DNA of 64,000 nucleotides from Aquirhabdus parva. Lineage in GTDB: Bacteria > Pseudomonadota > Gammaproteobacteria > Pseudomonadales > Moraxellaceae. A model generated the notes under the pieces. That model worked only from the letters and a program-made list of their open reading frames with translations. It had not been told where the DNA came from and did no database searches. Shown one piece after another: positions 1 through 64,000 of this stretch (positions within the stretch are counted from its first letter, which is position 1; every line of letters starts with the position of its first letter). The DNA lies in assembly GCF_003351745.1 (NCBI RefSeq), contig NZ_CP031222.1, positions 1,470,207-1,534,206 of the forward strand. The letters are read 5' to 3'. The translations under genes and the position numbers were made by a program.

Positions 1-60
1 GCGACATTGATGCGTAGTTCTGAATTTGGTGATGCTATAATCGAGCATATGGATGACTGA
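1..60 (+). CDS. C-terminal end of an upstream gene (partial)
   Basis: The first 60 bases read in frame 1 without interruption and end in TGA, giving a tail ...RSSEFGDAIIEHMDD. The other two plus-strand frames hit stops at once. A strong intrinsic terminator follows about 20 bases later, which fits the end of a plus-strand gene that starts left of the window. The fragment is too short to name a family. Coding status is inferred from the open frame and the terminator. Confidence 0.5.
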   Translation, partial: ATLMRSSEFGDAIIEHMDD

Positions 61-80
61 TTTTTCAGTGATCTGAATAT

Positions 81-108
81 AAAAAACCAGCGCAAGCTGG
101 TTTTTTAT
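81..108 (+). terminator. Intrinsic terminator of the gene entering from the left
   Basis: AAAAAACCAGC and GCTGGTTTTTT pair around a GCAA loop and run into a T-tract. Because the A/T flanks are symmetrical it can also stop minus-strand transcription coming from the phosphatase gene at 135-521. Confidence 0.85.
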
Positions 109-134
109 TGGATGAATCATGGGCATACAATTAT

Positions 135-521
135 CTAGGGTAATTCTAGAATACCGTTGACAGATTGTTTGAGCAGTTCAATTAATTCAGAATCCATGAA
201 TTGATATTCATCAGGAATATCGAGGACATAAACTTTTTTACTGTTTAAGAGTGTACGAAAAGAAGCAGTAAGCCTTACCTTATGTGTTTCCTCCATGACC
301 CATATTATGTCTGCCCATCGGATGTCATTGACTGAGACGACGTGTCTTGCACTGCGACTTGTGCCGCCCGAACGTACTGAGTAATTCGGATGGTTATACC
401 AAATTTGCTCAGCGGTTGGGCTACGCCATTGATTTCGGCTACAGACAAAAAGAATATTTTTTCGGGCGAAACTTGGCAAATGGATACCTCTATCAATATT
501 TGAAACTAATTTTGAACCCAC
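135..521 (-). CDS. Low-molecular-weight protein tyrosine phosphatase-like protein (COG4551 type)
   Basis: 128 residues. The P-loop CSRNQWRS (C-x5-R-S, near residue 27) follows a beta strand (NILFV), as in low-molecular-weight tyrosine phosphatases. Downstream WADIIWVME and DIPDEYQFMD match the short COG4551 subfamily better than classical Wzb/Etp phosphatases; the DIPDEY segment sits where the general-acid loop lies. The start is GTG, overlapping the end of the flavin reductase gene by 16 bases, so the two are probably translated together. About 20 residues precede the usual family start and contain no other good start codon. Substrate unknown. Confidence 0.78.
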   Translation of the reverse strand: MGSKLVSNIDRGIHLPSFARKNILFVCSRNQWRSPTAEQIWYNHPNYSVRSGGTSRSARHVVSVNDIRWADIIWVMEETHKVRLTASFRTLLNSKKVYVLDIPDEYQFMDSELIELLKQSVNGILELP

Positions 522-1069
522 TCCGCGAGTCCTGCACCTAGAGCGAAAACTTGTTGTTCTAAGCGTTCATCCGTAATTTTGCCTTCATGCACTTTCTGTC
601 CAGTTACAGCCACCTGCTCAGGCAAAACAAGAAAGTTTAGGTTGCTTAGATACATACGGACCATCATTAAACTGCGAAGACCGCCGACAATTCCTGGACT
701 TGAAGAAAGCAATGCAACAGGGTAGCGTTTAAAAACTCGCATACCATTTCGTCCATCGGGTTCATTACGCGTCATCCAGTCAAAGGTATTTTTAATCAAT
801 GGGGTAAAGAAACCATTATATTCTGGTGATGCAAGCAGTAAGCCGTCATGCTCCTCAAATAAGCGCAGTAGTTTTTGAGTGGTCTCAGGCATACCGTGGG
901 CCTGTTCATCATCTCCGTTATAGAGCGGCATAGGGTAGTCGTTCAAATTAATGAGCGTCACGGTACATCCTGCAATGGATTCTGCACCTGCAATTGCAGT
1001 CTGTAGCACTTGGCTGTTTAATGAGCCGTGACGGGTGCTGCCTGAAAAAGCGAGAAGACGTGTAGTCAT
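506..1069 (-). CDS. NADPH-dependent FMN reductase family oxidoreductase
   Basis: 187 residues with a flavodoxin-like fold of the FMN_red family (ChrR/YieF/AzoR-like). FSGSTRHGSLNS near the N-terminus is the FMN phosphate loop, and SPEYNGFFTPLIKNTFDW in the middle is the conserved flavin-contacting segment. The chosen ATG lies 6 bases after AGGAG; a TTG one codon upstream is not needed. It is the first gene of a two-gene minus-strand unit with the phosphatase-like gene. Likely a soluble reductase of quinones, chromate or azo compounds; the true substrate cannot be read from sequence. Confidence 0.85.
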   Translation of the reverse strand: MTTRLLAFSGSTRHGSLNSQVLQTAIAGAESIAGCTVTLINLNDYPMPLYNGDDEQAHGMPETTQKLLRLFEEHDGLLLASPEYNGFFTPLIKNTFDWMTRNEPDGRNGMRVFKRYPVALLSSSPGIVGGLRSLMMVRMYLSNLNFLVLPEQVAVTGQKVHEGKITDERLEQQVFALGAGLAEWVQN

Positions 1070-1254
1070 CAAATTCTCCTAAAATTATTTTAATCACCTA
1101 AAACTGCATTGAGTCTAACCACTTATTACATCAATACAAGAAGAAACCGCAATAAACAACAGCAGTATTTTGATTTCTACTTTAAAATCTATTCATTCAA
1201 ATTTATCCTGTCATTTATTTTTATCTTATAAAGACATCGCATCTGGAGAGCCCA

Positions 1255-4047
1255 ATGCCCCCGTTTATTTTAGTCGATGGCTCATATTATTTATTCCGTG
1301 CATTTCATGCCTTACCACCATTAACAACATCGCAAGGTCAAACAACCAATGCGATTAAAGGGGCTTTGTCTGCGCTACAGAAATTGATGCGCCGTATGCA
1401 ACCGACCCATATGGCTGTGGTGTTTGATACGCCTGAACCGACATTTCGTCATCAGCTTTCCCCCGAGTACAAAGCCCATCGACCAGCAATGCCATCAGAG
1501 CTGTCGACACAGATTCCTTACCTCCATGCAATTATTAAAGGTTTAGGGATTCCATTATTATTGCTGCCGGGTGCAGAAGCTGATGATTTGATTGGTACTT
1601 TGGCTAAACGTGCTGTGACTGAAGGTCATCACGTGTTGATTTCAACAGGTGATAAAGATATGGCGCAGTTGGTCAATGACCATATCAAACTAGAAGACAG
1701 TTTTCGTGATCAGGTACTGGATCATGATGGCGTTATCGCAAAATTTGGGGTGCGTCCAGATCAAATCATCGATTACTTAACATTGATGGGCGATGCCTCT
1801 GATGGTATCGCAGGCGTACCGGGTGTGGGCAAGGTCACAGCGGCTAAGCTCTTAAATCAATATCAAACGATTGGTGGCATTTTAGAAAATGCCCATCTCA
1901 TTAAGGGTAAAGTCGGTGAGAGCATTCGTGAGAATGCCGACAAAATTCCCTTGAATCATCAACTGGCCAGTATCGTCTGTGATTTACCTCTGGCATTAGA
2001 TTGGCATGAATTAAAACTGGGTAAACCTGATGTACCAGCACTGAAGAAGCTTTATGCCGAGCTTGAGTTCAGAGCTTTATTACAATCGTTAGAGCATCCC
2101 AATAATCCTGATAATCAACCAGACTACACACAGCGTAATGAGTCTTCAGTACCATCTCAGACAAAAGAAAAAGAGGATATCCCGCAGGTTTTAAATGTTG
2201 AATCAATGGCTGTATTGGAAAGCAGTACACCGATTACTGAAGCGAAATACCATACCATCTTGGATCAGTCAGCGTTTTTGGCTTTGGTTGAGCGTCTAAA
2301 GATAGCACCTCGTTTTGCAGTCGATACTGAAACGACGAGTCTGGATTATCGCCTTGCTCGAATTGTGGGGATCTCCGTAGCGCTAAAAGCAGGGGAGGCC
2401 TATTACATTCCCATTGGGCACGATTATATGGGTGCGCCAGAGCAATTGGATGCAACCTTCGTGTTCGAGACATTAAAGCCAATTTTAGAAAATCCAGCAA
2501 TTGGTAAAATAGGTCAACATATGAAATATGATGCTCACCTATTTAACAATCATGGGATTAGCTTACAGGGCTGGGCCTTTGACACAATGCTCGCATCCTA
2601 CGTCTTAAATCCTACTGCAACACGCCACGGCATGGATGATTTGGCGCAATATTATTTAGATTATAAAACAACGACATTTGAAGAGATTGCGGGTAAGGGC
2701 GTCAAGCAGCTCACTTTTAATCAAATTGAATTAGAGCGTGCTGCTCCCTATGCAGCAGAAGACGCTGATATCACTTGGCGGCTCTATGAGCATTTCTCTA
2801 AAGAGCTGGCAAAGATCCCGAAACTCCAGCGTTTGCTACTCGATGTTGAAATGCCTACAGCGCAAGTGTTGTATGAGATGGAAAATAATGGTATTCGCTT
2901 AGATATAGGTTTCTTGGCGGAATTAGGGCAAAAATTTGGTGAGCAAATTCATGGCCTTGAAGCTCAAGCAATAGAAATTGCTGGGCAACCTTTTAATGTG
3001 TCATCTCCAAAGCAACTTGGTGAAATTTTATTTGATAAGCTGGGGATCGCTGGCGGCAAAAAAACTGCTAGTGGGCAGTATGCAACTGGAGAGGCAATTT
3101 TAGAGAAAATTGATCATCCAATGATTGCGACGATTTTAGAGTATCGTTCATTGTCTAAGCTAAAGAGCACTTACACCGATAGCTTAATTGCACAAAGTGA
3201 TCCAGTCTCACATCGTGTGCATACCAGTTATCACCAAGCAATTGCTGCGACAGGGCGTTTATCTTCTACAGATCCTAACTTACAGAATATTCCGATTCGA
3301 GGTGAGGTTGGGCGTCAGATTCGCCAAGCTTTTATTGCGCCTCCGGGTCGGATTATTTTAGCTGCCGATTACTCACAAATTGAGTTGCGTTTAATGGCAC
3401 ATTTTTCACAAGATGCTGCATTACTGACAGCCTTCCGTGAAGGGCGTGACATCCATCAGGCAACAGCTGCTGAAGTAATGGGTATTGATCTTGCTGACGT
3501 CACTTCAGATCAACGCCGTCAAGCAAAAGCCATTAATTTCGGGCTGTTATATGGCATGTCTGCATTTGGTTTGGCTAAGCAATTGAATCTATCACGCGCA
3601 GAAGCTCAGGAATACATCACGCTTTATTTCTCTCGCTATCCCAGTGTGCACGACTATATGGAAAATACGCGTACGCTTGCAGCCGAGCAGGGATATGTTG
3701 AAACGGTTTTAGGTCGCCGCTTGTATATGGAAAATATCCGTGCAGGGAATGCGATGGTTCGTCAAGCCGCAGAGCGCGCTGCAATCAATGCGCCTTTACA
3801 AGGTTCAGCAGCTGATATTATTAAGCTCGCAATGATTTCTGTAGATCAAGCTTTACCTAAACAATATGCTAAAATGCTACTGCAAGTGCACGATGAATTG
3901 GTCTTCGAAGTGGATGAGGACAAAGCGGATGAAGTCACTGCGTTGTTAAAAAAGTTGATGCCTGCAGTCTTAAAAGGACGAGCTGAGATTGATGTGCCTC
4001 TTGAAATTGAAGTTGGACGCGGCATTAATTGGGGCGTTGCACATTAA
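1255..4047 (+). CDS. polA: DNA polymerase I
   Basis: 930 residues, the usual length for a three-domain Pol I. The N-terminal 5'-3' exonuclease (about 1-290) contains GAEADDLIGTLA and GDKDMAQLV. The 3'-5' exonuclease keeps its catalytic Asp and Glu in FAVDTETTSLD near residue 353, so proofreading should be active. The polymerase domain has motif A DYSQIELR (near 704), the O-helix RRQAKAINFGLLYGM (near 752) and motif C VHDELVFE (near 878). ATG follows GGAGAG closely. It acts in Okazaki-fragment processing and repair. It is transcribed alone: the left neighbour is divergent and a separate gene follows. Confidence 0.98.
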   Translation: MPPFILVDGSYYLFRAFHALPPLTTSQGQTTNAIKGALSALQKLMRRMQPTHMAVVFDTPEPTFRHQLSPEYKAHRPAMPSELSTQIPYLHAIIKGLGIPLLLLPGAEADDLIGTLAKRAVTEGHHVLISTGDKDMAQLVNDHIKLEDSFRDQVLDHDGVIAKFGVRPDQIIDYLTLMGDASDGIAGVPGVGKVTAAKLLNQYQTIGGILENAHLIKGKVGESIRENADKIPLNHQLASIVCDLPLALDWHELKLGKPDVPALKKLYAELEFRALLQSLEHPNNPDNQPDYTQRNESSVPSQTKEKEDIPQVLNVESMAVLESSTPITEAKYHTILDQSAFLALVERLKIAPRFAVDTETTSLDYRLARIVGISVALKAGEAYYIPIGHDYMGAPEQLDATFVFETLKPILENPAIGKIGQHMKYDAHLFNNHGISLQGWAFDTMLASYVLNPTATRHGMDDLAQYYLDYKTTTFEEIAGKGVKQLTFNQIELERAAPYAAEDADITWRLYEHFSKELAKIPKLQRLLLDVEMPTAQVLYEMENNGIRLDIGFLAELGQKFGEQIHGLEAQAIEIAGQPFNVSSPKQLGEILFDKLGIAGGKKTASGQYATGEAILEKIDHPMIATILEYRSLSKLKSTYTDSLIAQSDPVSHRVHTSYHQAIAATGRLSSTDPNLQNIPIRGEVGRQIRQAFIAPPGRIILAADYSQIELRLMAHFSQDAALLTAFREGRDIHQATAAEVMGIDLADVTSDQRRQAKAINFGLLYGMSAFGLAKQLNLSRAEAQEYITLYFSRYPSVHDYMENTRTLAAEQGYVETVLGRRLYMENIRAGNAMVRQAAERAAINAPLQGSAADIIKLAMISVDQALPKQYAKMLLQVHDELVFEVDEDKADEVTALLKKLMPAVLKGRAEIDVPLEIEVGRGINWGVAH

Positions 4048-4155
4048 ACCATTTAACCGCTAAGTTACCCGCATGAGGATAATTTGGTGATTTGATTTCA
4101 AAGCTATAATGGTTTGGATTTTTTAGTTATTTTAAATTTTAGGTGCTTTATCGTT

Positions 4156-4704
4156 ATGTCGTCACCCTATGCTTACACGCTACAACCCATTCCCTATGAG
4201 ATTACTGCTGCTGAGCAACGCGAGGCTCAATTCGCAGCTTGGAAAAAGAACAATCGCATTAGTACCAAAGTCTGGGCTATTCTCGCTGCGATTTGTGTAG
4301 CTGCAATCGCAGGAATTGGATTTTTAAGAGGCTATTCCACGGTGTTTTTTTGGATACTATTAGTGGGTGTGGCACTATATTTAATTTTGCGTGTTTACGG
4401 CATGGCGTGGTATGTCAAACGTGAAATTGCAAAATATTCAGTGCAAGACATTAAAGGCATTAAAATTGGTGTGCAGCCTCAAGGGCTGATTATGATTCAA
4501 AAAATGGGCTTGCAAGAAGGCCGTGGAATCATCGAATGGAAGCAAGTCACGGAGTGGCAGGAAACGGATAAGTTCATATTTATCACTGCAAGTCAAAAGG
4601 GGCAGACGAGTGCGCAGATTTTGCCTAAGCGTTTAGCGGCCCAAAAATTTCCGTTTGATACCGTGCGTAAGCATTTGATAGAAGTGGTCGGGCAGGCGAA
4701 GTAA
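4156..4704 (+). CDS. YcxB-like membrane protein
   Basis: 182 residues from the chosen ATG. Two closely spaced hydrophobic helices (VWAILAAICVAAIAGIGFL and VFFWILLVGVALYLIL) are followed by a soluble C-terminal half in which IIEWKQVTEWQETDKFIFI resembles the YcxB-like domain. The frame is open back to a TTG at 4114, but a TATAAT at 4104-4109 makes that stretch more likely 5' UTR, and homologous starts resemble MSSPYAY. A terminator follows at 4728. Function unknown; likely an inner-membrane protein with its C-terminus in the cytoplasm. Confidence 0.7.
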   Translation: MSSPYAYTLQPIPYEITAAEQREAQFAAWKKNNRISTKVWAILAAICVAAIAGIGFLRGYSTVFFWILLVGVALYLILRVYGMAWYVKREIAKYSVQDIKGIKIGVQPQGLIMIQKMGLQEGRGIIEWKQVTEWQETDKFIFITASQKGQTSAQILPKRLAAQKFPFDTVRKHLIEVVGQAK

Positions 4705-4727
4705 CCTTGGTGTCTGACCTCCCCAGT

Positions 4728-4763
4728 AATGCTACTGTGATTTATCCAGTAGCATTATTTTTA
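4728..4763 (+). terminator. Intrinsic terminator after the YcxB-like gene
   Basis: AATGCTACTG (4728-4737) pairs perfectly with CAGTAGCATT (4747-4756) across a 9-base loop, followed by a T-rich run. Confidence 0.85.
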
Positions 4764-5065
4764 TTAAATGGTAAAATGTGATGTATTGTGCATTATTTAC
4801 ATGTGAAGTGAAAAATATATTCGTTTTTTTATTATATTTACTAAATGTTGATCAGTTAAATTTCTAATTTAATATGCCTACTTGATCTCAAAAAGGCTAA
4901 CTTTTCTATTTCATTTTTATTTATAGTATTGATAATAAATAACTTTTTATTTTTTTTAATTCGATTGCTGATATTGGGAAAATTTCAAAAAATATGCTAA
5001 GTTGCTAAAGTTATCAATGTAATAACAACATTGATACTAAATTAGGCTTTAGGGATGCATAAGGA
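4764..5065. other. AT-rich upstream region of the first protease gene
   Basis: Non-coding and very AT-rich with several poly-T runs. No confident -35/-10 pair could be assigned. The only clear structure is the dyad at 5012-5036. A purine-rich AAGGA directly abuts the protease ATG and AGGG lies about 11 bases upstream of it. Confidence 0.6.
5012..5036 (+). promoter_or_regulatory. Perfect 9-bp dyad upstream of the first protease gene
   Basis: TATCAATGT (5012-5020) and ACATTGATA (5028-5036) are exact inverted repeats separated by AATAACA. The dyad ends 29 bases before the start codon. It has no T-tract, so it is not a terminator; it could be an operator or a 5' UTR hairpin. No similar dyad was seen upstream of the second protease. 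Confidence 0.4.
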
Positions 5066-7087
5066 ATGAAAAAATCCACTTTTATTTTAACGTCGTTATT
5101 GTGCAGTATAACGACTAGTCTATATGCGGCACCGCTTTTTTCACCTGCTTTTTCTAGTAATAGTGATGCCCTTCTTCAGCCTTCCCAATCTAAGCAGTTG
5201 GCCACGGTATTAAATGATCCTGCTGTAAAAAACTATAGCTTGGTTCGAACCGACCTTAATGCGCTGACTCAACCCAATGTTGGTGTAAATCTTACCGCTA
5301 GTGATGCTTCAACGACAACGAGTCAAACGACGATTAAGCGGTCGGCTAACAATTATTCATGGTTTGGTAAAACGGTAGATGGTAATACCATCATCAGTGT
5401 GAATGGTTCTGCTGTTGAAGGCATTATTCATAAAGGATCTAAAGTATTTCGACTCCGTACTTTAGGGGATGGGTTACAAGCCCTGACAGAGATAGACCAG
5501 TCCAAATTTCCAAGTGATGAGCCGCTCGGCATTAAGATGCCCTCTGGCAAAGTCGCTAAATCAGCCGCCTCGCAATCATCAGATGCGACAAGCCGCTCTT
5601 CAGATGCAGTTGTAACGCCTACTGTTGCGGCTGATCCTAATCCTGTCGTAGATGTGCTTGTGGGTTATACAGCTGCGGTCAAGGCATTGTATAACAACAG
5701 TGATGCGGACGTTTTAGCACATATTCAGTTAGCCATTGATGATGCAAACCAAACATATATTAATAGTGCCGTGAACTCTCAACTCCGCTTAGTCGACACC
5801 CAAGCAGTTGATTATGTCGAAACGACAGATCTGGGTGTCAGCTTGGCTGCTTGGAAGGGTACGACTGATGGTCAAATGGACAACATCCATGCTCGTTTAA
5901 ATACGGTGGGTGCTGATATTGCGATCTTAATTACCAGTAAGTCGGGTGCAAATTCTTGTGGTCTGGCATACGTTGGTGCAAACTCTACAGCGTATGCATT
6001 TGGCATCGTTGAGGATTCTTGCGCGATTGGTAATCACTCATTTGCCCATGAGATTGGACATCTCTATGGTGCTTTACATGATGTTGCCAATTCTAGTGCA
6101 GGAGGGATACCTTATGCGCATGGTTTCCATTATAAGAGTGAGTGGCGTACGGTTATGGCGTATCCTGCTGCATGCCCAGGACAATATAGCTGCCCGCGTA
6201 TTCCTTATTGGTCTAGTCCAGATATCCTCCACTCGACCATTGCTGATGGGAATGTTCCCATGGGAACAGTCGCCGTTGAGAATAATGCTAAGGTTTTGAC
6301 TGATAATGCAGGTGTTCTGCAAGGTTTGCGTGCGCATAAGAATTGGAACTGTTTTAATACGCCAAATATCAATCAGCCTTACTTCTTGATCCAAGGCACG
6401 ACCTTATGTCCATTGGATACGATGACCTCACCGAATGGTCAATATAAACTGACGGTCCAAGAGAACGGCAACTTAGTGATCAAGAATAGTTCGAATGTCC
6501 AAATTTGGACCTCGAATACCACGCCGATTGATCCACTGGTTCCAAAAACAGAAATACGTGCAGTACTTGAGCCGACAGGAAATTTTGCAATTTATGATCG
6601 TTCCGATGCTACCAAATGGGCAGCTGGAACATCAGTAACCACACCATTGTTATTGCTCCAAGACGATGGCAATCTAGCGGTTTACTCCGTACTCGTACCA
6701 TTTAGTGCAGGCTTCTCAGACCCATCTGCAGGCACCAGTGCCACAGGTCCTTACGTGATCGCTCCGGGTCAAACATTGACATCAGGTCAAAGTGGAACTT
6801 CAGGAAATGGTAAATTCAAGATTACCATGCAAGCAGGTGGGAATCTTGTTGTTACTCGTGTATCCAACTCGGCGGTAATCTTCAGTAGTGGTACATCAGG
6901 TGCAGGGAATCGTGCAGTGATGCAGCAGGATGGGAATTTTGTAGTTTACTCACCGAAAAATGTGCCGCTATGGAATACGAAAACTGCTGGCAAAAAAGGA
7001 GCGTACGCGCTGCTTCAAGATGATGGTAACTTTGTCGTTTACTCTTTAACTCCTAAATGGAGTTGGAAAACTGGGGCAATTAATTAA
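5066..7087 (+). CDS. Secreted metzincin metalloprotease with C-terminal bulb-type lectin repeats (copy 1)
   Basis: 673 residues. A Sec signal peptide (about 1-21, ending SLYA) is followed by a propeptide-like region to about 185. The catalytic domain (about 190-415) carries the zinc motif HEIGHLYGALHD near 328 and a Met-turn RTVMAY about 35 residues later, the hallmarks of reprolysin-like metzincins. From about 438 to the end are bulb-type (D-mannose-binding) lectin modules with QDDGNLAVY, QQDGNFVVY and QDDGNFVVY mannose motifs. The product is probably exported and anchored to or targeted at glycans. The C-terminal 255 residues are almost identical to those of the next gene. Substrate unknown; type II secretion is plausible because gspL and gspM occur in this window. 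Confidence 0.88.
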   Translation: MKKSTFILTSLLCSITTSLYAAPLFSPAFSSNSDALLQPSQSKQLATVLNDPAVKNYSLVRTDLNALTQPNVGVNLTASDASTTTSQTTIKRSANNYSWFGKTVDGNTIISVNGSAVEGIIHKGSKVFRLRTLGDGLQALTEIDQSKFPSDEPLGIKMPSGKVAKSAASQSSDATSRSSDAVVTPTVAADPNPVVDVLVGYTAAVKALYNNSDADVLAHIQLAIDDANQTYINSAVNSQLRLVDTQAVDYVETTDLGVSLAAWKGTTDGQMDNIHARLNTVGADIAILITSKSGANSCGLAYVGANSTAYAFGIVEDSCAIGNHSFAHEIGHLYGALHDVANSSAGGIPYAHGFHYKSEWRTVMAYPAACPGQYSCPRIPYWSSPDILHSTIADGNVPMGTVAVENNAKVLTDNAGVLQGLRAHKNWNCFNTPNINQPYFLIQGTTLCPLDTMTSPNGQYKLTVQENGNLVIKNSSNVQIWTSNTTPIDPLVPKTEIRAVLEPTGNFAIYDRSDATKWAAGTSVTTPLLLLQDDGNLAVYSVLVPFSAGFSDPSAGTSATGPYVIAPGQTLTSGQSGTSGNGKFKITMQAGGNLVVTRVSNSAVIFSSGTSGAGNRAVMQQDGNFVVYSPKNVPLWNTKTAGKKGAYALLQDDGNFVVYSLTPKWSWKTGAIN

Positions 7088-7132
7088 TTTTGTTTTTGTT
7101 ATAAAAACACCCTCTATTTAGAGGGTGTTTTT
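6323..7132 (+). repeat. Near-identical 810-bp direct repeat, copy 1 (lectin module plus terminator)
   Basis: Matches 8634-9443 over 810 bp with a single difference seen by eye (G at 7076, A at 9387, changing Ala to Thr near the C-terminus). The repeat begins inside the coding sequence, just after the protease domain, and ends at the last T of the terminator. Sequence on either side differs clearly. Confidence 0.95.
7103..7132 (+). terminator. Intrinsic terminator of protease copy 1
   Basis: A 14-bp perfect stem, AAAAACACCCTCTA with its reverse complement around a TT loop, ending in a T-tract. The same terminator follows copy 2. Confidence 0.92.
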
Positions 7133-7376
7133 ATACGTCTCGTTGTCCATCGTGGTATAGGGTGACCTAGGTTTTTTTTATCGGTTTGACAATCGGATTA
7201 TTTGTGTCAATTGGTTCGCGTATTTAAAAAAATAATATAAATAAGTTAGTTATAAAGAATTAATGATATATTTTTGATTGAGTTTTTGCCATAATCTTCA
7301 TACATGCGCTACTGATTGGTCAAAGGAAGACATCGCGATTTATCAGTGTTTTGAGCTAACGTGGAGATATTCAAGG

Positions 7377-9398
7377 ATGACAAAGATCAAATTTTTACTT
7401 ACCGCATTTGCTTGTTGTTTTGCAACAGGGGTGTATGCGGCACCATTATTTTCCCCCGCCTTTCCAAGTAATGCGGATGCATTACTGATACCCAGTCAAA
7501 AAGCACAGTTGGCGAAGGTTCTAGGTGATCCTGGGGTTAAGAGTTATCAGTTCGTTAAAATGAATCTCAAAACATTAGACCAAGCAAGTGTGGACATCAA
7601 TCCAACCCAAGCTGATGTCTTGCCTGCAACCAACTACATGACAGTCAAACGCTCACAAACAAACTATTCATGGTTTGCAAAGACAAGTGAGGGCAGTACG
7701 ATACTCAGTGTAAATGGCGATGCTGTCGAGGGCATTATTCATCAAGGCCCTAACGTCTATCGTGTTCAATCACTCGGCAAAGATTTACAGGTCATTACGG
7801 AGATTGATCAATCGAAATTTCCTGAACGCTATGATCGACCTGATACCGTTCAACCTGATAAAGCACTCAATCAAAAATTAGTGTCCTCTCCCAGTACCTC
7901 ATTAGATGTTTTGCCAGCAAGTTCAAAAGACACCAAGCCTGCTACTGCGCAAGATTCCGTGCCGATAGTAGATGCAACACTCGTTTATACTCCAGAAGTT
8001 GAAGCGCGTTACACTGATAAAGCTGCGTTGATGGCACATCTACAACTAATGATCGACGATGCCAATCAGCATTATGCTAACAGTGTTATTAATGCACAAA
8101 TGCGTTTAGTGGATGTCATTCGTGTTGATTATGTTGGCACAACGGATCTGGGGCAAAGTTTAAATGATCTCAGAGGCACCACAGATGGTAGCTTAGATGA
8201 TATTCATGCAAGAGTCAGTAAAACAGGGACGGATATCACGGTTTTGATCACCAGTAAAGTGGGATCAAATCTTTGTGGTATTGCGTATGTGGGTGTTAAA
8301 AATACTGCGTATGCATTTGGTGTTGTTGATGATGGTTGTTCTATATCCAATCATACATTTGCTCACGAAACAGGACACATCTATGGCGCAGGACATGATA
8401 TCGCAAACAATTCTGCTGCAGGGGTTGCGCATGGCTTATTAGTCCCTGGTAACTGGCGTACTGTGATGGCTTATGCATGTACTTCAGGTGTCTGTCCAAA
8501 AATCCCTTACTATTCAAATCCAGATATTACGCACTCTGCTACCATTGATGGTGTCAAAAAGGATATTCCGATTGGAACTGTCGCTCAGGAAAATAACGCA
8601 AAAATTCTGAATGACAATGCGGCGACTTTAGCGGGTTTGCGTGCGCATAAGAATTGGAACTGTTTTAATACGCCAAATATCAATCAGCCTTACTTCTTGA
8701 TCCAAGGCACGACCTTATGTCCATTGGATACGATGACCTCACCGAATGGTCAATATAAACTGACGGTCCAAGAGAACGGCAACTTAGTGATCAAGAATAG
8801 TTCGAATGTCCAAATTTGGACCTCGAATACCACGCCGATTGATCCACTGGTTCCAAAAACAGAAATACGTGCAGTACTTGAGCCGACAGGAAATTTTGCA
8901 ATTTATGATCGTTCCGATGCTACCAAATGGGCAGCTGGAACATCAGTAACCACACCATTGTTATTGCTCCAAGACGATGGCAATCTAGCGGTTTACTCCG
9001 TACTCGTACCATTTAGTGCAGGCTTCTCAGACCCATCTGCAGGCACCAGTGCCACAGGTCCTTACGTGATCGCTCCGGGTCAAACATTGACATCAGGTCA
9101 AAGTGGAACTTCAGGAAATGGTAAATTCAAGATTACCATGCAAGCAGGTGGGAATCTTGTTGTTACTCGTGTATCCAACTCGGCGGTAATCTTCAGTAGT
9201 GGTACATCAGGTGCAGGGAATCGTGCAGTGATGCAGCAGGATGGGAATTTTGTAGTTTACTCACCGAAAAATGTGCCGCTATGGAATACGAAAACTGCTG
9301 GCAAAAAAGGAGCGTACGCGCTGCTTCAAGATGATGGTAACTTTGTCGTTTACTCTTTAACTCCTAAATGGAGTTGGAAAACTGGGACAATTAATTAA
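7377..9398 (+). CDS. Secreted metzincin metalloprotease with C-terminal bulb-type lectin repeats (copy 2)
   Basis: 673 residues from the chosen ATG, exactly the length of copy 1. This ATG precedes a clear signal peptide (KFLLTAFACCFATGVYA) and has GGAG about 10 bases upstream; the frame also opens 99 bases earlier, but that stretch is not signal-like. The mature N-terminus APLFSPAFPSN mirrors copy 1. The zinc motif is HETGHIYGAGHD near residue 330, with Met-turn RTVMAY. The protease half is clearly diverged from copy 1, while the lectin half is nearly invariant. The two proteases may share a binding target but differ in cleavage specificity (inference). Confidence 0.88.
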   Translation: MTKIKFLLTAFACCFATGVYAAPLFSPAFPSNADALLIPSQKAQLAKVLGDPGVKSYQFVKMNLKTLDQASVDINPTQADVLPATNYMTVKRSQTNYSWFAKTSEGSTILSVNGDAVEGIIHQGPNVYRVQSLGKDLQVITEIDQSKFPERYDRPDTVQPDKALNQKLVSSPSTSLDVLPASSKDTKPATAQDSVPIVDATLVYTPEVEARYTDKAALMAHLQLMIDDANQHYANSVINAQMRLVDVIRVDYVGTTDLGQSLNDLRGTTDGSLDDIHARVSKTGTDITVLITSKVGSNLCGIAYVGVKNTAYAFGVVDDGCSISNHTFAHETGHIYGAGHDIANNSAAGVAHGLLVPGNWRTVMAYACTSGVCPKIPYYSNPDITHSATIDGVKKDIPIGTVAQENNAKILNDNAATLAGLRAHKNWNCFNTPNINQPYFLIQGTTLCPLDTMTSPNGQYKLTVQENGNLVIKNSSNVQIWTSNTTPIDPLVPKTEIRAVLEPTGNFAIYDRSDATKWAAGTSVTTPLLLLQDDGNLAVYSVLVPFSAGFSDPSAGTSATGPYVIAPGQTLTSGQSGTSGNGKFKITMQAGGNLVVTRVSNSAVIFSSGTSGAGNRAVMQQDGNFVVYSPKNVPLWNTKTAGKKGAYALLQDDGNFVVYSLTPKWSWKTGTIN

Positions 9399-9443
9399 TT
9401 TTGTTTTTGTTATAAAAACACCCTCTATTTAGAGGGTGTTTTT
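8634..9443 (+). repeat. Near-identical 810-bp direct repeat, copy 2 (lectin module plus terminator)
   Basis: Second copy of the 6323-7132 segment, offset by 2311 bp, with one mismatch at 9387. It covers the last ~255 codons of the second protease, its stop codon and its terminator. Confidence 0.95.
9414..9443 (+). terminator. Intrinsic terminator of protease copy 2
   Basis: Identical to the 30-base hairpin at 7103-7132. Being palindromic, it also faces the 3' end of metK, which is transcribed towards it. Confidence 0.92.
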
Positions 9444-9481
9444 GCAAGATAGAAGCTTGGGGGGGAGATAGCGTCAGATTT

Positions 9482-10642
9482 TTACAGTGCTGCTTTCAGA
9501 TCCGCAGCTTTATCAGTACGTTCCCAACTGAAGTGCAAACCATTAGCCTGACGACCAAAGTGACCATAGCTCGCTGTTTCTTGATAAATGGGGTGAAGCA
9601 AATCAAGCATACGGCTGATACCGTATGGACGCAGATCGAAGTGTTCACGGACTAGCGCGATGATGATCTCATCACTGACCTTTCCAGTTCCAAAAGTATT
9701 GATTGAAATGGAGGTGGGTTCTGCAACACCAATAGCATAGCTGACTTGGATTTCGCATTTATCAGCAAGTCCTGCCGCAACGATATTCTTCGCAACATAA
9801 CGGCCAGCGTAAGCTGCAGAGCGGTCTACTTTAGATGGGTCTTTACCAGAGAATGCGCCGCCGCCATGACGCGACATACCGCCATAAGTATCTACGATAA
9901 TTTTACGACCTGTTAGTCCGCAATCGCCTACAGGACCACCGATCACAAAAATGCCTGTCGGATTAATGTGGTATTGGGTTTTGGCATGAAGCATTTCGCT
10001 AGGGAAGATTGATTTAACGATCTCTTCCATAACGGCCTCTTTTAATGCCGTTTGAGAAATTGAAGGATCATGCTGTGTCGAGAGTACAATCGCATCAACG
10101 TATTTAGGCACACCATTTTCATAGTGAAAGGTCACCTGGCTTTTTGCATCGGGTCTTAACCAAGGCAAGGTTCCATTTTTACGCAGTTCGGCTTGTTTCT
10201 CGACAAGACGGTGTGCGAAGCAAATCGGAGCTGGCATCAGAGAGTCTGTTTCGTTAGATGCATAGCCAAACATGAGTCCTTGGTCACCTGCACCTTGGTC
10301 TTCCGGTTTTTGACGATCAACGCCTTGTGCAATATCTGGTGACTGTTTGCCTAAAATGTTTAGGACGGCACATGTCGAACCATCAAAACCTAAGTCTGAA
10401 TGGTTGTAGCCGATACTATTTACGGTATCACGTGCAATTTTTTCAAAATCGACGTTGGCGGTAGTTGTGACTTCCCCAGCTAAAACGACAACACCGGTTT
10501 TTACCAATGTTTCACAGGCCACACGTGCATGTTTATCTTGGGCTAAAATTGCATCAAGGATAGCATCGCTGATTTGGTCAGCCATTTTATCAGGGTGGCC
10601 TTCACTGACCGATTCAGAAGTAAAAACAGAGTATTCACGCAT
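9482..10642 (-). CDS. metK: S-adenosylmethionine synthetase
   Basis: 386 residues, close to the 384 of E. coli MetK. Signature segments are [16 protein letters not shown] at the N-terminus, [12 protein letters not shown] (ATP-binding) and [16 protein letters not shown] (phosphate-binding P-loop). It makes S-adenosylmethionine from methionine and ATP in the cytoplasm. It is transcribed away from tkt, and the ~220 bases between the two start codons must carry both promoters. No SAM-riboswitch fold was recognised upstream. Confidence 0.98.
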
Positions 10643-10866
10643 GTAAAAACCACTTGCTTATCAAAAGTATTATCCGAGTCATGATAACGCGATTTTTTAC
10701 GAGCGACTAGCATTGATCATGTAAAAACGCACTACAAACGACCGATATCGCATGTACACTCATACTAAATGTGTTTCTTTATCAAGAATGCTTTACCCAC
10801 TATGCCAATTCAACGACAATAGCCCATCATATTTTTGCGCAACGATCTGCCCCCTAGGTGTTTGTT

Positions 10867-12891
10867 ATGAATCAATCAACCCACTCTCATAGTCAGCCAG
10901 TTTTTAACCCACCTTTGAATCAGCGCCCTCTTGCAAATGCTATTCGTGCACTTGCTATGGATGCCGTTCAAAAGGCTAATTCAGGTCATCCTGGTGCGCC
11001 CATGGGCATGGCAGATATTGCTGAGGTGCTTTGGCGTCAGATTTTACGTCATAACCCCAGTAACCCAGATTGGGTGAACCGTGATCGTTTTGTGTTATCC
11101 AATGGTCATGGCTCCATGCTGCAATATGCACTGCTACATTTGACAGGCTATGATGTGTCCATTGAGGACATCAAACAATTTCGTCAACTACATAGCAAGA
11201 CGCCAGGTCACCCTGAGTATGGTTATACCGTTGGGGTTGAAACAACGACAGGCCCATTGGGTCAAGGTATTGCAAATGCCGTAGGTTTTGCTGTAGCAGA
11301 GAAAACCTTAGCAGCACAATTTAATCGTGATGGTTTAGCTGTTGTTGATCACTTCACTTATTGCTTCTTAGGCGATGGCTGTTTGATGGAAGGCATCTCA
11401 CATGAAGTATGTTCCCTGGCAGGCACATTGCAATTAGGCAAGCTGATCGCATTCTACGACGATAATGGCATTTCTATTGATGGCGAAGTTGAAGGCTGGT
11501 TCAGTGATGATACACAAAAGCGTTTTGAGTCATATGGCTGGCATGTCATCAAGGTTGATGGTCACGATGCACATGCAATTCGTGAAGCAACACTTGCTGC
11601 TCAAGCAGAAAGCGCTAAACCATCATTGATCATTTGTAAAACGATCATTGGCCTAGGCTCACCCAATAAACAAGGTAAAGAAGAGTCTCATGGTGCACCT
11701 TTGGGTGCTGCTGAAATTTTACTGGCCCGTGAAGAACTCGGTTGGACCGATGATGCTTTTGTGATCAGCGATGAAATCTATGAAGCATGGGATGGCAAGG
11801 CCAAAGGTGCTGCACTTGAGCAGCATTGGGATTCTGTGTTTGATATTTATCAATCACGTTATCCAGAACTGGCAGCAGAATTAAAACGCCGCTTGAGTGG
11901 TACTTTACCCGCTGATTTTGAAGAAAAAGCAAATGCCTTTATCGCAGACTGCAATGAAAAAGCAGAGACCATCGCAAGCCGTAAGGCAAGTTTAAATACA
12001 CTCAGTGCTTTGGGTCCAATTTTGCCGGAGTTATTGGGTGGTTCTGCAGATTTGGCAGGTTCAAACTTTACGATCTGGAAAGGCTGCGAAGGTATTCAGG
12101 ATAATCCCGCGGGAAATTACATCCATTACGGTGTCCGCGAGTTTGGTATGACAGCCATGGCTAACGGCATTGCACTGCATGGTGGGTTTATTCCCTATGT
12201 CGCAACTTTCCTGATTTTTATGGAATATGCACGCAATGCGGTCCGCATGTCGGCACTGATGAAACAACGCGTCATTCATGTTTATACGCATGATTCGATA
12301 GGCTTGGGTGAGGATGGTCCAACCCATCAACCTATTGAACAAATTGCATCTTTGCGTGGTACACCAAATCTGCATCTCTGGCGTCCTGCAGATACTGTTG
12401 AATCAGCAGTTGCTTGGAAACTTGCACTCCAGCGTCAAGATGGTCCAACTGCACTGATTTTCTCACGTCAAAACCTCCCTTTTCAAACTCGATCAGTGGC
12501 CCAATTGGCGGATGTCGCTAAAGGTGGTTATGTGCTTGCTGCAGAGAAAGGGGTACTTAAAGCGATCATCATTGCAACGGGTTCTGAGATTGCTTTGGCG
12601 ATGGAGGCTCATGCTCAGCTTGACGGCGTACGCGTCGTATCCATGCCGTCATGTGAAGTCTTCATTGAGCAATCTGCAGAATACCGCGAGTCGGTATTAC
12701 CAAGTGCTGTTCGTGCTCGTGTTGCTGTTGAAGCTGCGCATGTGGATTACTGGTGGAAGTTTGTAGGGTTAGATGGTCGTGTAATTGGTATGCGCTCATT
12801 CGGTGAGTCTGCACCCGCAGGAAAACTATACGAACATTTTGGCATCACAACTCAGGCCGTTGTTGATGCTGTTAATGAGTTGGTGGGCTAA
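10867..12891 (+). CDS. tkt: Transketolase
   Basis: 674 residues. [11 protein letters not shown], the thiamine-diphosphate motif beginning GDGCLMEG and ending in DNGISIDG, and [16 protein letters not shown] in the pyrimidine-binding domain are all present. It transfers two-carbon units in the pentose phosphate pathway. The ATG at 10867 is 6 bases after AGGTG; the in-frame GTG at 10858 overlaps that ribosome-binding site and is less likely. An epd-like gene follows on the same strand, an arrangement seen in related bacteria and linked to erythrose-4-phosphate use. Confidence 0.97.
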
Positions 12892-12903
12892 TCGTTTAAT
12901 TTT

Positions 12904-12928
12904 GCCTAATTTTTATAATTAGGCTTTA
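12904..12928 (+). terminator. Weak hairpin after tkt
   Basis: GCCTAATT (12904-12911) pairs with AATTAGGC (12917-12924), followed by only TTTA. It may attenuate rather than fully separate tkt from the epd-like gene. Confidence 0.5.
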
Positions 12929-13045
12929 GATTAATGAATACAGACAATATAAATGAGAGTAGGGAAGGCAGTTAACATTTATTGCACTTCCTGATCTCAT
13001 TTTTTATTTGTATCTCAATTTTTTGGCATCTTAAAGGAATTAAAC

Positions 13046-14089
13046 TTGAAACCCGCTATAGATCAAATTACTCCAAGACCTTTGCGCGTCGCAATTAATG
13101 GCTTTGGTCGGATCGGTCGCAATGTCTTGCGGGCATGGTTTGAAAACAATTGCATTCCTGATATTGAAATCGTTGCCATCAATGATATTGCCTCATTTGA
13201 TATCTTGGCGCATCTCTTGCGTTTTGACAGTGCGCATGGACGGTTTCAAGGCACTGTTGGGCTAGAAGGCTCGGAATTGATTGTAGCAAGTTCACAGCAA
13301 ATTCGGCGAATTCAACTATTACAGCAAGCCGATCCTTCATTGTTACCTTGGGCTGATTTGGAAATCGATTTAGTTCTAGAGTGCAGTGGTCACTTTCGGT
13401 CCCGAATTGATGCATCAAGGCATTTATCTGCCGGTGCTAAGCGCGTGATTATCAGTGCGGCACCTTTTGATACGGTAGATGCTGCCATTGTATTTGGGGT
13501 GAATGAGACGCTGCTAAAACCGTCAGATAAAGTGATTTCGAGTGTATCGTGCACGACACAGGCTCTCGTTCCCTTGGTCAAGATATTGGATGATGCCTTT
13601 GGTATAGAGTCCGCATTGATGACTGAAATTCATGCTATGACGGCGGATCAATCGGTACTCGATCATGCGCATCGTGATCCCCGTCGTGCGCGCGCGTCTG
13701 CTCAAAATATCATTCCCACGACATCCAGTGCACTCGGGGCTTTAAAGCGTGTCTTACCGCATATGGAGCACCGTATCGAAGGCTATTCCATTCGGGTACC
13801 GACATTAAATGTCGCTGCGATTGATCTTTCTTTTGTGATGGAGCGTCCAGCGACGATTGAGCAAATCAATCAGACTTTAATCGACGCGGCGCAAGGTCAT
13901 TATCGACATATTATGGATGTGACCGACCAGCCTTTGGTTTCGAGTGACTTTAACCATCAGTCGTTTTCGCTGGTGGTGGATAGTTTGCAGACGATGGTTG
14001 CAGGGCGACAAGCCAAAGTATTGGCTTGGTATGATAATGAGTGGGGTTATGCAAATCGGTTATTGGATTTATGTGGGGTGATGGGATAA
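13046..14089 (+). CDS. epd: Erythrose-4-phosphate/glyceraldehyde-3-phosphate dehydrogenase-like protein
   Basis: 347 residues. INGFGRIGRNVLRAW is the NAD-binding start of the GAPDH superfamily. The catalytic Cys is C169 in SCTTQ and the His is H196 (EIHAMTADQ). RRARASAQ and PLVSSDFNH are closer to erythrose-4-phosphate dehydrogenase than to glycolytic GapA, and the position behind tkt fits. The family normally has Asn three residues after the Cys (SCTTN); here it is Gln172. The start is TTG, 7 bases after AAAGGA. Probable role: 4-phosphoerythronate for pyridoxal phosphate synthesis. The Epd assignment is likely but rests on motifs and context. Confidence 0.78.
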   Translation: MKPAIDQITPRPLRVAINGFGRIGRNVLRAWFENNCIPDIEIVAINDIASFDILAHLLRFDSAHGRFQGTVGLEGSELIVASSQQIRRIQLLQQADPSLLPWADLEIDLVLECSGHFRSRIDASRHLSAGAKRVIISAAPFDTVDAAIVFGVNETLLKPSDKVISSVSCTTQALVPLVKILDDAFGIESALMTEIHAMTADQSVLDHAHRDPRRARASAQNIIPTTSSALGALKRVLPHMEHRIEGYSIRVPTLNVAAIDLSFVMERPATIEQINQTLIDAAQGHYRHIMDVTDQPLVSSDFNHQSFSLVVDSLQTMVAGRQAKVLAWYDNEWGYANRLLDLCGVMG

Positions 14090-14105
14090 AGACCAGTTTC
14101 TTCTT

Positions 14106-14255
14106 TTAATGTTTTAAGATAACAAAATAATAGATGATATAAAGCCAGCTTAAAAAGCCATGAATAATAGCCCATAGAATGGAGTGGTTAGCACTCCATG
14201 ATAAGGCAACTGCAATCACCACACCTAAGCTAAAGCCCGTGCTACTTTTATTCAT
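14106..14255 (-). CDS. 49-residue small membrane protein
   Basis: A short minus-strand frame: ATG at 14255 with GGAG upstream at good spacing, stop TAA at 14106-14108. The product has one or two hydrophobic segments, SLGVVIAVALSWS and WLYIIYYFVIL, joined by ANHSILWAIIHGFLSW. A W-x2-N-H-S-x3-W-A-x2-H-G pattern occurs in small bacterial membrane proteins of unknown function (from memory of such sequences). It lies alone between convergently placed genes and ends in basic residues (KH). The good ribosome-binding site, membrane pattern and stop placement support a real gene. Confidence 0.72.
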   Translation of the reverse strand: MNKSSTGFSLGVVIAVALSWSANHSILWAIIHGFLSWLYIIYYFVILKH

Positions 14256-14336
14256 CGAAGGCTCCTCAAACTCTACATAGCTAACCGTTTTATATTATCA
14301 GTTTGGCATCGTTCGCATCGCATTTGTATCGTAATC

Positions 14337-14783
14337 TTAAATCACCAACGCATAAGTCCCCGTTGCAAATGCAACTAACTTCTTCTCACTCTCACTGGCC
14401 ACACTATAAATATCTACCCGCATTACGACACTGCGTCGACCTTGTTTAACCAATGTCACAATCGCTTGTAAATCCTGCGCTGCTGCAGGGCGCGCCAAGA
14501 AGTGAATATGCAAATCCTGCGTTACAGACATGCGCTGCGTATCATCTAAAGCCAAAATTAATGCATACATTGCTGCATCGGCAAGCATCATCATCGTTGG
14601 ACCAGATATTGTATTACCGGGACGGATCTGCTTTGCGTGAAAAGGCAAGATACAGGTTACTGTTGGTAAATCCACTTGATCCACGCGAAAGCCACTGGCG
14701 TTCGATGCAGGTATTCCTTCTAAAATCAGTTGATTAATATGAGCAGCCCGGTTATTGGGTCGGTTTTCTTCCATAGTGTTCAT
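14337..14783 (-). CDS. PaaI-family hotdog thioesterase
   Basis: 148 residues with a single hotdog domain. IRPGNTISGPTMMMLADAAMYALIL is the long central helix region of PaaI-type acyl-CoA thioesterases, and the later HIHFLARPAAAQDLQAIVTLV and GRRSVVMRVDIYS strands complete the fold. The start has two near-equivalent ATGs (14783 and 14774). Acts on acyl-CoA thioesters in the cytoplasm; chain specificity unknown. Probably co-transcribed with or close to the 49-residue membrane protein downstream, though 80 bases separate them. Confidence 0.82.
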   Translation of the reverse strand: MNTMEENRPNNRAAHINQLILEGIPASNASGFRVDQVDLPTVTCILPFHAKQIRPGNTISGPTMMMLADAAMYALILALDDTQRMSVTQDLHIHFLARPAAAQDLQAIVTLVKQGRRSVVMRVDIYSVASESEKKLVAFATGTYALVI

Positions 14784-14943
14784 TTTCCAAATTACGAATG
14801 TGTTTTGTCGTTGGGCTTAAGTATGATTGTGTTATCGAGTGCATTGCAATCGCAAAAACTATGACATGTTATGGCACAGTTTGCATGGAATATGAGTTAT
14901 TGACGTTTAATTCGTTTAACTATTCATCAAAGGAAGTCGCATC

Positions 14944-15369
14944 ATGTCTCTAGATAAAACGCTCTATACTGCCGTCGCAACCGCTACTGGTGGTCGTGAT
15001 GGAACCGTACGCTCAAATGATGGTGTGATTGATTTTAAGTTGACCATTCCAGAAGAAATGGGAGGCAATGGTGCTGTAGGTACCAATCCCGAGCAGCTCT
15101 TTGCTGCAGGGTATTCCGCGTGCTTTATTGGCGCTTTGAAAGTGGTCGCAGGGCGCGAAAAAGTAAAGCTACCGCAAGACGTTTCCATAGAGGGTCATGT
15201 GGGTATTGGTCCAGTTGGGCAAGCCTTTAGCATAGAGGCGACACTTAATATTTCGATTCCCGGTGTGGAGCGCGCTATTGCAGAAGACTTAGTGGCAAAG
15301 GCTCATCAAGTTTGTCCTTATTCCAATGCCACACGTGGCAATATTGATGTCACACTTAATGTCGTCTAA
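14944..15369 (+). CDS. ohr: Organic hydroperoxide resistance protein
   Basis: 141 residues of the OsmC/Ohr superfamily. The two redox cysteines are C60 (GYSACF) and C124 ([12 protein letters not shown]), and [14 protein letters not shown] is the Ohr signature. It reduces organic and fatty-acid hydroperoxides using lipoyl-dependent recycling in known members. The ATG is preceded by AGGAAG. No OhrR-type MarR regulator is adjacent. A strong bidirectional terminator follows. Confidence 0.95.
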
Positions 15370-15387
15370 GAAGTGAGCCTGATCAAA

Positions 15388-15419
15388 TAAAAAAGACACG
15401 CATCGGCGTGTCTTTTTTA
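15388..15419. terminator. Bidirectional terminator between ohr and the antiporter gene
   Basis: AAAAAAGACACGC and GCGTGTCTTTTTT pair around a short ATCG loop, with A-run and T-run flanks that allow termination from both converging genes. Confidence 0.9.
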
Positions 15420-15445
15420 TGAACTTGATCTTGCGGATCAAGCGA

Positions 15446-16732
15446 TCAGATCCCTTTGCCATCGGAAGTACCCAGCGCATCCGCTTCTTTTAAACGTGGG
15501 GCAACCACAGGTTTAATGATCATTCGCAATACCACCGGTGCAAAGACGGTCGTAGCAATAATCATCACAACGATTTCGGCAAACAATTTATTATCAATCA
15601 ATTGCGTGCTAAGCCCGATACCTACCACAATCAATCCGACTTCACCGCGAGGCACCATGCCGATACCTACTTTATTGGCAACCTCAAAGCCTTGCTGAGG
15701 TGCAATCGCCAGTCCGCCCAACCATTTTCCAAGGATGGCAATGATGGTCAGAACTGCACCATTCCAAAGCACTTCACTATCGGCAAGGAGCGCGAGCGGC
15801 AATTGCACACCAACCATAGCAAAGAAGACAGGTGCAAGAAAACTCTCGAGAGCATGAACTTTGTCCTGGAAATCATAATTGTCGCTGACTTCGGCAAGTA
15901 CCATCCCGATCAGGAATGCACCTATAATCGGTGCCAGTCCGACGACACCAGATAATGCGGCAAAGCCTAGACTCAGAGAAATAATGAGACCAAAGCCACC
16001 GGAAATTTTTTGCGGGTTTAAGTGAGATTGAATACGACGAATCAGTGGAACACCAACCAGAAGAACGGCAAAAACGAATCCTAGTGAAATGCCTAGTGTA
16101 GTCGCTACGCCAATGGCTGAAACTTCCTCACCGCTAGCCATACCCGATACAACACCGAGAATTGCTAGACCTAAGATATCGTCAATCACTGCAGCACCGA
16201 GGATAATTCGGGCATATTTACTGTTAATCACGCCAAGATCATTTAAGACCTGAGCGGTAATTCCAACACTGGTTGCAACCATAGCCGTACCGATGAAGAT
16301 ACTTTGGATCTGCGATAAATCGTGAAAGAAGCCAAAGCAATAGCCCCCAAGCATGGGCAAACTAATGCCGAGAATCGCCACGATCACGGCTTCTTTGCCT
16401 ACAGCAAGTAGGTCGCGTAGGCGATTCTCAAGGCCTACGGCGAACATCAAAAAGATCGCACCAAATTCAGCCAAGGCTTGCAAGGTGAGATTGACATGTA
16501 CAAACCCTAGTAAGCTAGGACCTACGAGAACACCGGCCAAGACTTGTCCAATCACACGAGGTTGGCCTAATCGTGAGGCAAGCCAACCGAGTACTTGTGC
16601 GGAGAAGACCAAACAGAATAGTGAGAATAGAATCCCACCTAGTTCACCATGCGCATCTGCTGCGGCATAACTGATCGAGGGCACGAGCAATCCACTCAAA
16701 AGAATATAGAAAGCGAGATAGAGTTTTTTCAT
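15446..16732 (-). CDS. CPA2-family cation:proton antiporter
   Basis: 428 residues, about 12-13 membrane helices, starting with a signal-like segment (YLAFYILLSGLLVPSISYA). The paired Asp of AAVIDDILGL is typical of electrogenic Na+/H+ antiporters of the NapA/Kef superfamily, and GMVPRGEVGLIV is another CPA2 hallmark. There is no C-terminal RCK/TrkA domain, so it resembles NapA/GerN more than KefB/C. Likely exchanges Na+ or K+ for protons at the inner membrane. Monocistronic; the 343-base region upstream is shared with divergent miaE. Confidence 0.88.
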   Translation of the reverse strand: MKKLYLAFYILLSGLLVPSISYAAADAHGELGGILFSLFCLVFSAQVLGWLASRLGQPRVIGQVLAGVLVGPSLLGFVHVNLTLQALAEFGAIFLMFAVGLENRLRDLLAVGKEAVIVAILGISLPMLGGYCFGFFHDLSQIQSIFIGTAMVATSVGITAQVLNDLGVINSKYARIILGAAVIDDILGLAILGVVSGMASGEEVSAIGVATTLGISLGFVFAVLLVGVPLIRRIQSHLNPQKISGGFGLIISLSLGFAALSGVVGLAPIIGAFLIGMVLAEVSDNYDFQDKVHALESFLAPVFFAMVGVQLPLALLADSEVLWNGAVLTIIAILGKWLGGLAIAPQQGFEVANKVGIGMVPRGEVGLIVVGIGLSTQLIDNKLFAEIVVMIIATTVFAPVVLRMIIKPVVAPRLKEADALGTSDGKGI

Positions 16733-17075
16733 GCGTAAGTTCCCTGCTAAAGTAAATGCCTTGTCTTATTTCAATACGATTGAATGATTCTGTTCATGAT
16801 CAGACAATATGATATGCAAATAAATAGTTCTAGTTAATTGATGCATCAAGAATAATACGCGAACTGTGAAGCTTTTAGTATTTTCATATGGTTAAAATGA
16901 TCATAGCATTAGAAGTGCTCAAGCAACCTTGAGCATTTCTAATGCTGTTCGAACTGCTAAGCTTAGTTGCTTGTTGATGTTATCGTATTCAGTATGAATA
17001 AATCTCAATAATGACTCCACATTGATGTCAGTTTTTTTTACCATAGCGTCCTTTTATAAATATCGAGCAAGTTGC
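16733..17075. other. Divergent intergenic region between antiporter and miaE
   Basis: Non-coding in both directions. It must hold both promoters, but none could be assigned with confidence. The notable element is the long hairpin at 16905-16946. Confidence 0.6.
16905..16946. repeat. 19-bp inverted repeat with CAAC loop
   Basis: The arm at 16905-16923 pairs with 16928-16946 at 18 of 19 positions, the exception being a G-T wobble. There is no following T-tract in either direction, so it does not look like a simple terminator. It lies about 130 bases before the miaE start. Confidence 0.85.
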
Positions 17076-17708
17076 ATGAGTTTTCAGGTTGATTTATTAA
17101 AGCCTATATATGATTTTCTGGCGTGCCGTACACCGCAAGCATGGGTAGATGCTGCTTGTCAAAATATCCCTCTATTGCTACAAGACCATGCAAATTGTGA
17201 AAAAAAAGCTGCTGGTACGGCAATGAATTTGATGTTTCGCTACGGAGCTCACACTGAATTACAAGTCAAACTGGCACAGCTGGTTCGTGAAGAAATGTTG
17301 CATTATGAACAAGTCATAGAAATCATGCGTCAGCGTGGTCAAGTATGGGAGGCGGTTAGTGCGAGTCGATATGCGTTGGGTCTGCGTAAACATATTCGTA
17401 CCCATGAGCCTGCTGCATTAGTTGATGTACTGATCGTCGGGGCTTTTGTGGAAGCACGTTCTTGTGAACGTTTTGCAGCGTTGGCACCATACGTCGATGA
17501 GGAGTTGGCAAAATTCTATCGCTATCTATTAAAGTCTGAGTCGCGGCATTTTGAGGATTATCTGACTTTAGCCCGTACTTTGGTTGCAGATTCGGAGCGT
17601 ATTTCGATTGATGAACGTATTGCGTTGTTTCGCGATGTTGAGCGAGAGCTGATTGAATCAACAGATAACGAGATTCGATTTCATAGTGGCGTACCCCTTT
17701 TAAATTAA
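17076..17708 (+). CDS. miaE: tRNA 2-methylthio-N6-isopentenyladenosine hydroxylase
   Basis: 210 residues, all-helical, of the ferritin-like di-iron MiaE family. Likely metal ligands appear in HANCEKKAA (Glu near 42), REEMLHYEQ (E72-E73 and H76) and the C-terminal ESRHFEDY. It hydroxylates the isopentenyl group of ms2i6A37 in tRNAs reading UNN codons, with oxygen as co-substrate. The ATG at 17076 gives the family N-terminus; the frame opens 54 bases earlier, but those residues are not family-like. Confidence 0.92.
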   Translation: MSFQVDLLKPIYDFLACRTPQAWVDAACQNIPLLLQDHANCEKKAAGTAMNLMFRYGAHTELQVKLAQLVREEMLHYEQVIEIMRQRGQVWEAVSASRYALGLRKHIRTHEPAALVDVLIVGAFVEARSCERFAALAPYVDEELAKFYRYLLKSESRHFEDYLTLARTLVADSERISIDERIALFRDVERELIESTDNEIRFHSGVPLLN

Positions 17709-17838
17709 TCCATATGGATCAATTCACATTTTACGTATTAACCATAATATGTGAATCAATGATTTGCTATGATTATGCACGCCTTTTGAGTCTGATAACG
17801 GGCTAACAATTTTGAACGTATAACAGTAGAGTGTGATG

Positions 17839-18939
17839 ATGAGTGATGTGAGCACAGCCGAAAAGCCAGCGCTGAAAAATGATCGTTTTATTCGCGCATT
17901 ATTACGCCAGCCTGTTGATACAACACCCGTGTGGATGATGCGTCAAGCAGGTCGTTATCTACCTGAATATAAGGCAACGCGAAGTCAAGCTGGTGATTTT
18001 CTTTCATTGTGTAAAAACACAGACCTGGCTTGTGAAGTAACGTTACAGCCTTTACGTCGTTTTGCTCTTGATGCTGCGATTTTATTTAGTGATATTCTGA
18101 CAGTACCTGATGCAATGGGCCTTGGACTTTATTTCGAAGAGGGTGAAGGTCCAAAGTTTAAAAAGACTGTACGAACCGAAGCCGATATTGTCGCATTACC
18201 GAAAATTAACCCTAATGATTCCTTGCAATACGTCATGGATGCGGTCAGTACTATCCGCTCTGCACTAGGTGGTAGCGTGCCATTGATTGGCTTTTCGGGA
18301 AGCCCTTGGACACTTGCAACATATATGGTGGAAGGAGGAAGTTCTCGCGAATTCCGTCATACTAAGGAAATGCTATATCGCACACCGGAATTGTTGCATG
18401 CCTTGCTAGAAAAACTTGCAGTTGCAGTCACAGACTATTTAAATGCCCAGATTCTGGCGGGTGCTCAGGTTGTGCAGATTTTCGACAGCTGGGGTGGGGC
18501 ACTTGCACATCGCGAGTATGTTGAGTTCTCACTGAAGTATATGACAAAAATCATTTCGGGTCTGATCCGAGTGCATGAAGGACGCTCAGTCCCTGTCATA
18601 GTATTTACCAAAGGTGGGGGGCAATGGATACCACAAATGATCGACAGTGGTGCCGATGCACTAGGTCTAGATTGGACGACATCGCTTGCTGATGCACGCA
18701 AGATTGCTGCATCTAGGGTAGCGCTTCAAGGGAATCTAGATCCAAATACGTTATATGGCTCTCCTGAGCAAATTCGCAAATCTGTTGCAGCAATGCTGGC
18801 TGATGCATATGCGAGCAATCAAGAACGCACGGGATATGTTGCTAATTTAGGTCATGGGATAACACAGTGGGTTGATCCGAATCATGCAGGTGTCTTTGTT
18901 GATGCCGTTCATGAACTAAGTGCGATTTATTTTAAATAA
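17839..18939 (+). CDS. hemE: Uroporphyrinogen decarboxylase
   Basis: 366 residues from the chosen [18 protein letters not shown] near the N-terminus holds the substrate-binding Arg residues, and the [12 protein letters not shown] and [12 protein letters not shown] segments are family signatures. It converts uroporphyrinogen III to coproporphyrinogen III in heme synthesis. GTG, ATG, ATG occur in tandem at 17833-17841; the last is best spaced from the preceding AGAG, but the exact start is uncertain by two codons. Separate from other hem genes. Confidence 0.96.
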
Positions 18940-19331
18940 GACTTTTTTGAAGACCTTCTTTTAAATATAAAAGAGGGTCAATGTGTGTGCTGGTTATCAT
19001 TTTTGTTCTTTTTAAATCAATAATTTACAATACTATTAATAATTAATACGAAAGCCTTGAGTTGTAACTAAATTGTCATATTGACGTTTTATGATCCTCG
19101 TTGAAATTTTATTTTGAAATTTTCATATCCTCATTTTGCCTTACTTTCTGTAAGTCAAAACGTTTTGTCTTCGCAGTTATTATTTTGTTGATGATTGACT
19201 CATCTGAAAAGATATAGCCAAAGCAGACTCATTTCGACCACATGTGTAACCGCTCCAACATCAATGCATGTGTAGTCAGTCGTTGCAAGAAAGGATGTGA
19301 AGCCAGAACATGGAAATGGAAGAGCACGTTT
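18940..19331. other. AT-rich region between hemE and the sensor kinase
   Basis: Non-coding apart from the start of an upstream in-frame extension of the kinase. A 12-bp imperfect hairpin at 18952-18979 (GACCTTCTTTTA with TAAAAGAGGGTC) lies just after hemE but lacks a T-tract, so it is only a weak terminator candidate. No other clear signal was found. Confidence 0.5.
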
Positions 19332-20681
19332 ATGAGTAATATGATGACCAATACTGGTAAAGCTGGGTCAAATAATGCTGCGGATATATACTCGCTTGCT
19401 TTGCATATTCCTCCATTTTCTCCAACCGATACCGTGAATGATGTGGCTGCACAATTTATGCAGCCAGATTATCAGGTAATTCTTTCTGCGCCTATCGTAC
19501 ATGATGGTATTCCTGTTGGTGTCATTACACGTTACCAACTGCATAACATCTTTATGAAAAACTTTGGTCGCGAGCTATTTGGCCGCAAGCCAATTGCTGA
19601 GTTTATGCAAAAAAACTTTTTGGTCGTCGATGTTCATATGCCAGTTGCTGATGCCGCCAGTTATATCTCTGCAAACATCCAGCAGCCGCTATCGGAAGAT
19701 TTTGTCATAACGGAGCAGGGGCGCTATCTCGGACTAGGTTCTGTAATTGCGCTTCTAGGTGCCATGGAGCGCCAAGTCACCCAGAATGCTCATGAACTTT
19801 CAAATGCTTATCGTGAATTAAAGTCCTCTCAAGCCCAATTGGTACAGTCTGAGAAAATGGCGTCACTCGGGCAGATGGTTGCTGGTGTAGCTCATGAGAT
19901 TAATACGCCTCTAGGTTACGTCAAAAATAATGTTGAGATTGTTCAAGAATTCATTGAACAGCTACGCCAAATGAATGGCATGCATCAGGATTTAGTTGGC
20001 GTGATTCTATCCCCAGAAGGCAATGACGTTGCGATTGCTGAGAAGTTAGCTGAACTTGATGACTTACAAAGCATGATTCAACCGGAGTTACTTTTTGAGG
20101 ATATGCTGGCGATCTTTAATGATACCAACTATGGTTTAGAGCAGATCAATGAGTTAGTTTTAGGACTTAAAAACTTTAGCCGACTTGATCAGGCGATGAC
20201 AGATAGCGTATCGCTTAATGATTGTGTGAATTCATCACTGCTCATTGCTAAAAATACTTTGAAAAATGGAATTCAAGTGATCAAGCAATTTGGCGATTTG
20301 CCTAAAATTTCTTGTGCACCGTCGCAAATTAATCAGGTGTTATTAAATCTCTTGACCAATGCGGCTCAAGCCATGAACGGTAATGGCAAAATTTTGATCA
20401 AGACGTGGTCAGATGAGAGCAATGTTTATATTTCTGTCCAGGATACGGGAAAAGGGATGCCACCCGAAGTACTTGCCAAAATTTTTGACCCGTTCTACAC
20501 CACCAAACCGGTGGGAGAAGGGACGGGTCTGGGTTTGTCAATTTCATACCAAATTATTGAACAACACGGCGGTCGTATTCGAGTTGCATCAGAAGTAGGA
20601 CGTGGCACACGTTTTGGAATTACGTTACCAAGAAAGCAGAAAGCGGTCCCCGTTATCCAAGCCGTTTTAGCCGAAGTCTAA
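19332..20681 (+). CDS. Sensor histidine kinase with N-terminal CBS-pair domain
   Basis: 449 residues, no membrane helices. Residues about 25-145 look like a CBS pair (two rounds of a P-x-D-T-V-x-D-V-A / G-x-x-V-G-V-I-T pattern). A short coiled linker leads to the dimerisation/phosphorylation site H188 in GQMVAGVAHEINTPLGYVKNN. The ATPase domain has an N-box (QVLLNLLTNAAQAMNG), DTGKGMP near 372 and GTGLGLS near 397. CBS pairs usually bind adenine nucleotides, so it may sense energy state (inference). The ATG at 19332 is 7 bases after GGAAGAG. It pairs with the response regulator 63 bases downstream. Confidence 0.85.
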   Translation: MSNMMTNTGKAGSNNAADIYSLALHIPPFSPTDTVNDVAAQFMQPDYQVILSAPIVHDGIPVGVITRYQLHNIFMKNFGRELFGRKPIAEFMQKNFLVVDVHMPVADAASYISANIQQPLSEDFVITEQGRYLGLGSVIALLGAMERQVTQNAHELSNAYRELKSSQAQLVQSEKMASLGQMVAGVAHEINTPLGYVKNNVEIVQEFIEQLRQMNGMHQDLVGVILSPEGNDVAIAEKLAELDDLQSMIQPELLFEDMLAIFNDTNYGLEQINELVLGLKNFSRLDQAMTDSVSLNDCVNSSLLIAKNTLKNGIQVIKQFGDLPKISCAPSQINQVLLNLLTNAAQAMNGNGKILIKTWSDESNVYISVQDTGKGMPPEVLAKIFDPFYTTKPVGEGTGLGLSISYQIIEQHGGRIRVASEVGRGTRFGITLPRKQKAVPVIQAVLAEV

Positions 20682-20744
20682 TGAGCCAACTAAAATTAAG
20701 CGTCATGACTAGTCACAAGCCAATACATCGGCAGGAGTAATAAG

Positions 20745-21701
20745 ATGCAAGAAAAACCAAAGATTTTGCTGGTGGATGATGAAGAGCGTATCTTACGTTC
20801 ACTCAGTATGCTACTCCGTACACAATATCAAATCTTTGCAACGAGCGATGGTCACGAAGCGCTACGAATTTTGGGCCAAGAAAAAATTCACGTGATTATT
20901 TCCGATCAGCGTATGCCAATCATGACCGGCACAGAGCTGCTCAGTAAAGCGAAAGAGATTGCACCGGATACCATTCGCATTTTATTGACGGGTTATTCTG
21001 ATGCTGATGCTGCATTAGATGCACTGAATGATGGTGAGATTTTCCGCTATATCAATAAGCCTTGGGGACCTAAAGAGTTGCGAGAAACGATTGCGCAGGC
21101 TGCAAATATTGCTGGAAAACTTGAAGCCTTACCGAGTGAGCCTTTATTACAGCAAGTTCCGATATTGCGAGCAGAAATTATAAGCAATCAGGGATTGGTT
21201 TGCTTGGTTTTAGATCGTGATGAAAATACTTATCTCGTCGTGAAAGAAATATTGGGAAACTCCCACGAAGTGGTCTGGAGTCAAGATGTCAATTCTGCTT
21301 TATCCGTTTTGACCAGCCGCTCCGTGGCTATTATGGTGACCGAACTGAGTTTAGGGGATGTGGATCTGAGCACAATGATCAAGACGCTCAAGCAAGAACA
21401 TCCTGAATTATTGACCATTATTCTGACCAATTTTAAAGATACTGCGCGACTCGTTGAGTTGATCAATCAAGCTCAAGTGTTTCGTTATTTGCCAAAACCA
21501 GTTCGGAAGGGTCTACTCGGTAAGAGTATTGAATCGTCGATCGTACGTTATCGTACGTTAAATGCCCAGCCAGAACGCCTTGAAACACAAGTTGTAGAGA
21601 GCATTCAAGATCCGTTACAAAAGGCGGAGTCGAATAAGGTAGCAGACTTTCTTGCTCAGTTACGTGCGAAAATTAATCGTAGCTTAACTGCGGGGCTTTA
21701 A
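20745..21701 (+). CDS. Response regulator with one canonical and one degenerate receiver domain
   Basis: 318 residues. The first receiver (about 5-125) is complete: DDEE acidic pocket, phospho-acceptor D54 in IISDQRMP, and FRYINKPW. A second receiver-like unit spans about 148-275: CLVLDRDENTY at the start, FRYLPKPV near the end, but Glu200 (MVTELSLG) at the acceptor position. No HTH, GGDEF, EAL or HD-GYP output domain is visible, so output is probably by protein contact. It follows the CBS-domain kinase on the same strand with a purine-rich ribosome-binding site (GGAG). Confidence 0.85.
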   Translation: MQEKPKILLVDDEERILRSLSMLLRTQYQIFATSDGHEALRILGQEKIHVIISDQRMPIMTGTELLSKAKEIAPDTIRILLTGYSDADAALDALNDGEIFRYINKPWGPKELRETIAQAANIAGKLEALPSEPLLQQVPILRAEIISNQGLVCLVLDRDENTYLVVKEILGNSHEVVWSQDVNSALSVLTSRSVAIMVTELSLGDVDLSTMIKTLKQEHPELLTIILTNFKDTARLVELINQAQVFRYLPKPVRKGLLGKSIESSIVRYRTLNAQPERLETQVVESIQDPLQKAESNKVADFLAQLRAKINRSLTAGL

Positions 21702-21909
21702 GCGTTTAAAATAGTGCACTCCTTCAAGACAACATGTTTGTTCCTGTGGAGGGGTGTCATTTCCAACTGAAGCTAATCCTATAATACTTTCTACAGCAGC
21801 ACATTTTTCACGGATTAAAACTGTGTAATCCTTTAGCCTGAACACGAATTCATATAAACTATCGTATATTCAAAACATGTCATGTTTCAATATTTTCGAG
21901 TACCTTTGT

Positions 21910-22578
21910 ATGTCCGATACCAACCAACAAAATTTATTAAAACAAGCTGTTGCACAAGCGGCGTTGGCTCATTTGCCCAAAGGGGGAGTGATTGGTGTTG
22001 GTACAGGAAGTACGGTTAATTTTCTCATTGATTTGCTCCCTCAGCTTAAACTAGCTGGCGCTGTTGCGAGCTCTAAAGCCACAGAAGATCGCTTAAAGGC
22101 TGTTGGTATTGAGGTTGTTGAGTTAAATCAAGTGGGTAGTTTGGATGTTTATATCGATGGTGCTGACGAAATTGATCGTCATTTGCATATGATTAAAGGT
22201 GGCGGCGGCGCACTAACACGTGAAAAAATTGTCGCATCAGTCGCTAAACGATTCATCTGTATTGCGGATGAATCTAAATGGGTCGAACAATTGGGTCGAG
22301 CTTTTCCCTTACCTATAGAAGTGATCCCGATGGCGCGTTCGGCGGTAGGTCGTAAGCTTGTCACCTTGGGTGGATCCCCTGCTTATCGTCAAGGCTTCGT
22401 GACCGATAACGGCAATTTGATTTTGGATGTTCATAATTTGAATATCTTAAATGCGATTGCTTTAGAGAGTGAGCTGAATGATATTGCTGGCGTGGTATGC
22501 AATGGGCTGTTCGCGAAGCAAGGCGCAGATTTGGCATTACTCGCAGGACCCAATGGGGTGCGCGAAGTCTCTCGTTAA
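21910..22578 (+). CDS. rpiA: Ribose-5-phosphate isomerase A
   Basis: 222 residues (219 in E. coli). [14 protein letters not shown] is the phosphate-binding loop, [11 protein letters not shown] contains the catalytic acid region, and [12 protein letters not shown] follows. It interconverts ribose-5-phosphate and ribulose-5-phosphate. The ATG at 21910 gives the family N-terminus; an earlier in-frame ATG at 21877 adds residues not seen in the family. A YgjP-like gene starts 16 bases after the stop, probably in the same operon. Confidence 0.96.
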
Positions 22579-22594
22579 GTGGTAGGTTAAAACA

Positions 22595-23335
22595 TTGGTT
22601 TTTTGGGGTCGCAAAGCGGCAGATGATGAGACTGATTTACCTGAGATTGAGTGGCGGGTAAACTCAAGGGCTAAACGTTTACGCTTAACCCTCAAATCTG
22701 GTCGAGTATGGGTCACGATACCACCGCGTACATCAGACACAACTGTCAGAAAATTTTTGAAAGAAACCCAGCTTTGGCTTAAAGAGAATTGGGCAAAGCA
22801 ACTGCAAATCAAAAGACAACATGAGCAGCATTTGGCTGATCATCCTCAAGATGTCAGTCAATCGATTACCAATAATACGGAGCTTAGTCTTCCTGCGCTT
22901 AATCAAACTTGGCGTTTGGAAATTTCAGATGCACATAAAAGAGTAACAGTACGCGGCGAAACGATTTTTATCCCAGAAGTCAATGCGTCAGCTTCTTTAA
23001 AGCAATGGGTAAAGCACCAAGCACAGTCTTATCTCCCTCTTCGTTTGGCAGAGCTTGCTACAATTCACCATTTTCAATATACGGGCTGCACGATACGTCA
23101 TGCTCGTACGCGTTGGGGAAGTTGTACACGTCAAGGTAAGATCAACTTGAATGCGTCATTGATCCTACTTGCTCCGGAGCTTCTGGATTATGTGTTACTG
23201 CATGAACTTTGCCACACCCGACAATTTAATCATTCACCGTTATTTTGGGCTGAGATGATGGCAGTTTGCCCAACTTTTGCGAACGATCGGCAATTGTTGA
23301 AGAAAACGGTGCTACCGCAGTGGTGGAGTGCCTGA
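22595..23335 (+). CDS. YgjP/DUF45-type zinc metallopeptidase
   Basis: 246 residues. The C-terminal half has the family signature: RWGSCTRQGKINLN, then the zinc motif HELCHTRQFNHSPLFW (H-E-x2-H ... N-H-S). This is the DUF45 (WLM/SprT-related) fold. The N-terminus SRAKRLRLTLKSGRVWVTIPP matches the usual start of these proteins. The start appears to be TTG, 8 bases after AGG, as no ATG in frame precedes the conserved region. Cytoplasmic; physiological substrate unknown. Confidence 0.82.
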   Translation: MVFWGRKAADDETDLPEIEWRVNSRAKRLRLTLKSGRVWVTIPPRTSDTTVRKFLKETQLWLKENWAKQLQIKRQHEQHLADHPQDVSQSITNNTELSLPALNQTWRLEISDAHKRVTVRGETIFIPEVNASASLKQWVKHQAQSYLPLRLAELATIHHFQYTGCTIRHARTRWGSCTRQGKINLNASLILLAPELLDYVLLHELCHTRQFNHSPLFWAEMMAVCPTFANDRQLLKKTVLPQWWSA

Positions 23336-23655
23336 TCTCTCAGTTTATTTAAAATAGGTATTCCTGATCGAAGTTTAAGTCATGAAGAAGCATATTGTTT
23401 TGCACATCTCATATCCATTTATATCTTCAACCCCTCACGAATGACTAAATTGATCATTCTTCCCTATAAAAACAACAGATGTGCTATATCGCTTATTCAA
23501 TGATTTTGTTATAAAGCCATGTGCATTTTAGTAAGGGCAGGATTGTCCTGCATTATGGCAATGATAGACTCGATGATGTTCATGCAATTTTAGGATAGCG
23601 TGGTAAATTGGGTTTATTAAATACTATTTAACGACATATAAAACGAGGAATGGAC
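23336..23655. other. Intergenic region before the SCP2 gene
   Basis: Non-coding. It contains a small hairpin (GCAGGA-TTG-TCCTGC near 23537) without a T-tract, and AT-rich sequence that could hold the promoter of the SCP2 gene. No confident promoter boxes or conserved short frames were found. Confidence 0.5.
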
Positions 23656-24042
23656 ATGGCAACTTTTTTGACAAATGAATGGTTTGACAAAGTTGATCAA
23701 CTGACTCAGGCAGCTGGCGATCTTAACCTCCCACCTGCACTTGCCAATTTGGCATTGAATATGAACGTCAGCGGTGGTGCTGATGGTGATGTTGATCTGG
23801 CACTTGATGGTGGAAAAATTGTCAAAGGTCTGTCCCCAAATGCAAAAGCAACATTGCAATTAGATGCAGCAACTTTGCGTAAAGTATTTTTGGAGTTTGA
23901 TATGGCTGCAGCAATGCAAGCGTTCATGTCAGGTAAAATCAAAGTACAAGGCGACATGACTCAATTGATGGCGTTGCAAACTGCTCGTCCAAGCCAAGAA
24001 CAAAAAGACTTGTTCAAAAGCGTATTGGCAGAAACTGAATAA
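23656..24042 (+). CDS. SCP2 sterol/lipid-binding domain protein
   Basis: 128 residues of a stand-alone SCP2 fold: alternating strands VDLALDGGKIVKGL and KATLQLDAATLRKVFLEFD, then MQAFMSGKIKVQGDMTQLMALQ, the typical C-terminal helix and loop. GAGGA is 6 bases before the chosen ATG at 23656; the ATG at 23650 abuts it and is too close. Likely binds lipids or acyl chains in the cytoplasm. Partner unknown. A strong terminator follows, so it is probably monocistronic. Confidence 0.85.
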   Translation: MATFLTNEWFDKVDQLTQAAGDLNLPPALANLALNMNVSGGADGDVDLALDGGKIVKGLSPNAKATLQLDAATLRKVFLEFDMAAAMQAFMSGKIKVQGDMTQLMALQTARPSQEQKDLFKSVLAETE

Positions 24043-24086
24043 TTGAGAGGAAGATTCTCTAGCAAATGCTGATGGGATACTCTCTA

Positions 24087-24123
24087 AAAATAAACCCGCT
24101 TCTTCAAGCGGGTTTATTTTTTC
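24087..24123. terminator. Bidirectional terminator after the SCP2 gene
   Basis: AAATAAACCCGCTT and AAGCGGGTTTATTT pair around CTTC, with a T-run on the plus strand and A-run on the other side. It serves the converging gene at 24139 too. Confidence 0.9.
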
Positions 24124-24138
24124 TCAAAGATGCTTTAT

Positions 24139-25149
24139 TTACATTCTTTCTATTGGGGCATAGACTGCAGCTTGCAGCCAGATGTTACCGCGGATAAATT
24201 CACCCGCTTGAATGTTTGCAGGTGCCTCACCACGCGGGAAATAAGCAATTTGAATGATCAAAGGTTTCGCATCAGGCTCGCGTAGAATAACGACATCAAG
24301 TAGCTGTCCAGCTTCTGACATGAAGTTCAGGGGTTGTACACCTAACACTTCTCCTTGGAACCATGCTTCATCTTCCTGACCGAAATTCTCACCGAATAAA
24401 TAAGCCACCATATTGGATAAATCTAAGGTGACTGGTGCTTCATCATCGGGTGTTTTGGCTTGCCATGCGGCTAGTTTTTCTTGGAGATCATCAGGCGCAA
24501 CACCGTTGTTATTCGCGAGAATTTCATTGAGTGCGCGGTGGTGACGTATCGCAGCTGGATCGTCGACAACGATGGTCTCCCCACTACCAACGCGTTCAAT
24601 CTCATAAGCAAAAGCCCCTAGATACGCGTGATAAATGACTTTGCTCTGGTAGCGATGTTGATTGACTGCATAGAGTGCATCGAATGCATAGAGTGTGGCA
24701 CCATCAGACGTTTCTAAGGTCAATACAGCCTCAAGAGAATGCTCACAATGTAGTACGCGACTTACGCGGACTTCGGTATACCACTTACTGTCCAAGAAAG
24801 GATAGGCGCTGCGAACTGCGGTAGGACGACCATCCTTGACATCTAATATCTGTGCGACTTGAATTGTGCCTTCTGGACCTGTAATCAGCCAGTGTGCGGC
24901 TTGATCATCTGTATTGGGATCAACATCAAAAGCTAAACCTCGAGGCATCACCGCATCATCAATGGAGTGTTCCAACCATTTAGGCACGACGACGTTTATG
25001 TTATCGGTCAGGATTTCCCAGTGTGCACCATGATCGCCTAATGTTGCACAATCGACTTTTAAAAGTTCTGGCGGGGAGTTATGTGATCTAGATTGCTTTG
25101 ATTCCGATTGTGCTAAGTGATTTATAGTTTGATTCAGCTGTTCGGTCAT
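24139..25149 (-). CDS. Conserved hypothetical protein, possibly with OB-like beta modules
   Basis: 336 residues, acidic, no signal peptide or membrane helix. I do not recognise a named family. Both halves contain beta-rich stretches: EGTIQVAQILDVKDGRP..., and near the C-terminus WFQGEVLGVQPLNF... then AGEFIRGNIWLQAAVY, which is reminiscent of an OB-like barrel closing strand (low-confidence inference). A charged linker (DDLQEKLAAWQAKTPDDEAP) separates them. The ATG at 25149 follows GGAG; a TTG four codons upstream lies too close to it. The gene is monocistronic, divergent from the SDR gene. Confidence 0.75.
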   Translation of the reverse strand: MTEQLNQTINHLAQSESKQSRSHNSPPELLKVDCATLGDHGAHWEILTDNINVVVPKWLEHSIDDAVMPRGLAFDVDPNTDDQAAHWLITGPEGTIQVAQILDVKDGRPTAVRSAYPFLDSKWYTEVRVSRVLHCEHSLEAVLTLETSDGATLYAFDALYAVNQHRYQSKVIYHAYLGAFAYEIERVGSGETIVVDDPAAIRHHRALNEILANNNGVAPDDLQEKLAAWQAKTPDDEAPVTLDLSNMVAYLFGENFGQEDEAWFQGEVLGVQPLNFMSEAGQLLDVVILREPDAKPLIIQIAYFPRGEAPANIQAGEFIRGNIWLQAAVYAPIERM

Positions 25150-25365
25150 TCTTAGCTCCAAGCGGGGTTATGTAGTGCAATGTATCAAGGCCTATGTACT
25201 GATGATCAGGTCAATAACGGTTTAAACAATCTTATCCATCAGACTGACAAAAATAGACAAAATCACCTAAGCTACTATAGTCATAATCAGTATTCATTTA
25301 ATATCAATGATTCTTGCAATAGATATATGCAAAGTCATCACACATTGTTAATAGGGATAGTCCAG

Positions 25366-26160
25366 ATGGATTTCAACGATACATTACAACAGAAAGTTGC
25401 GCTGGTCACGGGTGGTGCATCAGGTTTAGGTCTAGCAACTGTAAAGCAACTGGCTGCTAAGGGCGCCAAAGTGGCTATTTTTGACCTCAACCGTGATCAA
25501 GCCGATCAGGTTGCGTCTGAATTGGGGACAAATGTCCGTGCTTATACTGTGAATGTCAGTGATGAAGTCTCTGTTAAAACTGCAATTGATCAAGTTGTAG
25601 AGGATTTTGGTGGCCTGCACATTGCGGTGAATTGCGCTGGAATCGGATCGGCGAGTCGCACAGTGGGAAAAAATGGACCGCATTCATTAGAGCTTTTTAG
25701 CAAAGTAATTACCATCAATTTGATTGGTACCTTTAATGTAACTCGTCTTGCAGCTGAAGCCATGCAGCATAATACGCCAGACAGTACAGATGAGAATACG
25801 GACTATGAGCGCGGTGTGATTATTAACACAGCCTCAGTTGCAGCATTTGATGGTCAGATTGGGCAGGTTGCCTATGCCGCTTCTAAAGGAGGAGTAGTCG
25901 GGATGACTCTGCCTCTCGCTCGGGATCTTGCCGTGATCGGAATTCGCGTAAATACCATTGCACCGGGTATTTTTAATACCCCTTTGATGAATGCATCGCC
26001 TGATAGTGTGAAATTACCGTTGATAGAAATGACTCAATTTCCAAAGCGTTTAGGTTATCCAGAAGAGTATGCGAAGCTTGCTTTGCATATCATTGAAAAT
26101 CGTTTTATGAATGGTGAGACGATTCGTTTAGACGGTGCCATCAGGATGCAACCACGCTAA
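25366..26160 (+). CDS. Short-chain dehydrogenase/3-hydroxyacyl-CoA dehydrogenase type 2-like
   Basis: 264 residues, classical SDR. The nucleotide motif [11 protein letters not shown], acidic residue of AIFDLNRD (NAD preference), NCAGIG, and catalytic Ser/Tyr/Lys in [23 protein letters not shown] are all present. APGIFNTPL and the C-terminal [17 protein letters not shown] match bacterial homologues of 3-hydroxyacyl-CoA dehydrogenase type II. The start at 25366 follows GGGA; the frame opens earlier without family similarity. Its stop overlaps the next start (TAATG), so translation is coupled to the YaiI-like gene. Likely role: fatty-acid or branched-chain beta-oxidation. Confidence 0.88.
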
Positions 26161-26735
26161 TGAGCCATACACCAGTTAATCCATCCCCTCAACCTTCAGT
26201 TGAATCGTCGAGTATTTCGCCGACGATGACATTATGGATTGATGCGGATGCGTGCCCCCGAATCCTACGCGAAGTGATTTTTCGTGCAGCGGATCGCCAC
26301 CGATTACCGACGATTTTTGTAGCGAATCAACCTGTAGGTATTACACCTTCGACATTGATCAGATCAATTCAGGTTTCTGGCGGTGCAGATATGGCGGATC
26401 AAGAAATCGTATCGCGTATGAAAGCCGGTGATTTAGTGATGACTCAGGATATTCCTTTAGCAGCACAAGTGATTGAGAAGGGGGGTACAGCTTTACATCC
26501 TAGGGGGGAGGTGTTCACCACAGAGAATGTTCGTGCTCGACTGCATTTACGTGATTTTATGGATAGTCTTCGTGGTGCTGGGGTTCAGACTGGTGGGCCG
26601 CCCCCACTCAATGATCGTGACAAAAAACAGTTTGCTGATGGCTTAGAAAAAACCATTGTTCGTTTAAAGCGTATCGCACAGCAGCAATTGCTTGCGGAAC
26701 AAGCAAAGCTTGCAAATAGTGACTCAAAGGATTAA
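26160..26735 (+). CDS. YaiI/YqxD family protein (DUF188)
   Basis: 191 residues; the conserved domain starts at about residue 22 with [23 protein letters not shown] and continues through [31 protein letters not shown] and LHPRGEVFT. This is the DUF188 family, PIN-like in fold and of unknown activity. The N-terminal ~20 residues (rich in Ser and Pro) are an extension compared with typical 150-residue members. Start overlaps the SDR stop by one base. glpD begins 22 bases downstream. Confidence 0.9.
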
Positions 26736-26757
26736 ACACGGAAAATACATATCCATT

Positions 26758-28389
26758 ATGACAAACGATAGCTTGGCAGCAGAACCTGATTTGAATGATT
26801 CAATCTACGATTTGGTCGTTATTGGAGGTGGTATTAATGGCGTGGGAATAGCACGCGATGCAGCAGGTCGTGGTTTACGTGTATTGTTGGTTGAAAAAGG
26901 GGATTTTGCTGGAGCGACATCGAGTGCATCCAGTAAGCTTATTCATGGTGGTTTACGTTACCTTGAATATTATGAGTTCCGTTTAGTTCGCGAAGCCTTG
27001 GCTGAACGTGAGCGACTCCTTGCCATTGCCCCTCATATCGCATGGCCGATGAGTTTTGTTATGCCGCATATCGCAGGTTTACGTCCGCGTTGGATGATCC
27101 GTACAGGGCTTTTTTTGTATGATCGATTGGGTGGTCGCATTTCCTTGGCAAAATCTAAAGCGGTCACCTTGACGAATACCCTTTTGGGAAAGCCGCTTAA
27201 AGCCTTATTCAGTCAAGGGTTCACATATTCAGATGCATGGGTTGATGACGCGCGACTTGTTGTATTAAACGCGCTATCTGCGCAGCAGCATGGTGCGCAA
27301 TTGTTGCCGCGAGTGAGTTTTGAGCAAGCCAAGCGGGTAGGTCATTTTTGGCATATCGAGGTTAAGCCGACAGAAATTCATCCATCACCAGAACAGATAC
27401 CCACCCATATCCGAGCTCGAATGCTGGTCAACGCCAGTGGTCCGTGGGTAGAAAGCGTGAGAGCTCGTATTGAGCTGAATGATTCTATTCTTGATGAAGG
27501 GATTCTTGAATCGAACATCAAGACTCAAAAGCAGGCGGGGCTTGGCCAATTACGATTAGTACAAGGTTCGCATATGGTTGTTGCACAATGTTATGAAGGA
27601 AATCATGCTTATATCCTTCAGCATACTGATCGACGAGTTATTTTTATGCTGCCCTATGAGCATGATTATACCTTGATCGGAACGACTGATTTACCGCTTA
27701 CTGATCCAAATCAACAGCCAACAATGACGGATGCTGAAGTTGAATATCTGTGTGATGCAGTTAATCAATATCTAGAGCACCCTGTCAAACCACAAGATGT
27801 CATCTGGCGCTATAGTGGCGTGCGTCCACTCATGGATCAAGGGGATACGGATAATCCATCCGCAGTTTCTCGTGATTATGAACTTAAAATCGAGGCATTA
27901 AATGAGGTAGTGCCGTTACTGACGGTGTTAGGCGGGAAACTGACAACCTATCGTAAACTCGCAGAACATGCGCTGGATGACTTATCTGACTTCTGTATAG
28001 ATTTGCCTAAAGGTTGGACAGATCAGGAAGTCTTACCTGGTGGGGATATTCCTGATGGTTGGCATGGTTTTGAGGCTTGGCAGACTCAATTTATCGCGCA
28101 GTATCCAGATCTCGATTCGGAGTGGCTTGCCAGTATAACTCGGCGGTATGGTACGTTGATACCTCAAGTTCTCAGTAGCCTTAAATCACAGTCAGCGCCC
28201 TTTGGTGTAAGTGATTTAGGCTTGCACTTTGGTGGTGGCTTATATGAATGTGAAGTTCGTTATTTAAGACAAAACGAATGGGCTTGGCAAGCAGAAGATA
28301 TTCTTTGGCGTAGAACGAAATGCGGTTTACACATGACCGTTGATGAGCGCATTTCCTTTGAAAAATGGTTTAAGCAACACAATCTTTAA
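26758..28389 (+). CDS. glpD: Aerobic glycerol-3-phosphate dehydrogenase
   Basis: 543 residues. VVIGGGINGVGIARDAAGRGLRVLLVEK is the FAD-binding motif and SSASSKLIHGGLRYLEYYEFRLVREAL is the GlpD signature. The C-terminal domain (WRYSGVRPLMD, then LTVLGGKLTTYRKLAEHA) is complete. It oxidises glycerol-3-phosphate to dihydroxyacetone phosphate at the inner membrane and passes electrons to ubiquinone. The ATG at 26758 gives the family start. No glpK, glpF or glpR is adjacent; gpsA, the opposing biosynthetic enzyme, lies elsewhere in the window. Confidence 0.95.
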   Translation: MTNDSLAAEPDLNDSIYDLVVIGGGINGVGIARDAAGRGLRVLLVEKGDFAGATSSASSKLIHGGLRYLEYYEFRLVREALAERERLLAIAPHIAWPMSFVMPHIAGLRPRWMIRTGLFLYDRLGGRISLAKSKAVTLTNTLLGKPLKALFSQGFTYSDAWVDDARLVVLNALSAQQHGAQLLPRVSFEQAKRVGHFWHIEVKPTEIHPSPEQIPTHIRARMLVNASGPWVESVRARIELNDSILDEGILESNIKTQKQAGLGQLRLVQGSHMVVAQCYEGNHAYILQHTDRRVIFMLPYEHDYTLIGTTDLPLTDPNQQPTMTDAEVEYLCDAVNQYLEHPVKPQDVIWRYSGVRPLMDQGDTDNPSAVSRDYELKIEALNEVVPLLTVLGGKLTTYRKLAEHALDDLSDFCIDLPKGWTDQEVLPGGDIPDGWHGFEAWQTQFIAQYPDLDSEWLASITRRYGTLIPQVLSSLKSQSAPFGVSDLGLHFGGGLYECEVRYLRQNEWAWQAEDILWRRTKCGLHMTVDERISFEKWFKQHNL

Positions 28390-28521
28390 AGCGTGGATGA
28401 TTTAGAAGTCATTTGTTTCTGCAACAGTAGCATTTTGATAACGCTCATATGATATCGCGGGAATTAATATCACATCATCACGAAAATGCACCTTGCCAAA
28501 TCCCCAGTGAATCCCCATAAA

Positions 28522-28530
28522 TGTTATAAT
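28522..28530 (+). promoter_or_regulatory. Extended -10 promoter element of nfuA
   Basis: TGTTATAAT is an exact extended -10 hexamer with TG motif. Transcription would begin near 28537 and leave a leader of about 110 bases before the nfuA start. No good -35 is seen at 17 bases, which extended -10 promoters can lack. Confidence 0.6.
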
Positions 28531-28608
28531 AGAAAGCATTGATGGATACTGCTGAGATTAGGTGATTGATAATCTAGCGTGTAGAGATCACCAAATACGT
28601 TTCAATTC

Positions 28609-28627
28609 AGTTTGCACAGTGCAAACT
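28609..28627 (+). repeat. Hairpin in the nfuA leader
   Basis: AGTTTGCA and TGCAAACT form an 8-bp stem around CAG, ending 10 bases before the GAGGA ribosome-binding site of nfuA. It is a possible regulatory structure or protein-binding dyad. Confidence 0.55.
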
Positions 28628-28647
28628 AAATATTGCGAGGAATCAAA

Positions 28648-29310
28648 ATGTCAGATGTAGAAAGCGAAACTGCTATTTTAGATGCTCTAGAGACGATTAC
28701 GGTAGACACGACCCCTAATATGGTCATCACCCCATCGGCGCAGGAATATCTAAAAGATCTACTCGCCAAACAAAATACGCCTGGCATTGGTGTACGTATT
28801 TTTGTTGAAAATGCAGGTACACCACGTGCGGAATGCTGCATGGCATACAGCACACCAGGTGAGGAAGATTTTAATGATGCCAAGATTGATTATGCCGATT
28901 TTTCTGCATATCTTGATAACCCAAGCATCCCGTATCTTAAGGATGCAGTGATTGATTACAACAAAGATCGTTTTGGTGGTCAGCTCACATTTAAAGCACC
29001 GAATTCAAAGATTCCTCGTATCGGTGCAGATGCATCTATTGAAGAGCGTATTGGTTATGTTTTGCAAGCCGAAATTAATCCGGGCTTAGCGGCACATGGC
29101 GGGAATGTTTCATTGGTTGAATTGTTTGATGATCCTGCCGATGGGCTAACGGCTGTACTGCAATTTGGCGGTGGATGCCAAGGGTGTTCTGCTGTAGATA
29201 TGACCTTAAAGCAAGGTGTTGAGACATCCCTGAAAGAACATATACCAGAGCTTGGCAGAGTTATTGATAAAACGGATCATACCAAACGTGAAGGTGCATA
29301 TTTTAAATAA
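28648..29310 (+). CDS. nfuA: Fe-S biogenesis protein NfuA
   Basis: 220 residues. The N-terminal part is a degenerate A-type (IscA-like) domain (ITPSAQEYLKDLLAKQN...GVRIFVENAG), and the C-terminal NifU-like domain carries the cluster-binding CxxC as C177-x-x-C180 in FGGGCQGCSAVDMTLKQG. NfuA receives [4Fe-4S] clusters and delivers them to client enzymes, especially under stress. GAGGA sits 6 bases before ATG 28648; the upstream TTG would overlap that site. About 3 kb separates it from the isc operon on the other strand. Confidence 0.95.
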   Translation: MSDVESETAILDALETITVDTTPNMVITPSAQEYLKDLLAKQNTPGIGVRIFVENAGTPRAECCMAYSTPGEEDFNDAKIDYADFSAYLDNPSIPYLKDAVIDYNKDRFGGQLTFKAPNSKIPRIGADASIEERIGYVLQAEINPGLAAHGGNVSLVELFDDPADGLTAVLQFGGGCQGCSAVDMTLKQGVETSLKEHIPELGRVIDKTDHTKREGAYFK

Positions 29311-30071
29311 TGCCCTGATTGCCATCGGGATGGCTGCTTTATCAATGTCGCTTAAGAACAGACCAACTGTAGTGATTTCGCAGTTGGTTTTTTTTATGGG
29401 AAAATGATTTGAATCTTCCATGTATGTGGCATCAAAAATATTCCTTTTTAGAAATATTTGGTATAAATATTGCTGATAAATTTATAGTGTTTATACGTTG
29501 TTGCGCTTGACCCGTCATTACAATCGACGGTATAAATATAAAAGGTTGGCGTTGTTTGGTGAGAAGAAGTTACCAAACTACTGAAATGCAAAGAACTAGA
29601 TATTGTTATCCTTCCGAGATTGGATTGCAGCCAGCTTTATACAAGATATAAGACCTACATGCCTAGATAGCGATGAGTTGTTTTCATTCAATTGCAATGA
29701 ATATGTCACATTAATATCATGCAAGTATGGTTTTATGGGACCGTACCTTTTTGGTGCTTGGCAATGACAACACAGTTAACGTGTTGTGTCGTATATGCTG
29801 TAAGTGGTGGTTAAACCCCTTCGTAAGATCTATACGACAAAAAATAATGAATCGGTTGATATTTTGACACCTGATTAAATGTTTGATTTTGATTGGTTAT
29901 ATTGATAACTAAATGGTGGTAAATACCCCTCGTGGCACTGGTCAGGAGGATCTCGATACAGAATATCGAGACCTATCATCATTAAGTTCATCTCAAGAGC
30001 TTCGATTCATTCATTTTAGTGATCAACGTACGACCGTCACTTTAAAATAGAAATAGTGAGGAATATGGACT
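29311..30071. other. Long non-coding region with dyads and a repeated motif
   Basis: After the nfuA terminator (29362-29395), about 670 bases carry no convincing gene. It holds several structures: a 7-bp dyad ACAACAC/GTGTTGT at 29767-29787; TGGTGGTTAAACCCCTTCGT at 29805-29824 and a related TGGTGGTAAATACCCCTCGT at 29914-29933; an 8-bp dyad TCTCGATA/TATCGAGA at 29951-29971. These precede the small acidic peptide gene and could belong to its promoter or leader, or mark a non-coding RNA. Confidence 0.6.
29362..29395 (+). terminator. Intrinsic terminator of nfuA
   Basis: ACCAACTG (29362-29369) pairs with CAGTTGGT (29381-29388) and is followed by an eight-base T-run. Confidence 0.88.
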
Positions 30072-30179
30072 ATGTTAAAAATGAATATCAATGCCGCATT
30101 CGAATATGAAGTTGAAGAGCTAGATTTGGAGTTTGAAAATGGCGGTTATGACGTGGCTGATGATGCCGTAGAGCTGTAA
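30072..30179 (+). CDS. 35-residue highly acidic peptide (putative)
   Basis: ATG at 30072 with GAGGA ending about 9 bases upstream, stop TAA at 30177-30179. The product has 11 acidic residues and one Lys, with an alternating acidic/hydrophobic stretch EYEVEELDLEFEN followed by GGYDVADDAVEL. A strong hairpin follows 11 bases after the stop. Coding is supported by the ribosome-binding site, a clean stop and non-random composition, but not by any family I recognise. The alternation suggests a beta strand or nucleic-acid mimic; the GG might suggest a leader peptide, but no processing enzyme is nearby. A first ATG at 30065 in another frame ends after 14 codons. Confidence 0.5.
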   Translation: MLKMNINAAFEYEVEELDLEFENGGYDVADDAVEL

Positions 30180-30190
30180 TCAACGTATAG

Positions 30191-30221
30191 ACGCTTTTGT
30201 AAGGTTGCAACAAAAGCGTCA
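30191..30221 (+). terminator. Hairpin after the acidic peptide gene
   Basis: GACGCTTTTGT and ACAAAAGCGTC form an 11-bp perfect stem around an AAGGTTGCA-type loop. The bases after it (AATCTTC) are not a full T-tract, so it may be a terminator with weak U-run or a stabilising 3' structure. Confidence 0.6.
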
Positions 30222-30413
30222 ATCTTCAAGATCATGTTTATTTAAAGTATTTTTATTTTTTGGATAATTTCTTTTATTAAAGAAACATGAATACAACATA
30301 TAAGTTCATCTAATTGTATAGATAAAGTACTCCTTTGTAGGGTCTTACTTACACGATAGTATGAGAGCTGTGGTAACATTACTGACTTTGAAATTCTTGA
30401 CTTTGGTTTGTTT

Positions 30414-30848
30414 ATGTTTAGTTTGCATCCAAAACTCGCACAGGATACATTCCTGATCGGCGACTTTCCGTTATCAACCTGTCGTTTGATGAATGACATG
30501 CAGTTCCCTTGGCTGATTCTGGTTCCACGAGTACCTCAGATCACCGAGCTTTACGAATTGTCTCAGCAAGATCAAGCTCAATTTTTGCGCGAATCAAGCT
30601 GGCTATCAAGTCAGTTGGCGCGTATTTTTCGTGCAGACAAAATGAATGTTGCTGCCTTGGGTAATCAAGTCTCTCAATTGCATTTCCACCATATAGTTCG
30701 TTATCAGAATGACCAAGCTTGGCCAAATCCAGTTTGGGGCAATCGTTCTGTCGATTATACAGTGGAGGCATTGGCAAGAATGCGTCAGACATTGATGCTC
30801 GCGTTAAGAGGGCAAAGTGAAATGCCTTTTGATTGGAAGATGGATTAA
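30414..30848 (+). CDS. HIT-family hydrolase
   Basis: 144 residues. The histidine triad appears as LHFHHIVRY near residue 91, and LMNDMQFPWLILVPR in the middle is the typical strand before it. The set resembles the bacterial HIT domain proteins that hydrolyse nucleotide phosphoramidates or dinucleoside phosphates. The ATG at 30414 is used; a TTG two codons earlier is possible and no strong ribosome-binding site is visible for either. Transcribed alone. Confidence 0.88.
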   Translation: MFSLHPKLAQDTFLIGDFPLSTCRLMNDMQFPWLILVPRVPQITELYELSQQDQAQFLRESSWLSSQLARIFRADKMNVAALGNQVSQLHFHHIVRYQNDQAWPNPVWGNRSVDYTVEALARMRQTLMLALRGQSEMPFDWKMD

Positions 30849-31057
30849 GGATTATCGAAAATGTGACAGAATTCTGTTACATTTGGGGTGGATATAATTC
30901 TTAATGATTTGTTTCTTACAGTTTGCCAGCAGCTGTAAAACAAAGCTCTTTGATTTTTTCTATTTTGAATGAGCGACAATCAGCATTTCATGATAAGAAT
31001 CTTCATAATGCAAATAAAAATAGCGTTATCGCAGATATCATTTAAACTAACACGAGC

Positions 31058-32533
31058 ATGACGACGATGGCATCTGATACTCCAATCAGCTTCTTACAGC
31101 GGTTTGGCCAACAACGCCGTATCGTCGCATATTTGGTATTCGTAGTAGTTTTCTTAATCAGTTTAAATGACCGCACTGATATTTCACTTTTAAGTTTTAA
31201 GTCTATTTTTTTTCTAGTACTGATGCTTGCAATGCCTTATTTGCAGTTCAAACTGGCAAATTATCTGCTCAAGCGGCATGGTAAAAATCATCAAATCGTC
31301 GCATCGACAACCTATACCGAATTTGATCACTCTAAAAACATTCAACTGATGTGGCCAATCGTTTGCATTGATGCGATTTGTGTCGGTTTGGCGATAGGCT
31401 ATTTGCAGTTCTCTCTGACCCCTTCGATGATCTTTATGGTGATGTTGATTGTCAGATTGGTTGAATTGAATAGTCTGTTATTTTCTATCGTGAGCGTCTT
31501 GGTATGCATTTTGAGCGCCTATATCTCTGCATATGTTTTGGGGGTAAATACCCATACATTTGCTCTGCATGAAGGGGTGTCTGATGGGTCTGCGCTATTG
31601 CGCGTAGGGAGTATCGTCTGTTTCGCCACTTATATCGTTTTTGCGTTGAATTATGCTGAAAAGCATGTGGCGGTTTTGAAGAAAAAATTCATTGAGTCTG
31701 AAAAGAAAAACCATCAATACATTAAGATGGCCAATAAAATTGCTCGCTATGCCCCAAGTCAGGTGTGGCAAGCCATAGTGAATGGAACATTTGAGTCTAG
31801 AATTTACAACAAGCGTAAAAAGCTCACCATATTTTTCTCCGATATTGAGGGGTTTACTGAGTTATCGGATCGCCTTTCTTCCGACGATCTAGCTGCTTTG
31901 CTCAATACTTATTTTGAGAAGATGTCCAATATTGCACGTAAATATGGCGGCACCATTGATAAGTTTGTTGGTGATGCTTTGGTTATCTTTTTTGGTGATC
32001 CAACCAGTAGTGGTACCAAAAATGATGCGATTGCATGTATCGATATGGCCATTGCGATGCAGCAAGAAATGAAGCGTTTACGACAGAAAAGTAATAATTC
32101 AGAGTTAGGTCAACTACACGTTCGGATGGGCGTCACAACGGGGTATTGTCACGTTGGCAACTTTGGTAGCGCGTCTAGAATGAGTTATACCGTGATAGGT
32201 CGGGAAGCAAATCTTGCCGCACGTTTGCAAGCAGCAGCTGCGCCAAATGAAATTTTGATGTCACAAGAGACCTATGAACAAGTTCGGGATCAGGTCAACT
32301 GTATCGATCAAGGGGAAATCATGCTTCGTGGTATTGCTCAACCTGTGCAGGCTTGGCAAGTAGCGGGTCGGTACGAGAATGTACCGACGCATCAGCGACG
32401 CTGGAGCGAATACGAGCTAGAAGGATTTAACCTACAGTTGGATATGGATCTGGTGAAATCTTATGATCGAGATCGGATCAAACGTGCGTTACAGCATGCG
32501 ATCGAGAATCTCGACCGCCCTGGTCTTAATTAG
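31058..32533 (+). CDS. Membrane-bound class III adenylate cyclase (CyaB-like)
   Basis: 491 residues. The N-terminal ~200 residues form about six hydrophobic segments resembling the MASE2 sensor of Pseudomonas CyaB, then a coiled linker with RYAPSQVWQAI. The catalytic domain (about 255-445) has metal-binding D262 (FFSDIEGF) and D306 (VGDALV), adenine-selecting K302 (TIDKFVGD) and transition-state N385/R389 (NLAARL), so it should make cAMP. ATG 31058 or 31067 could be the start. It ends only 14 bases from the converging fdx gene with no terminator seen between them. Confidence 0.9.
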   Translation: MTTMASDTPISFLQRFGQQRRIVAYLVFVVVFLISLNDRTDISLLSFKSIFFLVLMLAMPYLQFKLANYLLKRHGKNHQIVASTTYTEFDHSKNIQLMWPIVCIDAICVGLAIGYLQFSLTPSMIFMVMLIVRLVELNSLLFSIVSVLVCILSAYISAYVLGVNTHTFALHEGVSDGSALLRVGSIVCFATYIVFALNYAEKHVAVLKKKFIESEKKNHQYIKMANKIARYAPSQVWQAIVNGTFESRIYNKRKKLTIFFSDIEGFTELSDRLSSDDLAALLNTYFEKMSNIARKYGGTIDKFVGDALVIFFGDPTSSGTKNDAIACIDMAIAMQQEMKRLRQKSNNSELGQLHVRMGVTTGYCHVGNFGSASRMSYTVIGREANLAARLQAAAAPNEILMSQETYEQVRDQVNCIDQGEIMLRGIAQPVQAWQVAGRYENVPTHQRRWSEYELEGFNLQLDMDLVKSYDRDRIKRALQHAIENLDRPGLN

Positions 32534-32547
32534 AACGGTTTATATTT

Positions 32548-32886
32548 TTAATGACGTTCTGATGCGTGATTAATGGTATAGCGTGGGATCTCAATCAACA
32601 GATCCGTATCATTGACTTCGACTTGGCAGGATAGGCGAGAGTCTGGCTCTAAACCCCAAGCACGATCGAGTAAATCGGCCTCAACATCATCCATCTCTTC
32701 TAGCGCATTAAATCCTTTACGAACGACCACATGGCATGTCGTACAAGCGGCTGACATATCGCAGGCGTGTTCGATTGAAACACCATTATCGAGTAATAAC
32801 TGACATAAATTTTGCCCAGCTTTCGCTTCAAATTCTGCACCCTCTGGGCAGAATTGAGCATGTGGCATTACTTTGATACGCGTCAT
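32548..32886 (-). CDS. fdx: ISC-type [2Fe-2S] ferredoxin
   Basis: 112 residues. Cluster cysteines are in the pattern CDMSAACTTC plus the later SRLSCQ, with EHACD typical of adrenodoxin-like Fdx. It donates electrons to IscS/IscU during cluster assembly. It is the last gene of the isc cluster; iscX is not present after it. Confidence 0.96.
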   Translation of the reverse strand: MTRIKVMPHAQFCPEGAEFEAKAGQNLCQLLLDNGVSIEHACDMSAACTTCHVVVRKGFNALEEMDDVEADLLDRAWGLEPDSRLSCQVEVNDTDLLIEIPRYTINHASERH

Positions 32887-32949
32887 AATCGCAAGCTTCC
32901 AATTCGTTTTCGTTTAATATCTACAATCTATTGCTTATTGAGCCGACGT

Positions 32950-34833
32950 TTAACGCCAATCACTTAAAGAAGTACCCTTCAAGGCCTGACTCACACTTCG
33001 ATTCATTCGATGTGCTGCAAACTCATCGCTATACCGTTTTAGAGCATCTATTGCATTTTGAATTGCAGGTAAATCGTCTGTCTTCAGTACTTCTTTAAGC
33101 GCTGTAATCGCATGTTTCAATGCGGTGAGTTCATCGTTTGTCAGTAGTGCACTATCTTGATGTATTGCTTGCTCAAGCGCGAGAAGCTCACGTTCAGCCT
33201 CCACTTTGGTCTCAGAAAGGCTGCGTAAGTCCTTATCTCTTTGCGCATTCTGGAATCCCTCCGTAAGAAAGCGTTCCGCATCTTCGTGAGATAGGCCGTA
33301 AGATGGCTTGATCACAATCTCACTTTGGATGCCTGTTGTCATTTCTTTCGCTGAGACTGAGAGTAAACCATCTGCATCAATTTGAAAGCTGACTTGGATG
33401 CGTGCAGCACCAGCCATCATCGGTGGGATTCCACGGAGTTCAAAGCGACCTAAAGAGCGATTGTGTTCAACTGTTTCTCGCTCACCCTGTAACACGTGAA
33501 TGAGCATTGCACTTTGACCATCTTTATAGGTTGTAAACTCTTGTTGACGTGTAATGGGGATGGGGGAGTTCCGTGGGATTAATCGCTCAACTAATCCCCC
33601 CATGGTTTCTAAGCCGAGTGATAGAGGCGTTACGTCGAGTAGGAGTGCGCCATCTTTACCATTACCAACCAATTGATCTGCCGATATCGCAGCACCTAAT
33701 GCAACGACTTGATCAGGATCAAGCGTACAGAGTGGTTCTCGTTTGAAGAAATGAGCGACAGCGCGTTGAACGAGTGGAATTCGAGTAGAACCGCCAACCA
33801 ATACAACTGCATCTACTTCATTTATAGAGTGTTTGGAGTCACGAAGTGCACGTTTACATACAGCGATCGTACGTTCGATGAGCGGGCTAATCAGTGTTTC
33901 AAGAATCGTTACAGTTAACACTATTGATTTGTTTTTAATGGTTACAGTAACGTTTTCTTGACGACTTAATGACTCTTTCGCATGCCGCGCAGCTTTAAGC
34001 AGGGCTTGTTGATCTGAGCGGGATGGATTGGTTAATCCGATTTCTTTACTTAACCAAGTTACGATCAAACGATCAATGTCGTCACCACCCAGCGCAGTAT
34101 GCCCACCCGTTGCCAGCACTTCATAAACACCCTTACTTAAGCGTAATATGGACACATCAAATGTGCCACCGCCAAAATCATAGACGACTTGAATGCGCTC
34201 ACTTTGAGCATCGGTGGTATCGAGTACTTGATCGAGTCCGTAGGCAATCGCAGCGGCTGTGGGCTCATTTAAAAGACGGAGAACATTGATTCCTGAGAGT
34301 TCAGCAGCATCGCGTGTGGCTTGGCGCTGCGCTTCATCAAAATAAGCCGGAACAGTGATGACTGCACCTATAAGCGCACCACCTAAGGCGAGTTCGGCAC
34401 GTATTTTTAGTGTTTTTAGAATTTCAGCAGAGATCTCAATGGGAGTTTTCCTGCCCTGTACAGTGATGAAAGCTGGCATTTCATCATCTTGGCCTATGAG
34501 TTCGTATGGATGCTCAAACTGGATATCATTTTTCGAACGCCCCATAAAGCGTTTGATTGAGATCAGCGTATTTGTTGGATCAAGGACTGCGGCATCAAGT
34601 GCTTTATGCCCAACAGAGATTTTGGACGCTAAATGTTCATCTGAACCACTGAGTTCATAGCGAACAACAGAAGGCAGCAACAAGTCGCCTTGTTCATCGG
34701 CTAGAATCACGGGTCGGCCAGAGCGTACGCTTGCCACCAAAGAGTGAGTTGTTCCCAAGTCGATACCCACCGCAAGACGATGTTGGTGTGGGGCTGTCGT
34801 TTGACCGGGTTCTGCAATCTGAAGCAAAGCCAT
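32950..34833 (-). CDS. hscA: Fe-S chaperone HscA (Hsp70 family)
   Basis: 627 residues. The ATPase domain starts with [12 protein letters not shown] and includes [14 protein letters not shown] and [14 protein letters not shown]; the substrate-binding domain starts with [17 protein letters not shown]. It recognises the LPPVK motif of IscU and, with HscB, drives cluster release. A 78-base gap separates it from hscB and 63 bases from fdx. Confidence 0.97.
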
Positions 34834-34911
34834 GGCGCGGTTAAATCCTAAATATATAATGGGGAGTCGGGTGACTATTAGTTTGCGAATAATTAATGAA
34901 AATGTAGTGGC

Positions 34912-35442
34912 TTAGTATAAGTCATCAAGATCATCAAATCGGTCTTCAGCAGAATCAATATCGTTTAAAATACGCTGCATGAAGGCTAGCTTTCTACTGG
35001 TATCCCGTGCTTCTGGCCAGTCTTCTGCGGCGTAATCGATCTTGAATTCATTCGATAGTGCACTGATCCATTGGTTGATCTCTAAGCGTAAACTTTCGAG
35101 TGCATCCGCAGAGTCTGCTTCATCTAATTGTTCTCGTACTTCCAGAGCATTGGATAGAAAGTCCACATCACCAATGGATTGCTCTAATGCGGTGGCTTGT
35201 CCTTTCAGGTCAAGTAGATAAGCTGCGCGTTTGGCTGCGATGCGGAGTGTATCGTATGCATCATTGACTAAAGCGGAATTAAGAGCATCGGATAGGACTG
35301 CGGAGGAGTCAGTATCTTGAGATTGCGTATGTTGGATTTGATCGGGATGATGCTGGCGTTGTAGTTCGCGGTAGCGCGCCGTAAGATGACCCGCGTCGAG
35401 ATCAAATGCCGGCGTTAAATTGAAGAGTTCAAAAAAATTCAA
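34912..35442 (-). CDS. hscB: Co-chaperone HscB
   Basis: 176 residues. The J domain has the HPD motif at 32-34 (HHPDQIQ); the C-terminal helical bundle binds IscU. It stimulates HscA ATPase. An insert (residues about 40-50, Gln/Ser/Asp-rich) lengthens the J domain loop slightly. Preceded by iscA and followed by hscA, the standard isc order. Confidence 0.95.
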   Translation of the reverse strand: MNFFELFNLTPAFDLDAGHLTARYRELQRQHHPDQIQHTQSQDTDSSAVLSDALNSALVNDAYDTLRIAAKRAAYLLDLKGQATALEQSIGDVDFLSNALEVREQLDEADSADALESLRLEINQWISALSNEFKIDYAAEDWPEARDTSRKLAFMQRILNDIDSAEDRFDDLDDLY

Positions 35443-35493
35443 AGCAAATACCTATTGTTTTCGCACAGGTTTTTCGGAGGTGAAGACTGTGTC

Positions 35494-35841
35494 TTAAACC
35501 GTAAATGATTCGCCGCAGCCACACTCGCCTTTTTTATTTGGATTCTCGAAACGAAAACCTTCATTCAAACCATCTTTCACATAATCCATTTCTAATCCAT
35601 CCAAATAAACCATGCTTTTTGGATCGATAAAAACGTTGACACCATGTGCTTCAAATTTCTGATCATGTGGGTCAACCTGATCAACAAACTCAAGTACATA
35701 AGCGAGTCCAGAGCAGCCAGATGTTTTTACACCGACACGGATACCTTCACCTTTACCGCGATGGGTCAGGTAGTCACGTACATGTGCGGCTGCGCGTTCG
35801 CTTAGGCTAATGCCTGAAGTCGCTGTTACCATTGATGTCAT
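35494..35841 (-). CDS. iscA: A-type iron-sulfur carrier IscA
   Basis: 115 residues with the three conserved cysteines: C43 ([13 protein letters not shown]) and C107/C109 (GECGCGESF). It carries or transfers Fe-S clusters. About 10 extra N-terminal residues ([10 protein letters not shown]) precede the conserved [11 protein letters not shown] compared with E. coli. Within the isc operon, 92 bases after iscU. Confidence 0.95.
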
Positions 35842-35934
35842 CTGGGTTACTCCTACATTCTCATAACACCTTACCCAATCAAGGGTAAGATTATTGATCT
35901 AATCGCGCTGTAATGATGATCCAGCAAAATATAA

Positions 35935-36330
35935 TCAAACAACTTCTTTGATCTGCTTTTTGCTGCGATAGTCTTCAATTGCAGCTTTGATCGCATCTTC
36001 TGCCAGTACTGAGCAATGAATTTTCACTGGCGGGAGTGCTAATTCTTCAGCAATCGCAGAGTTTTTAATTTGACTGGCCTCATCCAGATTTTTGCCCTTT
36101 AACCACTCTGTAACGAGTGAGCTTGAAGCAATTGCTGAACCACAGCCGTAAGTTTTAAAACGAGCATCTTCGATAATGCCAGCATCATTGACTTGGATTT
36201 GTAAGCGCATTACATCGCCACAAGCAGGGGCGCCAACCATACCTGTACCAACATCCGCTGAGTTTTTATCCAACACGCCAACATTGCGTGGGTTTTCGTA
36301 GTGGTCGATGACCTTGTCACTATAAGCCAT
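35935..36330 (-). CDS. iscU: Fe-S scaffold IscU
   Basis: 131 residues. Cluster ligands C37 (GAPACGDV), C63 (YGCGSAIASSS) and C106 (KIHCSVLA) and the conserved D39 are present, as is the HscA recognition motif LPPVK at 99-103. Clusters are built here with sulfur from IscS. The N-terminal MAYSDKVIDHYENPRNVG is canonical. Confidence 0.98.
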   Translation of the reverse strand: MAYSDKVIDHYENPRNVGVLDKNSADVGTGMVGAPACGDVMRLQIQVNDAGIIEDARFKTYGCGSAIASSSLVTEWLKGKNLDEASQIKNSAIAEELALPPVKIHCSVLAEDAIKAAIEDYRSKKQIKEVV

Positions 36331-36386
36331 GATACGTCTCCTGTTTTCCCATAAAGGGATGAGTAGCGTCTATCTAATTACTATAT

Positions 36387-36424
36387 GGGGCGTATTATGC
36401 AAAAATGCATGTGTAATACGCCCC
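36387..36424 (-). promoter_or_regulatory. Hairpin in the iscS-iscU intergenic region
   Basis: GGGGCGTATTA (36387-36397) pairs perfectly with TAATACGCCCC (36414-36424), and the inner TGCA may extend it. It lies in the 176-base gap between iscS and iscU with no T-tract on the minus strand, so it is more like an mRNA stability or processing element than a full terminator. Confidence 0.6.
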
Positions 36425-36506
36425 GCTCAATTGTATTTCTACCGCATTTATTCAAAAATTTCTGTTACATGTATCTTGGATTGTGATACATGTAACGTGC
36501 AAGTGA

Positions 36507-37724
36507 TTAATGTGCAGCCCACTCAACTGTTGATAAATCAATACCTTCCTGATGCATATCCCAAAGTGGGGATAATGCGCGGAGTTTATCAACTGCGAAA
36601 CGTGCAAAATCGAGGACTTGATCGATTTCTTCTTGAGTGGTGAAGCGACCTATGCTGAAGCGTATTGAACTGTGAGCCATTTCATCTGAAAGACCTAAGG
36701 CGCGTAACACGTAAGAAGGTTCAAGCGTTGCTGAGGTACAGGCCGATCCGCTGGAAACAGCGAGATCTTTCAGTGCCATCATTAGTGACTCACCTTCAAC
36801 AAAATTAAAGCTTACATTCAAATTATTGGCAACGCGTGCTGTTGCGTCACCATTTAAATAGACTTCTTCCAGTGTTTTGAAGCCGTTCCATAGTTGGTCG
36901 CGTAAAACTTTTAGGCGTGCTTGCTCAGCAACCATTTCTTGCCCAGCAATTTCAAAGGCCTCGCCCATACCAACAATCTGATGAGTCGGGAGTGTACCTG
37001 AACGCATACCGCGTTCATGACCGCCGCCATGCATTTGTGCTTGTAAACGTACGCGTGGTGAGCGGCGTACGAAGAGCGCACCGATGCCTTTTGGACCATA
37101 CGTTTTATGTGCAGAAAAACTCATGAGATCGACTTTCAGTTTCGATAAATCAATCTCAACTTTACCTGTCGCTTGTGCAGCATCAACATGGAGGTAGATA
37201 CCACGTGCACGGGTCAATTCACCAATTGCTGCAATATCGGTAATAGTTCCAATTTCGTTGTTCACCATCATCAATGAAACCAAGATGGTGTCTTCGCGGA
37301 AAGCTGCGGCTACAGCACTGGGGTGGATTAAACCGGTAGTAGGTTCTGGATCCAGATAAGTAACGTCGTAGCCTTCATCTTCAAGCTGGCGGCATGGATC
37401 AAGAACAGCCTTATGCTCGATCTTGCTGGTAATTATATGCTTGCCTTTTTTAGCATAAAAATGCGCAACACCTTTGATTGCTAGATTATTTGATTCCGTT
37501 GCGCCAGAAGTCCACACGATTTCTCGCGGATCAGCTTTGACCAAATTTGCGACCTGATCACGAGCGTGTTCAACTGCTTCTTCTGCTTGCCAGCCGTAGC
37601 CATGCGAACGTGACGCTGGATTACCAAAATCGCCATCTAAGGTCAGAAATTGCATCATACGCTTAGCGACTCGTGGATCAACAGGGGTAGTCGCAGCATA
37701 ATCAAGATAAATTGGGCGTTTCAT
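36507..37724 (-). CDS. iscS: Cysteine desulfurase IscS
   Basis: 405 residues (404 in E. coli). PLP-binding K207 is in [10 protein letters not shown] and the catalytic C329 in SSGSACTSA. The C-terminus ([21 protein letters not shown]) is the typical IscS end that contacts IscU. The ATG at 37724 gives the canonical [14 protein letters not shown]; the frame opens 45 bases earlier. Provides sulfur for clusters, thiolated tRNA and other cofactors. Confidence 0.98.
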
Positions 37725-37793
37725 ATCAAGCACTCGTTGGGTGTTCAAGCAATTATTAATCAATGACAATTATTTCAAACAATATATTCAAAA

Positions 37794-38285
37794 TCACAAA
37801 CTGGGAACGCTGGACTGTTGAGCATGAGGAATCAGCCCAGTAATCACATGAACACTACCTTTGAGGTCATTCGCAGAGTCGGCCTGATCAACAAGATCAG
37901 CAAGTGTGACACCTGCAAGGTAGTTTTCGATTTGCATGGATAATTGGTGCCAGAGATCGTGAGTCAAGCATTTCGCACCTTTGCGACAATTACCTTGACC
38001 TTCACAAGCCGTAGCGTCAACCGACTCATTAACAGCTTCAATGATATCTAGAATGGCAATTTCATGACTGGGTTTAGCGAGTCGATAACCACCCAAAGCT
38101 CCGCGACTACTTGCAACTAGACCTTGGCGTTTCAGCTTGCCAAAAAGCTGTTCTAGATAAGCAATAGATATCGACTGACGATCCGCAATTTCAGCAAGCG
38201 TTATAGGCTGCTGTTCGGAAGATTGCTGGAGCGTTAAGTCAAGCATGGCGGTCACAGCGTAACGACCGCGAGTGGTCAGGCGCAT
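37794..38285 (-). CDS. iscR: Fe-S cluster-sensing regulator IscR
   Basis: 163 residues, Rrf2 family. An N-terminal winged helix (MRLTTRGRYAVTAMLDLTL) is followed by cluster ligands C94, C100 and C106 with H109 (CEGQGNCRKGAKCLTHDLWH), the E. coli IscR spacing. Cluster-loaded IscR represses its own operon. First gene of iscRSUA-hscBA-fdx. A recognisable IscR site overlaps its promoter. Confidence 0.97.
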   Translation of the reverse strand: MRLTTRGRYAVTAMLDLTLQQSSEQQPITLAEIADRQSISIAYLEQLFGKLKRQGLVASSRGALGGYRLAKPSHEIAILDIIEAVNESVDATACEGQGNCRKGAKCLTHDLWHQLSMQIENYLAGVTLADLVDQADSANDLKGSVHVITGLIPHAQQSSVPSL

Positions 38286-38333
38286 AAGCTTAAATTCCAG
38301 ACCTAAAGATCTGTTTTGAGTGAGACTATGCTT

Positions 38334-38367
38334 ATTTTAGTTAATTCCGACTAAATTAGTCAAGATT
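38334..38367 (-). promoter_or_regulatory. isc promoter with IscR type 1-like operator
   Basis: On the minus strand TTGACT (38358-38363) and TAAAAT (38334-38339) are spaced by 18 bases. The sequence TTGACTAATTTAGTCGG within it fits the known type 1 IscR pattern (GACT...AGTC core with a following purine-rich flank), so bound IscR would cover the -35. This matches the known negative autoregulation of isc operons; binding itself is inferred. Confidence 0.75.
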
Positions 38368-38535
38368 AAAATAGAAGATAATTGTGACAGGTGGGTAGGC
38401 TCTGAATAGTCATCCACACGCTAGATATGGGCATACTATTCTTTACATAAGTTCTGGTGCGGCGCAGATGATACAAGAAATTGATACTAAATAAAATCAT
38501 TAGCAAGGCGATTGTGGTTTAAGTTGATGGGTAGC

Positions 38536-39234
38536 TTAAGTTAAGAAGTAAATCAGAGTACCGATCAGACTAGCAATTAAGCAGCCCATTAAGACTATGC
38601 CGGCAATGATGAGCATTTTAATTTGTCGATTCAATTGATGAATAACGAAAGCATTTTCTTTGGCTTGTAAGCTCATCTGATCAACTAAGATCTGTTGTTC
38701 ATTGAGTTTTTTGAGTAGCTGTCTATGGCGGTTTGAGGCGCGACCATGATGGGCAATAGGCTCGCCATTTTCATCAATATCTTTAGTTGGCAGAAGTAAA
38801 GACTTAAACCAGTCTGATTGAATCCAGTGGTTAATAATTTGCTGTAAGTTAAAGCTACCCATGAGTACCCTCAAATCATCAATAAGTTCAATCGGACCAT
38901 CAATATCAATTTTTTTTAGTGATGAAGCTGGCGCAGTCATAAAGCTATGTAGTAAATCTTTAAATGAAGCTGAAATAACGGCATCAATGGGCCGCGCGGG
39001 TTTTTTTGCATCAAGCAGAACGCCACGTGAAGTAAATGTCACAAATATGATCATCGAAGGCAAAGATGTTCTGAGCTCTACTAGCGCTTGCTGTTTGATG
39101 AGATTTTGCGCAAGTTTCTTTGATTCTTGATCGGATTTCAGTAAAAAAGTTAATAATGCTTCCAAAACGATCAGCACAATTGATTGCACTAAATCCACAA
39201 GACTTATGTGCTCTGATCGATCTACCATGAACAT
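38536..39234 (-). CDS. SCP2/UbiJ-like protein with C-terminal membrane anchor
   Basis: 232 residues. The first ~130 resemble the SCP2-like domain of UbiJ: hydrophobic LEALLTFLLKSD, then FVTFTSRGVLLDAKK, IDAVISASFKDLL and LKKIDIDGPIELIDDLRVLMGSFNL. A charged coiled-coil (about 165-205) leads to one C-terminal helix (MLIIAGIVLMGCLIASLIGTLIYFL). UbiJ in E. coli binds ubiquinone intermediates but has no such anchor and sits between ubiE and ubiB, which are absent here. Similarity is by pattern only; function in quinone or lipid handling is inference. Two ATGs (39234, 39228) follow GGAG. Confidence 0.65.
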   Translation of the reverse strand: MFMVDRSEHISLVDLVQSIVLIVLEALLTFLLKSDQESKKLAQNLIKQQALVELRTSLPSMIIFVTFTSRGVLLDAKKPARPIDAVISASFKDLLHSFMTAPASSLKKIDIDGPIELIDDLRVLMGSFNLQQIINHWIQSDWFKSLLLPTKDIDENGEPIAHHGRASNRHRQLLKKLNEQQILVDQMSLQAKENAFVIHQLNRQIKMLIIAGIVLMGCLIASLIGTLIYFLT

Positions 39235-39661
39235 CCAGCTCCATCAACAAAGTCAGCTAGCATACAAGCTTAGTAGGCTGATCAAATTCTAATTTTTGAT
39301 GTGACATAGTTGTACTTTTGTCAAACAATCTCACGAGTGTGCCAAAGATATCACAAGCCCTCTCTTGACGCTAACATAAGTTAGCGGGTTTTTTTAGTAG
39401 CTTCAATTTAAGCGCAAGGGATTGCGGGTATCAGACTCATATTGTTGCAAATAAAAATGATCCTTTTTTTGCACGACTCACCAAGAGAAATGGTCTATGC
39501 TACAATTGAGCGAGCCAATACTGTTTATTGAACGTTTGAAGTTGTTGTAAAGGCTTGCCAATCTTGGTGGACCCATCAATTTCATGCCGTGCTTTATTGA
39601 ACTGTAAATGTGACATGCGCCTCTAATCAGCACGATTCATGCAAAGGATAGATTTGTAATT
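39235..39661. other. Intergenic region with an unpaired terminator
   Basis: 427 bases between the divergent UbiJ-like gene and the phasin. No gene was found. The plus-strand terminator at 39368-39395 has no plus-strand gene before it, so a small transcript ending there is possible. The phasin promoter must lie to its right; no confident boxes were assigned. Confidence 0.6.
39368..39395 (+). terminator. Orphan plus-strand intrinsic terminator
   Basis: CGCTAAC and GTTAGCG pair around ATAA, followed by GG and seven Ts. Read on the minus strand there is no T-run, so direction is clear. The nearest plus-strand gene upstream is 6.8 kb away. Confidence 0.8.
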
Positions 39662-40150
39662 ATGAACCAAAAATCTTCAAAAGACCAAAATCTACAAATA
39701 GAAAATGATCAAAGCATTACTGAGACAGATGCGTCTGTTCAGGATGAGCCGCCGCGTCGCAAAGCTGGTCTTGATTTTAGAAAATACACCCAGCAAATTT
39801 GGTTGGCGGGCTTAGGTGCTTTCTCGCGTGCAGAGGAGGAGGGGACTCGTCTTTTTGATTCTTTGGTCAAAGTTGGTGAAGAGTTAGAATCAAAAACTAC
39901 AGAAATTGTTGATACAACAACAGAAGCGGTTGATGAAGTGCGTGAAAAAGTGAATGAGCGTGTGACTGGAACACGAAATAAAGTTGAAAAAGCTTTAGAT
40001 GACAGTATTAATCAGGCTATTTCTCGTTTAGGATTTGCTTCACATCGTGAAATTAATGAGTTGACAGCCAATATTCAAAATTTGACTGCTCAAGTTGAAA
40101 ATTTAACGAAGGATATTAATGCATTACAAGATTCATTTAGGAAAAAATGA
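39662..40150 (+). CDS. Phasin family protein (PhaF/PhaI type)
   Basis: 162 residues. The conserved block RKYTQQIWLAGLGAFSRAEEEGTRLFDSLVKVGEELE is the signature of poly(hydroxyalkanoate) granule-associated phasins. The remainder is charged amphipathic helix with a leucine-zipper-like end (INELTANIQNLTAQVENLTKDINALQ). Phasins coat PHA granules and can affect segregation. There is no PhaF-type Lys/Ala-Pro histone-like tail. A PhaC-like gene lies 2.6 kb downstream, suggesting but not proving PHA storage. Confidence 0.85.
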   Translation: MNQKSSKDQNLQIENDQSITETDASVQDEPPRRKAGLDFRKYTQQIWLAGLGAFSRAEEEGTRLFDSLVKVGEELESKTTEIVDTTTEAVDEVREKVNERVTGTRNKVEKALDDSINQAISRLGFASHREINELTANIQNLTAQVENLTKDINALQDSFRKK

Positions 40151-40313
40151 TTTTGCATATGATTCTATACTTCTAATCAGTATGTAATAATATTCATCTT
40201 ATTTCTAACGTTCTGCTCAGGTATTGCTTGCCAAGCCTTAAACTCATTGATATAAAGGGCGCACGTCCCTTGTAGGACACAATTTTTTAACAACGATATA
40301 GGATATTTTTTTT

Positions 40314-40586
40314 ATGAACAAATCTGAACTGATTGACGCGATTGCCTCTACAGCTTCTCTTTCTAAAGCGGACGCGACTAAAGCATTGGATGCTGTAATC
40401 TCTTCTGTAGGTGAAGCGCTAAAGAAAGGTGATACTGTGACACTCGTAGGCTTTGGTACTTTCAGTGTTAAAGAACGTGCGGCACGCACAGGCCGTAATC
40501 CTAAAACTGGCGCTGCAATTCAAATTGCTGCAAGCAAAGTTCCAGGCTTTAAAGCGGGTAAAGGTTTAAAAGATATCGTTGCTTAA
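40314..40586 (+). CDS. hupB: DNA-binding protein HU-beta
   Basis: 90 residues, full HU fold. [56 protein letters not shown] (beta-arm with the Pro that intercalates DNA) and [13 protein letters not shown] are canonical. It compacts DNA as a homodimer or heterodimer. ppiD follows as in E. coli, but lon is not the upstream neighbour. Confidence 0.97.
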
Positions 40587-40661
40587 GAAACAATTCACTC
40601 TTATGGATTAAGAGTAGAATATCTTGAGGCTACGCTTTCTCAGTTGTTGTGTTTCAAGAGG

Positions 40662-40690
40662 CGCGCCCATTGGCGCGTTTTTCATTTTTT
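40662..40690 (+). terminator. Terminator after hupB
   Basis: CGCGCC and GGCGCG pair around CATT; a T-rich stretch follows, broken by one CA. It lies just before the ppiD start. Confidence 0.75.
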
Positions 40691-40719
40691 AATTGCCTGC
40701 TGAACTGGAAATAGGATTT

Positions 40720-42618
40720 ATGGAAGGCTTTAGAACATTAGTACGAGGTTGGCTGGGCAAAGTGCTCATGGTAATTCTAGCTTTACCATTCGTATTATTC
40801 GGCGTTGAAAGTTACTTCAGTGGCGGTAGTACCAATAGTGAAATTGCCGCGACCGTTGATAAAACTAAGATCACAAGACTTGAGCTTGAGCAGGGTGTCA
40901 GCAATGAACGCAAATCCTTGCTGGCTAAAGTGGGTGGTAATGACGATTTGATCGATGAGACTGTGTTGAATCAGCAAATCTTAGATAAAATGATTGCACA
41001 GAATGTGGTTCTTGCCAAAGCGCAGCGCTTAGGCTTTACCATGAGTGATAATCAGATTATTGGTGTAATCCATAAGGTACCAAATTTTCAGCAGGACGGT
41101 AAGTTTTCTGAAGAGCTATTTCAAGCGTATTTAAAAAATAGTGGAAATGACCGTAATTCACTTTTTAAAATGATTCGTGATCAGTCTGCTCAGAATTTGT
41201 TGATTGAAGGGATCTCGCATTCTAGCTTGATTAGCGGCCCTGAGACTGATCGTATTTTGGCATTAGAGTCTGAAAAGCGTGATGTTGAGCTTGCTACAGT
41301 CTTGGCCTCTCCCTATCTTCCTCAAGTGAATGTTACTGATGCGCAAATTGCGAGTTATTACAATACGCATAAAACTGAGCTGAAGAGTACGGAGCAAGTC
41401 AATCTGGATTATTTGGCTTTAGATAGCAGTAGCTTAAATGAACAAGTGAAAGTGACTGATGCTGACTTGCAAGCACGTTATCAAGATATGATTAAGGCTT
41501 CGGCAGGTGACGAGCAACGCCGTGCTCAGCATATCTTGGTTTCAACCGATAAGCTAAGTGCGGATGCAGCCAAAAAGAAAATCGATGGTATCGCTGCTCA
41601 GCTTAAAGCTGGCGCAGATTTTGGTGCTCTGGCAAAAGCAAATTCGGATGATCCAGGTTCAGCGGCAAACAATGGTGATTTGGGTTTCGCTGGTCACGGG
41701 ATGTATGTTCCCGAGTTTGAGAAAACTTTGTTTGCTTTGCAGCCAAATCAGGTTTCTGAACCGATTAAAACTCAATTTGGTTACCACATTATTAAGTTGC
41801 TTGAAATTAAAAAGGGCAATGCCCCTTCGTTCGATAGTGTGAAAGCGCAACTTGCAACTGAGGTGCATCAAGCCAAATTAGATGCAATTTATGCGGACAC
41901 GCTCAGTCAGATTAATGAGCAAGCCGCAAGTTCAGATTCACTTGTCGATTTGGCTAAAGCGCATAATCTTTCAATTTCTCATTCTGGGTTGATTGGTCGT
42001 GTCGGTGGTAGTGGTGATTTTGCAAACAAAGATTTACTGAGTACTGCATTCAGTGATGAAACCGTTAAGGATCGTAAAGTAACGAGTGGTATTACTGTTT
42101 CTCCTACGCGCACTGTCTGGTTGCAAGCGACCCAATACTTACCTGTGAAGCCGTTAACGCTAGTAGAAGCATCGCCGAAAATTCGCACGATATTGCAATT
42201 GCAAGGTGCTTTAGCAATTGCGAAAGCAAAAGCTCAGGAGATTGCAGCAGCTTTAAATTCTGGAAAGTCGCTGGCTGAAACTGCACAAACGTTTGCGACA
42301 ACCTTTCAGAATATGACTGGGGTAGGACGCCAAGGGGGGTTACCAACCAAGGCGTTGTCGCAAGCGGCGTTTAGTTTGGCTGCACCTGTGGATGGTCGCG
42401 TGAATGCAACTGTTGTTGAAGCGCCTAGCGGTGTGACAGTTGTCGCCGTGAGTAAAGTGACTAGTGGAGTTTCTCCTGAGATGCTTCAGCAACGTCCGCA
42501 ACTACAGAAGTCTTTGAATAGCTTAAGTGGTCAGCTAGAACTTGATGATTATGTTGAATACTTGAAAGGTCACGCCAAAATTGAAAAATTCAGCGCGAAG
42601 AGTAAAAGTGGTTCTTAA
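40720..42618 (+). CDS. ppiD: Periplasmic folding chaperone PpiD (SurA-like/parvulin)
   Basis: 632 residues. One N-terminal membrane anchor (VLMVILALPFVLFGVESYF) is followed by a SurA-N-like chaperone region and a parvulin domain at about 262-360 (RRAQHILVS..., NSDDPGSAANNGDLGFAGHGMYVPEFE, TQFGYHIIKLLE). It helps outer-membrane and periplasmic protein folding near the Sec translocon. The ATG at 40720 gives the family start MEGFRTLVRGWLGK; a TTG nine codons earlier is unlikely. A terminator follows. Confidence 0.92.
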   Translation: MEGFRTLVRGWLGKVLMVILALPFVLFGVESYFSGGSTNSEIAATVDKTKITRLELEQGVSNERKSLLAKVGGNDDLIDETVLNQQILDKMIAQNVVLAKAQRLGFTMSDNQIIGVIHKVPNFQQDGKFSEELFQAYLKNSGNDRNSLFKMIRDQSAQNLLIEGISHSSLISGPETDRILALESEKRDVELATVLASPYLPQVNVTDAQIASYYNTHKTELKSTEQVNLDYLALDSSSLNEQVKVTDADLQARYQDMIKASAGDEQRRAQHILVSTDKLSADAAKKKIDGIAAQLKAGADFGALAKANSDDPGSAANNGDLGFAGHGMYVPEFEKTLFALQPNQVSEPIKTQFGYHIIKLLEIKKGNAPSFDSVKAQLATEVHQAKLDAIYADTLSQINEQAASSDSLVDLAKAHNLSISHSGLIGRVGGSGDFANKDLLSTAFSDETVKDRKVTSGITVSPTRTVWLQATQYLPVKPLTLVEASPKIRTILQLQGALAIAKAKAQEIAAALNSGKSLAETAQTFATTFQNMTGVGRQGGLPTKALSQAAFSLAAPVDGRVNATVVEAPSGVTVVAVSKVTSGVSPEMLQQRPQLQKSLNSLSGQLELDDYVEYLKGHAKIEKFSAKSKSGS

Positions 42619-42641
42619 TCACTACTGATCTTTTGATTGAT

Positions 42642-42675
42642 AAAAAAACCTATCTTGTGATGGGTTTTTTTATTT
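42642..42675 (+). terminator. Terminator after ppiD
   Basis: AAAAAACCTATC and GATGGGTTTTTT pair (with one T-G wobble) around TTGT, followed by more Ts. Confidence 0.82.
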
Positions 42676-42770
42676 TTAAGGATTCGTTATTTCAATGATT
42701 TCATCTCACTAATTAACGCTTTGCATCTTGCACATGGTCTTAAATTCCCTACAATGAAAAAAGGAAATTA

Positions 42771-43958
42771 ATGCATAAGTATAAGGCGAAACGAATGCCC
42801 TCCATATTGAAACCCATCACTTATATTTTTAGACAGACTCGCATGGGGCTGCGCAATTCAATCAATCGTCGTAGCCACCCTGAACGGTATTGGCTACAAG
42901 ATAAGACAGAGCGGATTGAGCTTTTACGTGAGGGTTTATTTTCTGTTCATTATTATCCACCGTTACCAGAGAATCGCGTTGATATCGAGGGGGAAATCCT
43001 GCCTGTCAACAAAAAGCATTTTTCGATTCCCTTAATACTTGTTCCGCCATTGGGAGTATATGCGTGGATTTTTGATTTAATGGCTGAGCGTTCATTGGTA
43101 CGGTATTTTCTAGTCCGTGGTTTTCAGGTTTATTTAATTGATTGGGGGAAACCGGGTCGGGGCGAAGCAGAATTGTCATTAGAAACCTATACACTGAACT
43201 GGTTTCCAAAAGCTGTTAAAGCCATACAAGCCCATAGTGGTCAAACTGAGGTATCCGTTTTAGGGTACTGTATGGGGGGATTGTTATCTTTGATGTATAC
43301 CGCAGCTCGGGGTACGGATGTTGTGCGGAATCTCATTACGATTGCGTCACCTGTGAATCTGCATCAAATGGGAAATGGGATTGGGAAGTTATCGTTGTTA
43401 ATTTCTGGGCCGACAGGGTTAATTAGACGGGTAACAGGGTCTCAGCTTTCTAAACTTGACCCAAATTTATTTCATGTGGACGGTAAGATTCTATCTGTTT
43501 TGTTTAAGGCCTCATCACCTGCTGCTACGGTATTAAGTTATATCGATTTAATTAAGAATTTAGCAGATGATGATTATGTCAGCCGTTATATGACGATGAA
43601 TGAGTGGTTTAGCAATATGCCTGATTATCCGGGAGCGACAGTGCTTGAACTGATTCAAAAACTTGGTATTGCTAATCGTATGAATCGGGGACATTTTAAT
43701 TTGGGTGGCCATGAGGTGAGCTTTAGCCGTATAAAAAGTGCTTTGTTGGCTTTCGCCGGAGATCGTGACGCTATTACCAGTATTTCTTCTGCTAGTGCGG
43801 TCATGAATGTTGTGGGTTCGTTAGACAAGACTTTTCAGGTCGTTTCTGGCGGCCATGCTGGGATTTTTACGGGAAGTCGCGCAGCACATTCCACATGGGT
43901 GATTGCCGCGGATTGGCTTGAGTTAAGGTCTGATCTTGCAGAAGTTGAACCCATATGA
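42771..43958 (+). CDS. PhaC-like alpha/beta hydrolase (possible short PHA synthase)
   Basis: 395 residues, no signal peptide. The alpha/beta-hydrolase core has a lipase-like box with Cys, GYCMGG (C167), and candidate Asp (FAGDRD, D331/D333) and His (GGHAG, H362). YLIDWGKPG is the W-G-x-P motif of PHA synthases. Size is like class III PhaC (~355) rather than class I (~590). Class III enzymes need PhaE; no phaE, phaA or phaB is here. ATG follows AAGGA. The stop overlaps the nitroreductase start (ATGA). A PHA synthase or a related hydrolase with Cys nucleophile is likely. Confidence 0.7.
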   Translation: MHKYKAKRMPSILKPITYIFRQTRMGLRNSINRRSHPERYWLQDKTERIELLREGLFSVHYYPPLPENRVDIEGEILPVNKKHFSIPLILVPPLGVYAWIFDLMAERSLVRYFLVRGFQVYLIDWGKPGRGEAELSLETYTLNWFPKAVKAIQAHSGQTEVSVLGYCMGGLLSLMYTAARGTDVVRNLITIASPVNLHQMGNGIGKLSLLISGPTGLIRRVTGSQLSKLDPNLFHVDGKILSVLFKASSPAATVLSYIDLIKNLADDDYVSRYMTMNEWFSNMPDYPGATVLELIQKLGIANRMNRGHFNLGGHEVSFSRIKSALLAFAGDRDAITSISSASAVMNVVGSLDKTFQVVSGGHAGIFTGSRAAHSTWVIAADWLELRSDLAEVEPI

Positions 43959-44524
43959 AAACAAAGGCCGATACGTTATTTGACATGATTAACGCGCGTC
44001 AATCCGATGGAATGTTGTCTGCACCTGCGCCAAGTTCGCATGAGTTGCAATTAGCTGTGCAGGCTGCATTGACCGCACCAGACCATCATCGACTGCAACC
44101 CTGGCGTTTTTTGACAGTCAGTGGGGATGCACGACTAAAAATGGGTGAGGTTTTAAGGCAAGCCTTAATTGCACGCGGTGAGACTGATGAAGCAGCTTTG
44201 AATAAGGTTCGTGGGCAACCCTTGCGTGCACCAATGATTTTGGTTTGTGTTGTTGATACGAAAGAACACCCTAAAGTTCCTCAAGTCGAGCAAGTTTTGA
44301 GTATGGGGGCAGCAATTCAAAATATATTGTTAATGTTAAAAGCATTAGGCTATGGTTCGATGTGGCGTACGGGGGCGATTACAGAGTCTCCAGTAGTGAA
44401 AGCCGCGTTTGGATTAAAAGAACATGATGTGATTGCGGGCTTTGTTTATATTGGTTCCTTATCGCGTGAGATTGCAGCACGTGAGCTACCTGATGTTAAT
44501 CACTTTCTCCATGAGTGGATTTAA
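43955..44524 (+). CDS. Nitroreductase family protein (YdjA-like)
   Basis: 189 residues. TAPDHHRLQPWRFLTVSG is the FMN-binding N-terminal signature of the small YdjA-type nitroreductases, and YGSMWRTG with FVYIGSL completes the fold. It would use FMN and NAD(P)H; the natural substrate is unknown. Starts within the PhaC-like stop codon (4-base overlap), so translation is coupled. Confidence 0.88.
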   Translation: MKTKADTLFDMINARQSDGMLSAPAPSSHELQLAVQAALTAPDHHRLQPWRFLTVSGDARLKMGEVLRQALIARGETDEAALNKVRGQPLRAPMILVCVVDTKEHPKVPQVEQVLSMGAAIQNILLMLKALGYGSMWRTGAITESPVVKAAFGLKEHDVIAGFVYIGSLSREIAARELPDVNHFLHEWI

Positions 44525-44594
44525 TGCTGATTAAATGAAGAAATAATAGTATTTGCTTTAAATTTATTGATATTAAAATGGATATTTGAGATTT

Positions 44595-45674
44595 ATGACT
44601 GATATTGCGATTGAGAAAAAACCTTCACCTGAGACTCCCAGTCTGAAAGTTCCGATGCGTGTTACGGTTCTGGGTGGTGGAAGCTTTGGAACAGCAATGG
44701 CAAATGTCGCATCACGCAATGGTTGTGATACGCGTATGTTCATTCGGGATCCGGCTATTGCCAAAGAAATGCAGGAGACTCGCCGTAATCAGCGTTATTT
44801 ACCTGATTTTGTAATGGATGAGAACTTGTCGTTTACCAGCGATATTGAGTATGCCGTTCGGGATCGTGATCTCATTTTAGTTGCAATACCTAGTAGTTCA
44901 TTTCGAGAGGTGTTGCGCCAAATCGCACCGTTTATTTCAGGACAAGCGATTGTTTCTCTGACTAAAGGTATAGAGCCCGATAGTTTTGCGTTGATGAGTG
45001 ATATTATTCGGGAAGAGTTACCGCAAGTGGCTTATGGCGTATTGTCTGGTCCTAATCTTGCTAAAGAACTGATGGCCGGTATTCCTGCTGGAACTGTTAT
45101 TGCAAGTCCGAGTGAGGCTGTACGCTTTGCTGTGCATCAAGCACTTGCAAGTGCTTTATTCCGTGTCTTTGCGAATACTGATGTACAAGGTGTAGAGCTT
45201 GGAGGCGCTTTAAAGAATATCTATGCTGTAGCGATGGGTATGGGAGCCGCATACCATGTGGGTGAAAATACGCGCAGCATGTTGTTGACACGTGCCTTGG
45301 CTGAAATGAGTCGTTTTGCCGTTCGACTCGGTGCAAATCCCTTAACCTTCTTGGGCTTATCCGGTGTCGGCGATTTAATCGCGACATGTAGTAGCCCTTT
45401 AAGCCGAAACTATCAGATTGGTTTGGCCCTTGGACAAGGGAAGACACTTGCTGAAGCAGTTGAAGCATTAGGGCAAACCGCAGAAGGGATTAATACGATT
45501 CGTCAAGTGCGTGCTCAGGCAGAAATTTTAGATGTGTATATGCCGATTACATGTGCATTATACGAAGTCATTTATGAAGGTAAGCCACCGCTTGGCATCG
45601 CGTTGGCGCTTATGCAAAATGGTCATAGAAGTGATGTTGAATTTGTGTTACCTAATACAACGCCAGCATCTTAA
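44595..45674 (+). CDS. gpsA: Glycerol-3-phosphate dehydrogenase [NAD(P)+]
   Basis: 359 residues. VTVLGGGSFGTAMANVASRNG is the NAD(P)-binding start, SLTKGIEPDSFALMSDI and SGPNLAKELMAGIPAGTV follow, and LGGALKNIYAVAMGMGAAY carries the catalytic Lys. It makes glycerol-3-phosphate for phospholipids. An N-terminal extension of ~20 residues precedes the usual start; ATG 44595 is chosen over an in-frame upstream codon. sixA and gspL follow on the same strand. Confidence 0.96.
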   Translation: MTDIAIEKKPSPETPSLKVPMRVTVLGGGSFGTAMANVASRNGCDTRMFIRDPAIAKEMQETRRNQRYLPDFVMDENLSFTSDIEYAVRDRDLILVAIPSSSFREVLRQIAPFISGQAIVSLTKGIEPDSFALMSDIIREELPQVAYGVLSGPNLAKELMAGIPAGTVIASPSEAVRFAVHQALASALFRVFANTDVQGVELGGALKNIYAVAMGMGAAYHVGENTRSMLLTRALAEMSRFAVRLGANPLTFLGLSGVGDLIATCSSPLSRNYQIGLALGQGKTLAEAVEALGQTAEGINTIRQVRAQAEILDVYMPITCALYEVIYEGKPPLGIALALMQNGHRSDVEFVLPNTTPAS

Positions 45675-45726
45675 TTTCAAGCTAGCGCTATTTATTGAAG
45701 TAACTCCCTAAGGATAATCATCGGTT

Positions 45727-46203
45727 ATGCAGTTAATTTTAATCCGCCATGGTGAGGCGGAGCCCTATCAGGCTGACGATGCTGGACGAAATCTGACTGC
45801 ACGTGGTATTAGCCAAGCCCAGTGGACAACCCAACAAATCTTGGCTCAATATTCGCCCGATTTATTGGTTGTCAGCCCGTATCGAAGAGCACAACAAACG
45901 CTCCTGTCTTTTCAGGACCAATTACCCACTGTTCCAGTCAAAATTTTGGACAGCATCACCCCAGATTCGGATCCTCGCTTAGCATTGGATCAATTGTCGA
46001 TGCTGCCTTCCCAGTATGCAGCGCAGTGTATCGTTGTGGTTTGTCACATGAATGTTATTGCTTATATGGCGGGGCTATTGCTTGATGAAGATCCGGAAGG
46101 CTTTGATTTAGCAGAAGCTCGTGTATTTGAGCAATCTTTAATTTTGTTAGGATTTTCTGTTGAGCGTGCGCGTTTCGTGCCATCTGCGGATGTAGGCCGA
46201 TGA
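45727..46203 (+). CDS. sixA: Phosphohistidine phosphatase SixA
   Basis: 158 residues. ILIRHGEAE (R7-H8-G9) is the phosphoglycerate-mutase-like catalytic motif and VVCHMNVIAYM the second His; DAGRNLTARGISQAQ is typical of SixA. It removes phosphate from histidines of phosphotransfer proteins in E. coli. It sits 16 bases before gspL, apparently in the same transcription unit as gpsA. Confidence 0.92.
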   Translation: MQLILIRHGEAEPYQADDAGRNLTARGISQAQWTTQQILAQYSPDLLVVSPYRRAQQTLLSFQDQLPTVPVKILDSITPDSDPRLALDQLSMLPSQYAAQCIVVVCHMNVIAYMAGLLLDEDPEGFDLAEARVFEQSLILLGFSVERARFVPSADVGR

Positions 46204-46219
46204 GCCGGAGAGGAAAATA

Positions 46220-47491
46220 ATGCTGTATTTATGGATGCCGGAACGCAGTGCTTTTCATCCGAGTGGTGATGGTGGGGGCGTACAAGATATATTTCGCTGG
46301 CGCGTTTCTCGCGAAGTGTCCAAGAGCAATGATTTAGTTGTCGGTTGGCAAACTGCCGTGGGGTGGGATGCTCTGCTGGCGGCCACAGCACCTGAAGCTC
46401 AATCTGAGGTCGTGGTGTTTTTCCCAACTTCAAGTGTTCAAATGCTAAATCAACCCATGACACGCCAACAATTACGTCAGATTGGAACGGAAGGGGTGCG
46501 CTATTTACTTGAAGAGTTTTCATTGACGCCTATTGATCAACTCGATGTGCGCTATCAGCTTCGCGATAATCTGCTGACGGTTCTTGCGAAACCCCAGCAT
46601 GATGTGGCAACACTTTTATCAGCTTTAGGATTAATGCCTTGGCGGGTGGTTGGGTTGTTACCGGACTTTTTACTATTACCACTGACTCCCGGACGTGCGA
46701 CTTTGTTTCTGGATGGACATAATCGTATTCTCAGACTAGATGAGTCCTATGCAGTATCTGCTGATCATTTAGATATTACGTTAGCGCGTCTTAGTCAAGT
46801 TAAAGAAATCCAGGTTATCGGGGAGCTAACAGAGGCTGATCGAGTTATTTTGGATGCACAGAAAAATATCAGTGGTTTGGACTGGAACTTGTTAGAAACG
46901 CCAATATCTGAAGTTTTCTCGGTCGATCAAAAGGTGACTAAGCACGCCTATAATTTAGTCACCAATGTGCAAGAGAGTAGTCTGTCGTCGTATTGGAAGG
47001 TGGTTATTGCAGTTTTTGTGGCCGTAATCGCCGTTCAGATGATCTATGACGCAGTACGAATCTGGCGTTACCACGCTGTGGAGATTGCGACGAAAGCCCA
47101 GATTGAACAACAGTATCGCCAATGGTTCCCTGATGAACATCGTATTTTAAATATTAAACGTCAAATGCAAGCTCATCTCGTCGGGGCTGGCGGTGTTGAT
47201 ATGACTGCATTGACATTGTTGAGTCAAGTGGGGCCTGTACTGAGTCAAGCGAATTTGCCTGCCAAGAAGATTCATTTTACAAGTTCAAGTGCTGAAGGTG
47301 CTAAAACAGGACAGTTGGAACTTCAAATCAACGCTTCAAGTCTACCGGCATTAGAGAGTCTCCGAACACAGATTGCTGCACAAGGGTTGGTCGCCGAGCT
47401 AGGCTCTGCCAACTCGGCTTCAGGTAAGTCCGCAGGCCCAAATCAAGCTACCTCTGGTCAGGTCTCAGGCATTATTCGGGTGAAACAATGA
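46220..47491 (+). CDS. gspL: Type II secretion system protein GspL
   Basis: 423 residues. A cytoplasmic actin-like GspL domain (1 to about 250) precedes one membrane helix (WKVVIAVFVAVIAVQMIYDAV, near 255) and a periplasmic ferredoxin-like domain. It links the GspE ATPase to the inner-membrane platform. GspM overlaps its end by 4 bases. The other gsp genes are not in the window, so the pair is detached from the main cluster as in Acinetobacter-like genomes. Confidence 0.92.
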   Translation: MLYLWMPERSAFHPSGDGGGVQDIFRWRVSREVSKSNDLVVGWQTAVGWDALLAATAPEAQSEVVVFFPTSSVQMLNQPMTRQQLRQIGTEGVRYLLEEFSLTPIDQLDVRYQLRDNLLTVLAKPQHDVATLLSALGLMPWRVVGLLPDFLLLPLTPGRATLFLDGHNRILRLDESYAVSADHLDITLARLSQVKEIQVIGELTEADRVILDAQKNISGLDWNLLETPISEVFSVDQKVTKHAYNLVTNVQESSLSSYWKVVIAVFVAVIAVQMIYDAVRIWRYHAVEIATKAQIEQQYRQWFPDEHRILNIKRQMQAHLVGAGGVDMTALTLLSQVGPVLSQANLPAKKIHFTSSSAEGAKTGQLELQINASSLPALESLRTQIAAQGLVAELGSANSASGKSAGPNQATSGQVSGIIRVKQ

Positions 47492-48006
47492 ACAATATCT
47501 TTAAAACGTCGATAGCAAAGATCGAGACCAGTTCATTGGTTGTCTCAATGAATGCAAAGTTGGCACAATTACACGCAGCTTTTGAGCAATTGCCAAAGCG
47601 TGATCAACTGGCTTTAAAAATCCTAGGCGGTTTTTTGGCAATATTCATTGTTTTTGGCGGTGGGTATTGGTTACATCATAAGGCTGAAGTGACCAAAGAG
47701 AATGCAGATCAGGCTCGTCAACTATTATTATGGATGCGTGGCCAAGCTCCGCATCTGCAGGCGACCACGGGTGTTTCTCAACCGCTTTCAACAATTATTC
47801 AAGACGCTGCAGCCCAGCAAGGATTAACCGTGACTCAAACCGAAACTGCAGGGAAAATTGCAGTGAGTACGAGTCATCAAAGTTTTGCAGTATTGGGTAG
47901 CTGGCTGACCAGACTTGCACAATCAGGCATACAGGTCGATCAGTTAGATATTGAGCAACAAGCTGGCGGCGTCTTGCAGCTACAAGCGACTTTAACAAAG
48001 CCATAA
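47488..48006 (+). CDS. gspM: Type II secretion system protein GspM
   Basis: 172 residues. A short cytoplasmic N-terminus, one membrane helix (ALKILGGFLAIFIVFGGGYWL) and a periplasmic domain (SQPLSTIIQDAAAQQGLTV ... GIQVDQLDIEQQAGGVLQLQATL) match GspM. It binds GspL. Translation is coupled by an ATGA overlap. Confidence 0.92.
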   Translation: MNNIFKTSIAKIETSSLVVSMNAKLAQLHAAFEQLPKRDQLALKILGGFLAIFIVFGGGYWLHHKAEVTKENADQARQLLLWMRGQAPHLQATTGVSQPLSTIIQDAAAQQGLTVTQTETAGKIAVSTSHQSFAVLGSWLTRLAQSGIQVDQLDIEQQAGGVLQLQATLTKP

Positions 48007-48048
48007 AGCGCTTGAATTTGAGTTTTCATTCATTGATGAGAAGGGGAA

Positions 48049-48498
48049 ATGATGATGAGTAATGTCACTACAAACCAGACACAGTTGTTATCCCCAAATG
48101 ATGATGGCTTGGTCTTTATCAACCATATTACTTATGCACTTTACTTCTTGAGTTATTTTACTGCAGGGCTGACTTGGCTTGTTGCGATTATCATCAACTA
48201 TGTTAAACGTAGTGAAGCACAAGGATCCTGGCTACAAAGTCATTTTGATTGGCAGATTCATACGTTTTGGTACAGTATTGTTTTTGCAGTCGTCGCGACT
48301 TTTCTATTGATTTTGGGGTTGCCCACAGGATTTGCCGCAGTGTTCTCTGATGATGCAGTGACAGGATTTAGTTTATTCTCTCTAAGTGGGATACTGGTGT
48401 TTGCGGGTGTTTTACTTTGGATATTTGTGATTTTTTGGCATCTTTATCGGATAGTGCGTGGATGGTTGGCCTTGGCTTCCAGAAAGAGCGTACCTTAA
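48049..48498 (+). CDS. Small polytopic membrane protein (DUF4870-like)
   Basis: 149 residues with about three to four helices (HITYALYFLSYFTAGLTWLVAIIINYV, TFWYSIVFAVVATFLLILGLP, LSGILVFAGVLLWIFVIFW). HFDWQIHTFW and WHLYRIVRGWLAL resemble conserved spots of the DUF4870 family. AAGGGG precedes three tandem ATGs (48049, 48052, 48055). It follows gspM by 42 bases, so may share its transcript, but nothing links it directly to secretion. Confidence 0.75.
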   Translation: MMMSNVTTNQTQLLSPNDDGLVFINHITYALYFLSYFTAGLTWLVAIIINYVKRSEAQGSWLQSHFDWQIHTFWYSIVFAVVATFLLILGLPTGFAAVFSDDAVTGFSLFSLSGILVFAGVLLWIFVIFWHLYRIVRGWLALASRKSVP

Positions 48499-48499
48499 G

Positions 48500-48994
48500 C
48501 TAATTATTGGGGCGATGACCATAACTGATAACCCGGGTAATTTGCCATTGATCATTTTGATGACGCCAGATGATTATAAAGTTGGCGATACCATCACAGG
48601 TATGGGTTGCCAGTTGACAAAAACGATGCGTACCTTGTTCGATCGCGCCGAATCCTTTGATTGGAAAAACTTCTAAGCTATTGGCAATCAGTTCACGCTG
48701 AAACTTCCCACAGACATATTTTTCAGTATTCGCAAGCATCTCTTGGCGAGTCCATGTCACACCGCCAGTATCATGATAAAACTCAACGTCTGACGAAAAG
48801 TAGCTTGCATGTTTTTGGAGTTGTTCAGAAACTTCACAATGATTAAAGGTATCGAATACCTGCTGATCAAGACTTGAGATTGTTTTGAATAACGGCGCAT
48901 CGTTTGGCAGAGAGCCTGATTGATGTCCGATAGAGGTACATCCGCTAAGCCAGGATAGGGCAGCAATCAAAATAAATAGGGTGGTTTTCTTCAT
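48500..48994 (-). CDS. Lipoprotein with NTF2/SnoaL-like domain
   Basis: 164 residues. A type II signal with lipobox LSGC (Cys19 region) precedes a DUF4440-like cone fold: ISSLDQQVFDTFNHCE, HASYFSSDVEFYHDTGGVTWTRQEML and WRHQNDQWQITRVISYGH. Likely lipid-anchored to an envelope membrane; ligand unknown. It lies 16 bases after the DUF2817 gene and is probably co-transcribed. Confidence 0.82.
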   Translation of the reverse strand: MKKTTLFILIAALSWLSGCTSIGHQSGSLPNDAPLFKTISSLDQQVFDTFNHCEVSEQLQKHASYFSSDVEFYHDTGGVTWTRQEMLANTEKYVCGKFQRELIANSLEVFPIKGFGAIEQGTHRFCQLATHTCDGIANFIIIWRHQNDQWQITRVISYGHRPNN

Positions 48995-49010
48995 ATGACG
49001 CTCTTCATCA

Positions 49011-50096
49011 TTAAGATTTTGTACTTAACCCATTAATCGCTTGCTCGACCAATGTAATGGCTTGTCTAATGCAGTCTTTGCGCCAACTTGCGGATTTTGG
49101 ACAAAACAACTCGACTAAGCGTTGCCTAGTATATTCTGTTATGCGGCTATTTGGATTACCCCAAAAATAGCTTTGGTTTTCGGCTCGAAGTCCGGCAAGG
49201 ACTTGTAATCCTTTGTAGGTTCCAAACTCTGCTAAAGCACATATATAGTCACGATCTTTTGCATGCGTCTTACAGAAATGCCCTAAACCGCCTTTCCATC
49301 CCGATTGTTCATCACTAATGGCTTCGACAGATTCGTTGCCAAAATAAGATTTTAACCATGCATATTGGTTATCACTGAGTGGATGGTCGAAGAGTAATTT
49401 ATAAGTTGCCCAAGCCCCCAATCCTGTGTGAAAGTCCAGATGTATTACTTTTTGGCTTAAGCCTAACCAGCGGTCTAGATTGTCGCTTAGTATTTTACTT
49501 AAATGAGAAGGTTCTGTTCCTCCGTAAAAGAGTCCCTGAGGATAGTCATATTGACCAGCAGTGATTGCTTGCTCAAGAATCGCTTGTCCATGTTTAGCCG
49601 TAGGGCATATCAATCTAAAATTGATCCAATCCCAACGTGACGGCGGGCGTTTGGGATTCAAGATATGGTCTATATCTTTATAAATGGCTGGACTACCACG
49701 AAAGGATTCACAGGAGAGAATAAGATTTCGATTTAGATCGACATTATCCTCATTTGCACGGCGGCGCCATGCAAAACCATAAGGATTTAGGGCGTGGATT
49801 AAAATAAGTCGTTGTGTGGGGCGTAAGTGCGGATCATCTTGCCATTTTTTCATGACGGCTAATTGGACTGCAGAGCCAAAAAAACCTTCGACTCCATGTA
49901 ATCCACTGGAAATAAGCAGAGCCTGATCAGGCATACTTCCGGATTGAATAGCGACATCAATGCTAAGCATTTCTCCATTGGGCCCGAATTGGCCGATAGG
50001 GATACTTTCCAGTGTCATTCCTAAATTTTTGGCTGATTGCTTAAAATGTTCGCGTGCAATTGCATAATTCTTAGAAAAGAAAGCGTCCACGACCAT
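49011..50096 (-). CDS. DUF2817 family M14-like peptidase
   Basis: 361 residues. HGVEGFFGSAVQ, the RANEDNVDLNRN segment and LDFHTGLG correspond to zinc-binding and substrate-binding spots of M14 carboxypeptidase-like DUF2817 proteins. No signal peptide is evident. The ATG follows AGGAAG. It precedes the lipoprotein gene. Substrate unknown; amidohydrolase or peptidase activity is inferred from the fold. Confidence 0.85.
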   Translation of the reverse strand: MVVDAFFSKNYAIAREHFKQSAKNLGMTLESIPIGQFGPNGEMLSIDVAIQSGSMPDQALLISSGLHGVEGFFGSAVQLAVMKKWQDDPHLRPTQRLILIHALNPYGFAWRRRANEDNVDLNRNLILSCESFRGSPAIYKDIDHILNPKRPPSRWDWINFRLICPTAKHGQAILEQAITAGQYDYPQGLFYGGTEPSHLSKILSDNLDRWLGLSQKVIHLDFHTGLGAWATYKLLFDHPLSDNQYAWLKSYFGNESVEAISDEQSGWKGGLGHFCKTHAKDRDYICALAEFGTYKGLQVLAGLRAENQSYFWGNPNSRITEYTRQRLVELFCPKSASWRKDCIRQAITLVEQAINGLSTKS

Positions 50097-50384
50097 TGTC
50101 TTCCTGAATTCGAGTTCTTTGAAAAGTTATCACGGTTCTAAAAAGCATACAATTGATAGATTATTGCATGTTGATAGTTTCAATATTATTAAAATAAAAC
50201 AAAAGGTTATTTTATTCATATAGACAATTTTGGTCACTACGTAAACATTTATAAAAAAATATCGTCATTCACTGGCAAAATAGGTAGTATTTTGCAGTAC
50301 AATCACACGCCTTTGTGTAGGACTTAGCACGAAAGATTTTTATCAAAAGCTTTCATACCCACAATCATAGCTTGAGGAATACTC

Positions 50385-51506
50385 ATGCAAATCGGAATAC
50401 CAGCCGAAAGCGTTGCAGGCGAAACTCGCGTCGCTGCTACCCCTGAAACCGTTAAAAAGCTCATTGCAGCCGGTCATACCATTGTTGTCGAACGTGGTGC
50501 AGGCGTTAAAGCCTCATACATCGATAGCGCATTTGAACAAGCCGGTGCAAAGATTACGGATGATGCCTATCAAGGCAGCCAAATTATTTTGAAAGTTCGC
50601 GCGCCTAAAGCCGAAGAAATTCAAAAGATTAGTGCAAACACCATCGTGATTGGGATGTTTGATCCGTACCGCAATCCTGATTTGGATGCATTTGCGGCTC
50701 AAGGTGTCTCTGCGTTTGCACTAGAGTTGTTACCTCGCACATTGTCACGTGCACAGAATATGGACGTCTTGTCCTCGCAAGCCAACTTGGCTGGTTATAA
50801 ATCAGTTCTATTGGCAGCAAATGAATACCAGCGTATGTTCCCTATGCTCATGACTGCAGCAGGTACTGTGAAACCTGCACGTATCGTCATCATGGGTGTC
50901 GGTGTTGCTGGTCTGCAAGCAATTGCAACCGCAAAACGTTTGGGTGCAGTGGTTGAAGCAACTGACTTGCGTCCAACCGCAAAAGAACAAGTCGAGTCGC
51001 TTGGTGCTAAATGGCTTGATGTACCTATGTCGGATGAAGAGAAAGCCAAAGCATTGGGTACAGGTGGTTATGCTTGGATTCCTTCTGAGCAATATGTACA
51101 AGATCAAGCGGTTATTGTTGATAAAGCGGTTTCTAATGCGGATATCGTTATTACAACAGCTTTGATCCCAGGCCGTAATGCACCACGTCTCATCAAAGCA
51201 GCTACCGTTGCTAAAATGAAACCCGGTTCTGTCATTCTCGATATGGCTGTTGAAACGGGTGGGAATGTTGAAGGTTCCGTTGTTGGCGAAACCGTAATGA
51301 CTGAAAACGGCGTTAAAATTTTAGGGATTCCTAATATTCCTGCAACGCTTGCGACTGAGTCATCTGCGTTGTATGCGCGTAACGTTTTTAATTTTGTATC
51401 AACACTCTTTGATAAAGAAGGCAATCTGCAACTTAATCAAGAAGAAGAGATCCAAAAGGCATTGCTTGTCACTCATGGTGGTCAAGTACTACTGAAGCGC
51501 GGTTAA
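50385..51506 (+). CDS. pntAA: NAD(P) transhydrogenase alpha subunit, part 1
   Basis: 373 residues. The NAD(H)-binding domain I only: IGIPAESVAGETRVAATPETV and GVGVAGLQAIATAKRLGAVVEATDLRP are canonical. The membrane part of alpha is encoded separately by the next gene, the three-subunit arrangement known from Rhodospirillum and Acinetobacter. The enzyme uses the proton gradient to make NADPH from NADH. Confidence 0.96.
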   Translation: MQIGIPAESVAGETRVAATPETVKKLIAAGHTIVVERGAGVKASYIDSAFEQAGAKITDDAYQGSQIILKVRAPKAEEIQKISANTIVIGMFDPYRNPDLDAFAAQGVSAFALELLPRTLSRAQNMDVLSSQANLAGYKSVLLAANEYQRMFPMLMTAAGTVKPARIVIMGVGVAGLQAIATAKRLGAVVEATDLRPTAKEQVESLGAKWLDVPMSDEEKAKALGTGGYAWIPSEQYVQDQAVIVDKAVSNADIVITTALIPGRNAPRLIKAATVAKMKPGSVILDMAVETGGNVEGSVVGETVMTENGVKILGIPNIPATLATESSALYARNVFNFVSTLFDKEGNLQLNQEEEIQKALLVTHGGQVLLKRG

Positions 51507-51516
51507 GGAGAAAGAC

Positions 51517-51885
51517 ATGAATCCTGAAGTTCTTCCTGTTGAAATCATGAATCAAGCCGTTGCTCATGCAGCCAGTGTTCCATTCGTGAGCATATTCACT
51601 ATTTTTGTTATGGCAATCTTCGTGGGTTACTACGTGGTTTGGGGTGTTACACCTGCATTGCATACGCCTTTGATGGCAGTAACGAACGCACTTTCTGGTG
51701 TTGTTATTGTAGGTGCGATGCTGCAGGTTGTTAGCAGCGGTGCGGGCACTGATCCAGCAGCATTTAAAGATATTACCCCGACCAGCTTGCTGGGTGCATT
51801 TGCCGTATTCTTGGCTAGCATCAATATATTCGGGGGCTTTGCGGTCACCGAACGTATGCTTGCTATGTTTAAGAAAAAGAAATAA
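51517..51885 (+). CDS. pntAB: NAD(P) transhydrogenase alpha subunit, part 2 (membrane)
   Basis: 122 residues with three to four hydrophobic helices (FVSIFTIFVMAIFVGYYVVW, HTPLMAVTNALSGVVIVGAML, FAVFLASINIFGGFAVTERM). It is the membrane segment that is fused to domain I in E. coli PntA. AAGGAG precedes the ATG; 10 bases from pntAA and 12 from pntB. Confidence 0.95.
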   Translation: MNPEVLPVEIMNQAVAHAASVPFVSIFTIFVMAIFVGYYVVWGVTPALHTPLMAVTNALSGVVIVGAMLQVVSSGAGTDPAAFKDITPTSLLGAFAVFLASINIFGGFAVTERMLAMFKKKK

Positions 51886-51897
51886 GGAGAATACGAA

Positions 51898-53310
51898 TTG
51901 TCAGCACTGCATGATTTTGTATCGCAATACGCCGATTGGTTTTACCTCGTTGGTGCCGTATTGTTTATTCTGACCTTACGTGGTTTGTCTGGTCCAAAAA
52001 CAGCGATTCAAGGTAATCGCTACGGTATGATCGGGATGACTATCGCGATTGTTACGACTTTCTTCGTTGTTCCTGCTCCTGCAAGTCCAGTTGTTTGGCT
52101 GATTATTGCTGCCATGGTTGCTGGTGGTGCGATTGGTTTTTATCGCGCGCGCACCGTAGCTATGACTCATATGCCTGAAACTGTGGCGATGATGCACTCT
52201 GCAGTGGGTCTGTCTGCGGTCTGTATCGCGATTGCTGCTGTTTTGCATGAAGGCGTTTACCACGATGGTATCCATCGCTTTGAATTGTTCATTGGTTGTT
52301 TTGTTGGTGCGATCACCTTTACCGCATCATTATTTGCTTACGGTAAATTAGCAGCTAAAAAATGGGCAAAAACCATCAAGGGTGGCTGGGTTAAACCTGT
52401 ACAAGCGATCTTGTTTGTTGCCATGATTGGTTTTGGTATTCATTACTTCACCACTGAATCAATGACATCGTTCTACGCCATGACTGCATTTGCCTTGGCA
52501 TTTGGTTATGTGTGGATCGCTCCTATTGGTGGCGGTGATATGCCCGTGGTTGTGTCTTTACTGAATTCATTTTCAGGTTGGGCAGCAGCAGGTATTGGTT
52601 TCACGCTGAACAACTCAATGTTGATCATTGCGGGTTCTCTTGTTGGTTCATCAGGTGCGATTTTGTCGTATGTGATGTGTCGTGCAATGAATCGTTCATT
52701 GTTCAACGTATTGTTTGGTGGCTTTGGTGCAGCAGCTGTTGCTGAAGTTGCTGAGGGTGAGCAAAAGCAAAAGAACTACCGTTCTGGTTCTGCAGAAGAT
52801 GCTGGTTTCTTAATGTCTAATGCGGACAGCGTAGTGATTGTACCGGGTTATGGTATGGCCCAAGCACGTGCGCAGAATGCGGTTAAAGAACTTGCTGATA
52901 CCTTGAAAGAAAAAGGCGTAAAAGTACGCTTTGCAATCCACCCTGTAGCTGGTCGTATGCCTGGTCATATGAACGTTCTATTGGCTGAAGCAGACGTACC
53001 TTATGAAGACATTCTTGAAATGGATGAGATCAACTCTGACTTTGCTGGAACTGATGTTGTACTCGTTATTGGCGCGAATGACGTCGTAAACCCTGCAGCA
53101 AAAGATGATCCAAGCTCACCAATCTATGGGATGCCGATCTTGGAAGCCAGCAAAGCCCGTACAGTCATGATCATTAAGCGTTCTATGGCGACAGGTTATG
53201 CAGGTCTGGACAATGATCTGTTCTATCTCGATAAATCAATGATGGTTTTCGGTGATGCGAAGAAAGTTATCGAAGACATGTATAAAGCAGTTAATGGCGG
53301 CGGTCATTAA
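51898..53310 (+). CDS. pntB: NAD(P) transhydrogenase beta subunit
   Basis: 470 residues. N-terminal membrane domain with about nine helices, then the NADP(H)-binding domain III (VPGYGMAQARAQNAVKELAD, HPVAGRMPGHMNVLLAEADVPYED, IGANDVVNPAA, KRSMATGYAGLDNDLFY). The start is TTG, 8 bases after AAGGAG. Completes the proton-pumping transhydrogenase. A strong terminator follows. Confidence 0.97.
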   Translation: MSALHDFVSQYADWFYLVGAVLFILTLRGLSGPKTAIQGNRYGMIGMTIAIVTTFFVVPAPASPVVWLIIAAMVAGGAIGFYRARTVAMTHMPETVAMMHSAVGLSAVCIAIAAVLHEGVYHDGIHRFELFIGCFVGAITFTASLFAYGKLAAKKWAKTIKGGWVKPVQAILFVAMIGFGIHYFTTESMTSFYAMTAFALAFGYVWIAPIGGGDMPVVVSLLNSFSGWAAAGIGFTLNNSMLIIAGSLVGSSGAILSYVMCRAMNRSLFNVLFGGFGAAAVAEVAEGEQKQKNYRSGSAEDAGFLMSNADSVVIVPGYGMAQARAQNAVKELADTLKEKGVKVRFAIHPVAGRMPGHMNVLLAEADVPYEDILEMDEINSDFAGTDVVLVIGANDVVNPAAKDDPSSPIYGMPILEASKARTVMIIKRSMATGYAGLDNDLFYLDKSMMVFGDAKKVIEDMYKAVNGGGH

Positions 53311-53330
53311 TTTCTAAGTCTGTCGAATGA

Positions 53331-53358
53331 AAACCGCTCTGATTAGAGCGGTTTTTTT
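53331..53358. terminator. Terminator between pntB and the deaminase gene
   Basis: AAACCGCTCT and AGAGCGGTTT pair around GATT with a run of Ts; the converging deaminase gene ends 10 bases further. Confidence 0.9.
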
Positions 53359-53367
53359 ATGCAGAGC

Positions 53368-53817
53368 CTATAACTCGCCAATGTCTTCATTCCAAATCTC
53401 AGGATGCTCATGAATGAACCCACTCAACAGCTGTTTACATTCTATGGAATCCATCTGAATAATTTTTACACCATGCTCTTTAAGCCAATCAATCCCGCCC
53501 TGAAATGTTTCAGATTCACCAACGATCACTGTTCCTATGCCGAATTGGATAATTAGTCCACTACAGTACCAACAAGGGGCAAGGGTAGTGACCATGATCG
53601 TATCTCGATAACTGCGTTGTCTGCCCGCATTACGAAAGGCATCGGTTTCACCATGAGATGAAGGGTCACCATCTTGAACACGTTTGTTATGCCCACGCCC
53701 TAGAAGATTTCCTGTGATACGATCAAAGAGGGCGGCACCGATAGGTACACCACCTTCCGCATGCCCAATTTTGGCTTCCTCGAGTGCGATTTCGAGCATA
53801 GCCTCGTAACTGATCAT
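53368..53817 (-). CDS. Nucleoside/cytosine deaminase
   Basis: 149 residues from the chosen ATG. Zinc ligands are H55 with catalytic E57 (SSHGETDAFRNAGR) and C82/C85 (APCWYCSG). The SSHGE and CWYC spacing, and the C-terminal DWLKEHGVKI, resemble yeast-type cytosine deaminase more than TadA or guanine deaminase. It may convert cytosine to uracil; substrate is inferred. Several ATGs lie upstream (to 53838), the best spaced from AAGG being 53817. Confidence 0.85.
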   Translation of the reverse strand: MISYEAMLEIALEEAKIGHAEGGVPIGAALFDRITGNLLGRGHNKRVQDGDPSSHGETDAFRNAGRQRSYRDTIMVTTLAPCWYCSGLIIQFGIGTVIVGESETFQGGIDWLKEHGVKIIQMDSIECKQLLSGFIHEHPEIWNEDIGEL

Positions 53818-54100
53818 TTCTAGCATCCTTATTCTCAATTGTTACTTATATTGATGTTTTCCTATAAGCATTTGTCATGCCACCATTAAGTCTAGATAAA
53901 GTACTGTTTTATTTATAGTGTTAACCAAATTTGAATCTTCATGGTAAGCAAGACTAGGAGAGTAAGCAAAATTCTTTAATATTGCATGATTTGTGCATAC
54001 TAGAAACAGATAAAAGCTGTGCAGTCAACGTTGTTCTTTAGTTCACTGTCAGTTATTCTCTGCCGTTTAAATTAATGACTGACTTGATGGGGGAAGGGGA

Positions 54101-55585
54101 ATGTTATTTGGGTTTGTCATTGCTTACTGGGTAATTTCTGTTGCCATTGGTTTATGGGCTGGTCGTCTTGTTCATAATGCACGTGACTTTGCGATTGCTG
54201 GACGTAATTTGCCTTTTTATGTCGTCACAGCCACAGTTTTTGCAACGTGGTTTGGCTCGGAAACGGTATTAGGGATTCCCGCTACCTTTTTGCAAGGCGG
54301 TTTAAATAGTATTGTCGCTGATCCATTCGGTGCTTCTTTATGCTTGATTCTGGTGGGATTGTTTTTTGCAGCGCCGCTATACCGCATGAAGTTATTGACG
54401 ATTGGTGATTTTTATAAACTCCGCTATGGTCGTAAAGTTGAATTTATGACGACGATTGCGATCGTCATCTCTTATCTGGGCTGGGTTGGTGCGCAAATTA
54501 CCGCATTGGGTCTGGTTTTTAACCTCCTTTCCGATGGTGCCATTACCAATGTGCAAGGCATGTGGATCGGCTCAATCACTATTTTAATTTATACGTTCTT
54601 TGGTGGGATGTGGGCAGTTGCAATTACTGACTTTATTCAGATGATTGTGATTGTTTTGGGAATGCTATGGATTGGCGGGGAAATCTCTGGGCAGGTTGGT
54701 GGTGTGGGTGTTGTTGCAGAACATGCTTGGAATGCTGGGAAGTTTAATTTTTGGCCCGAACATAATTTTGCTGCAATAGCTGGCTTTATAGCAGCGTGGT
54801 GTACGATGATGTTTGGTTCAATACCACAGCAGGATGTTTTTCAGCGAGTTCAATCGGCTAAGACGATTAAAATCGCCGTATGGGCAACAGTGCTTGGCGG
54901 TGTCATGTATTTTGTATTTGCCTTTATTCCCATGTTTTTAGCTTATTCGGCAACGCTTCTTGATCCTCACATGGTCTCAAGTTTGATTGACTCAGAACCT
55001 CAAAAGATTTTACCGACCTTGGTGATGACTAAAGCACCCTTGATCGCACAGATATTATTTTTTGGTGCGCTGTTATCGGCCATCAAGAGTTGTGCTTCTG
55101 CAACTTTACTAGCGCCTTCAGTGACCTTTACTGAAAATATTTTAAAGCCAATGTTTCCGAAAATGACCGATAAGCAATTATTGCGCAATATGCGTATAGT
55201 GACTGTTTGTTTTACGATCATTGTGACGTTATACGCGATGCATTCTAAAGCCAGTATTTTTAAGATGGTTGAAAATGCTTATCAAGTAACTTTGGTTGCT
55301 GCATTTATTCCCTTGTTATGTGGTGTCTATTGGTCTAAAGCAACTAATCAAGGGGCTTTATTTGCGGTTGTTATGGGCTTAGTCACTTGGATTACGATGC
55401 TGATCGGTCCTGCTTTTGTTGAGCCGCTACAGGTTTTAACTCCGCAAGGCGTAGGCGTTATAGCGAGTGCTTTAGGGATGTTGATCGGATCCCTCATCCC
55501 TCAGTATGCATCGCATGACCCGCATATTCATCATAAGTTGCGGACCGGACAGCATCTGAAGGATCAAAATGTTTTAGGGGGCTAA
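54101..55585 (+). CDS. Sodium:solute symporter family transporter
   Basis: 494 residues, about 13 helices. DFAIAGRNLPFYVVTATVFATWFGSETVLG and the long YGGM-like FFGGMWAVAITDFIQMIVIVLG are SSS signatures. SIPQQDVFQRVQSAK is a typical loop. Substrate unknown: such proteins carry amino acids, carboxylates, choline or urea. GGGGAAGGGG precedes the ATG. A terminator follows. Confidence 0.92.
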   Translation: MLFGFVIAYWVISVAIGLWAGRLVHNARDFAIAGRNLPFYVVTATVFATWFGSETVLGIPATFLQGGLNSIVADPFGASLCLILVGLFFAAPLYRMKLLTIGDFYKLRYGRKVEFMTTIAIVISYLGWVGAQITALGLVFNLLSDGAITNVQGMWIGSITILIYTFFGGMWAVAITDFIQMIVIVLGMLWIGGEISGQVGGVGVVAEHAWNAGKFNFWPEHNFAAIAGFIAAWCTMMFGSIPQQDVFQRVQSAKTIKIAVWATVLGGVMYFVFAFIPMFLAYSATLLDPHMVSSLIDSEPQKILPTLVMTKAPLIAQILFFGALLSAIKSCASATLLAPSVTFTENILKPMFPKMTDKQLLRNMRIVTVCFTIIVTLYAMHSKASIFKMVENAYQVTLVAAFIPLLCGVYWSKATNQGALFAVVMGLVTWITMLIGPAFVEPLQVLTPQGVGVIASALGMLIGSLIPQYASHDPHIHHKLRTGQHLKDQNVLGG

Positions 55586-55603
55586 CGTTTTATTTACTCC
55601 AAC

Positions 55604-55642
55604 AAAAAACCTCATTTTAGTACTTTAAAATGAGGTTTTTTT
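55604..55642. terminator. Bidirectional terminator between the symporter and queE
   Basis: AAAAAACCTCATTTTA and TAAAATGAGGTTTTTT pair around a short GTACTT loop, with T-runs on both strands. Confidence 0.9.
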
Positions 55643-55667
55643 GGTAGATCCTTTGTTTATCAATAAA

Positions 55668-56372
55668 CTATCGACCGGCCTCATCCTGCCAAAGTAACTT
55701 ATGCAACTGGAGCTGGAAGCGAACGGGGAGTTTGTCTTCTACGATCCAATCGGCGAGTTCGCGTGCAAGTTTTGGGAGCTTAACTTGTCCAACTTCAATA
55801 GCAAAAGAAGGTGAAAACCAGACCTCGCCGACCAGCTTATCTAATTCATGCACTTTTAGCATGTCGCGTGACCATTCATAATCTGTACGACTGGTGATCA
55901 CGAACTTGATTTGGTCGTGCTTAGTTAAGAGCGGTAAATTGGTCAGTAAATTACGCTTCATTTCGCCAGAATCTGGCGTCTTTAAATCAACAACACGAGA
56001 GACGCGTAGATCTACTGTAGAGACATCGATTGCACCTGAGGTTTCAAGTGATACAACATAACCAGCGTTACAAAGTGCATGTAATAACGGAATGCAGTTA
56101 GGCTGTGCCAACGGTTCACCGCCCGTCACGCAAACATGACGAACACCTTCATGCTGTGCGACTTCCGCTAAAATAGCATCCAGAGACCAGCGTATTCCAC
56201 CTTCAAATGCATAGGCCGTATCACAGTAGGTACAGCGTAATGGGCAACCAGTTAAGCGCACAAAGACTGTTGGATAGCCCGAATCACGGGCTTCGCCTTG
56301 TAGTGAATAAAAAATTTCAGTGATGCGCAGCCCTGCGGCTGGATCAGTGACGGGAATTTGTGTAGAGCGCAA
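55668..56372 (-). CDS. queE: 7-carboxy-7-deazaguanine synthase
   Basis: 234 residues, radical SAM. The cluster motif is GCPLRCTYCDT (C-x3-C-x2-C) and EIFYSLQGEARDSGYPTVFVRL is the QueE start. VCVTGGEPLAQ follows. It makes the 7-deazaguanine core of queuosine. The start is TTG because no ATG lies between it and the conserved region. It is 41 bases downstream of accC on the same strand. No other queuosine genes are here. Confidence 0.93.
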   Translation of the reverse strand: MRSTQIPVTDPAAGLRITEIFYSLQGEARDSGYPTVFVRLTGCPLRCTYCDTAYAFEGGIRWSLDAILAEVAQHEGVRHVCVTGGEPLAQPNCIPLLHALCNAGYVVSLETSGAIDVSTVDLRVSRVVDLKTPDSGEMKRNLLTNLPLLTKHDQIKFVITSRTDYEWSRDMLKVHELDKLVGEVWFSPSFAIEVGQVKLPKLARELADWIVEDKLPVRFQLQLHKLLWQDEAGR

Positions 56373-56413
56373 TGGGTTAATTTGCCTTATTCAAGGTGAA
56401 TTGGGTTTTGCCA

Positions 56414-57820
56414 TTAATGCGATTCTTTTAACAAGCGTTTCTCTAAATCATGAATATCGACAGCATGTTGATTAAACGTTTCATCAGCTAAAATGACATC
56501 ACGGTGTAGAGGAATATTGGTTTTCACGCCCTCAATGACCATTTCATCGAGTGCTTGTCGCGCTCGCGCAAGAGCAGTGGGACGATCTTTGCCGTGGACG
56601 ATCAGCTTGCCAATCAATGAATCATAAAATGGTGGGATAGTATAGCCATTATAGAGATGTGAATCCATGCGTACTCCCGCACCGCCAGGGATGTGGAATT
56701 GCGTGACCTTACCGGGCGAGGGTGCAAAAGTTTTCGGATCTTCGGCATTAATACGACACTCGATGGCATGACCACGGGCAACGATGTCTTCCTGTTTAAG
56801 ATTAAGTCCTAATCCTGAGGCAATGCGAAGTTGTTGTTCAATGATGTCCACTCCTGTAATCGCTTCTGTTACCGGATGTTCAACCTGCACGCGCGTATTC
56901 ATCTCGATAAAGAAGTATTGACCATTTTCAAATAAAAATTCGAAAGTTCCTGCACCTCGATACTGCATTAGTTCACATGCGCGTACACAAGCGGCTAGGA
57001 TATCTGCACGTGCTTGTTCTGGGATGTTTGGTGCAGGAGCTTCTTCGAGCACTTTTTGATGACGACGTTGTAAGGAGCAGTCGCGATCATAAAGATGAAT
57101 GGCGCGACCTTCACCATCTCCTAATACTTGAACTTCAACATGACGGGGCGTTAACAGGAAACGTTCCATATATACTGTTTCATCGTTGAACCACATCGCT
57201 GCTTCATTTTGGGCGGCTTGTACGGATTCAATCAGTGTCTCGGTTGAATGCACGATACGCATACCACGACCACCACCGCCAGAGGCAGCTTTGACAATCA
57301 ATGGAAAACCAATTTTTTCTGATTCAGATAATGCATTTTTTGCAGTAATAGCAATATTGCAGCCAGGAACCGTCGGAACCCCGCTTTTTTTCATGGCGTT
57401 AATGGCAGAGACTTTATTGCCCATCAAACGAATATGTTCTGGACGTGGACCGATGAAAACTATCCCCGCATTTTCAATGGCTTCAGCAAATTCGGCATTT
57501 TCAGATAAAAAACCGTAACCTGGATGGATTGCATCCGCGCCGGTGAGTTCGGCTGCAGTAAGGATTGCATTGATATTCAGGTAGCTTTGCTTACTTGAGC
57601 TGGGTCCTATACAGATCGCCTCATCAACGAAGCGTAAGTGCATAAGATCTTTGTCTGCGCTAGAGTAAACACCTACAGTTTTAATCCCTAAGGTGCGGCA
57701 AGCACGTGCGATGCGTAAGGCGATCTCACCGCGGTTGGCAATCAATACTTTACCGAGTAGCGGTTTTTCCATACTGGTCACGGGAGCTTTCCCTAAGTCT
57801 TTGGTTGGCTGTTGCGGCAT
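56414..57820 (-). CDS. accC: Biotin carboxylase (acetyl-CoA carboxylase subunit)
   Basis: 468 residues. [21 protein letters not shown] starts the conserved part; ATP-grasp loop [26 protein letters not shown] and [14 protein letters not shown] are present. An N-terminal extension of ~20 residues ([16 protein letters not shown]...) is longer than E. coli AccC (449); ATG 57820 follows AGGA with good spacing, but an internal ATG at 57772 could also be used. Only 4 bases from accB. Confidence 0.96.
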
Positions 57821-57824
57821 CTGA

Positions 57825-58250
57825 TTAATCCTGTAAACGAATTAAAGACTGACCAAATTGAACAACATCACCATTCTTAACCAAAATCTCCGCAACCGTG
57901 CCACTTTGAGAAGCTTGTATAGGGTTCATGATCTTCATGGCTTCAACGATACCAATGGTGTCACCTGCTTGAATTTTTTGTCCGACTTTAATGAAAGCGG
58001 GCTCACCTGGATTAGGGGCAGCATAATACACGCCGACCATAGGAGATGTTTCAAGTCGTCCTGAATTCGGTGCAGGGCTTACATCGGTATTTATTTTTAA
58101 TGGTGCGGATGCAGGGGCATAGGACTCAGTCGTGCTAACAACTCGGCGACGTGTCAATGCAATGGATTGATCGCCTTCTTTCACCTCAATTGCCTCTAAA
58201 TCGGATTCAATCATAAGGTCGATGAGTTTTTTAATTTTACGAATATCCAT
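57825..58250 (-). CDS. accB: Biotin carboxyl carrier protein
   Basis: 141 residues. The biotinyl Lys is K106 in EAMKIMN (EAMKMMN in many others). A Pro/Ala linker separates the N-terminal helix part [16 protein letters not shown] from the barrel. The ATG at 58250 gives the family start; the frame opens 24 bases earlier. Operon aroQ-accB-accC. Confidence 0.95.
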
Positions 58251-58372
58251 GTGTTCAGTCTCTTTAAAAATCAAAACGTTGATATAAAAATGCGGTCAAG
58301 ATTCAGCTTTTATGTTCTAGGTTCTTCCACGTGGAGTTAAACCGTGGATATGTATGTCCTTAGTTTTTTTGA

Positions 58373-58813
58373 TTACAAATTCAATTGTGCAATGGCGTAT
58401 TCTAGCGCGGCGCGATAACCTGCTGCGCCTAAACCACTGATGACAGCAACGGCTTTATCTGCCAAATAAGAATGATGGCGGAATGATTCCCGAGCATAGA
58501 CATTCGATAAGTGAACTTCTATAAATGGTTTTTCTGCGGCGAGGAGGGCATCTCTGATTCCGATGGAGGTATGAGTCAGTGCACCAGCGTTAATAATGAT
58601 AAAGCGAGTCCCATCTGTGCGGGCTAAATGAATTCTGTCAATTAAGGCGCCTTCCCAGTTACTTTGAAGGCTTTCAAGTTGAAGGCTTGATTTCTCTGCA
58701 AGGATAGCTAGTGAGGCATTAATGTCATTTAATGTGGTATGTCCATAAAGGGTTGTTTCGCGTTGCCCTAAAAGATTTAGGTTCGGACCATGCAATACCA
58801 AAACATCGACCAT
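58373..58813 (-). CDS. aroQ: 3-dehydroquinate dehydratase, type II
   Basis: 146 residues. [13 protein letters not shown] with the catalytic region, [19 protein letters not shown] and [18 protein letters not shown] are type II hallmarks. It catalyses the third shikimate step. AGGAG precedes the ATG by 8 bases. The gap to accB (122 bases) contains a CCACGTGG palindrome but no clear terminator. Confidence 0.96.
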
Positions 58814-59177
58814 CTAAAGCGCTCCTGCTAAATCGCGATAAAAAACCCTTCTCAACTATATACAGGGTAGATGTATACAAATTTTTAACAGAATAGGATA
58901 TAAAATGTTAAAAATAGAGAATAATGCAACTAAATGTTTCTTTACAACGCAAACAGTAGTGTGCTTGGAAATCCTTCGAAGTAAAAACTCCTTCGAAATA
59001 TGCCGTTTTATACCATACTTTGTAAGTAAGATACGCAAAATTGTAGAACGATGCAATGGCTTAAGTAGCCATTTGCAGGTTTAAATGTCATATATATTGA
59101 AATATTCAGATACATTTTTATGTTTAACCATCGCTTAAGAGGGAAAATTAGTGAAAGAAATGGTGCAAGGGGGTGCA
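58814..59177. other. Divergent AT-rich region upstream of aroQ
   Basis: No supported gene. A short direct repeat TCCTTCGAA occurs at 58972-58980 and 58989-58997, spaced 17 bases; its TTCGAA core is palindromic, so it could be a paired binding site. Promoters could not be assigned. Confidence 0.5.
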
Positions 59178-59390
59178 ATGAGTGCATTTACTGCCGATTC
59201 AATAGAAATAGTGAATAATATCTGGCATAAACAAAGCATATTACTCATTATTTTGCTATTAACTGGGCTAGGATTAGGCCTGTTGTGGCGTAAAGGATTA
59301 CGTATTGAAGATATAAGCTGGATTATTGTAGTGATAATACTCACGACGGGGTTTGCATGTGTGCTACTTCGTGTTAAGCTGGGCTTGTAA
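59178..59390 (+). CDS. Small two-helix membrane protein
   Basis: 70 residues from ATG 59178, which is 4 bases after AAGGGGG, a very strong ribosome-binding site. Two hydrophobic helices: SILLIILLLTGLGLGLL and DISWIIVVIILTTGFACVLL, joined by the basic WRKGLRIE. An in-frame GTG at 59151 with AGGG upstream would add nine residues. No family recognised. Its gene is followed after 170 bases by the cold-shock gene on the same strand. Confidence 0.62.
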   Translation: MSAFTADSIEIVNNIWHKQSILLIILLLTGLGLGLLWRKGLRIEDISWIIVVIILTTGFACVLLRVKLGL

Positions 59391-59559
59391 ATCGACCTTA
59401 ATTCTTAGGTCCTTTTATCTTTTTAATAGGTTTGAACCGGAACTGCTGAATGATTCACAGAATGACAACGGAAATGAGCCCAGCTTTTGCTTCGTGTTTT
59501 CTTTGCTGTATTCAACACCGGACAAGCTTTTCTAGTTGTCTCGATAGAGGATTGCAAAC

Positions 59560-59772
59560 ATGACGACACGTGAACAAGGCGTAGTAAAGTGGTTTAACGA
59601 TACCAAAGGTTTTGGTTTCATTCAACGCAATGGCGGCGACGATGTATTCGTACATTTCCGCGCTATTCAAGGCGACGGCCACCGCACTCTGCGTGACGGC
59701 CAACGCGTTGAGTTCACAGTTGTGAAAGGCCAAAAGGGCTTTCAAGCTGAAGAAGTTCGCGCAGTTGACTAA
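59560..59772 (+). CDS. Cold-shock protein, CspA family
   Basis: 70 residues, one cold-shock domain. RNP-1 KGFGFI and RNP-2 VFVHF are intact, [16 protein letters not shown] is canonical. Binds single-stranded RNA/DNA. The 169 bases upstream could include a long leader as in cspA-type genes; no fold was established. Followed by a terminator and then the rhlB-like helicase. Confidence 0.95.
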
Positions 59773-59875
59773 TTGATGATTGGTAGCTGAGTCCTTTAAG
59801 ACTTTTCTACCAGCATCAACTATCGCTTCTAAATCGGCATTGCCAAAGGGCAGTGTCGATTTGGGCGTTTCAATG

Positions 59876-59909
59876 AACCGAAGTTTGGCTTGCCATGCTT
59901 CGGTTTTTT
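59876..59909 (+). terminator. Terminator after the cold-shock gene
   Basis: AACCGAAG (59876-59883) pairs with CTTCGGTT (59898-59905) and runs into Ts. Transcript would have a ~105-base 3' tail. Confidence 0.8.
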
Positions 59910-60053
59910 GTTTTGTGGCATTTGAAATTGATGTAAATTTGATTTTAACGATATTATTTTTAAATCTCTAAAATGATATGAGCGTAAAATTTTGCGCAAC
60001 AATAATTTAAATTTATTGCGTATTTAACGTGGTGTATTGGAGTATCAAATATA

Positions 60054-61202
60054 ATGAGTTCGAGTTTCGACTCAGTCGCGTTACACCCTGAATTACAGCA
60101 GGGAATTGCTGATCTTGGTTTTACCCAGATGACACCGATACAGCAACAAGTTTTACGTTTTACTCTGGCAGGACATGATGCCATTGGTCGTGCACAGACT
60201 GGTACAGGTAAAACTGCTGCATTTTTAATTAGTATTATTAATGATTTATTAGAAAATCCTGTTGCAGATGAACGATTTCGTGGTGAGCCGCGTGCACTCA
60301 TTTTAGCACCAACGCGCGAGCTTGCATTGCAGATCGAAAGTGACGCAATTGCACTGCTCAAGCATACCAAACTCAGTGTTGTTACCCTTCTTGGCGGGGT
60401 TGATTATGATAAACAACGTAAAGCACTTGATAAGCGATTCGTCGATATTATCGTAGCCACGCCGGGCCGTTTGATTGATTTTTTAGAACAAAAAGAAATA
60501 TGGCTTGACCGCCTTGAGTTTTTAGTGATTGATGAAGCAGATCGTTTGTTGGATATGGGATTCATTCCCTCAGTAAAACGCATTGTTCGTTTGGCTCCGC
60601 CCAAAGCAGATCGTCAAACGCTAATGTTCTCTGCGACTTTTAGTTATGACGTTCTGAACTTAGCTCAGCAATGGCTGTTTGAGCCTGTCACAGTAGAAAT
60701 TGAACCTGAACAAAAAACAAGTGATCGCGTTAAGCAGCGTGTATTTATAGTCGGTCGTCGTGACAAAGAGCGACTGCTTAAAGAATTACTTGAGTCTGAG
60801 ACTATAGATAAAGTGATGGTTTTTGCAAATCGTCGCGATCAGGTGCGTAAGCTGTTTGATCGATTAAAGGCGCAAGGTTATAAAGTTGGCATGCTCTCAG
60901 GCGAAATTCCGCAAGATAAACGTATTAAAATGCTGGATCAATTTAAGTCTGGTAAAACACAGATTATGATCGCTACGGATGTCGCAGGGCGGGGTATTCA
61001 TGTTGATGGTGTTAGCCATGTAATTAACTATACCTTGCCAGAGCAGGCTGATGATTACGTGCACCGCATTGGTCGGACTGGGCGTGCCGGAGCCTTAGGG
61101 GTTAGTATTAGTTTTGCTTGTGAAGACGATTCTTTTTTATTAGCAGATCTTGAGAAAGCCATTGGGCAAAAGCTGCCATTAGAGCGCCCTGAAGGTTACT
61201 AA
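60054..61202 (+). CDS. rhlB: DEAD-box RNA helicase, RhlB-like
   Basis: 382 residues. Motifs: Q-motif FTQMTPIQQQ, I AQTGTGKT (48-54), Ia PTREL, II DEAD (160-163), III SAT, IV VMVFANRR, V ATDVAGRGIH and VI HRIGRTGRAG. The compact length and short C-terminus fit RhlB (without the long basic tail of E. coli). RhlB unwinds RNA in the degradosome. Its position next to a Csp gene may point to cold or RNA-turnover functions. SrmB/RhlE-like alternatives cannot be fully excluded. Confidence 0.85.
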   Translation: MSSSFDSVALHPELQQGIADLGFTQMTPIQQQVLRFTLAGHDAIGRAQTGTGKTAAFLISIINDLLENPVADERFRGEPRALILAPTRELALQIESDAIALLKHTKLSVVTLLGGVDYDKQRKALDKRFVDIIVATPGRLIDFLEQKEIWLDRLEFLVIDEADRLLDMGFIPSVKRIVRLAPPKADRQTLMFSATFSYDVLNLAQQWLFEPVTVEIEPEQKTSDRVKQRVFIVGRRDKERLLKELLESETIDKVMVFANRRDQVRKLFDRLKAQGYKVGMLSGEIPQDKRIKMLDQFKSGKTQIMIATDVAGRGIHVDGVSHVINYTLPEQADDYVHRIGRTGRAGALGVSISFACEDDSFLLADLEKAIGQKLPLERPEGY

Positions 61203-61210
61203 ACCCTCCT

Positions 61211-61263
61211 AGAGCTAAATAAAAAAAGGCTGATTAATTAATCAGCTTTTTTTATTTAGCTCT
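61211..61263. terminator. 53-base near-perfect palindrome, bidirectional terminator
   Basis: The 61211-61263 segment is a palindrome broken only by one extra G in the left arm: an outer AGAGCTAAATAAAAAAAG / CTTTTTTTATTTAGCTCT and inner CTGATTAA / TTAATCAG. It lies exactly between the stop of rhlB and the stop of the converging HxlR gene. Confidence 0.9.
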
Positions 61264-61264
61264 A

Positions 61265-61750
61265 TTATGCCGACTTAACGGGATCTACATCCGCATAACC
61301 TGGGAGCCCAGGACCAATCATGGGTGTCACATTTTTTGCGTGAACGGGTTCGCCGCATTCTGAGCATACCATCGTTGGGGTAAATTTATGGCCACATTGC
61401 TGATGAAAATATTCTATAGGAGCACCTTTACCCTGATCCATCCATTTATCACCCCAAGTAGTTAGAGCGAGTAAGATGGGATAAAGATCCATTCCTTTCT
61501 TAGTTAAGCGATATTCGTAACGTGGAGGCTTTTCTAGATAAGGAACTTTCTTCAGAATATCGGACTCTACCAGTCTATTCAGACGGTCCGCTAAAACATG
61601 ACGTGTCATCCCCAAAATTGATTGGAAATCGTCAAAGCGACGTATGCCGATGAATGCGTTACGTACAATCATCATAGTCCACCGATCACCGATTACCGAC
61701 AAGGCGCGAGCAACCGAGCATGGCATTTCGCCTACATCTTGCCATTTCAT
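61265..61750 (-). CDS. HxlR-family transcriptional regulator
   Basis: 161 residues. The winged helix (CSVARALSVIGDRWTMMIVRNAFIGIRRFDDFQSILGMTRHVLADRLNRLVE) and C-terminal RYEYRLTKKGMDLYPILLALTTWGDKW are typical HxlR. A Zn-ribbon-like C-terminal tail (HQQCGH...VCSECGEPV) has three Cys and may bind metal. AGGAG precedes the ATG at 61750; the longer frame to 61822 is not family-like. HxlR members often sense redox or aldehydes via Cys; no adjacent target is evident. Confidence 0.88.
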   Translation of the reverse strand: MKWQDVGEMPCSVARALSVIGDRWTMMIVRNAFIGIRRFDDFQSILGMTRHVLADRLNRLVESDILKKVPYLEKPPRYEYRLTKKGMDLYPILLALTTWGDKWMDQGKGAPIEYFHQQCGHKFTPTMVCSECGEPVHAKNVTPMIGPGLPGYADVDPVKSA

Positions 61751-62000
61751 AAATGCACTCCTGTCTGATTTATCATATTTTAGTCGAATAATCCAATTCT
61801 GACCAGTTCTCATATTTACCAATAACTAGAGACATATTCTTACGATTGTTCTGATACGTTTTTATGAATAATAGCCAGAGACTGATAAAGTTTGCGTGAG
61901 ATTTATTGACTATGCGGTCTAGTATAGCTTGTCTTTATTATATTGGTTCTTTTTAGGAACTTAAAGTTTGATAATTTATTAAAAGATATTTTTAGGAAAT

Positions 62001-62031
62001 AACAATGATGAGGCTTTGCCCCATCATTGTT
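62001..62031 (-). terminator. Hairpin after the rhodanese gene
   Basis: On the minus strand AACAATGATG and CATCATTGTT pair around a GC-rich loop; the following T-run is weak (ATTTCC). Likely terminator for the rhodanese transcription unit. Confidence 0.65.
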
Positions 62032-62056
62032 AGAATTTACGTATAGGATCTATGAA

Positions 62057-63658
62057 TCATAAAACAAAGAAACCATGCGTCCCATCTCGTTTTAACTGTT
62101 CTACGAGACCATATTCCCAATCCAAATAGCCTTGCATCGCTTCAATTGGATTGTCCGTGCCTTCATAGGGGCGGCGATAACGATCAATTCGCGGTGAGGC
62201 GAGAAGTGTTTCGCCAGATTCTAGCGGTAAGCCTGCAGCAACCCATGCTTGAGTTCCACCTGTAAGTAGGTAGACCGGTTTATCGGTCAATGCCTGTAGT
62301 TCGGATACCGCTAGCCGAGCTAAGAGCCCACTTCCGCAAGTTAATACATAGCGCTCTGCTGGTGGAAGTATTTTCAAAATTTGGGGTAGGTCACCACGCA
62401 AAGTGAACCATGCGCTTGGAATATGTTGCTTGACATAATTAGCGCTGGAGGTGAAATCTAGGACAATTGTCGAAAGTCTGGTTGTTGCCGTATCGTGTAA
62501 TAGCCATTCGTGTAATGTTATTGGACTGATTTCTTGAGTTGAATTTTGCAGTGGTAGAGGTGCTTTCCATGGACCAGATTCAGTGAAATGGTCTACAGTA
62601 ATATTATCAATAATATAGGCGTCCCATCCCATCTGCCTTAGCCACGATGCACTCATATTGGCACGTACGCCATCATCATCAATAAGAACTATTCTGGCCC
62701 CTCGTACCGAAGCATAGTGATCTGTCTCTTGCACAAGTTGCCCTCCTGCAACATGACGAGCATGAGGCAAGTGGGCATGTTCATATTCTTCAGCTGTGCG
62801 GACGTCGAATACATAGGTTGTTCGCGTAGGATCATTTTGCCATTGATCCAAGGTTTGTAATGAGATTTTGCCAACACCCGCTTGATTTGCAATGTGGTTG
62901 GCTTGTTGGCTTGCTTCATACTTCGTCGTGTCTTTGACGGGATTAAATGTACGATTCTGTTGGTGTTGTAATGTTAAGCCTGCCAATGTCCAACCAATCG
63001 TCCCATTTTGAAGGGCTGCTACCGGATTTGGAATGCCAGCATTGAGCAAGGATTGGGCGCCGATGATACTCCGAGTGCGCCCAGCGCAATTTACGATAAT
63101 CTGGGTATGAGGATTTGGCGCTAATTCTCGCGCACGCAGGACGAGTTCTGCTCCTGGGACACTGATACTACCTGGGATATTCATCGTCTGGTATTCATCG
63201 AAACGTCTAGCATCCAGTACCACAATATCAGCTTGTTGATCGATCAGTGTTTTGACTTGGTTTGCAGTAAGAAAGGGCGTCTGGCGAATGCTCTCGACGA
63301 GCTCTCCGAAAGACTTACTCGGTACATTGACGTCTTCAAATAACTCTCCGCCAGCATTGCGCCAGCCCGCTAGGCCTCCCTCTAATAATGCAACATCTTG
63401 ATAGCCCAGCCGAATCAGACGTTCAACTGCAATCTCTGCTCGTCCTTCACCATCATCATAGACCGTGATGGGGGTGCTGAGCCGTGGAACGCGCGCATAG
63501 ATCTCTAATTCTAACCGTGATAATGAGATATTTACTGCAAAAAGTGGGTGATTTTTGGCAAAGGGCGCCTCTTCGCGTACATCAATTAATGCGAGTTCTT
63601 CTTTGTTCAGTAGAGCGTGGCGTATATCGGTGAATTGACGTGTTTTAATTTGACTCAT
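62057..63658 (-). CDS. Four-domain rhodanese (sulfurtransferase) protein
   Basis: 533 residues made of four rhodanese-like units (about 1-115, 125-235, 265-370, 380-495). Units 2 and 4 have the active-site Cys: C191 in VNCAGRTRS and Cys near 440 in LTCGSGLLA. Units 1 and 3 lack it (VYDDGEGRA and LIDDDGVRAN). The paired inactive-active order recalls thiosulfate sulfurtransferases doubled. It starts within the stop codon of the cysteine-dioxygenase-like gene (ATGA), so is translated with it. A role in handling sulfane sulfur is likely; exact substrates are unknown. The frame extends 30 bases upstream, but 63658 fits the family start. Confidence 0.9.
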   Translation of the reverse strand: MSQIKTRQFTDIRHALLNKEELALIDVREEAPFAKNHPLFAVNISLSRLELEIYARVPRLSTPITVYDDGEGRAEIAVERLIRLGYQDVALLEGGLAGWRNAGGELFEDVNVPSKSFGELVESIRQTPFLTANQVKTLIDQQADIVVLDARRFDEYQTMNIPGSISVPGAELVLRARELAPNPHTQIIVNCAGRTRSIIGAQSLLNAGIPNPVAALQNGTIGWTLAGLTLQHQQNRTFNPVKDTTKYEASQQANHIANQAGVGKISLQTLDQWQNDPTRTTYVFDVRTAEEYEHAHLPHARHVAGGQLVQETDHYASVRGARIVLIDDDGVRANMSASWLRQMGWDAYIIDNITVDHFTESGPWKAPLPLQNSTQEISPITLHEWLLHDTATTRLSTIVLDFTSSANYVKQHIPSAWFTLRGDLPQILKILPPAERYVLTCGSGLLARLAVSELQALTDKPVYLLTGGTQAWVAAGLPLESGETLLASPRIDRYRRPYEGTDNPIEAMQGYLDWEYGLVEQLKRDGTHGFFVL

Positions 63659-64000
63659 GATGTAGCAGGCTCCTTGGACAAATCCCAAATATTGGGTAAT
63701 AGGGTGTTTGAATATCCTGATATAAATGATTTTTCTGTGCCATCAGGTTGATAAGTCGCACGTTTGACGGCCCCGATATTGGCACCATAAACATGAATGC
63801 TGATTGACGTTTGATCACTATAGGCATTGCTGACTTGGTGAATATCTTGTGTGCTTGGTGAGACCGTTTCGACTTGTCCAACCTGTAGTTGATGTGCTGG
63901 TCCTATAGGAATTAGCGATTGATTCACTGATCTTTGATAATGCTGAGAAAGCTCTGAGCCACGGAGCATACCAATCAGCCCCCAAGTTCGATGGTCGTGG
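63655..64000 (-). CDS. Cysteine dioxygenase-like cupin (partial; N-terminus beyond the right edge)
   Basis: The visible 115 C-terminal residues continue in frame to the window edge, so the 104-codon version starting at 63969 is not the real start. HDHRTWGLIGMLRGSE holds the H-x-H iron ligands of the CDO cupin, followed by DIHQVSN (third His) and SISIHVYGANIGAVKR. This fits cysteine dioxygenase or 3-mercaptopropionate dioxygenase families. It is upstream of and overlaps the rhodanese gene, suggesting oxidation of thiols or persulfides coupled to sulfur transfer (inference). Confidence 0.85.
   Translation of the reverse strand, partial: HDHRTWGLIGMLRGSELSQHYQRSVNQSLIPIGPAHQLQVGQVETVSPSTQDIHQVSNAYSDQTSISIHVYGANIGAVKRATYQPDGTEKSFISGYSNTLLPNIWDLSKEPATS

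What the first reader, a model, noticed from the sequence alone, without database searches (positions are those of the whole stretch)
5066..9443. Tandem protease-lectin genes with a homogenised 3' half including the terminator
Two adjacent secreted metzincins have clearly diverged protease halves but share 810 bp (6323-7132 and 8634-9443) with one mismatch by eye, ending at the last base of identical terminators. Even synonymous positions match, so this is recent gene conversion or unequal recombination rather than purifying selection. Both proteins are 673 residues long. It looks like a swappable catalytic head on a fixed mannose-lectin targeting tail.
Basis: partly seen in the sequence, partly recalled or inferred. 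Interest (0 to 1): 0.7.

Follow-up and report, generated by a model that had tools for sequence, protein, structure and literature searches.

The report
Twin proteases sharing one lectin tail
Two neighbouring bacterial genes encode secreted protein-cutting enzymes whose cutting halves diverged long ago but whose sugar-binding tails became identical recently by recombination, which points to a reusable targeting module related to a bacterial toxin but probably no longer a toxin.

Summary
Two 673-aa genes (A, 5066-7087; B, 7377-9398) share 810 bp (6323-7132 = 8634-9443) with one mismatch (7076/9387, Ala/Thr). Fourfold sites differ at 0 of 136 in the tail and 73 of 105 in the heads, with an abrupt step. 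The genome is one 3.78-Mb contig, so an assembly artefact is unlikely, though no reads were available. Recent recombination is secure; its exact form (tail conversion, tail capture or head replacement) is not.

Each gene is a secreted M12B metzincin (Mep72-like catalytic domain) joined to a tandem B-lectin tail of the putidacin/pyocin-L (LlpA) type. The shared unit starts where the protease domain ends and stops at the last T of the terminator. The same genome holds a tailless sister protease ending at that junction, and the tail type (55%) on an unrelated DUF3472/ricin-B protein; an S53 protease elsewhere carries a similar tail. The tail lacks the C-terminal hairpin LlpA needs to kill, and a key sugar motif is degenerate. 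I read it as a glycan anchor for proteases, not a bacteriocin. The pair lies at one breakpoint of a ~196-kb inversion. New variant of a known kind; moderate interest.

The parts
5066..7087 (+). Gene A: secreted metzincin protease with tandem B-lectin tail, 673 aa
   Evidence: ORF; Pfam Reprolysin_4 4.8e-18 and B_lectin 6.8e-13
7377..9398 (+). Gene B: same architecture, 673 aa
   Evidence: ORF from ATG 7377; Pfam Reprolysin_5 5.3e-18 and B_lectin 9.5e-13
5066..6322 (+). Diverged head of A: signal peptide (by inspection), propeptide (to about residue 193), catalytic domain
   Evidence: 58% nt identity to B head, synonymous sites saturated
7377..8633 (+). Diverged head of B
6047..6082 (+). Zinc motif of A, HEIGHLYGALHD (residues 328-339)
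8364..8399 (+). Zinc motif of B, HETGHIYGAGHD (residues 330-341)
6155..6163 (+). Met-turn of A (MAY)
8466..8474 (+). Met-turn of B (MAY)
6323..7132 (+). Tail-plus-terminator unit, copy 1 (810 bp)
   Evidence: One mismatch to copy 2, 0 of 136 fourfold differences
8634..9443 (+). Tail-plus-terminator unit, copy 2 (810 bp)
6386..6745 (+). N-terminal B-lectin domain of A (approximate limits); no fully intact QxDxNxVxY motif
   Evidence: Motifs QENGNLVIK, EPTGNFAIY, QDDGNLAVY; fold of the tail
6752..7069 (+). C-terminal B-lectin domain of A (approximate limits); motifs intact at residues 620 and 651, first motif degenerate
8697..9056 (+). N-terminal B-lectin domain of B (approximate limits)
   Evidence: Same sequence as copy 1
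9063..9380 (+). C-terminal B-lectin domain of B (approximate limits)
   Evidence: Same sequence as copy 1
7103..7132 (.). Bidirectional hairpin terminator of A, last part of the identical tract
   Evidence: Same 30 bases as 9414-9443
9414..9443 (.). Bidirectional hairpin terminator of B, also placed to end the convergent metK transcript
   Evidence: Fold of 9385-9450 -21.8 kcal/mol, z -5.0
7076..7076 (+). Only mismatch in the tract (partner 9387), Ala in A and Thr in B
4705..9481 (.). Inversion breakpoint interval between the DUF gene after polA and metK; holds both protease genes
   Evidence: In same-genus genomes metK is followed by secA and polA-DUF by folE; here secA and folE adjoin at C1:1276981-1280507

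Best explanation
A and B are paralogous Sec-dependent, probably type-II-secreted metzincins, made as zymogens with a propeptide. After the catalytic domain each carries a tandem beta-prism lectin of the LlpA/pyocin-L type. Shown: a recent recombination event left both genes with the same 810-bp unit, which runs from the end of the protease domain through the lectin to the last base of the terminator. Inferred: the lectin tail anchors the protease to a glycan (own matrix, LPS or another surface) and so chooses where it cuts, while the two diverged heads cleave different substrates at the same place, as Mep72 couples a metzincin to carbohydrate-binding modules. Inferred: the copies arose by gene conversion or by capture of the tail by a tailless gene like the third paralogue. 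As direct repeats spaced 2311 bp they should let RecA delete or amplify the B unit (7133-9443), which is one complete gene with its upstream region and terminator.
For: Synonymous step from saturation to zero at the domain edge. Active-site motifs intact in both heads. Mep72 model matches the heads at 101 and 87 bits, putidacin model matches the tails at 132 and 129 bits. Tail aligns to pyocin L1 and L2 (3e-25) and putidacin L1 (7e-22) in the PDB. Predicted tail fold (pLDDT 82) matches pyocin L1 over 205 residues, Z 15.5, and plant B-lectins, Z 16-17. Tailless paralogue L018 ends at the junction. Same tail type on a DUF3472/ricin-B head, L020. A Pro-kumamolisin (S53-type) protein with an LlpA-like tail, 39% identical, in another genome. 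Three secretins, one GspD-like by inspection. Mep72 is exported by type II secretion and its autoproteolysis is slowed by alginate (PMC4334185).
Against: No binding or protease data exist. The glycan ligand is unknown, and only two of six sugar motifs are intact. No second strain of the species could be examined, so the event cannot be polarised and the swap history is untested. Head structure could not be modelled reliably (pLDDT 45 for the whole protein). The GspD assignment was by eye, not by a family model.
Confidence: 0.7

Rival explanations
1. Protease-armed lectin-like bacteriocin: the LlpA-type tail docks on LPS and BamA of related competitors and the metzincin head cuts surface proteins to kill or disarm them.
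For: The tail is closest to LlpA/pyocin L among solved structures and NCBIfam models. As in LlpA, motif decay is worst in the N-domain (PMC3585409). Albusin B joins a B-lectin to a peptidase M15 domain and is a bacteriocin (PMC6240691).
Against: The C-terminal hairpin that LlpA needs for activity is missing, and the C-domain's first sugar motif, intact in pyocin L1, is degenerate here (PMC3585409). The putidacin curated cut-off is not reached (132 of 275 bits). The same tail type sits on a DUF3472/ricin-B protein and on an S53-type protease.
Confidence: 0.12
2. Head exchange: a whole-gene tandem duplication was followed by replacement of one head from another strain or gene, or an allele with another head integrated through the shared tail, so that the head and not the tail was swapped.
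For: The result would be the same 810-bp near-perfect repeat with diverged heads and unrelated upstream regions.
Against: Heads A and B are each other's nearest relatives in the genome (56%, against 50% and 43% to L018) and have GC3 like neighbouring genes, so no outside donor is indicated; this does not exclude another strain as donor.
Confidence: 0.25
3. Assembly or polishing artefact that copied one tail over the other.
For: Near-perfect 810-bp repeats are a known hazard for assembly; reads were not available.
Against: Single 3.78-Mb contig, unique flanks on both sides of each copy, one mismatch between copies, both frames open.
Confidence: 0.03

Closest known systems
Mep72 of Pseudomonas aeruginosa (PA2783), biofilm metzincin
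   Same: Secreted metzincin with a matching catalytic domain, followed by two tandem carbohydrate-binding domains
   Different: Mep72's tail is a pair of CBMs, not B-lectins; whole-protein score is far below the Mep72 cut-off (101 of 645 bits); no bamI-like ORF lies between A and B
LlpA / putidacin L1 / pyocin L1 lectin-like bacteriocins
   Same: Tandem B-lectin (MMBL) domains; motifs better kept in the C-domain
   Different: Fused to a protease; lacks the C-terminal hairpin; different set of intact sugar motifs (second and third of the C-domain, where pyocin L1 keeps first and second)
Albusin B of Ruminococcus albus
   Same: B-lectin combined with a peptidase-family domain
   Different: Single B-lectin N-terminal to a peptidase M15 domain, Gram-positive (PMC6240691)
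S53-type (Pro-kumamolisin) protein with tandem LlpA-like tail, L124:1919-4396
   Same: Secreted-protease propeptide with a tandem B-lectin tail 39% identical to this one
   Different: Unrelated protease family; five of six sugar motifs intact

Membership tests
Metzincin, M12B reprolysin type | HExxHxxGxxHD zinc motif | tested here: met
   A 328-339, B 330-341, L018 338-349
Metzincin, M12B reprolysin type | Met-turn downstream of the zinc motif | tested here: met
   VMAY, M at residue 364, in A and B
Metzincin, M12B reprolysin type | Pfam reprolysin score above gathering cut-off | tested here: met
   66 and 66.4 bits against cut-offs 22 and 27
Mep72 (NF052434) | Whole-protein score above the curated cut-off of 645 bits | tested here: not met
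   101 and 87 bits, catalytic domain only
Mep72 (NF052434) | Type II secretion | tested here: inconclusive
   Signal-peptide-like N-terminus by inspection; secretins present, one GspD-like by eye
LlpA lectin-like bacteriocin | Tandem B-lectin domains | tested here: met
   PDB alignments and predicted fold
LlpA lectin-like bacteriocin | C-terminal hairpin extension needed for activity | tested here: not met
   Protein ends 14 residues after the last motif and aligns only to residue 229 of the 256-residue pyocin L2 chain; requirement from PMC3585409
LlpA lectin-like bacteriocin | First sugar motif of the C-domain intact | tested here: not met
   QAGGNLVVT at 589, where pyocin L1 has QGDGNLVIY
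LlpA lectin-like bacteriocin | NF033557 score above the curated cut-off of 275 bits | tested here: not met
   132 and 129 bits
LlpA lectin-like bacteriocin | Kills related bacteria through BamA and LPS | not testable with these tools
   Needs purified protein and indicator strains
Recent gene conversion or recombination between paralogues | Abrupt loss of synonymous divergence over a bounded tract | tested here: met
   73 of 105 against 0 of 136 fourfold differences, sharp step
Recent gene conversion or recombination between paralogues | Donor and recipient identified | not tested
   No second strain of the species was available; no homologue in 3 same-genus genomes

The most novel reading that the evidence does not exclude
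The tail with its terminator is a mobile targeting cassette: tailless secreted enzymes gain it as one unit ending at the transcript end, so that a set of proteases and other enzymes is aimed at one glycan, and the 2311-bp-spaced repeat lets the cell amplify or delete the B unit. A stronger form is that these are protease-armed relatives of lectin bacteriocins.
Probability: 0.15. Interest if true: 0.65.

Novelty: new variant of a known kind. Interest (0 to 1): 0.42.

Why it matters
LlpA-type lectin tandems are studied mainly as stand-alone bacteriocins. Here the same tandem is a tail on two protease families and on a third, unrelated protein, which suggests the tandem can serve as an aiming module apart from killing and gives a simple way to test what it binds. 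The locus also captures tail sharing soon after the event, with the untailed relative in the same genome as a natural control.

Tried and rejected
Purifying selection on the tail: rejected, no synonymous change in about 182 synonymous sites while the heads are saturated. Terminator travelling with the tail over long times: not supported, L020 has a different terminator. Shared upstream region as a trace of tandem duplication: A, B and L018 upstream regions score no better than shuffled sequence. Foreign origin by composition: GC and GC3 of heads and tail are like neighbouring genes. Direction of transfer from metK's terminator: relatives have a hairpin at the same place, but the similarity is no more than terminators usually share; left undecided. 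The consensus scan missed the terminator because its T-run pairs with the A-run; folding found it. Full-length structure model too poor to use. Relatives of the tail were not found at 1e-10 in sampled order (294) and class (369) genomes other than the window's own; 5 others of 398 phylum genomes had weaker ones. Stand-alone Pseudomonas LlpA genes are known, so these samples are not exhaustive. Literature searches found no paper on protease/MMBL fusions in the held library, which is weak evidence as most subscription papers are not held.

Full report
Observation. The two ORFs and the repeat are as described. Gene A runs 5066-7087 and gene B 7377-9398, each 673 aa. The shared tract is 6323-7132 and 8634-9443 with one mismatch at 7076/9387. 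Fourfold sites differ at 73 of 105 in the heads and 0 of 136 in the tail; about 182 synonymous sites put the 95% upper limit of tail dS near 0.016. Third-position identity is flat at 30-53% up to the junction and 100% after it. So the tails share a far more recent ancestor than the heads. The genome is a single contig and each copy has unique flanks. Reads could not be checked.

Anatomy. Pfam gives M12B reprolysin domains and B_lectin. NCBIfam places the catalytic part nearest Mep72 and the tail nearest putidacin L1, both under their curated cut-offs. Zinc motif and Met-turn are intact in both heads. PDB sequence search aligns the tail to pyocin L1 and L2 and putidacin L1. A model of the tail (pLDDT 82) matches pyocin L1 over 205 residues at Z 15.5 (rmsd 6.4) and plant B-lectins at Z 16-17. 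The tract begins at the Gly codon of GLR, the end of the protease domain, and ends with the last T of a hairpin terminator (-21.8 kcal/mol, z -5.0).

Family in the genome. A third metzincin, L018 (434 aa), has no tail and ends at the same junction. A 615-aa protein, L020, carries a DUF3472 and ricin-B head with the same tail type at 55%. Two short ORFs hold single B-lectin domains. Heads A and B are 56% identical; L018 is 50% to A and 43% to B. No homologue was found in three same-genus genomes.

Beyond the genome. Tails of this kind were absent at 1e-10 from sampled order (294) and class (369) genomes apart from the window's own, and present in 5 others of 398 phylum genomes. One of these, L124, has a Pro-kumamolisin (S53-type) propeptide and a tandem tail 39% identical. 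Related metzincin heads in the order carry other C-terminal modules: PKD, DUF11, beta-propeller-like repeats.

Locus history. In same-genus genomes metK is followed by secA (three genomes), and polA-DUF by folE; in this genome secA and folE adjoin at C1:1276981-1280507 and the protease pair lies between DUF and metK. The simplest reading is an inversion of about 196 kb in this lineage with the pair at one breakpoint. Whether the pair came before, with or after the inversion is unknown. Upstream regions of A, B and L018 show no similarity.

Mechanism. Shown: recent recombination, modular layout, intact catalytic motifs, lectin fold (predicted, with clear sequence homology). Inferred: export by the type II route (secretins present), propeptide removal, glycan anchoring by the tail, different substrates for the two heads. 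Mep72 is the working precedent: a metzincin with tandem carbohydrate-binding domains, exported by type II secretion (PMC4334185). The bacteriocin reading is weakened because LlpA needs its C-terminal hairpin for activity, which is missing here, and because the first C-domain sugar motif, intact in pyocin L1, is degenerate (PMC3585409).

What stays open. Conversion between two tailed genes, capture of a tail by a tailless gene, and replacement of a head all leave this pattern; other strains of the species are needed. The sharp boundary at the domain edge and the flat divergence before it fit a single event, and heads at 58% nt identity would be poor partners for homologous exchange, which mildly favours capture of the tail over conversion of an equally old tail (inference). 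The ligand of the tail and the substrates of the heads are unknown.

Noticed in passing
L034:3422-6250, also L035, L036 (viral contigs): L034 is a phage minor tail protein L (PF05100) with an inserted run of B-lectin domains; L035 and L036 look alike by eye. A lectin module in a phage tail tip.
   Followed up: partly
Hits H21-H24 in Pseudomonas phage records: Four Pseudomonas aeruginosa phage records hold sequence about 30-33% identical to the LlpA-like tail; three are annotated as hypothetical protein and one has no annotated gene.
   Followed up: no
L124:1919-4396: S53-type protease propeptide with a tandem LlpA-like lectin tail, five of six sugar motifs intact.
   Followed up: partly
window 4705-9481 and G000:C1:1279729-1279814: Ends of a ~196-kb inversion relative to same-genus genomes.
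   Followed up: partly
L021:1489-1857 and L022:1474-1860: Stand-alone single B-lectin ORFs of 122 and 128 aa without an evident signal peptide.
   Followed up: no
L012, L017 (same family, G014): L012 is an alpha/beta hydrolase with a weak B-lectin match below the Pfam cut-off; L017 is a second place in the same contig matching the tail.
   Followed up: no

Follow-up and report, generated by a model that had tools for sequence, protein, structure and literature searches.

A small acidic protein gene between nfuA and a HIT-domain gene

The window, by which we mean the whole 64,000-nucleotide stretch of DNA analysed here, belongs to a host genome of 3.78 Mb on a single contig. Within it, nfuA and a gene for a HIT-domain protein are separated by a gap of ~1.1 kb that holds one convincing reading frame (Table 1). 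A sequence-only reading had drawn attention to this frame for its good ribosome-binding site, and both the frame, from ATG to stop, and a Shine-Dalgarno-like AGGA were confirmed. The translation of its 35 codons (stop codon at 30177-30179) is MLKMNINAAFEYEVEELDLEFENGGYDVADDAVEL, a peptide with a net charge of -10.5 at pH 7. A tRNA scan of the window found no tRNA, and an Rfam scan of the window gave no match at gathering score.

Table 1. Coordinates, strand and supporting evidence of features around the small acidic protein gene
Feature	Position in window	Strand	Basis
nfuA, upstream neighbour, with NifU and Fe-S_biosyn domains	28633..29310	+	Pfam
nfuA terminator	29362..29395	+	inverted repeat ACCAACTG/CAGTTGGT with T-run, loop 11
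Upstream non-coding stretch, not conserved; strong fold of its right half together with the gene	29396..30058	+	
Shine-Dalgarno-like AGGA, 9 nt 5' of ATG	30059..30062	+	sequence read directly
35-aa acidic small protein gene, tail DDAVEL	30072..30179	+	ORF, homologues, same-tail look-alikes, dN/dS
DDAVEL hexapeptide and stop, most conserved part	30159..30179	+	codons vary synonymously
11-bp stem-loop 3' of stop, without T-run; probable transcript end or 3' stabiliser	30190..30220	+	
HIT-domain protein, downstream neighbour	30408..30848	+	Pfam

The frame is conserved and selected as protein

An unstudied small protein was one of the options raised by the sequence-only reading, which had set conservation of the reading frame in relatives as a test beforehand. 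This option is now strongly supported, as conservation of the frame far exceeded chance: it recurs in other genomes, and elsewhere on the chromosome, with its codons drifting synonymously. Among 97 relatives searched, two of its three congeners carry it without interruption (80% and 71% identity), both being MAGs. The gene in these two congeners lies between mfd (identified by its TRCF domain with Pfam) and lepA (identified by eye), unlike the nfuA/HIT setting in the window, so its conservation does not reflect hitch-hiking on a conserved neighbourhood. Compared with the two congeners, the window's copy carries 9.5 and 13.5 synonymous and 8.5 and 11.5 non-synonymous differences over ~20 synonymous and ~85 non-synonymous sites, corresponding to dN/dS of 0.14 and 0.09, respectively (range 0.08-0.14). 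More broadly, 24 equal-length pairs were compared within genera (or within the other families f20, f21 and f38); 3 were saturated, and dN/dS was at most 0.35 in 20 of the 21 finite pairs and 0.57 in the remaining one, single values being rough for genes this tiny. Because the codons of the tail vary synonymously, selection acts on the protein, and we regard 30072-30179 as almost certainly a real, selected protein gene.

A shared C-terminal tail across genera and families

Below, genera of the window's family carry g numbers (g1 being the window's own) and other families carry f numbers. Three weak matches in g10 and g16 were short frames with the same ending as the window peptide, and profiles extended step by step brought in members from g7 and g8. 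Sequence and profile searches account for 13 members, counting the query, and all of them end DDA[VT]E[LM], a uniformity to be read in the knowledge that the profile itself gives weight to the tail. Four further weak matches (L004, L006, L007 and L010) were judged by eye from their translations to be chance, and the weaker profile matches, mostly partial or inside long frames, were likewise rejected; a few of those in short frames were inspected individually.

We also searched for the tail itself as a DNA pattern, D-D-A-[T,V,I,A,M]-E-[L,M,I]-stop, with the backward pattern as a control; for members found in this way the DDA-E tail is a given, since it is built into the search. Within the window's family the pattern matched 29 of 348 genomes versus 2 for the control, and a readable short acidic protein frame was present in 27 genomes after G056 and G288, whose matches were 8-aa tails, had been dropped; one of two matches in G023, which lies inside a 214-aa frame, was dropped as well. 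Across the order it matched 13 of 174 genomes versus 0 for the control, these being 3 from the window's family, 8 credible members from f20, f21 and f38, and 2 that were dropped, namely a 12-aa match in G388 and an undecided match in G076, where masked bases precede the frame. The f21 genomes with a member are 6.0-6.7 Mb in size. A profile search of 390 genomes gave no credible new member, whereas the tail pattern later gave these eight in the 174-genome sample of the same order. Profile A5 did not recover the members from g2, g4, g5, g6, g12 and g13.

The first pattern is blind to TTA and TTG leucine codons. A looser one, which covered 97 genomes, matched 40 of these relatives versus 10 for its control; 34 of the 40 matches were credible, one per genome, and came from 33 of the 61 window-family genomes and 1 of the 36 others. 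It newly brought in g5 (4/4 genomes), g14, a fifth g13 genome and the family f35. Pattern matches in G031, G033, G070 and G074 were dropped before the credible count.

In total, the searches place the peptide in 12 of the 16 genera in the window's family and, outside it, in four families (f20, f21, f35 and f38), with a single credible copy per genome wherever it occurs. The sequence-only reading was thus right about an unstudied protein and underestimated its spread. Its absence, in these searches, from the remaining four genera of the window's family suggests that the peptide is dispensable there; for g15, g9 and g11, absence beyond the 97-genome sample is based on the profile search and on readings of the gap where the gene might lie.

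The 41 tabulated members (36 distinct sequences; G028 and G094 stand outside the 41) are 26-43 aa long, with a median of 30, contain 38% Asp/Glu on average and share the tail D-D-A-x-E-[L/M/I/V]. A loose pattern places a Shine-Dalgarno-like site ahead of each of the 41. Comparison within genera guided the choice of start codons, and several frames stay open further upstream. No ~18-residue hydrophobic span of the kind found in membrane small proteins was seen in the members, judged by eye from their sequences and D/E content. Single-sequence AlphaFold gave a low-confidence model without secondary structure, an uninformative fold that says little on disorder.

One family or several

Sequence comparison makes homology secure among members of six genera (g1, g7, g8, g10, g14 and g16). 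Between the window's group and members from g2, g4, g5, g6, g12 and g13, only the tail is common beyond chance. Two or three unrelated families might therefore have acquired the tail by convergence, with the six secure genera, perhaps together with the other families, forming one of them. To compare the remainder of the proteins, the last six residues were removed and the bodies scored against 300 shuffles. In keeping with convergence, the bodies of the g2-g13 group and the window's group (g1, g7, g8, g10 and g16) were no more alike than shuffles (z -1.8, reached by 292/300), and the profile-profile match between these two groups (probability 54) was confined to the 8 columns of the tail. However, bodies of the window's group resemble not only the g14 member (z 7.1, reached by 0/300 shuffles) but also the members from f20, f21, f35 and f38 (z 5.2, 0/300), and the same other families are matched by the g2-g13 group profile with a probability of 91 (the three group pairings gave 54, 70 and 91), although their bodies are only marginally similar to those of the g2-g13 group (z 1.8, reached by 17/300 shuffles). 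These other families also have a convergent AraC-type neighbour in common with g13 and g2, and each genome holds one credible member, never one of each kind. We consider convergence unlikely and a single order-wide family probable; on these comparisons, the same-tail look-alikes in the six further genera and the four other families are likely orthologues.

The g14 member (L153:1408-1521) ends DDAQEV, the most divergent tail; being flanked by mfd and HIT, it bridges the two gene contexts seen in the window's group.

The gene is kept while its neighbours change

Across 20 loci and further contexts, in which neighbours were named by eye unless Pfam is stated, the genes around the peptide vary from genus to genus, with none accompanying it throughout. 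At least six genera have retained the gene through changes in the surrounding gene order. It lies between GST and HIT genes in g10 and between mfd and HIT in g14 (HIT was assigned in both by sequence likeness, by eye), and mfd also precedes it in two g1 genomes and in the g7 genome G034. In two g2 genomes, nfuA lies 4 kb upstream. A PTPS/queD-like gene is upstream in 5/6 g2 loci, 4/4 g5 loci and one g13 locus, and T2SS genes are upstream in g12 and f35. On the other side, NAD kinase is downstream in 5/6 g2 loci and 3 kb downstream in the g4 genome G006, and a fadH-like gene (Oxidored_FMN) is downstream in g5 and g12. An AraC-type gene is convergent with the peptide in three g13 loci, two g2 loci and all eight f20, f21 and f38 members; its Arabinose_bd and HTH_18 domains were identified with Pfam in one g13 and one f21 copy and by eye in the others. 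In the same eight members tRNA-Asp precedes the peptide, joined by tRNA-Val in f21 and f38. We take the order in P. aeruginosa PAO1 to be xcpZ, three such tRNAs, PA3094 (AraC), PA3093, fadH1 (PA3092) and nadK (PA3088), from which, together with the f21 genome sizes, f21 is probably Pseudomonas, and PA3094 is presumably the AraC neighbour of the peptide in P. aeruginosa.

Several observations concern the slots themselves. In g15 and g9, which we take to be Acinetobacter and Psychrobacter, matched mfd and HIT stretches lie 151-272 bp apart (in 4/4 and 3/4 chosen genomes, respectively), and the three forward frames of this gap show no family tail, so the peptide's g14 slot is vacant in these genomes. 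The mfd-HIT junctions L157-L162, L165 and L167 are close neighbours in sampled peptide-less genomes (g15, g9 and one g11). In the window's genome mfd is ~42 kb from HIT, a rearrangement at the site occupied by the peptide in g14. Separately, a protein of ~490 aa (L119:6005-7471, L129, L130 and L212) seems, by eye, to recur around the peptide in g4, g13 and f35; its g4 copy has no Pfam match and is followed by a cNMP-binding/rhodanese gene and NAD kinase.

The lack of a constant partner gene disfavours three readings of the peptide: a precursor, an antitoxin and a leader. As the precursor of a ribosomally synthesised and post-translationally modified peptide (RiPP), it would have an acidic leader and a C-terminal core, and its members are indeed short and acidic, with a variable body and a nearly fixed C-terminal end; those of g1 even carry Gly-Gly ahead of the last ~ten residues. 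However, Gly-Gly occurs in g1 only among the 41 members, and no recurrent modifying enzyme or exporter adjoins the peptide in the 20 loci and other contexts (mostly by eye), leaving a RiPP highly improbable. Alternatively, the peptide could be an acidic antitoxin, or could inhibit a toxin or a regulator; such a regulator might be the AraC one encoded convergently with it in 8/8 credible members outside the window's family and in 5/20 other loci. The same regulator is not a neighbour in 15/20 loci, and in g1 and g5 the peptide has no second conserved small ORF at its side, sequences in the other groups being too alike or too scarce to judge. We judge an antitoxin or inhibitor quite unlikely and treat the AraC regulator as a candidate partner only where it is adjacent.

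Probable transcript ends and flanking non-coding DNA

The sequence-only reading had pointed to a strong 11-bp hairpin right after the frame, and this stem holds up: its arms (30190-30200 and 30210-30220) enclose a 9-nt loop, and it is more stable than shuffles (z -3.3). Stems lie 3' of the stop in all three g1 members, the window and two congeners, with differing sequences (z -3.3 to -4.0), and T-tailed terminators lie 3' of the gene in 4/4 g13 members examined. We read the 11-bp hairpin as most likely marking where the transcript ends, and because of these stems and terminators a one-gene transcript is the simplest reading. A scan of terminator-like sites found 2 versus 0.6 expected, with a loop limit of 8 that excludes both the 9-nt-loop hairpin, which was not among the sites found, and the 11-nt-loop nfuA terminator. 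That terminator ends where the region marked out by the sequence-only reading begins (29396). Promoter-like sites were at shuffled expectation (5 found, 5.3 expected).

These 3' ends also bear on the possibility that the peptide is a nascent-chain or leader peptide whose conserved C-terminus acts in the ribosome near the stop codon and regulates in cis. Conservation that reaches the stop codon would suit a leader, as would a same-strand HIT gene next in line in the window, g10 and g14. Yet, depending on genus, the downstream gene is HIT, lepA, COG2836-like, NAD kinase, fadH-like, yecA-like or AraC (partly by eye), the last convergent with the peptide at three g13 loci and in f20, f21 and f38, and four g13 members have T-tailed terminators 3' of the gene. 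The regulatory leader that the earlier reading had offered as a second option is accordingly disfavoured, and we regard it as very unlikely.

A third option had been a dual-function RNA. The region 29700-30240 folds better than 100/100 shuffles (z -3.6), and ~370 nt of non-coding DNA (29700-30070) is unusually stable when folded together with the gene but has no counterpart in eight relatives. The 672 bp upstream has a best non-self match of E 0.077 in nine genomes, its own included, and conservation gives this option no support; because the upstream DNA lacks conservation, we do not take the strong fold as functional. For a mainly structured regulatory RNA with an incidental frame, the fold would count in favour, but amino-acid conservation with synonymous drift and an upstream stretch without DNA-level conservation make it extremely improbable. 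A repeated motif, also claimed earlier, came down to a single 12-nt pair with one copy overlapping the stop codon, which need not exceed chance; short pairs of this kind are often chance, according to the repeat search's own warning.

In g2, the ribosome site of the peptide falls within a predicted stem in 5/6 genomes (L104 and L106-L109; z -2.1 to -3.5), the stem of the sixth having z -0.9; on these predicted folds, a translational switch or thermosensor is possible there. A hairpin apparently shared by g1 and g10 just 5' of the ribosome site was set aside, with a mean z of only -1.1 over the 41 members.

Family libraries, mobile elements and literature

None of 15 member sequences scored above a curated cut-off in Pfam/NCBIfam; there were three sub-threshold matches in all (E 0.016, 0.058 and 0.1), the best being RE_TaqI at 15.1 bits against a cut-off of 26.1. 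PHROG 35173, of unknown function, weakly matched 3/9 A5 members (best E 5.4e-4) and left 6/9 without a match; in the 97 genomes it gave three matches with E <0.005, all in g1, and it also matched 2/14 control genomes. This likeness is probably one of shared composition, and PHROG 35173 was rejected. Searches of phages and plasmids by tblastn with three members, together with one viral contig scan, gave no match. The one match in a PDB sequence search with an f21 peptide, a lectin at E 0.057, was taken as chance.

No description of the peptide family was found in the main texts of the open literature searched; literature matches to the tail letters were to unrelated papers, judged by title. A small-protein study of P. 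stutzeri (PMC10433244) has a table of novel proteins that may include the peptide. In P. aeruginosa, PA3094 has been deleted and shown to activate lecA (PMC13086498, eLife 2026), and the passages of that article on PA3094 hold nothing on a small protein. The peptide family is unnamed, and we would place it among small regulatory or adaptor proteins.

A putative docking peptide

Our preferred, tentative reading, to which we assign a probability of roughly 0.45, is that of a free-standing, mostly unfolded acidic peptide whose C-terminal motif would dock onto a conserved protein. The product would be soluble and largely disordered; its acidic and hydrophobic body varies, and the nearly fixed tail D-D-A-[T/V]-E-[L/M]-COOH, carboxylate included, would bind one conserved protein partner. 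Docking could then tune the partner or compete with another ligand, much like the acidic tail of SSB. That docking occurs through the C-terminus is something we infer from conservation alone.

Known systems offer partial parallels. The C-terminal acidic tail of bacterial SSB similarly combines acidic residues, a hydrophobic last residue, a free carboxylate and conservation up to the stop. It is a docking tail, as the end of the peptide is proposed to be; however, the peptide is free-standing rather than the tail of an OB-fold protein, and ends [T/V]-E-[L/M], not Pro-Phe. Its [T/V]-x-hydrophobic-COOH end also resembles class I and II ligands of PDZ domains. The peptide has no apparent signal peptide, whereas known bacterial PDZ proteases act mostly outside the cytoplasm. 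The small membrane proteins CydX and AcrZ are of similar length, but the members of the peptide family, at ~38% Asp/Glu, lack a hydrophobic span.

The docking peptide might even define an order-wide class, in which one tiny gene per genome supplies a six-residue, carboxylate-ended tag for a universal cytoplasmic partner. Such a class would be a global adaptor or competitor missed by annotation, probably in Pseudomonas too; we consider this wider proposal unlikely. More generally, the locus holds a selected gene that extends across several genera, probably across an order including Pseudomonas, and that is absent from the curated libraries searched, pointing to an unexplored function. With a fixed content of six residues at a free C-terminus, its partner should be easy to find, which would make the function of the family directly testable in pseudomonads.
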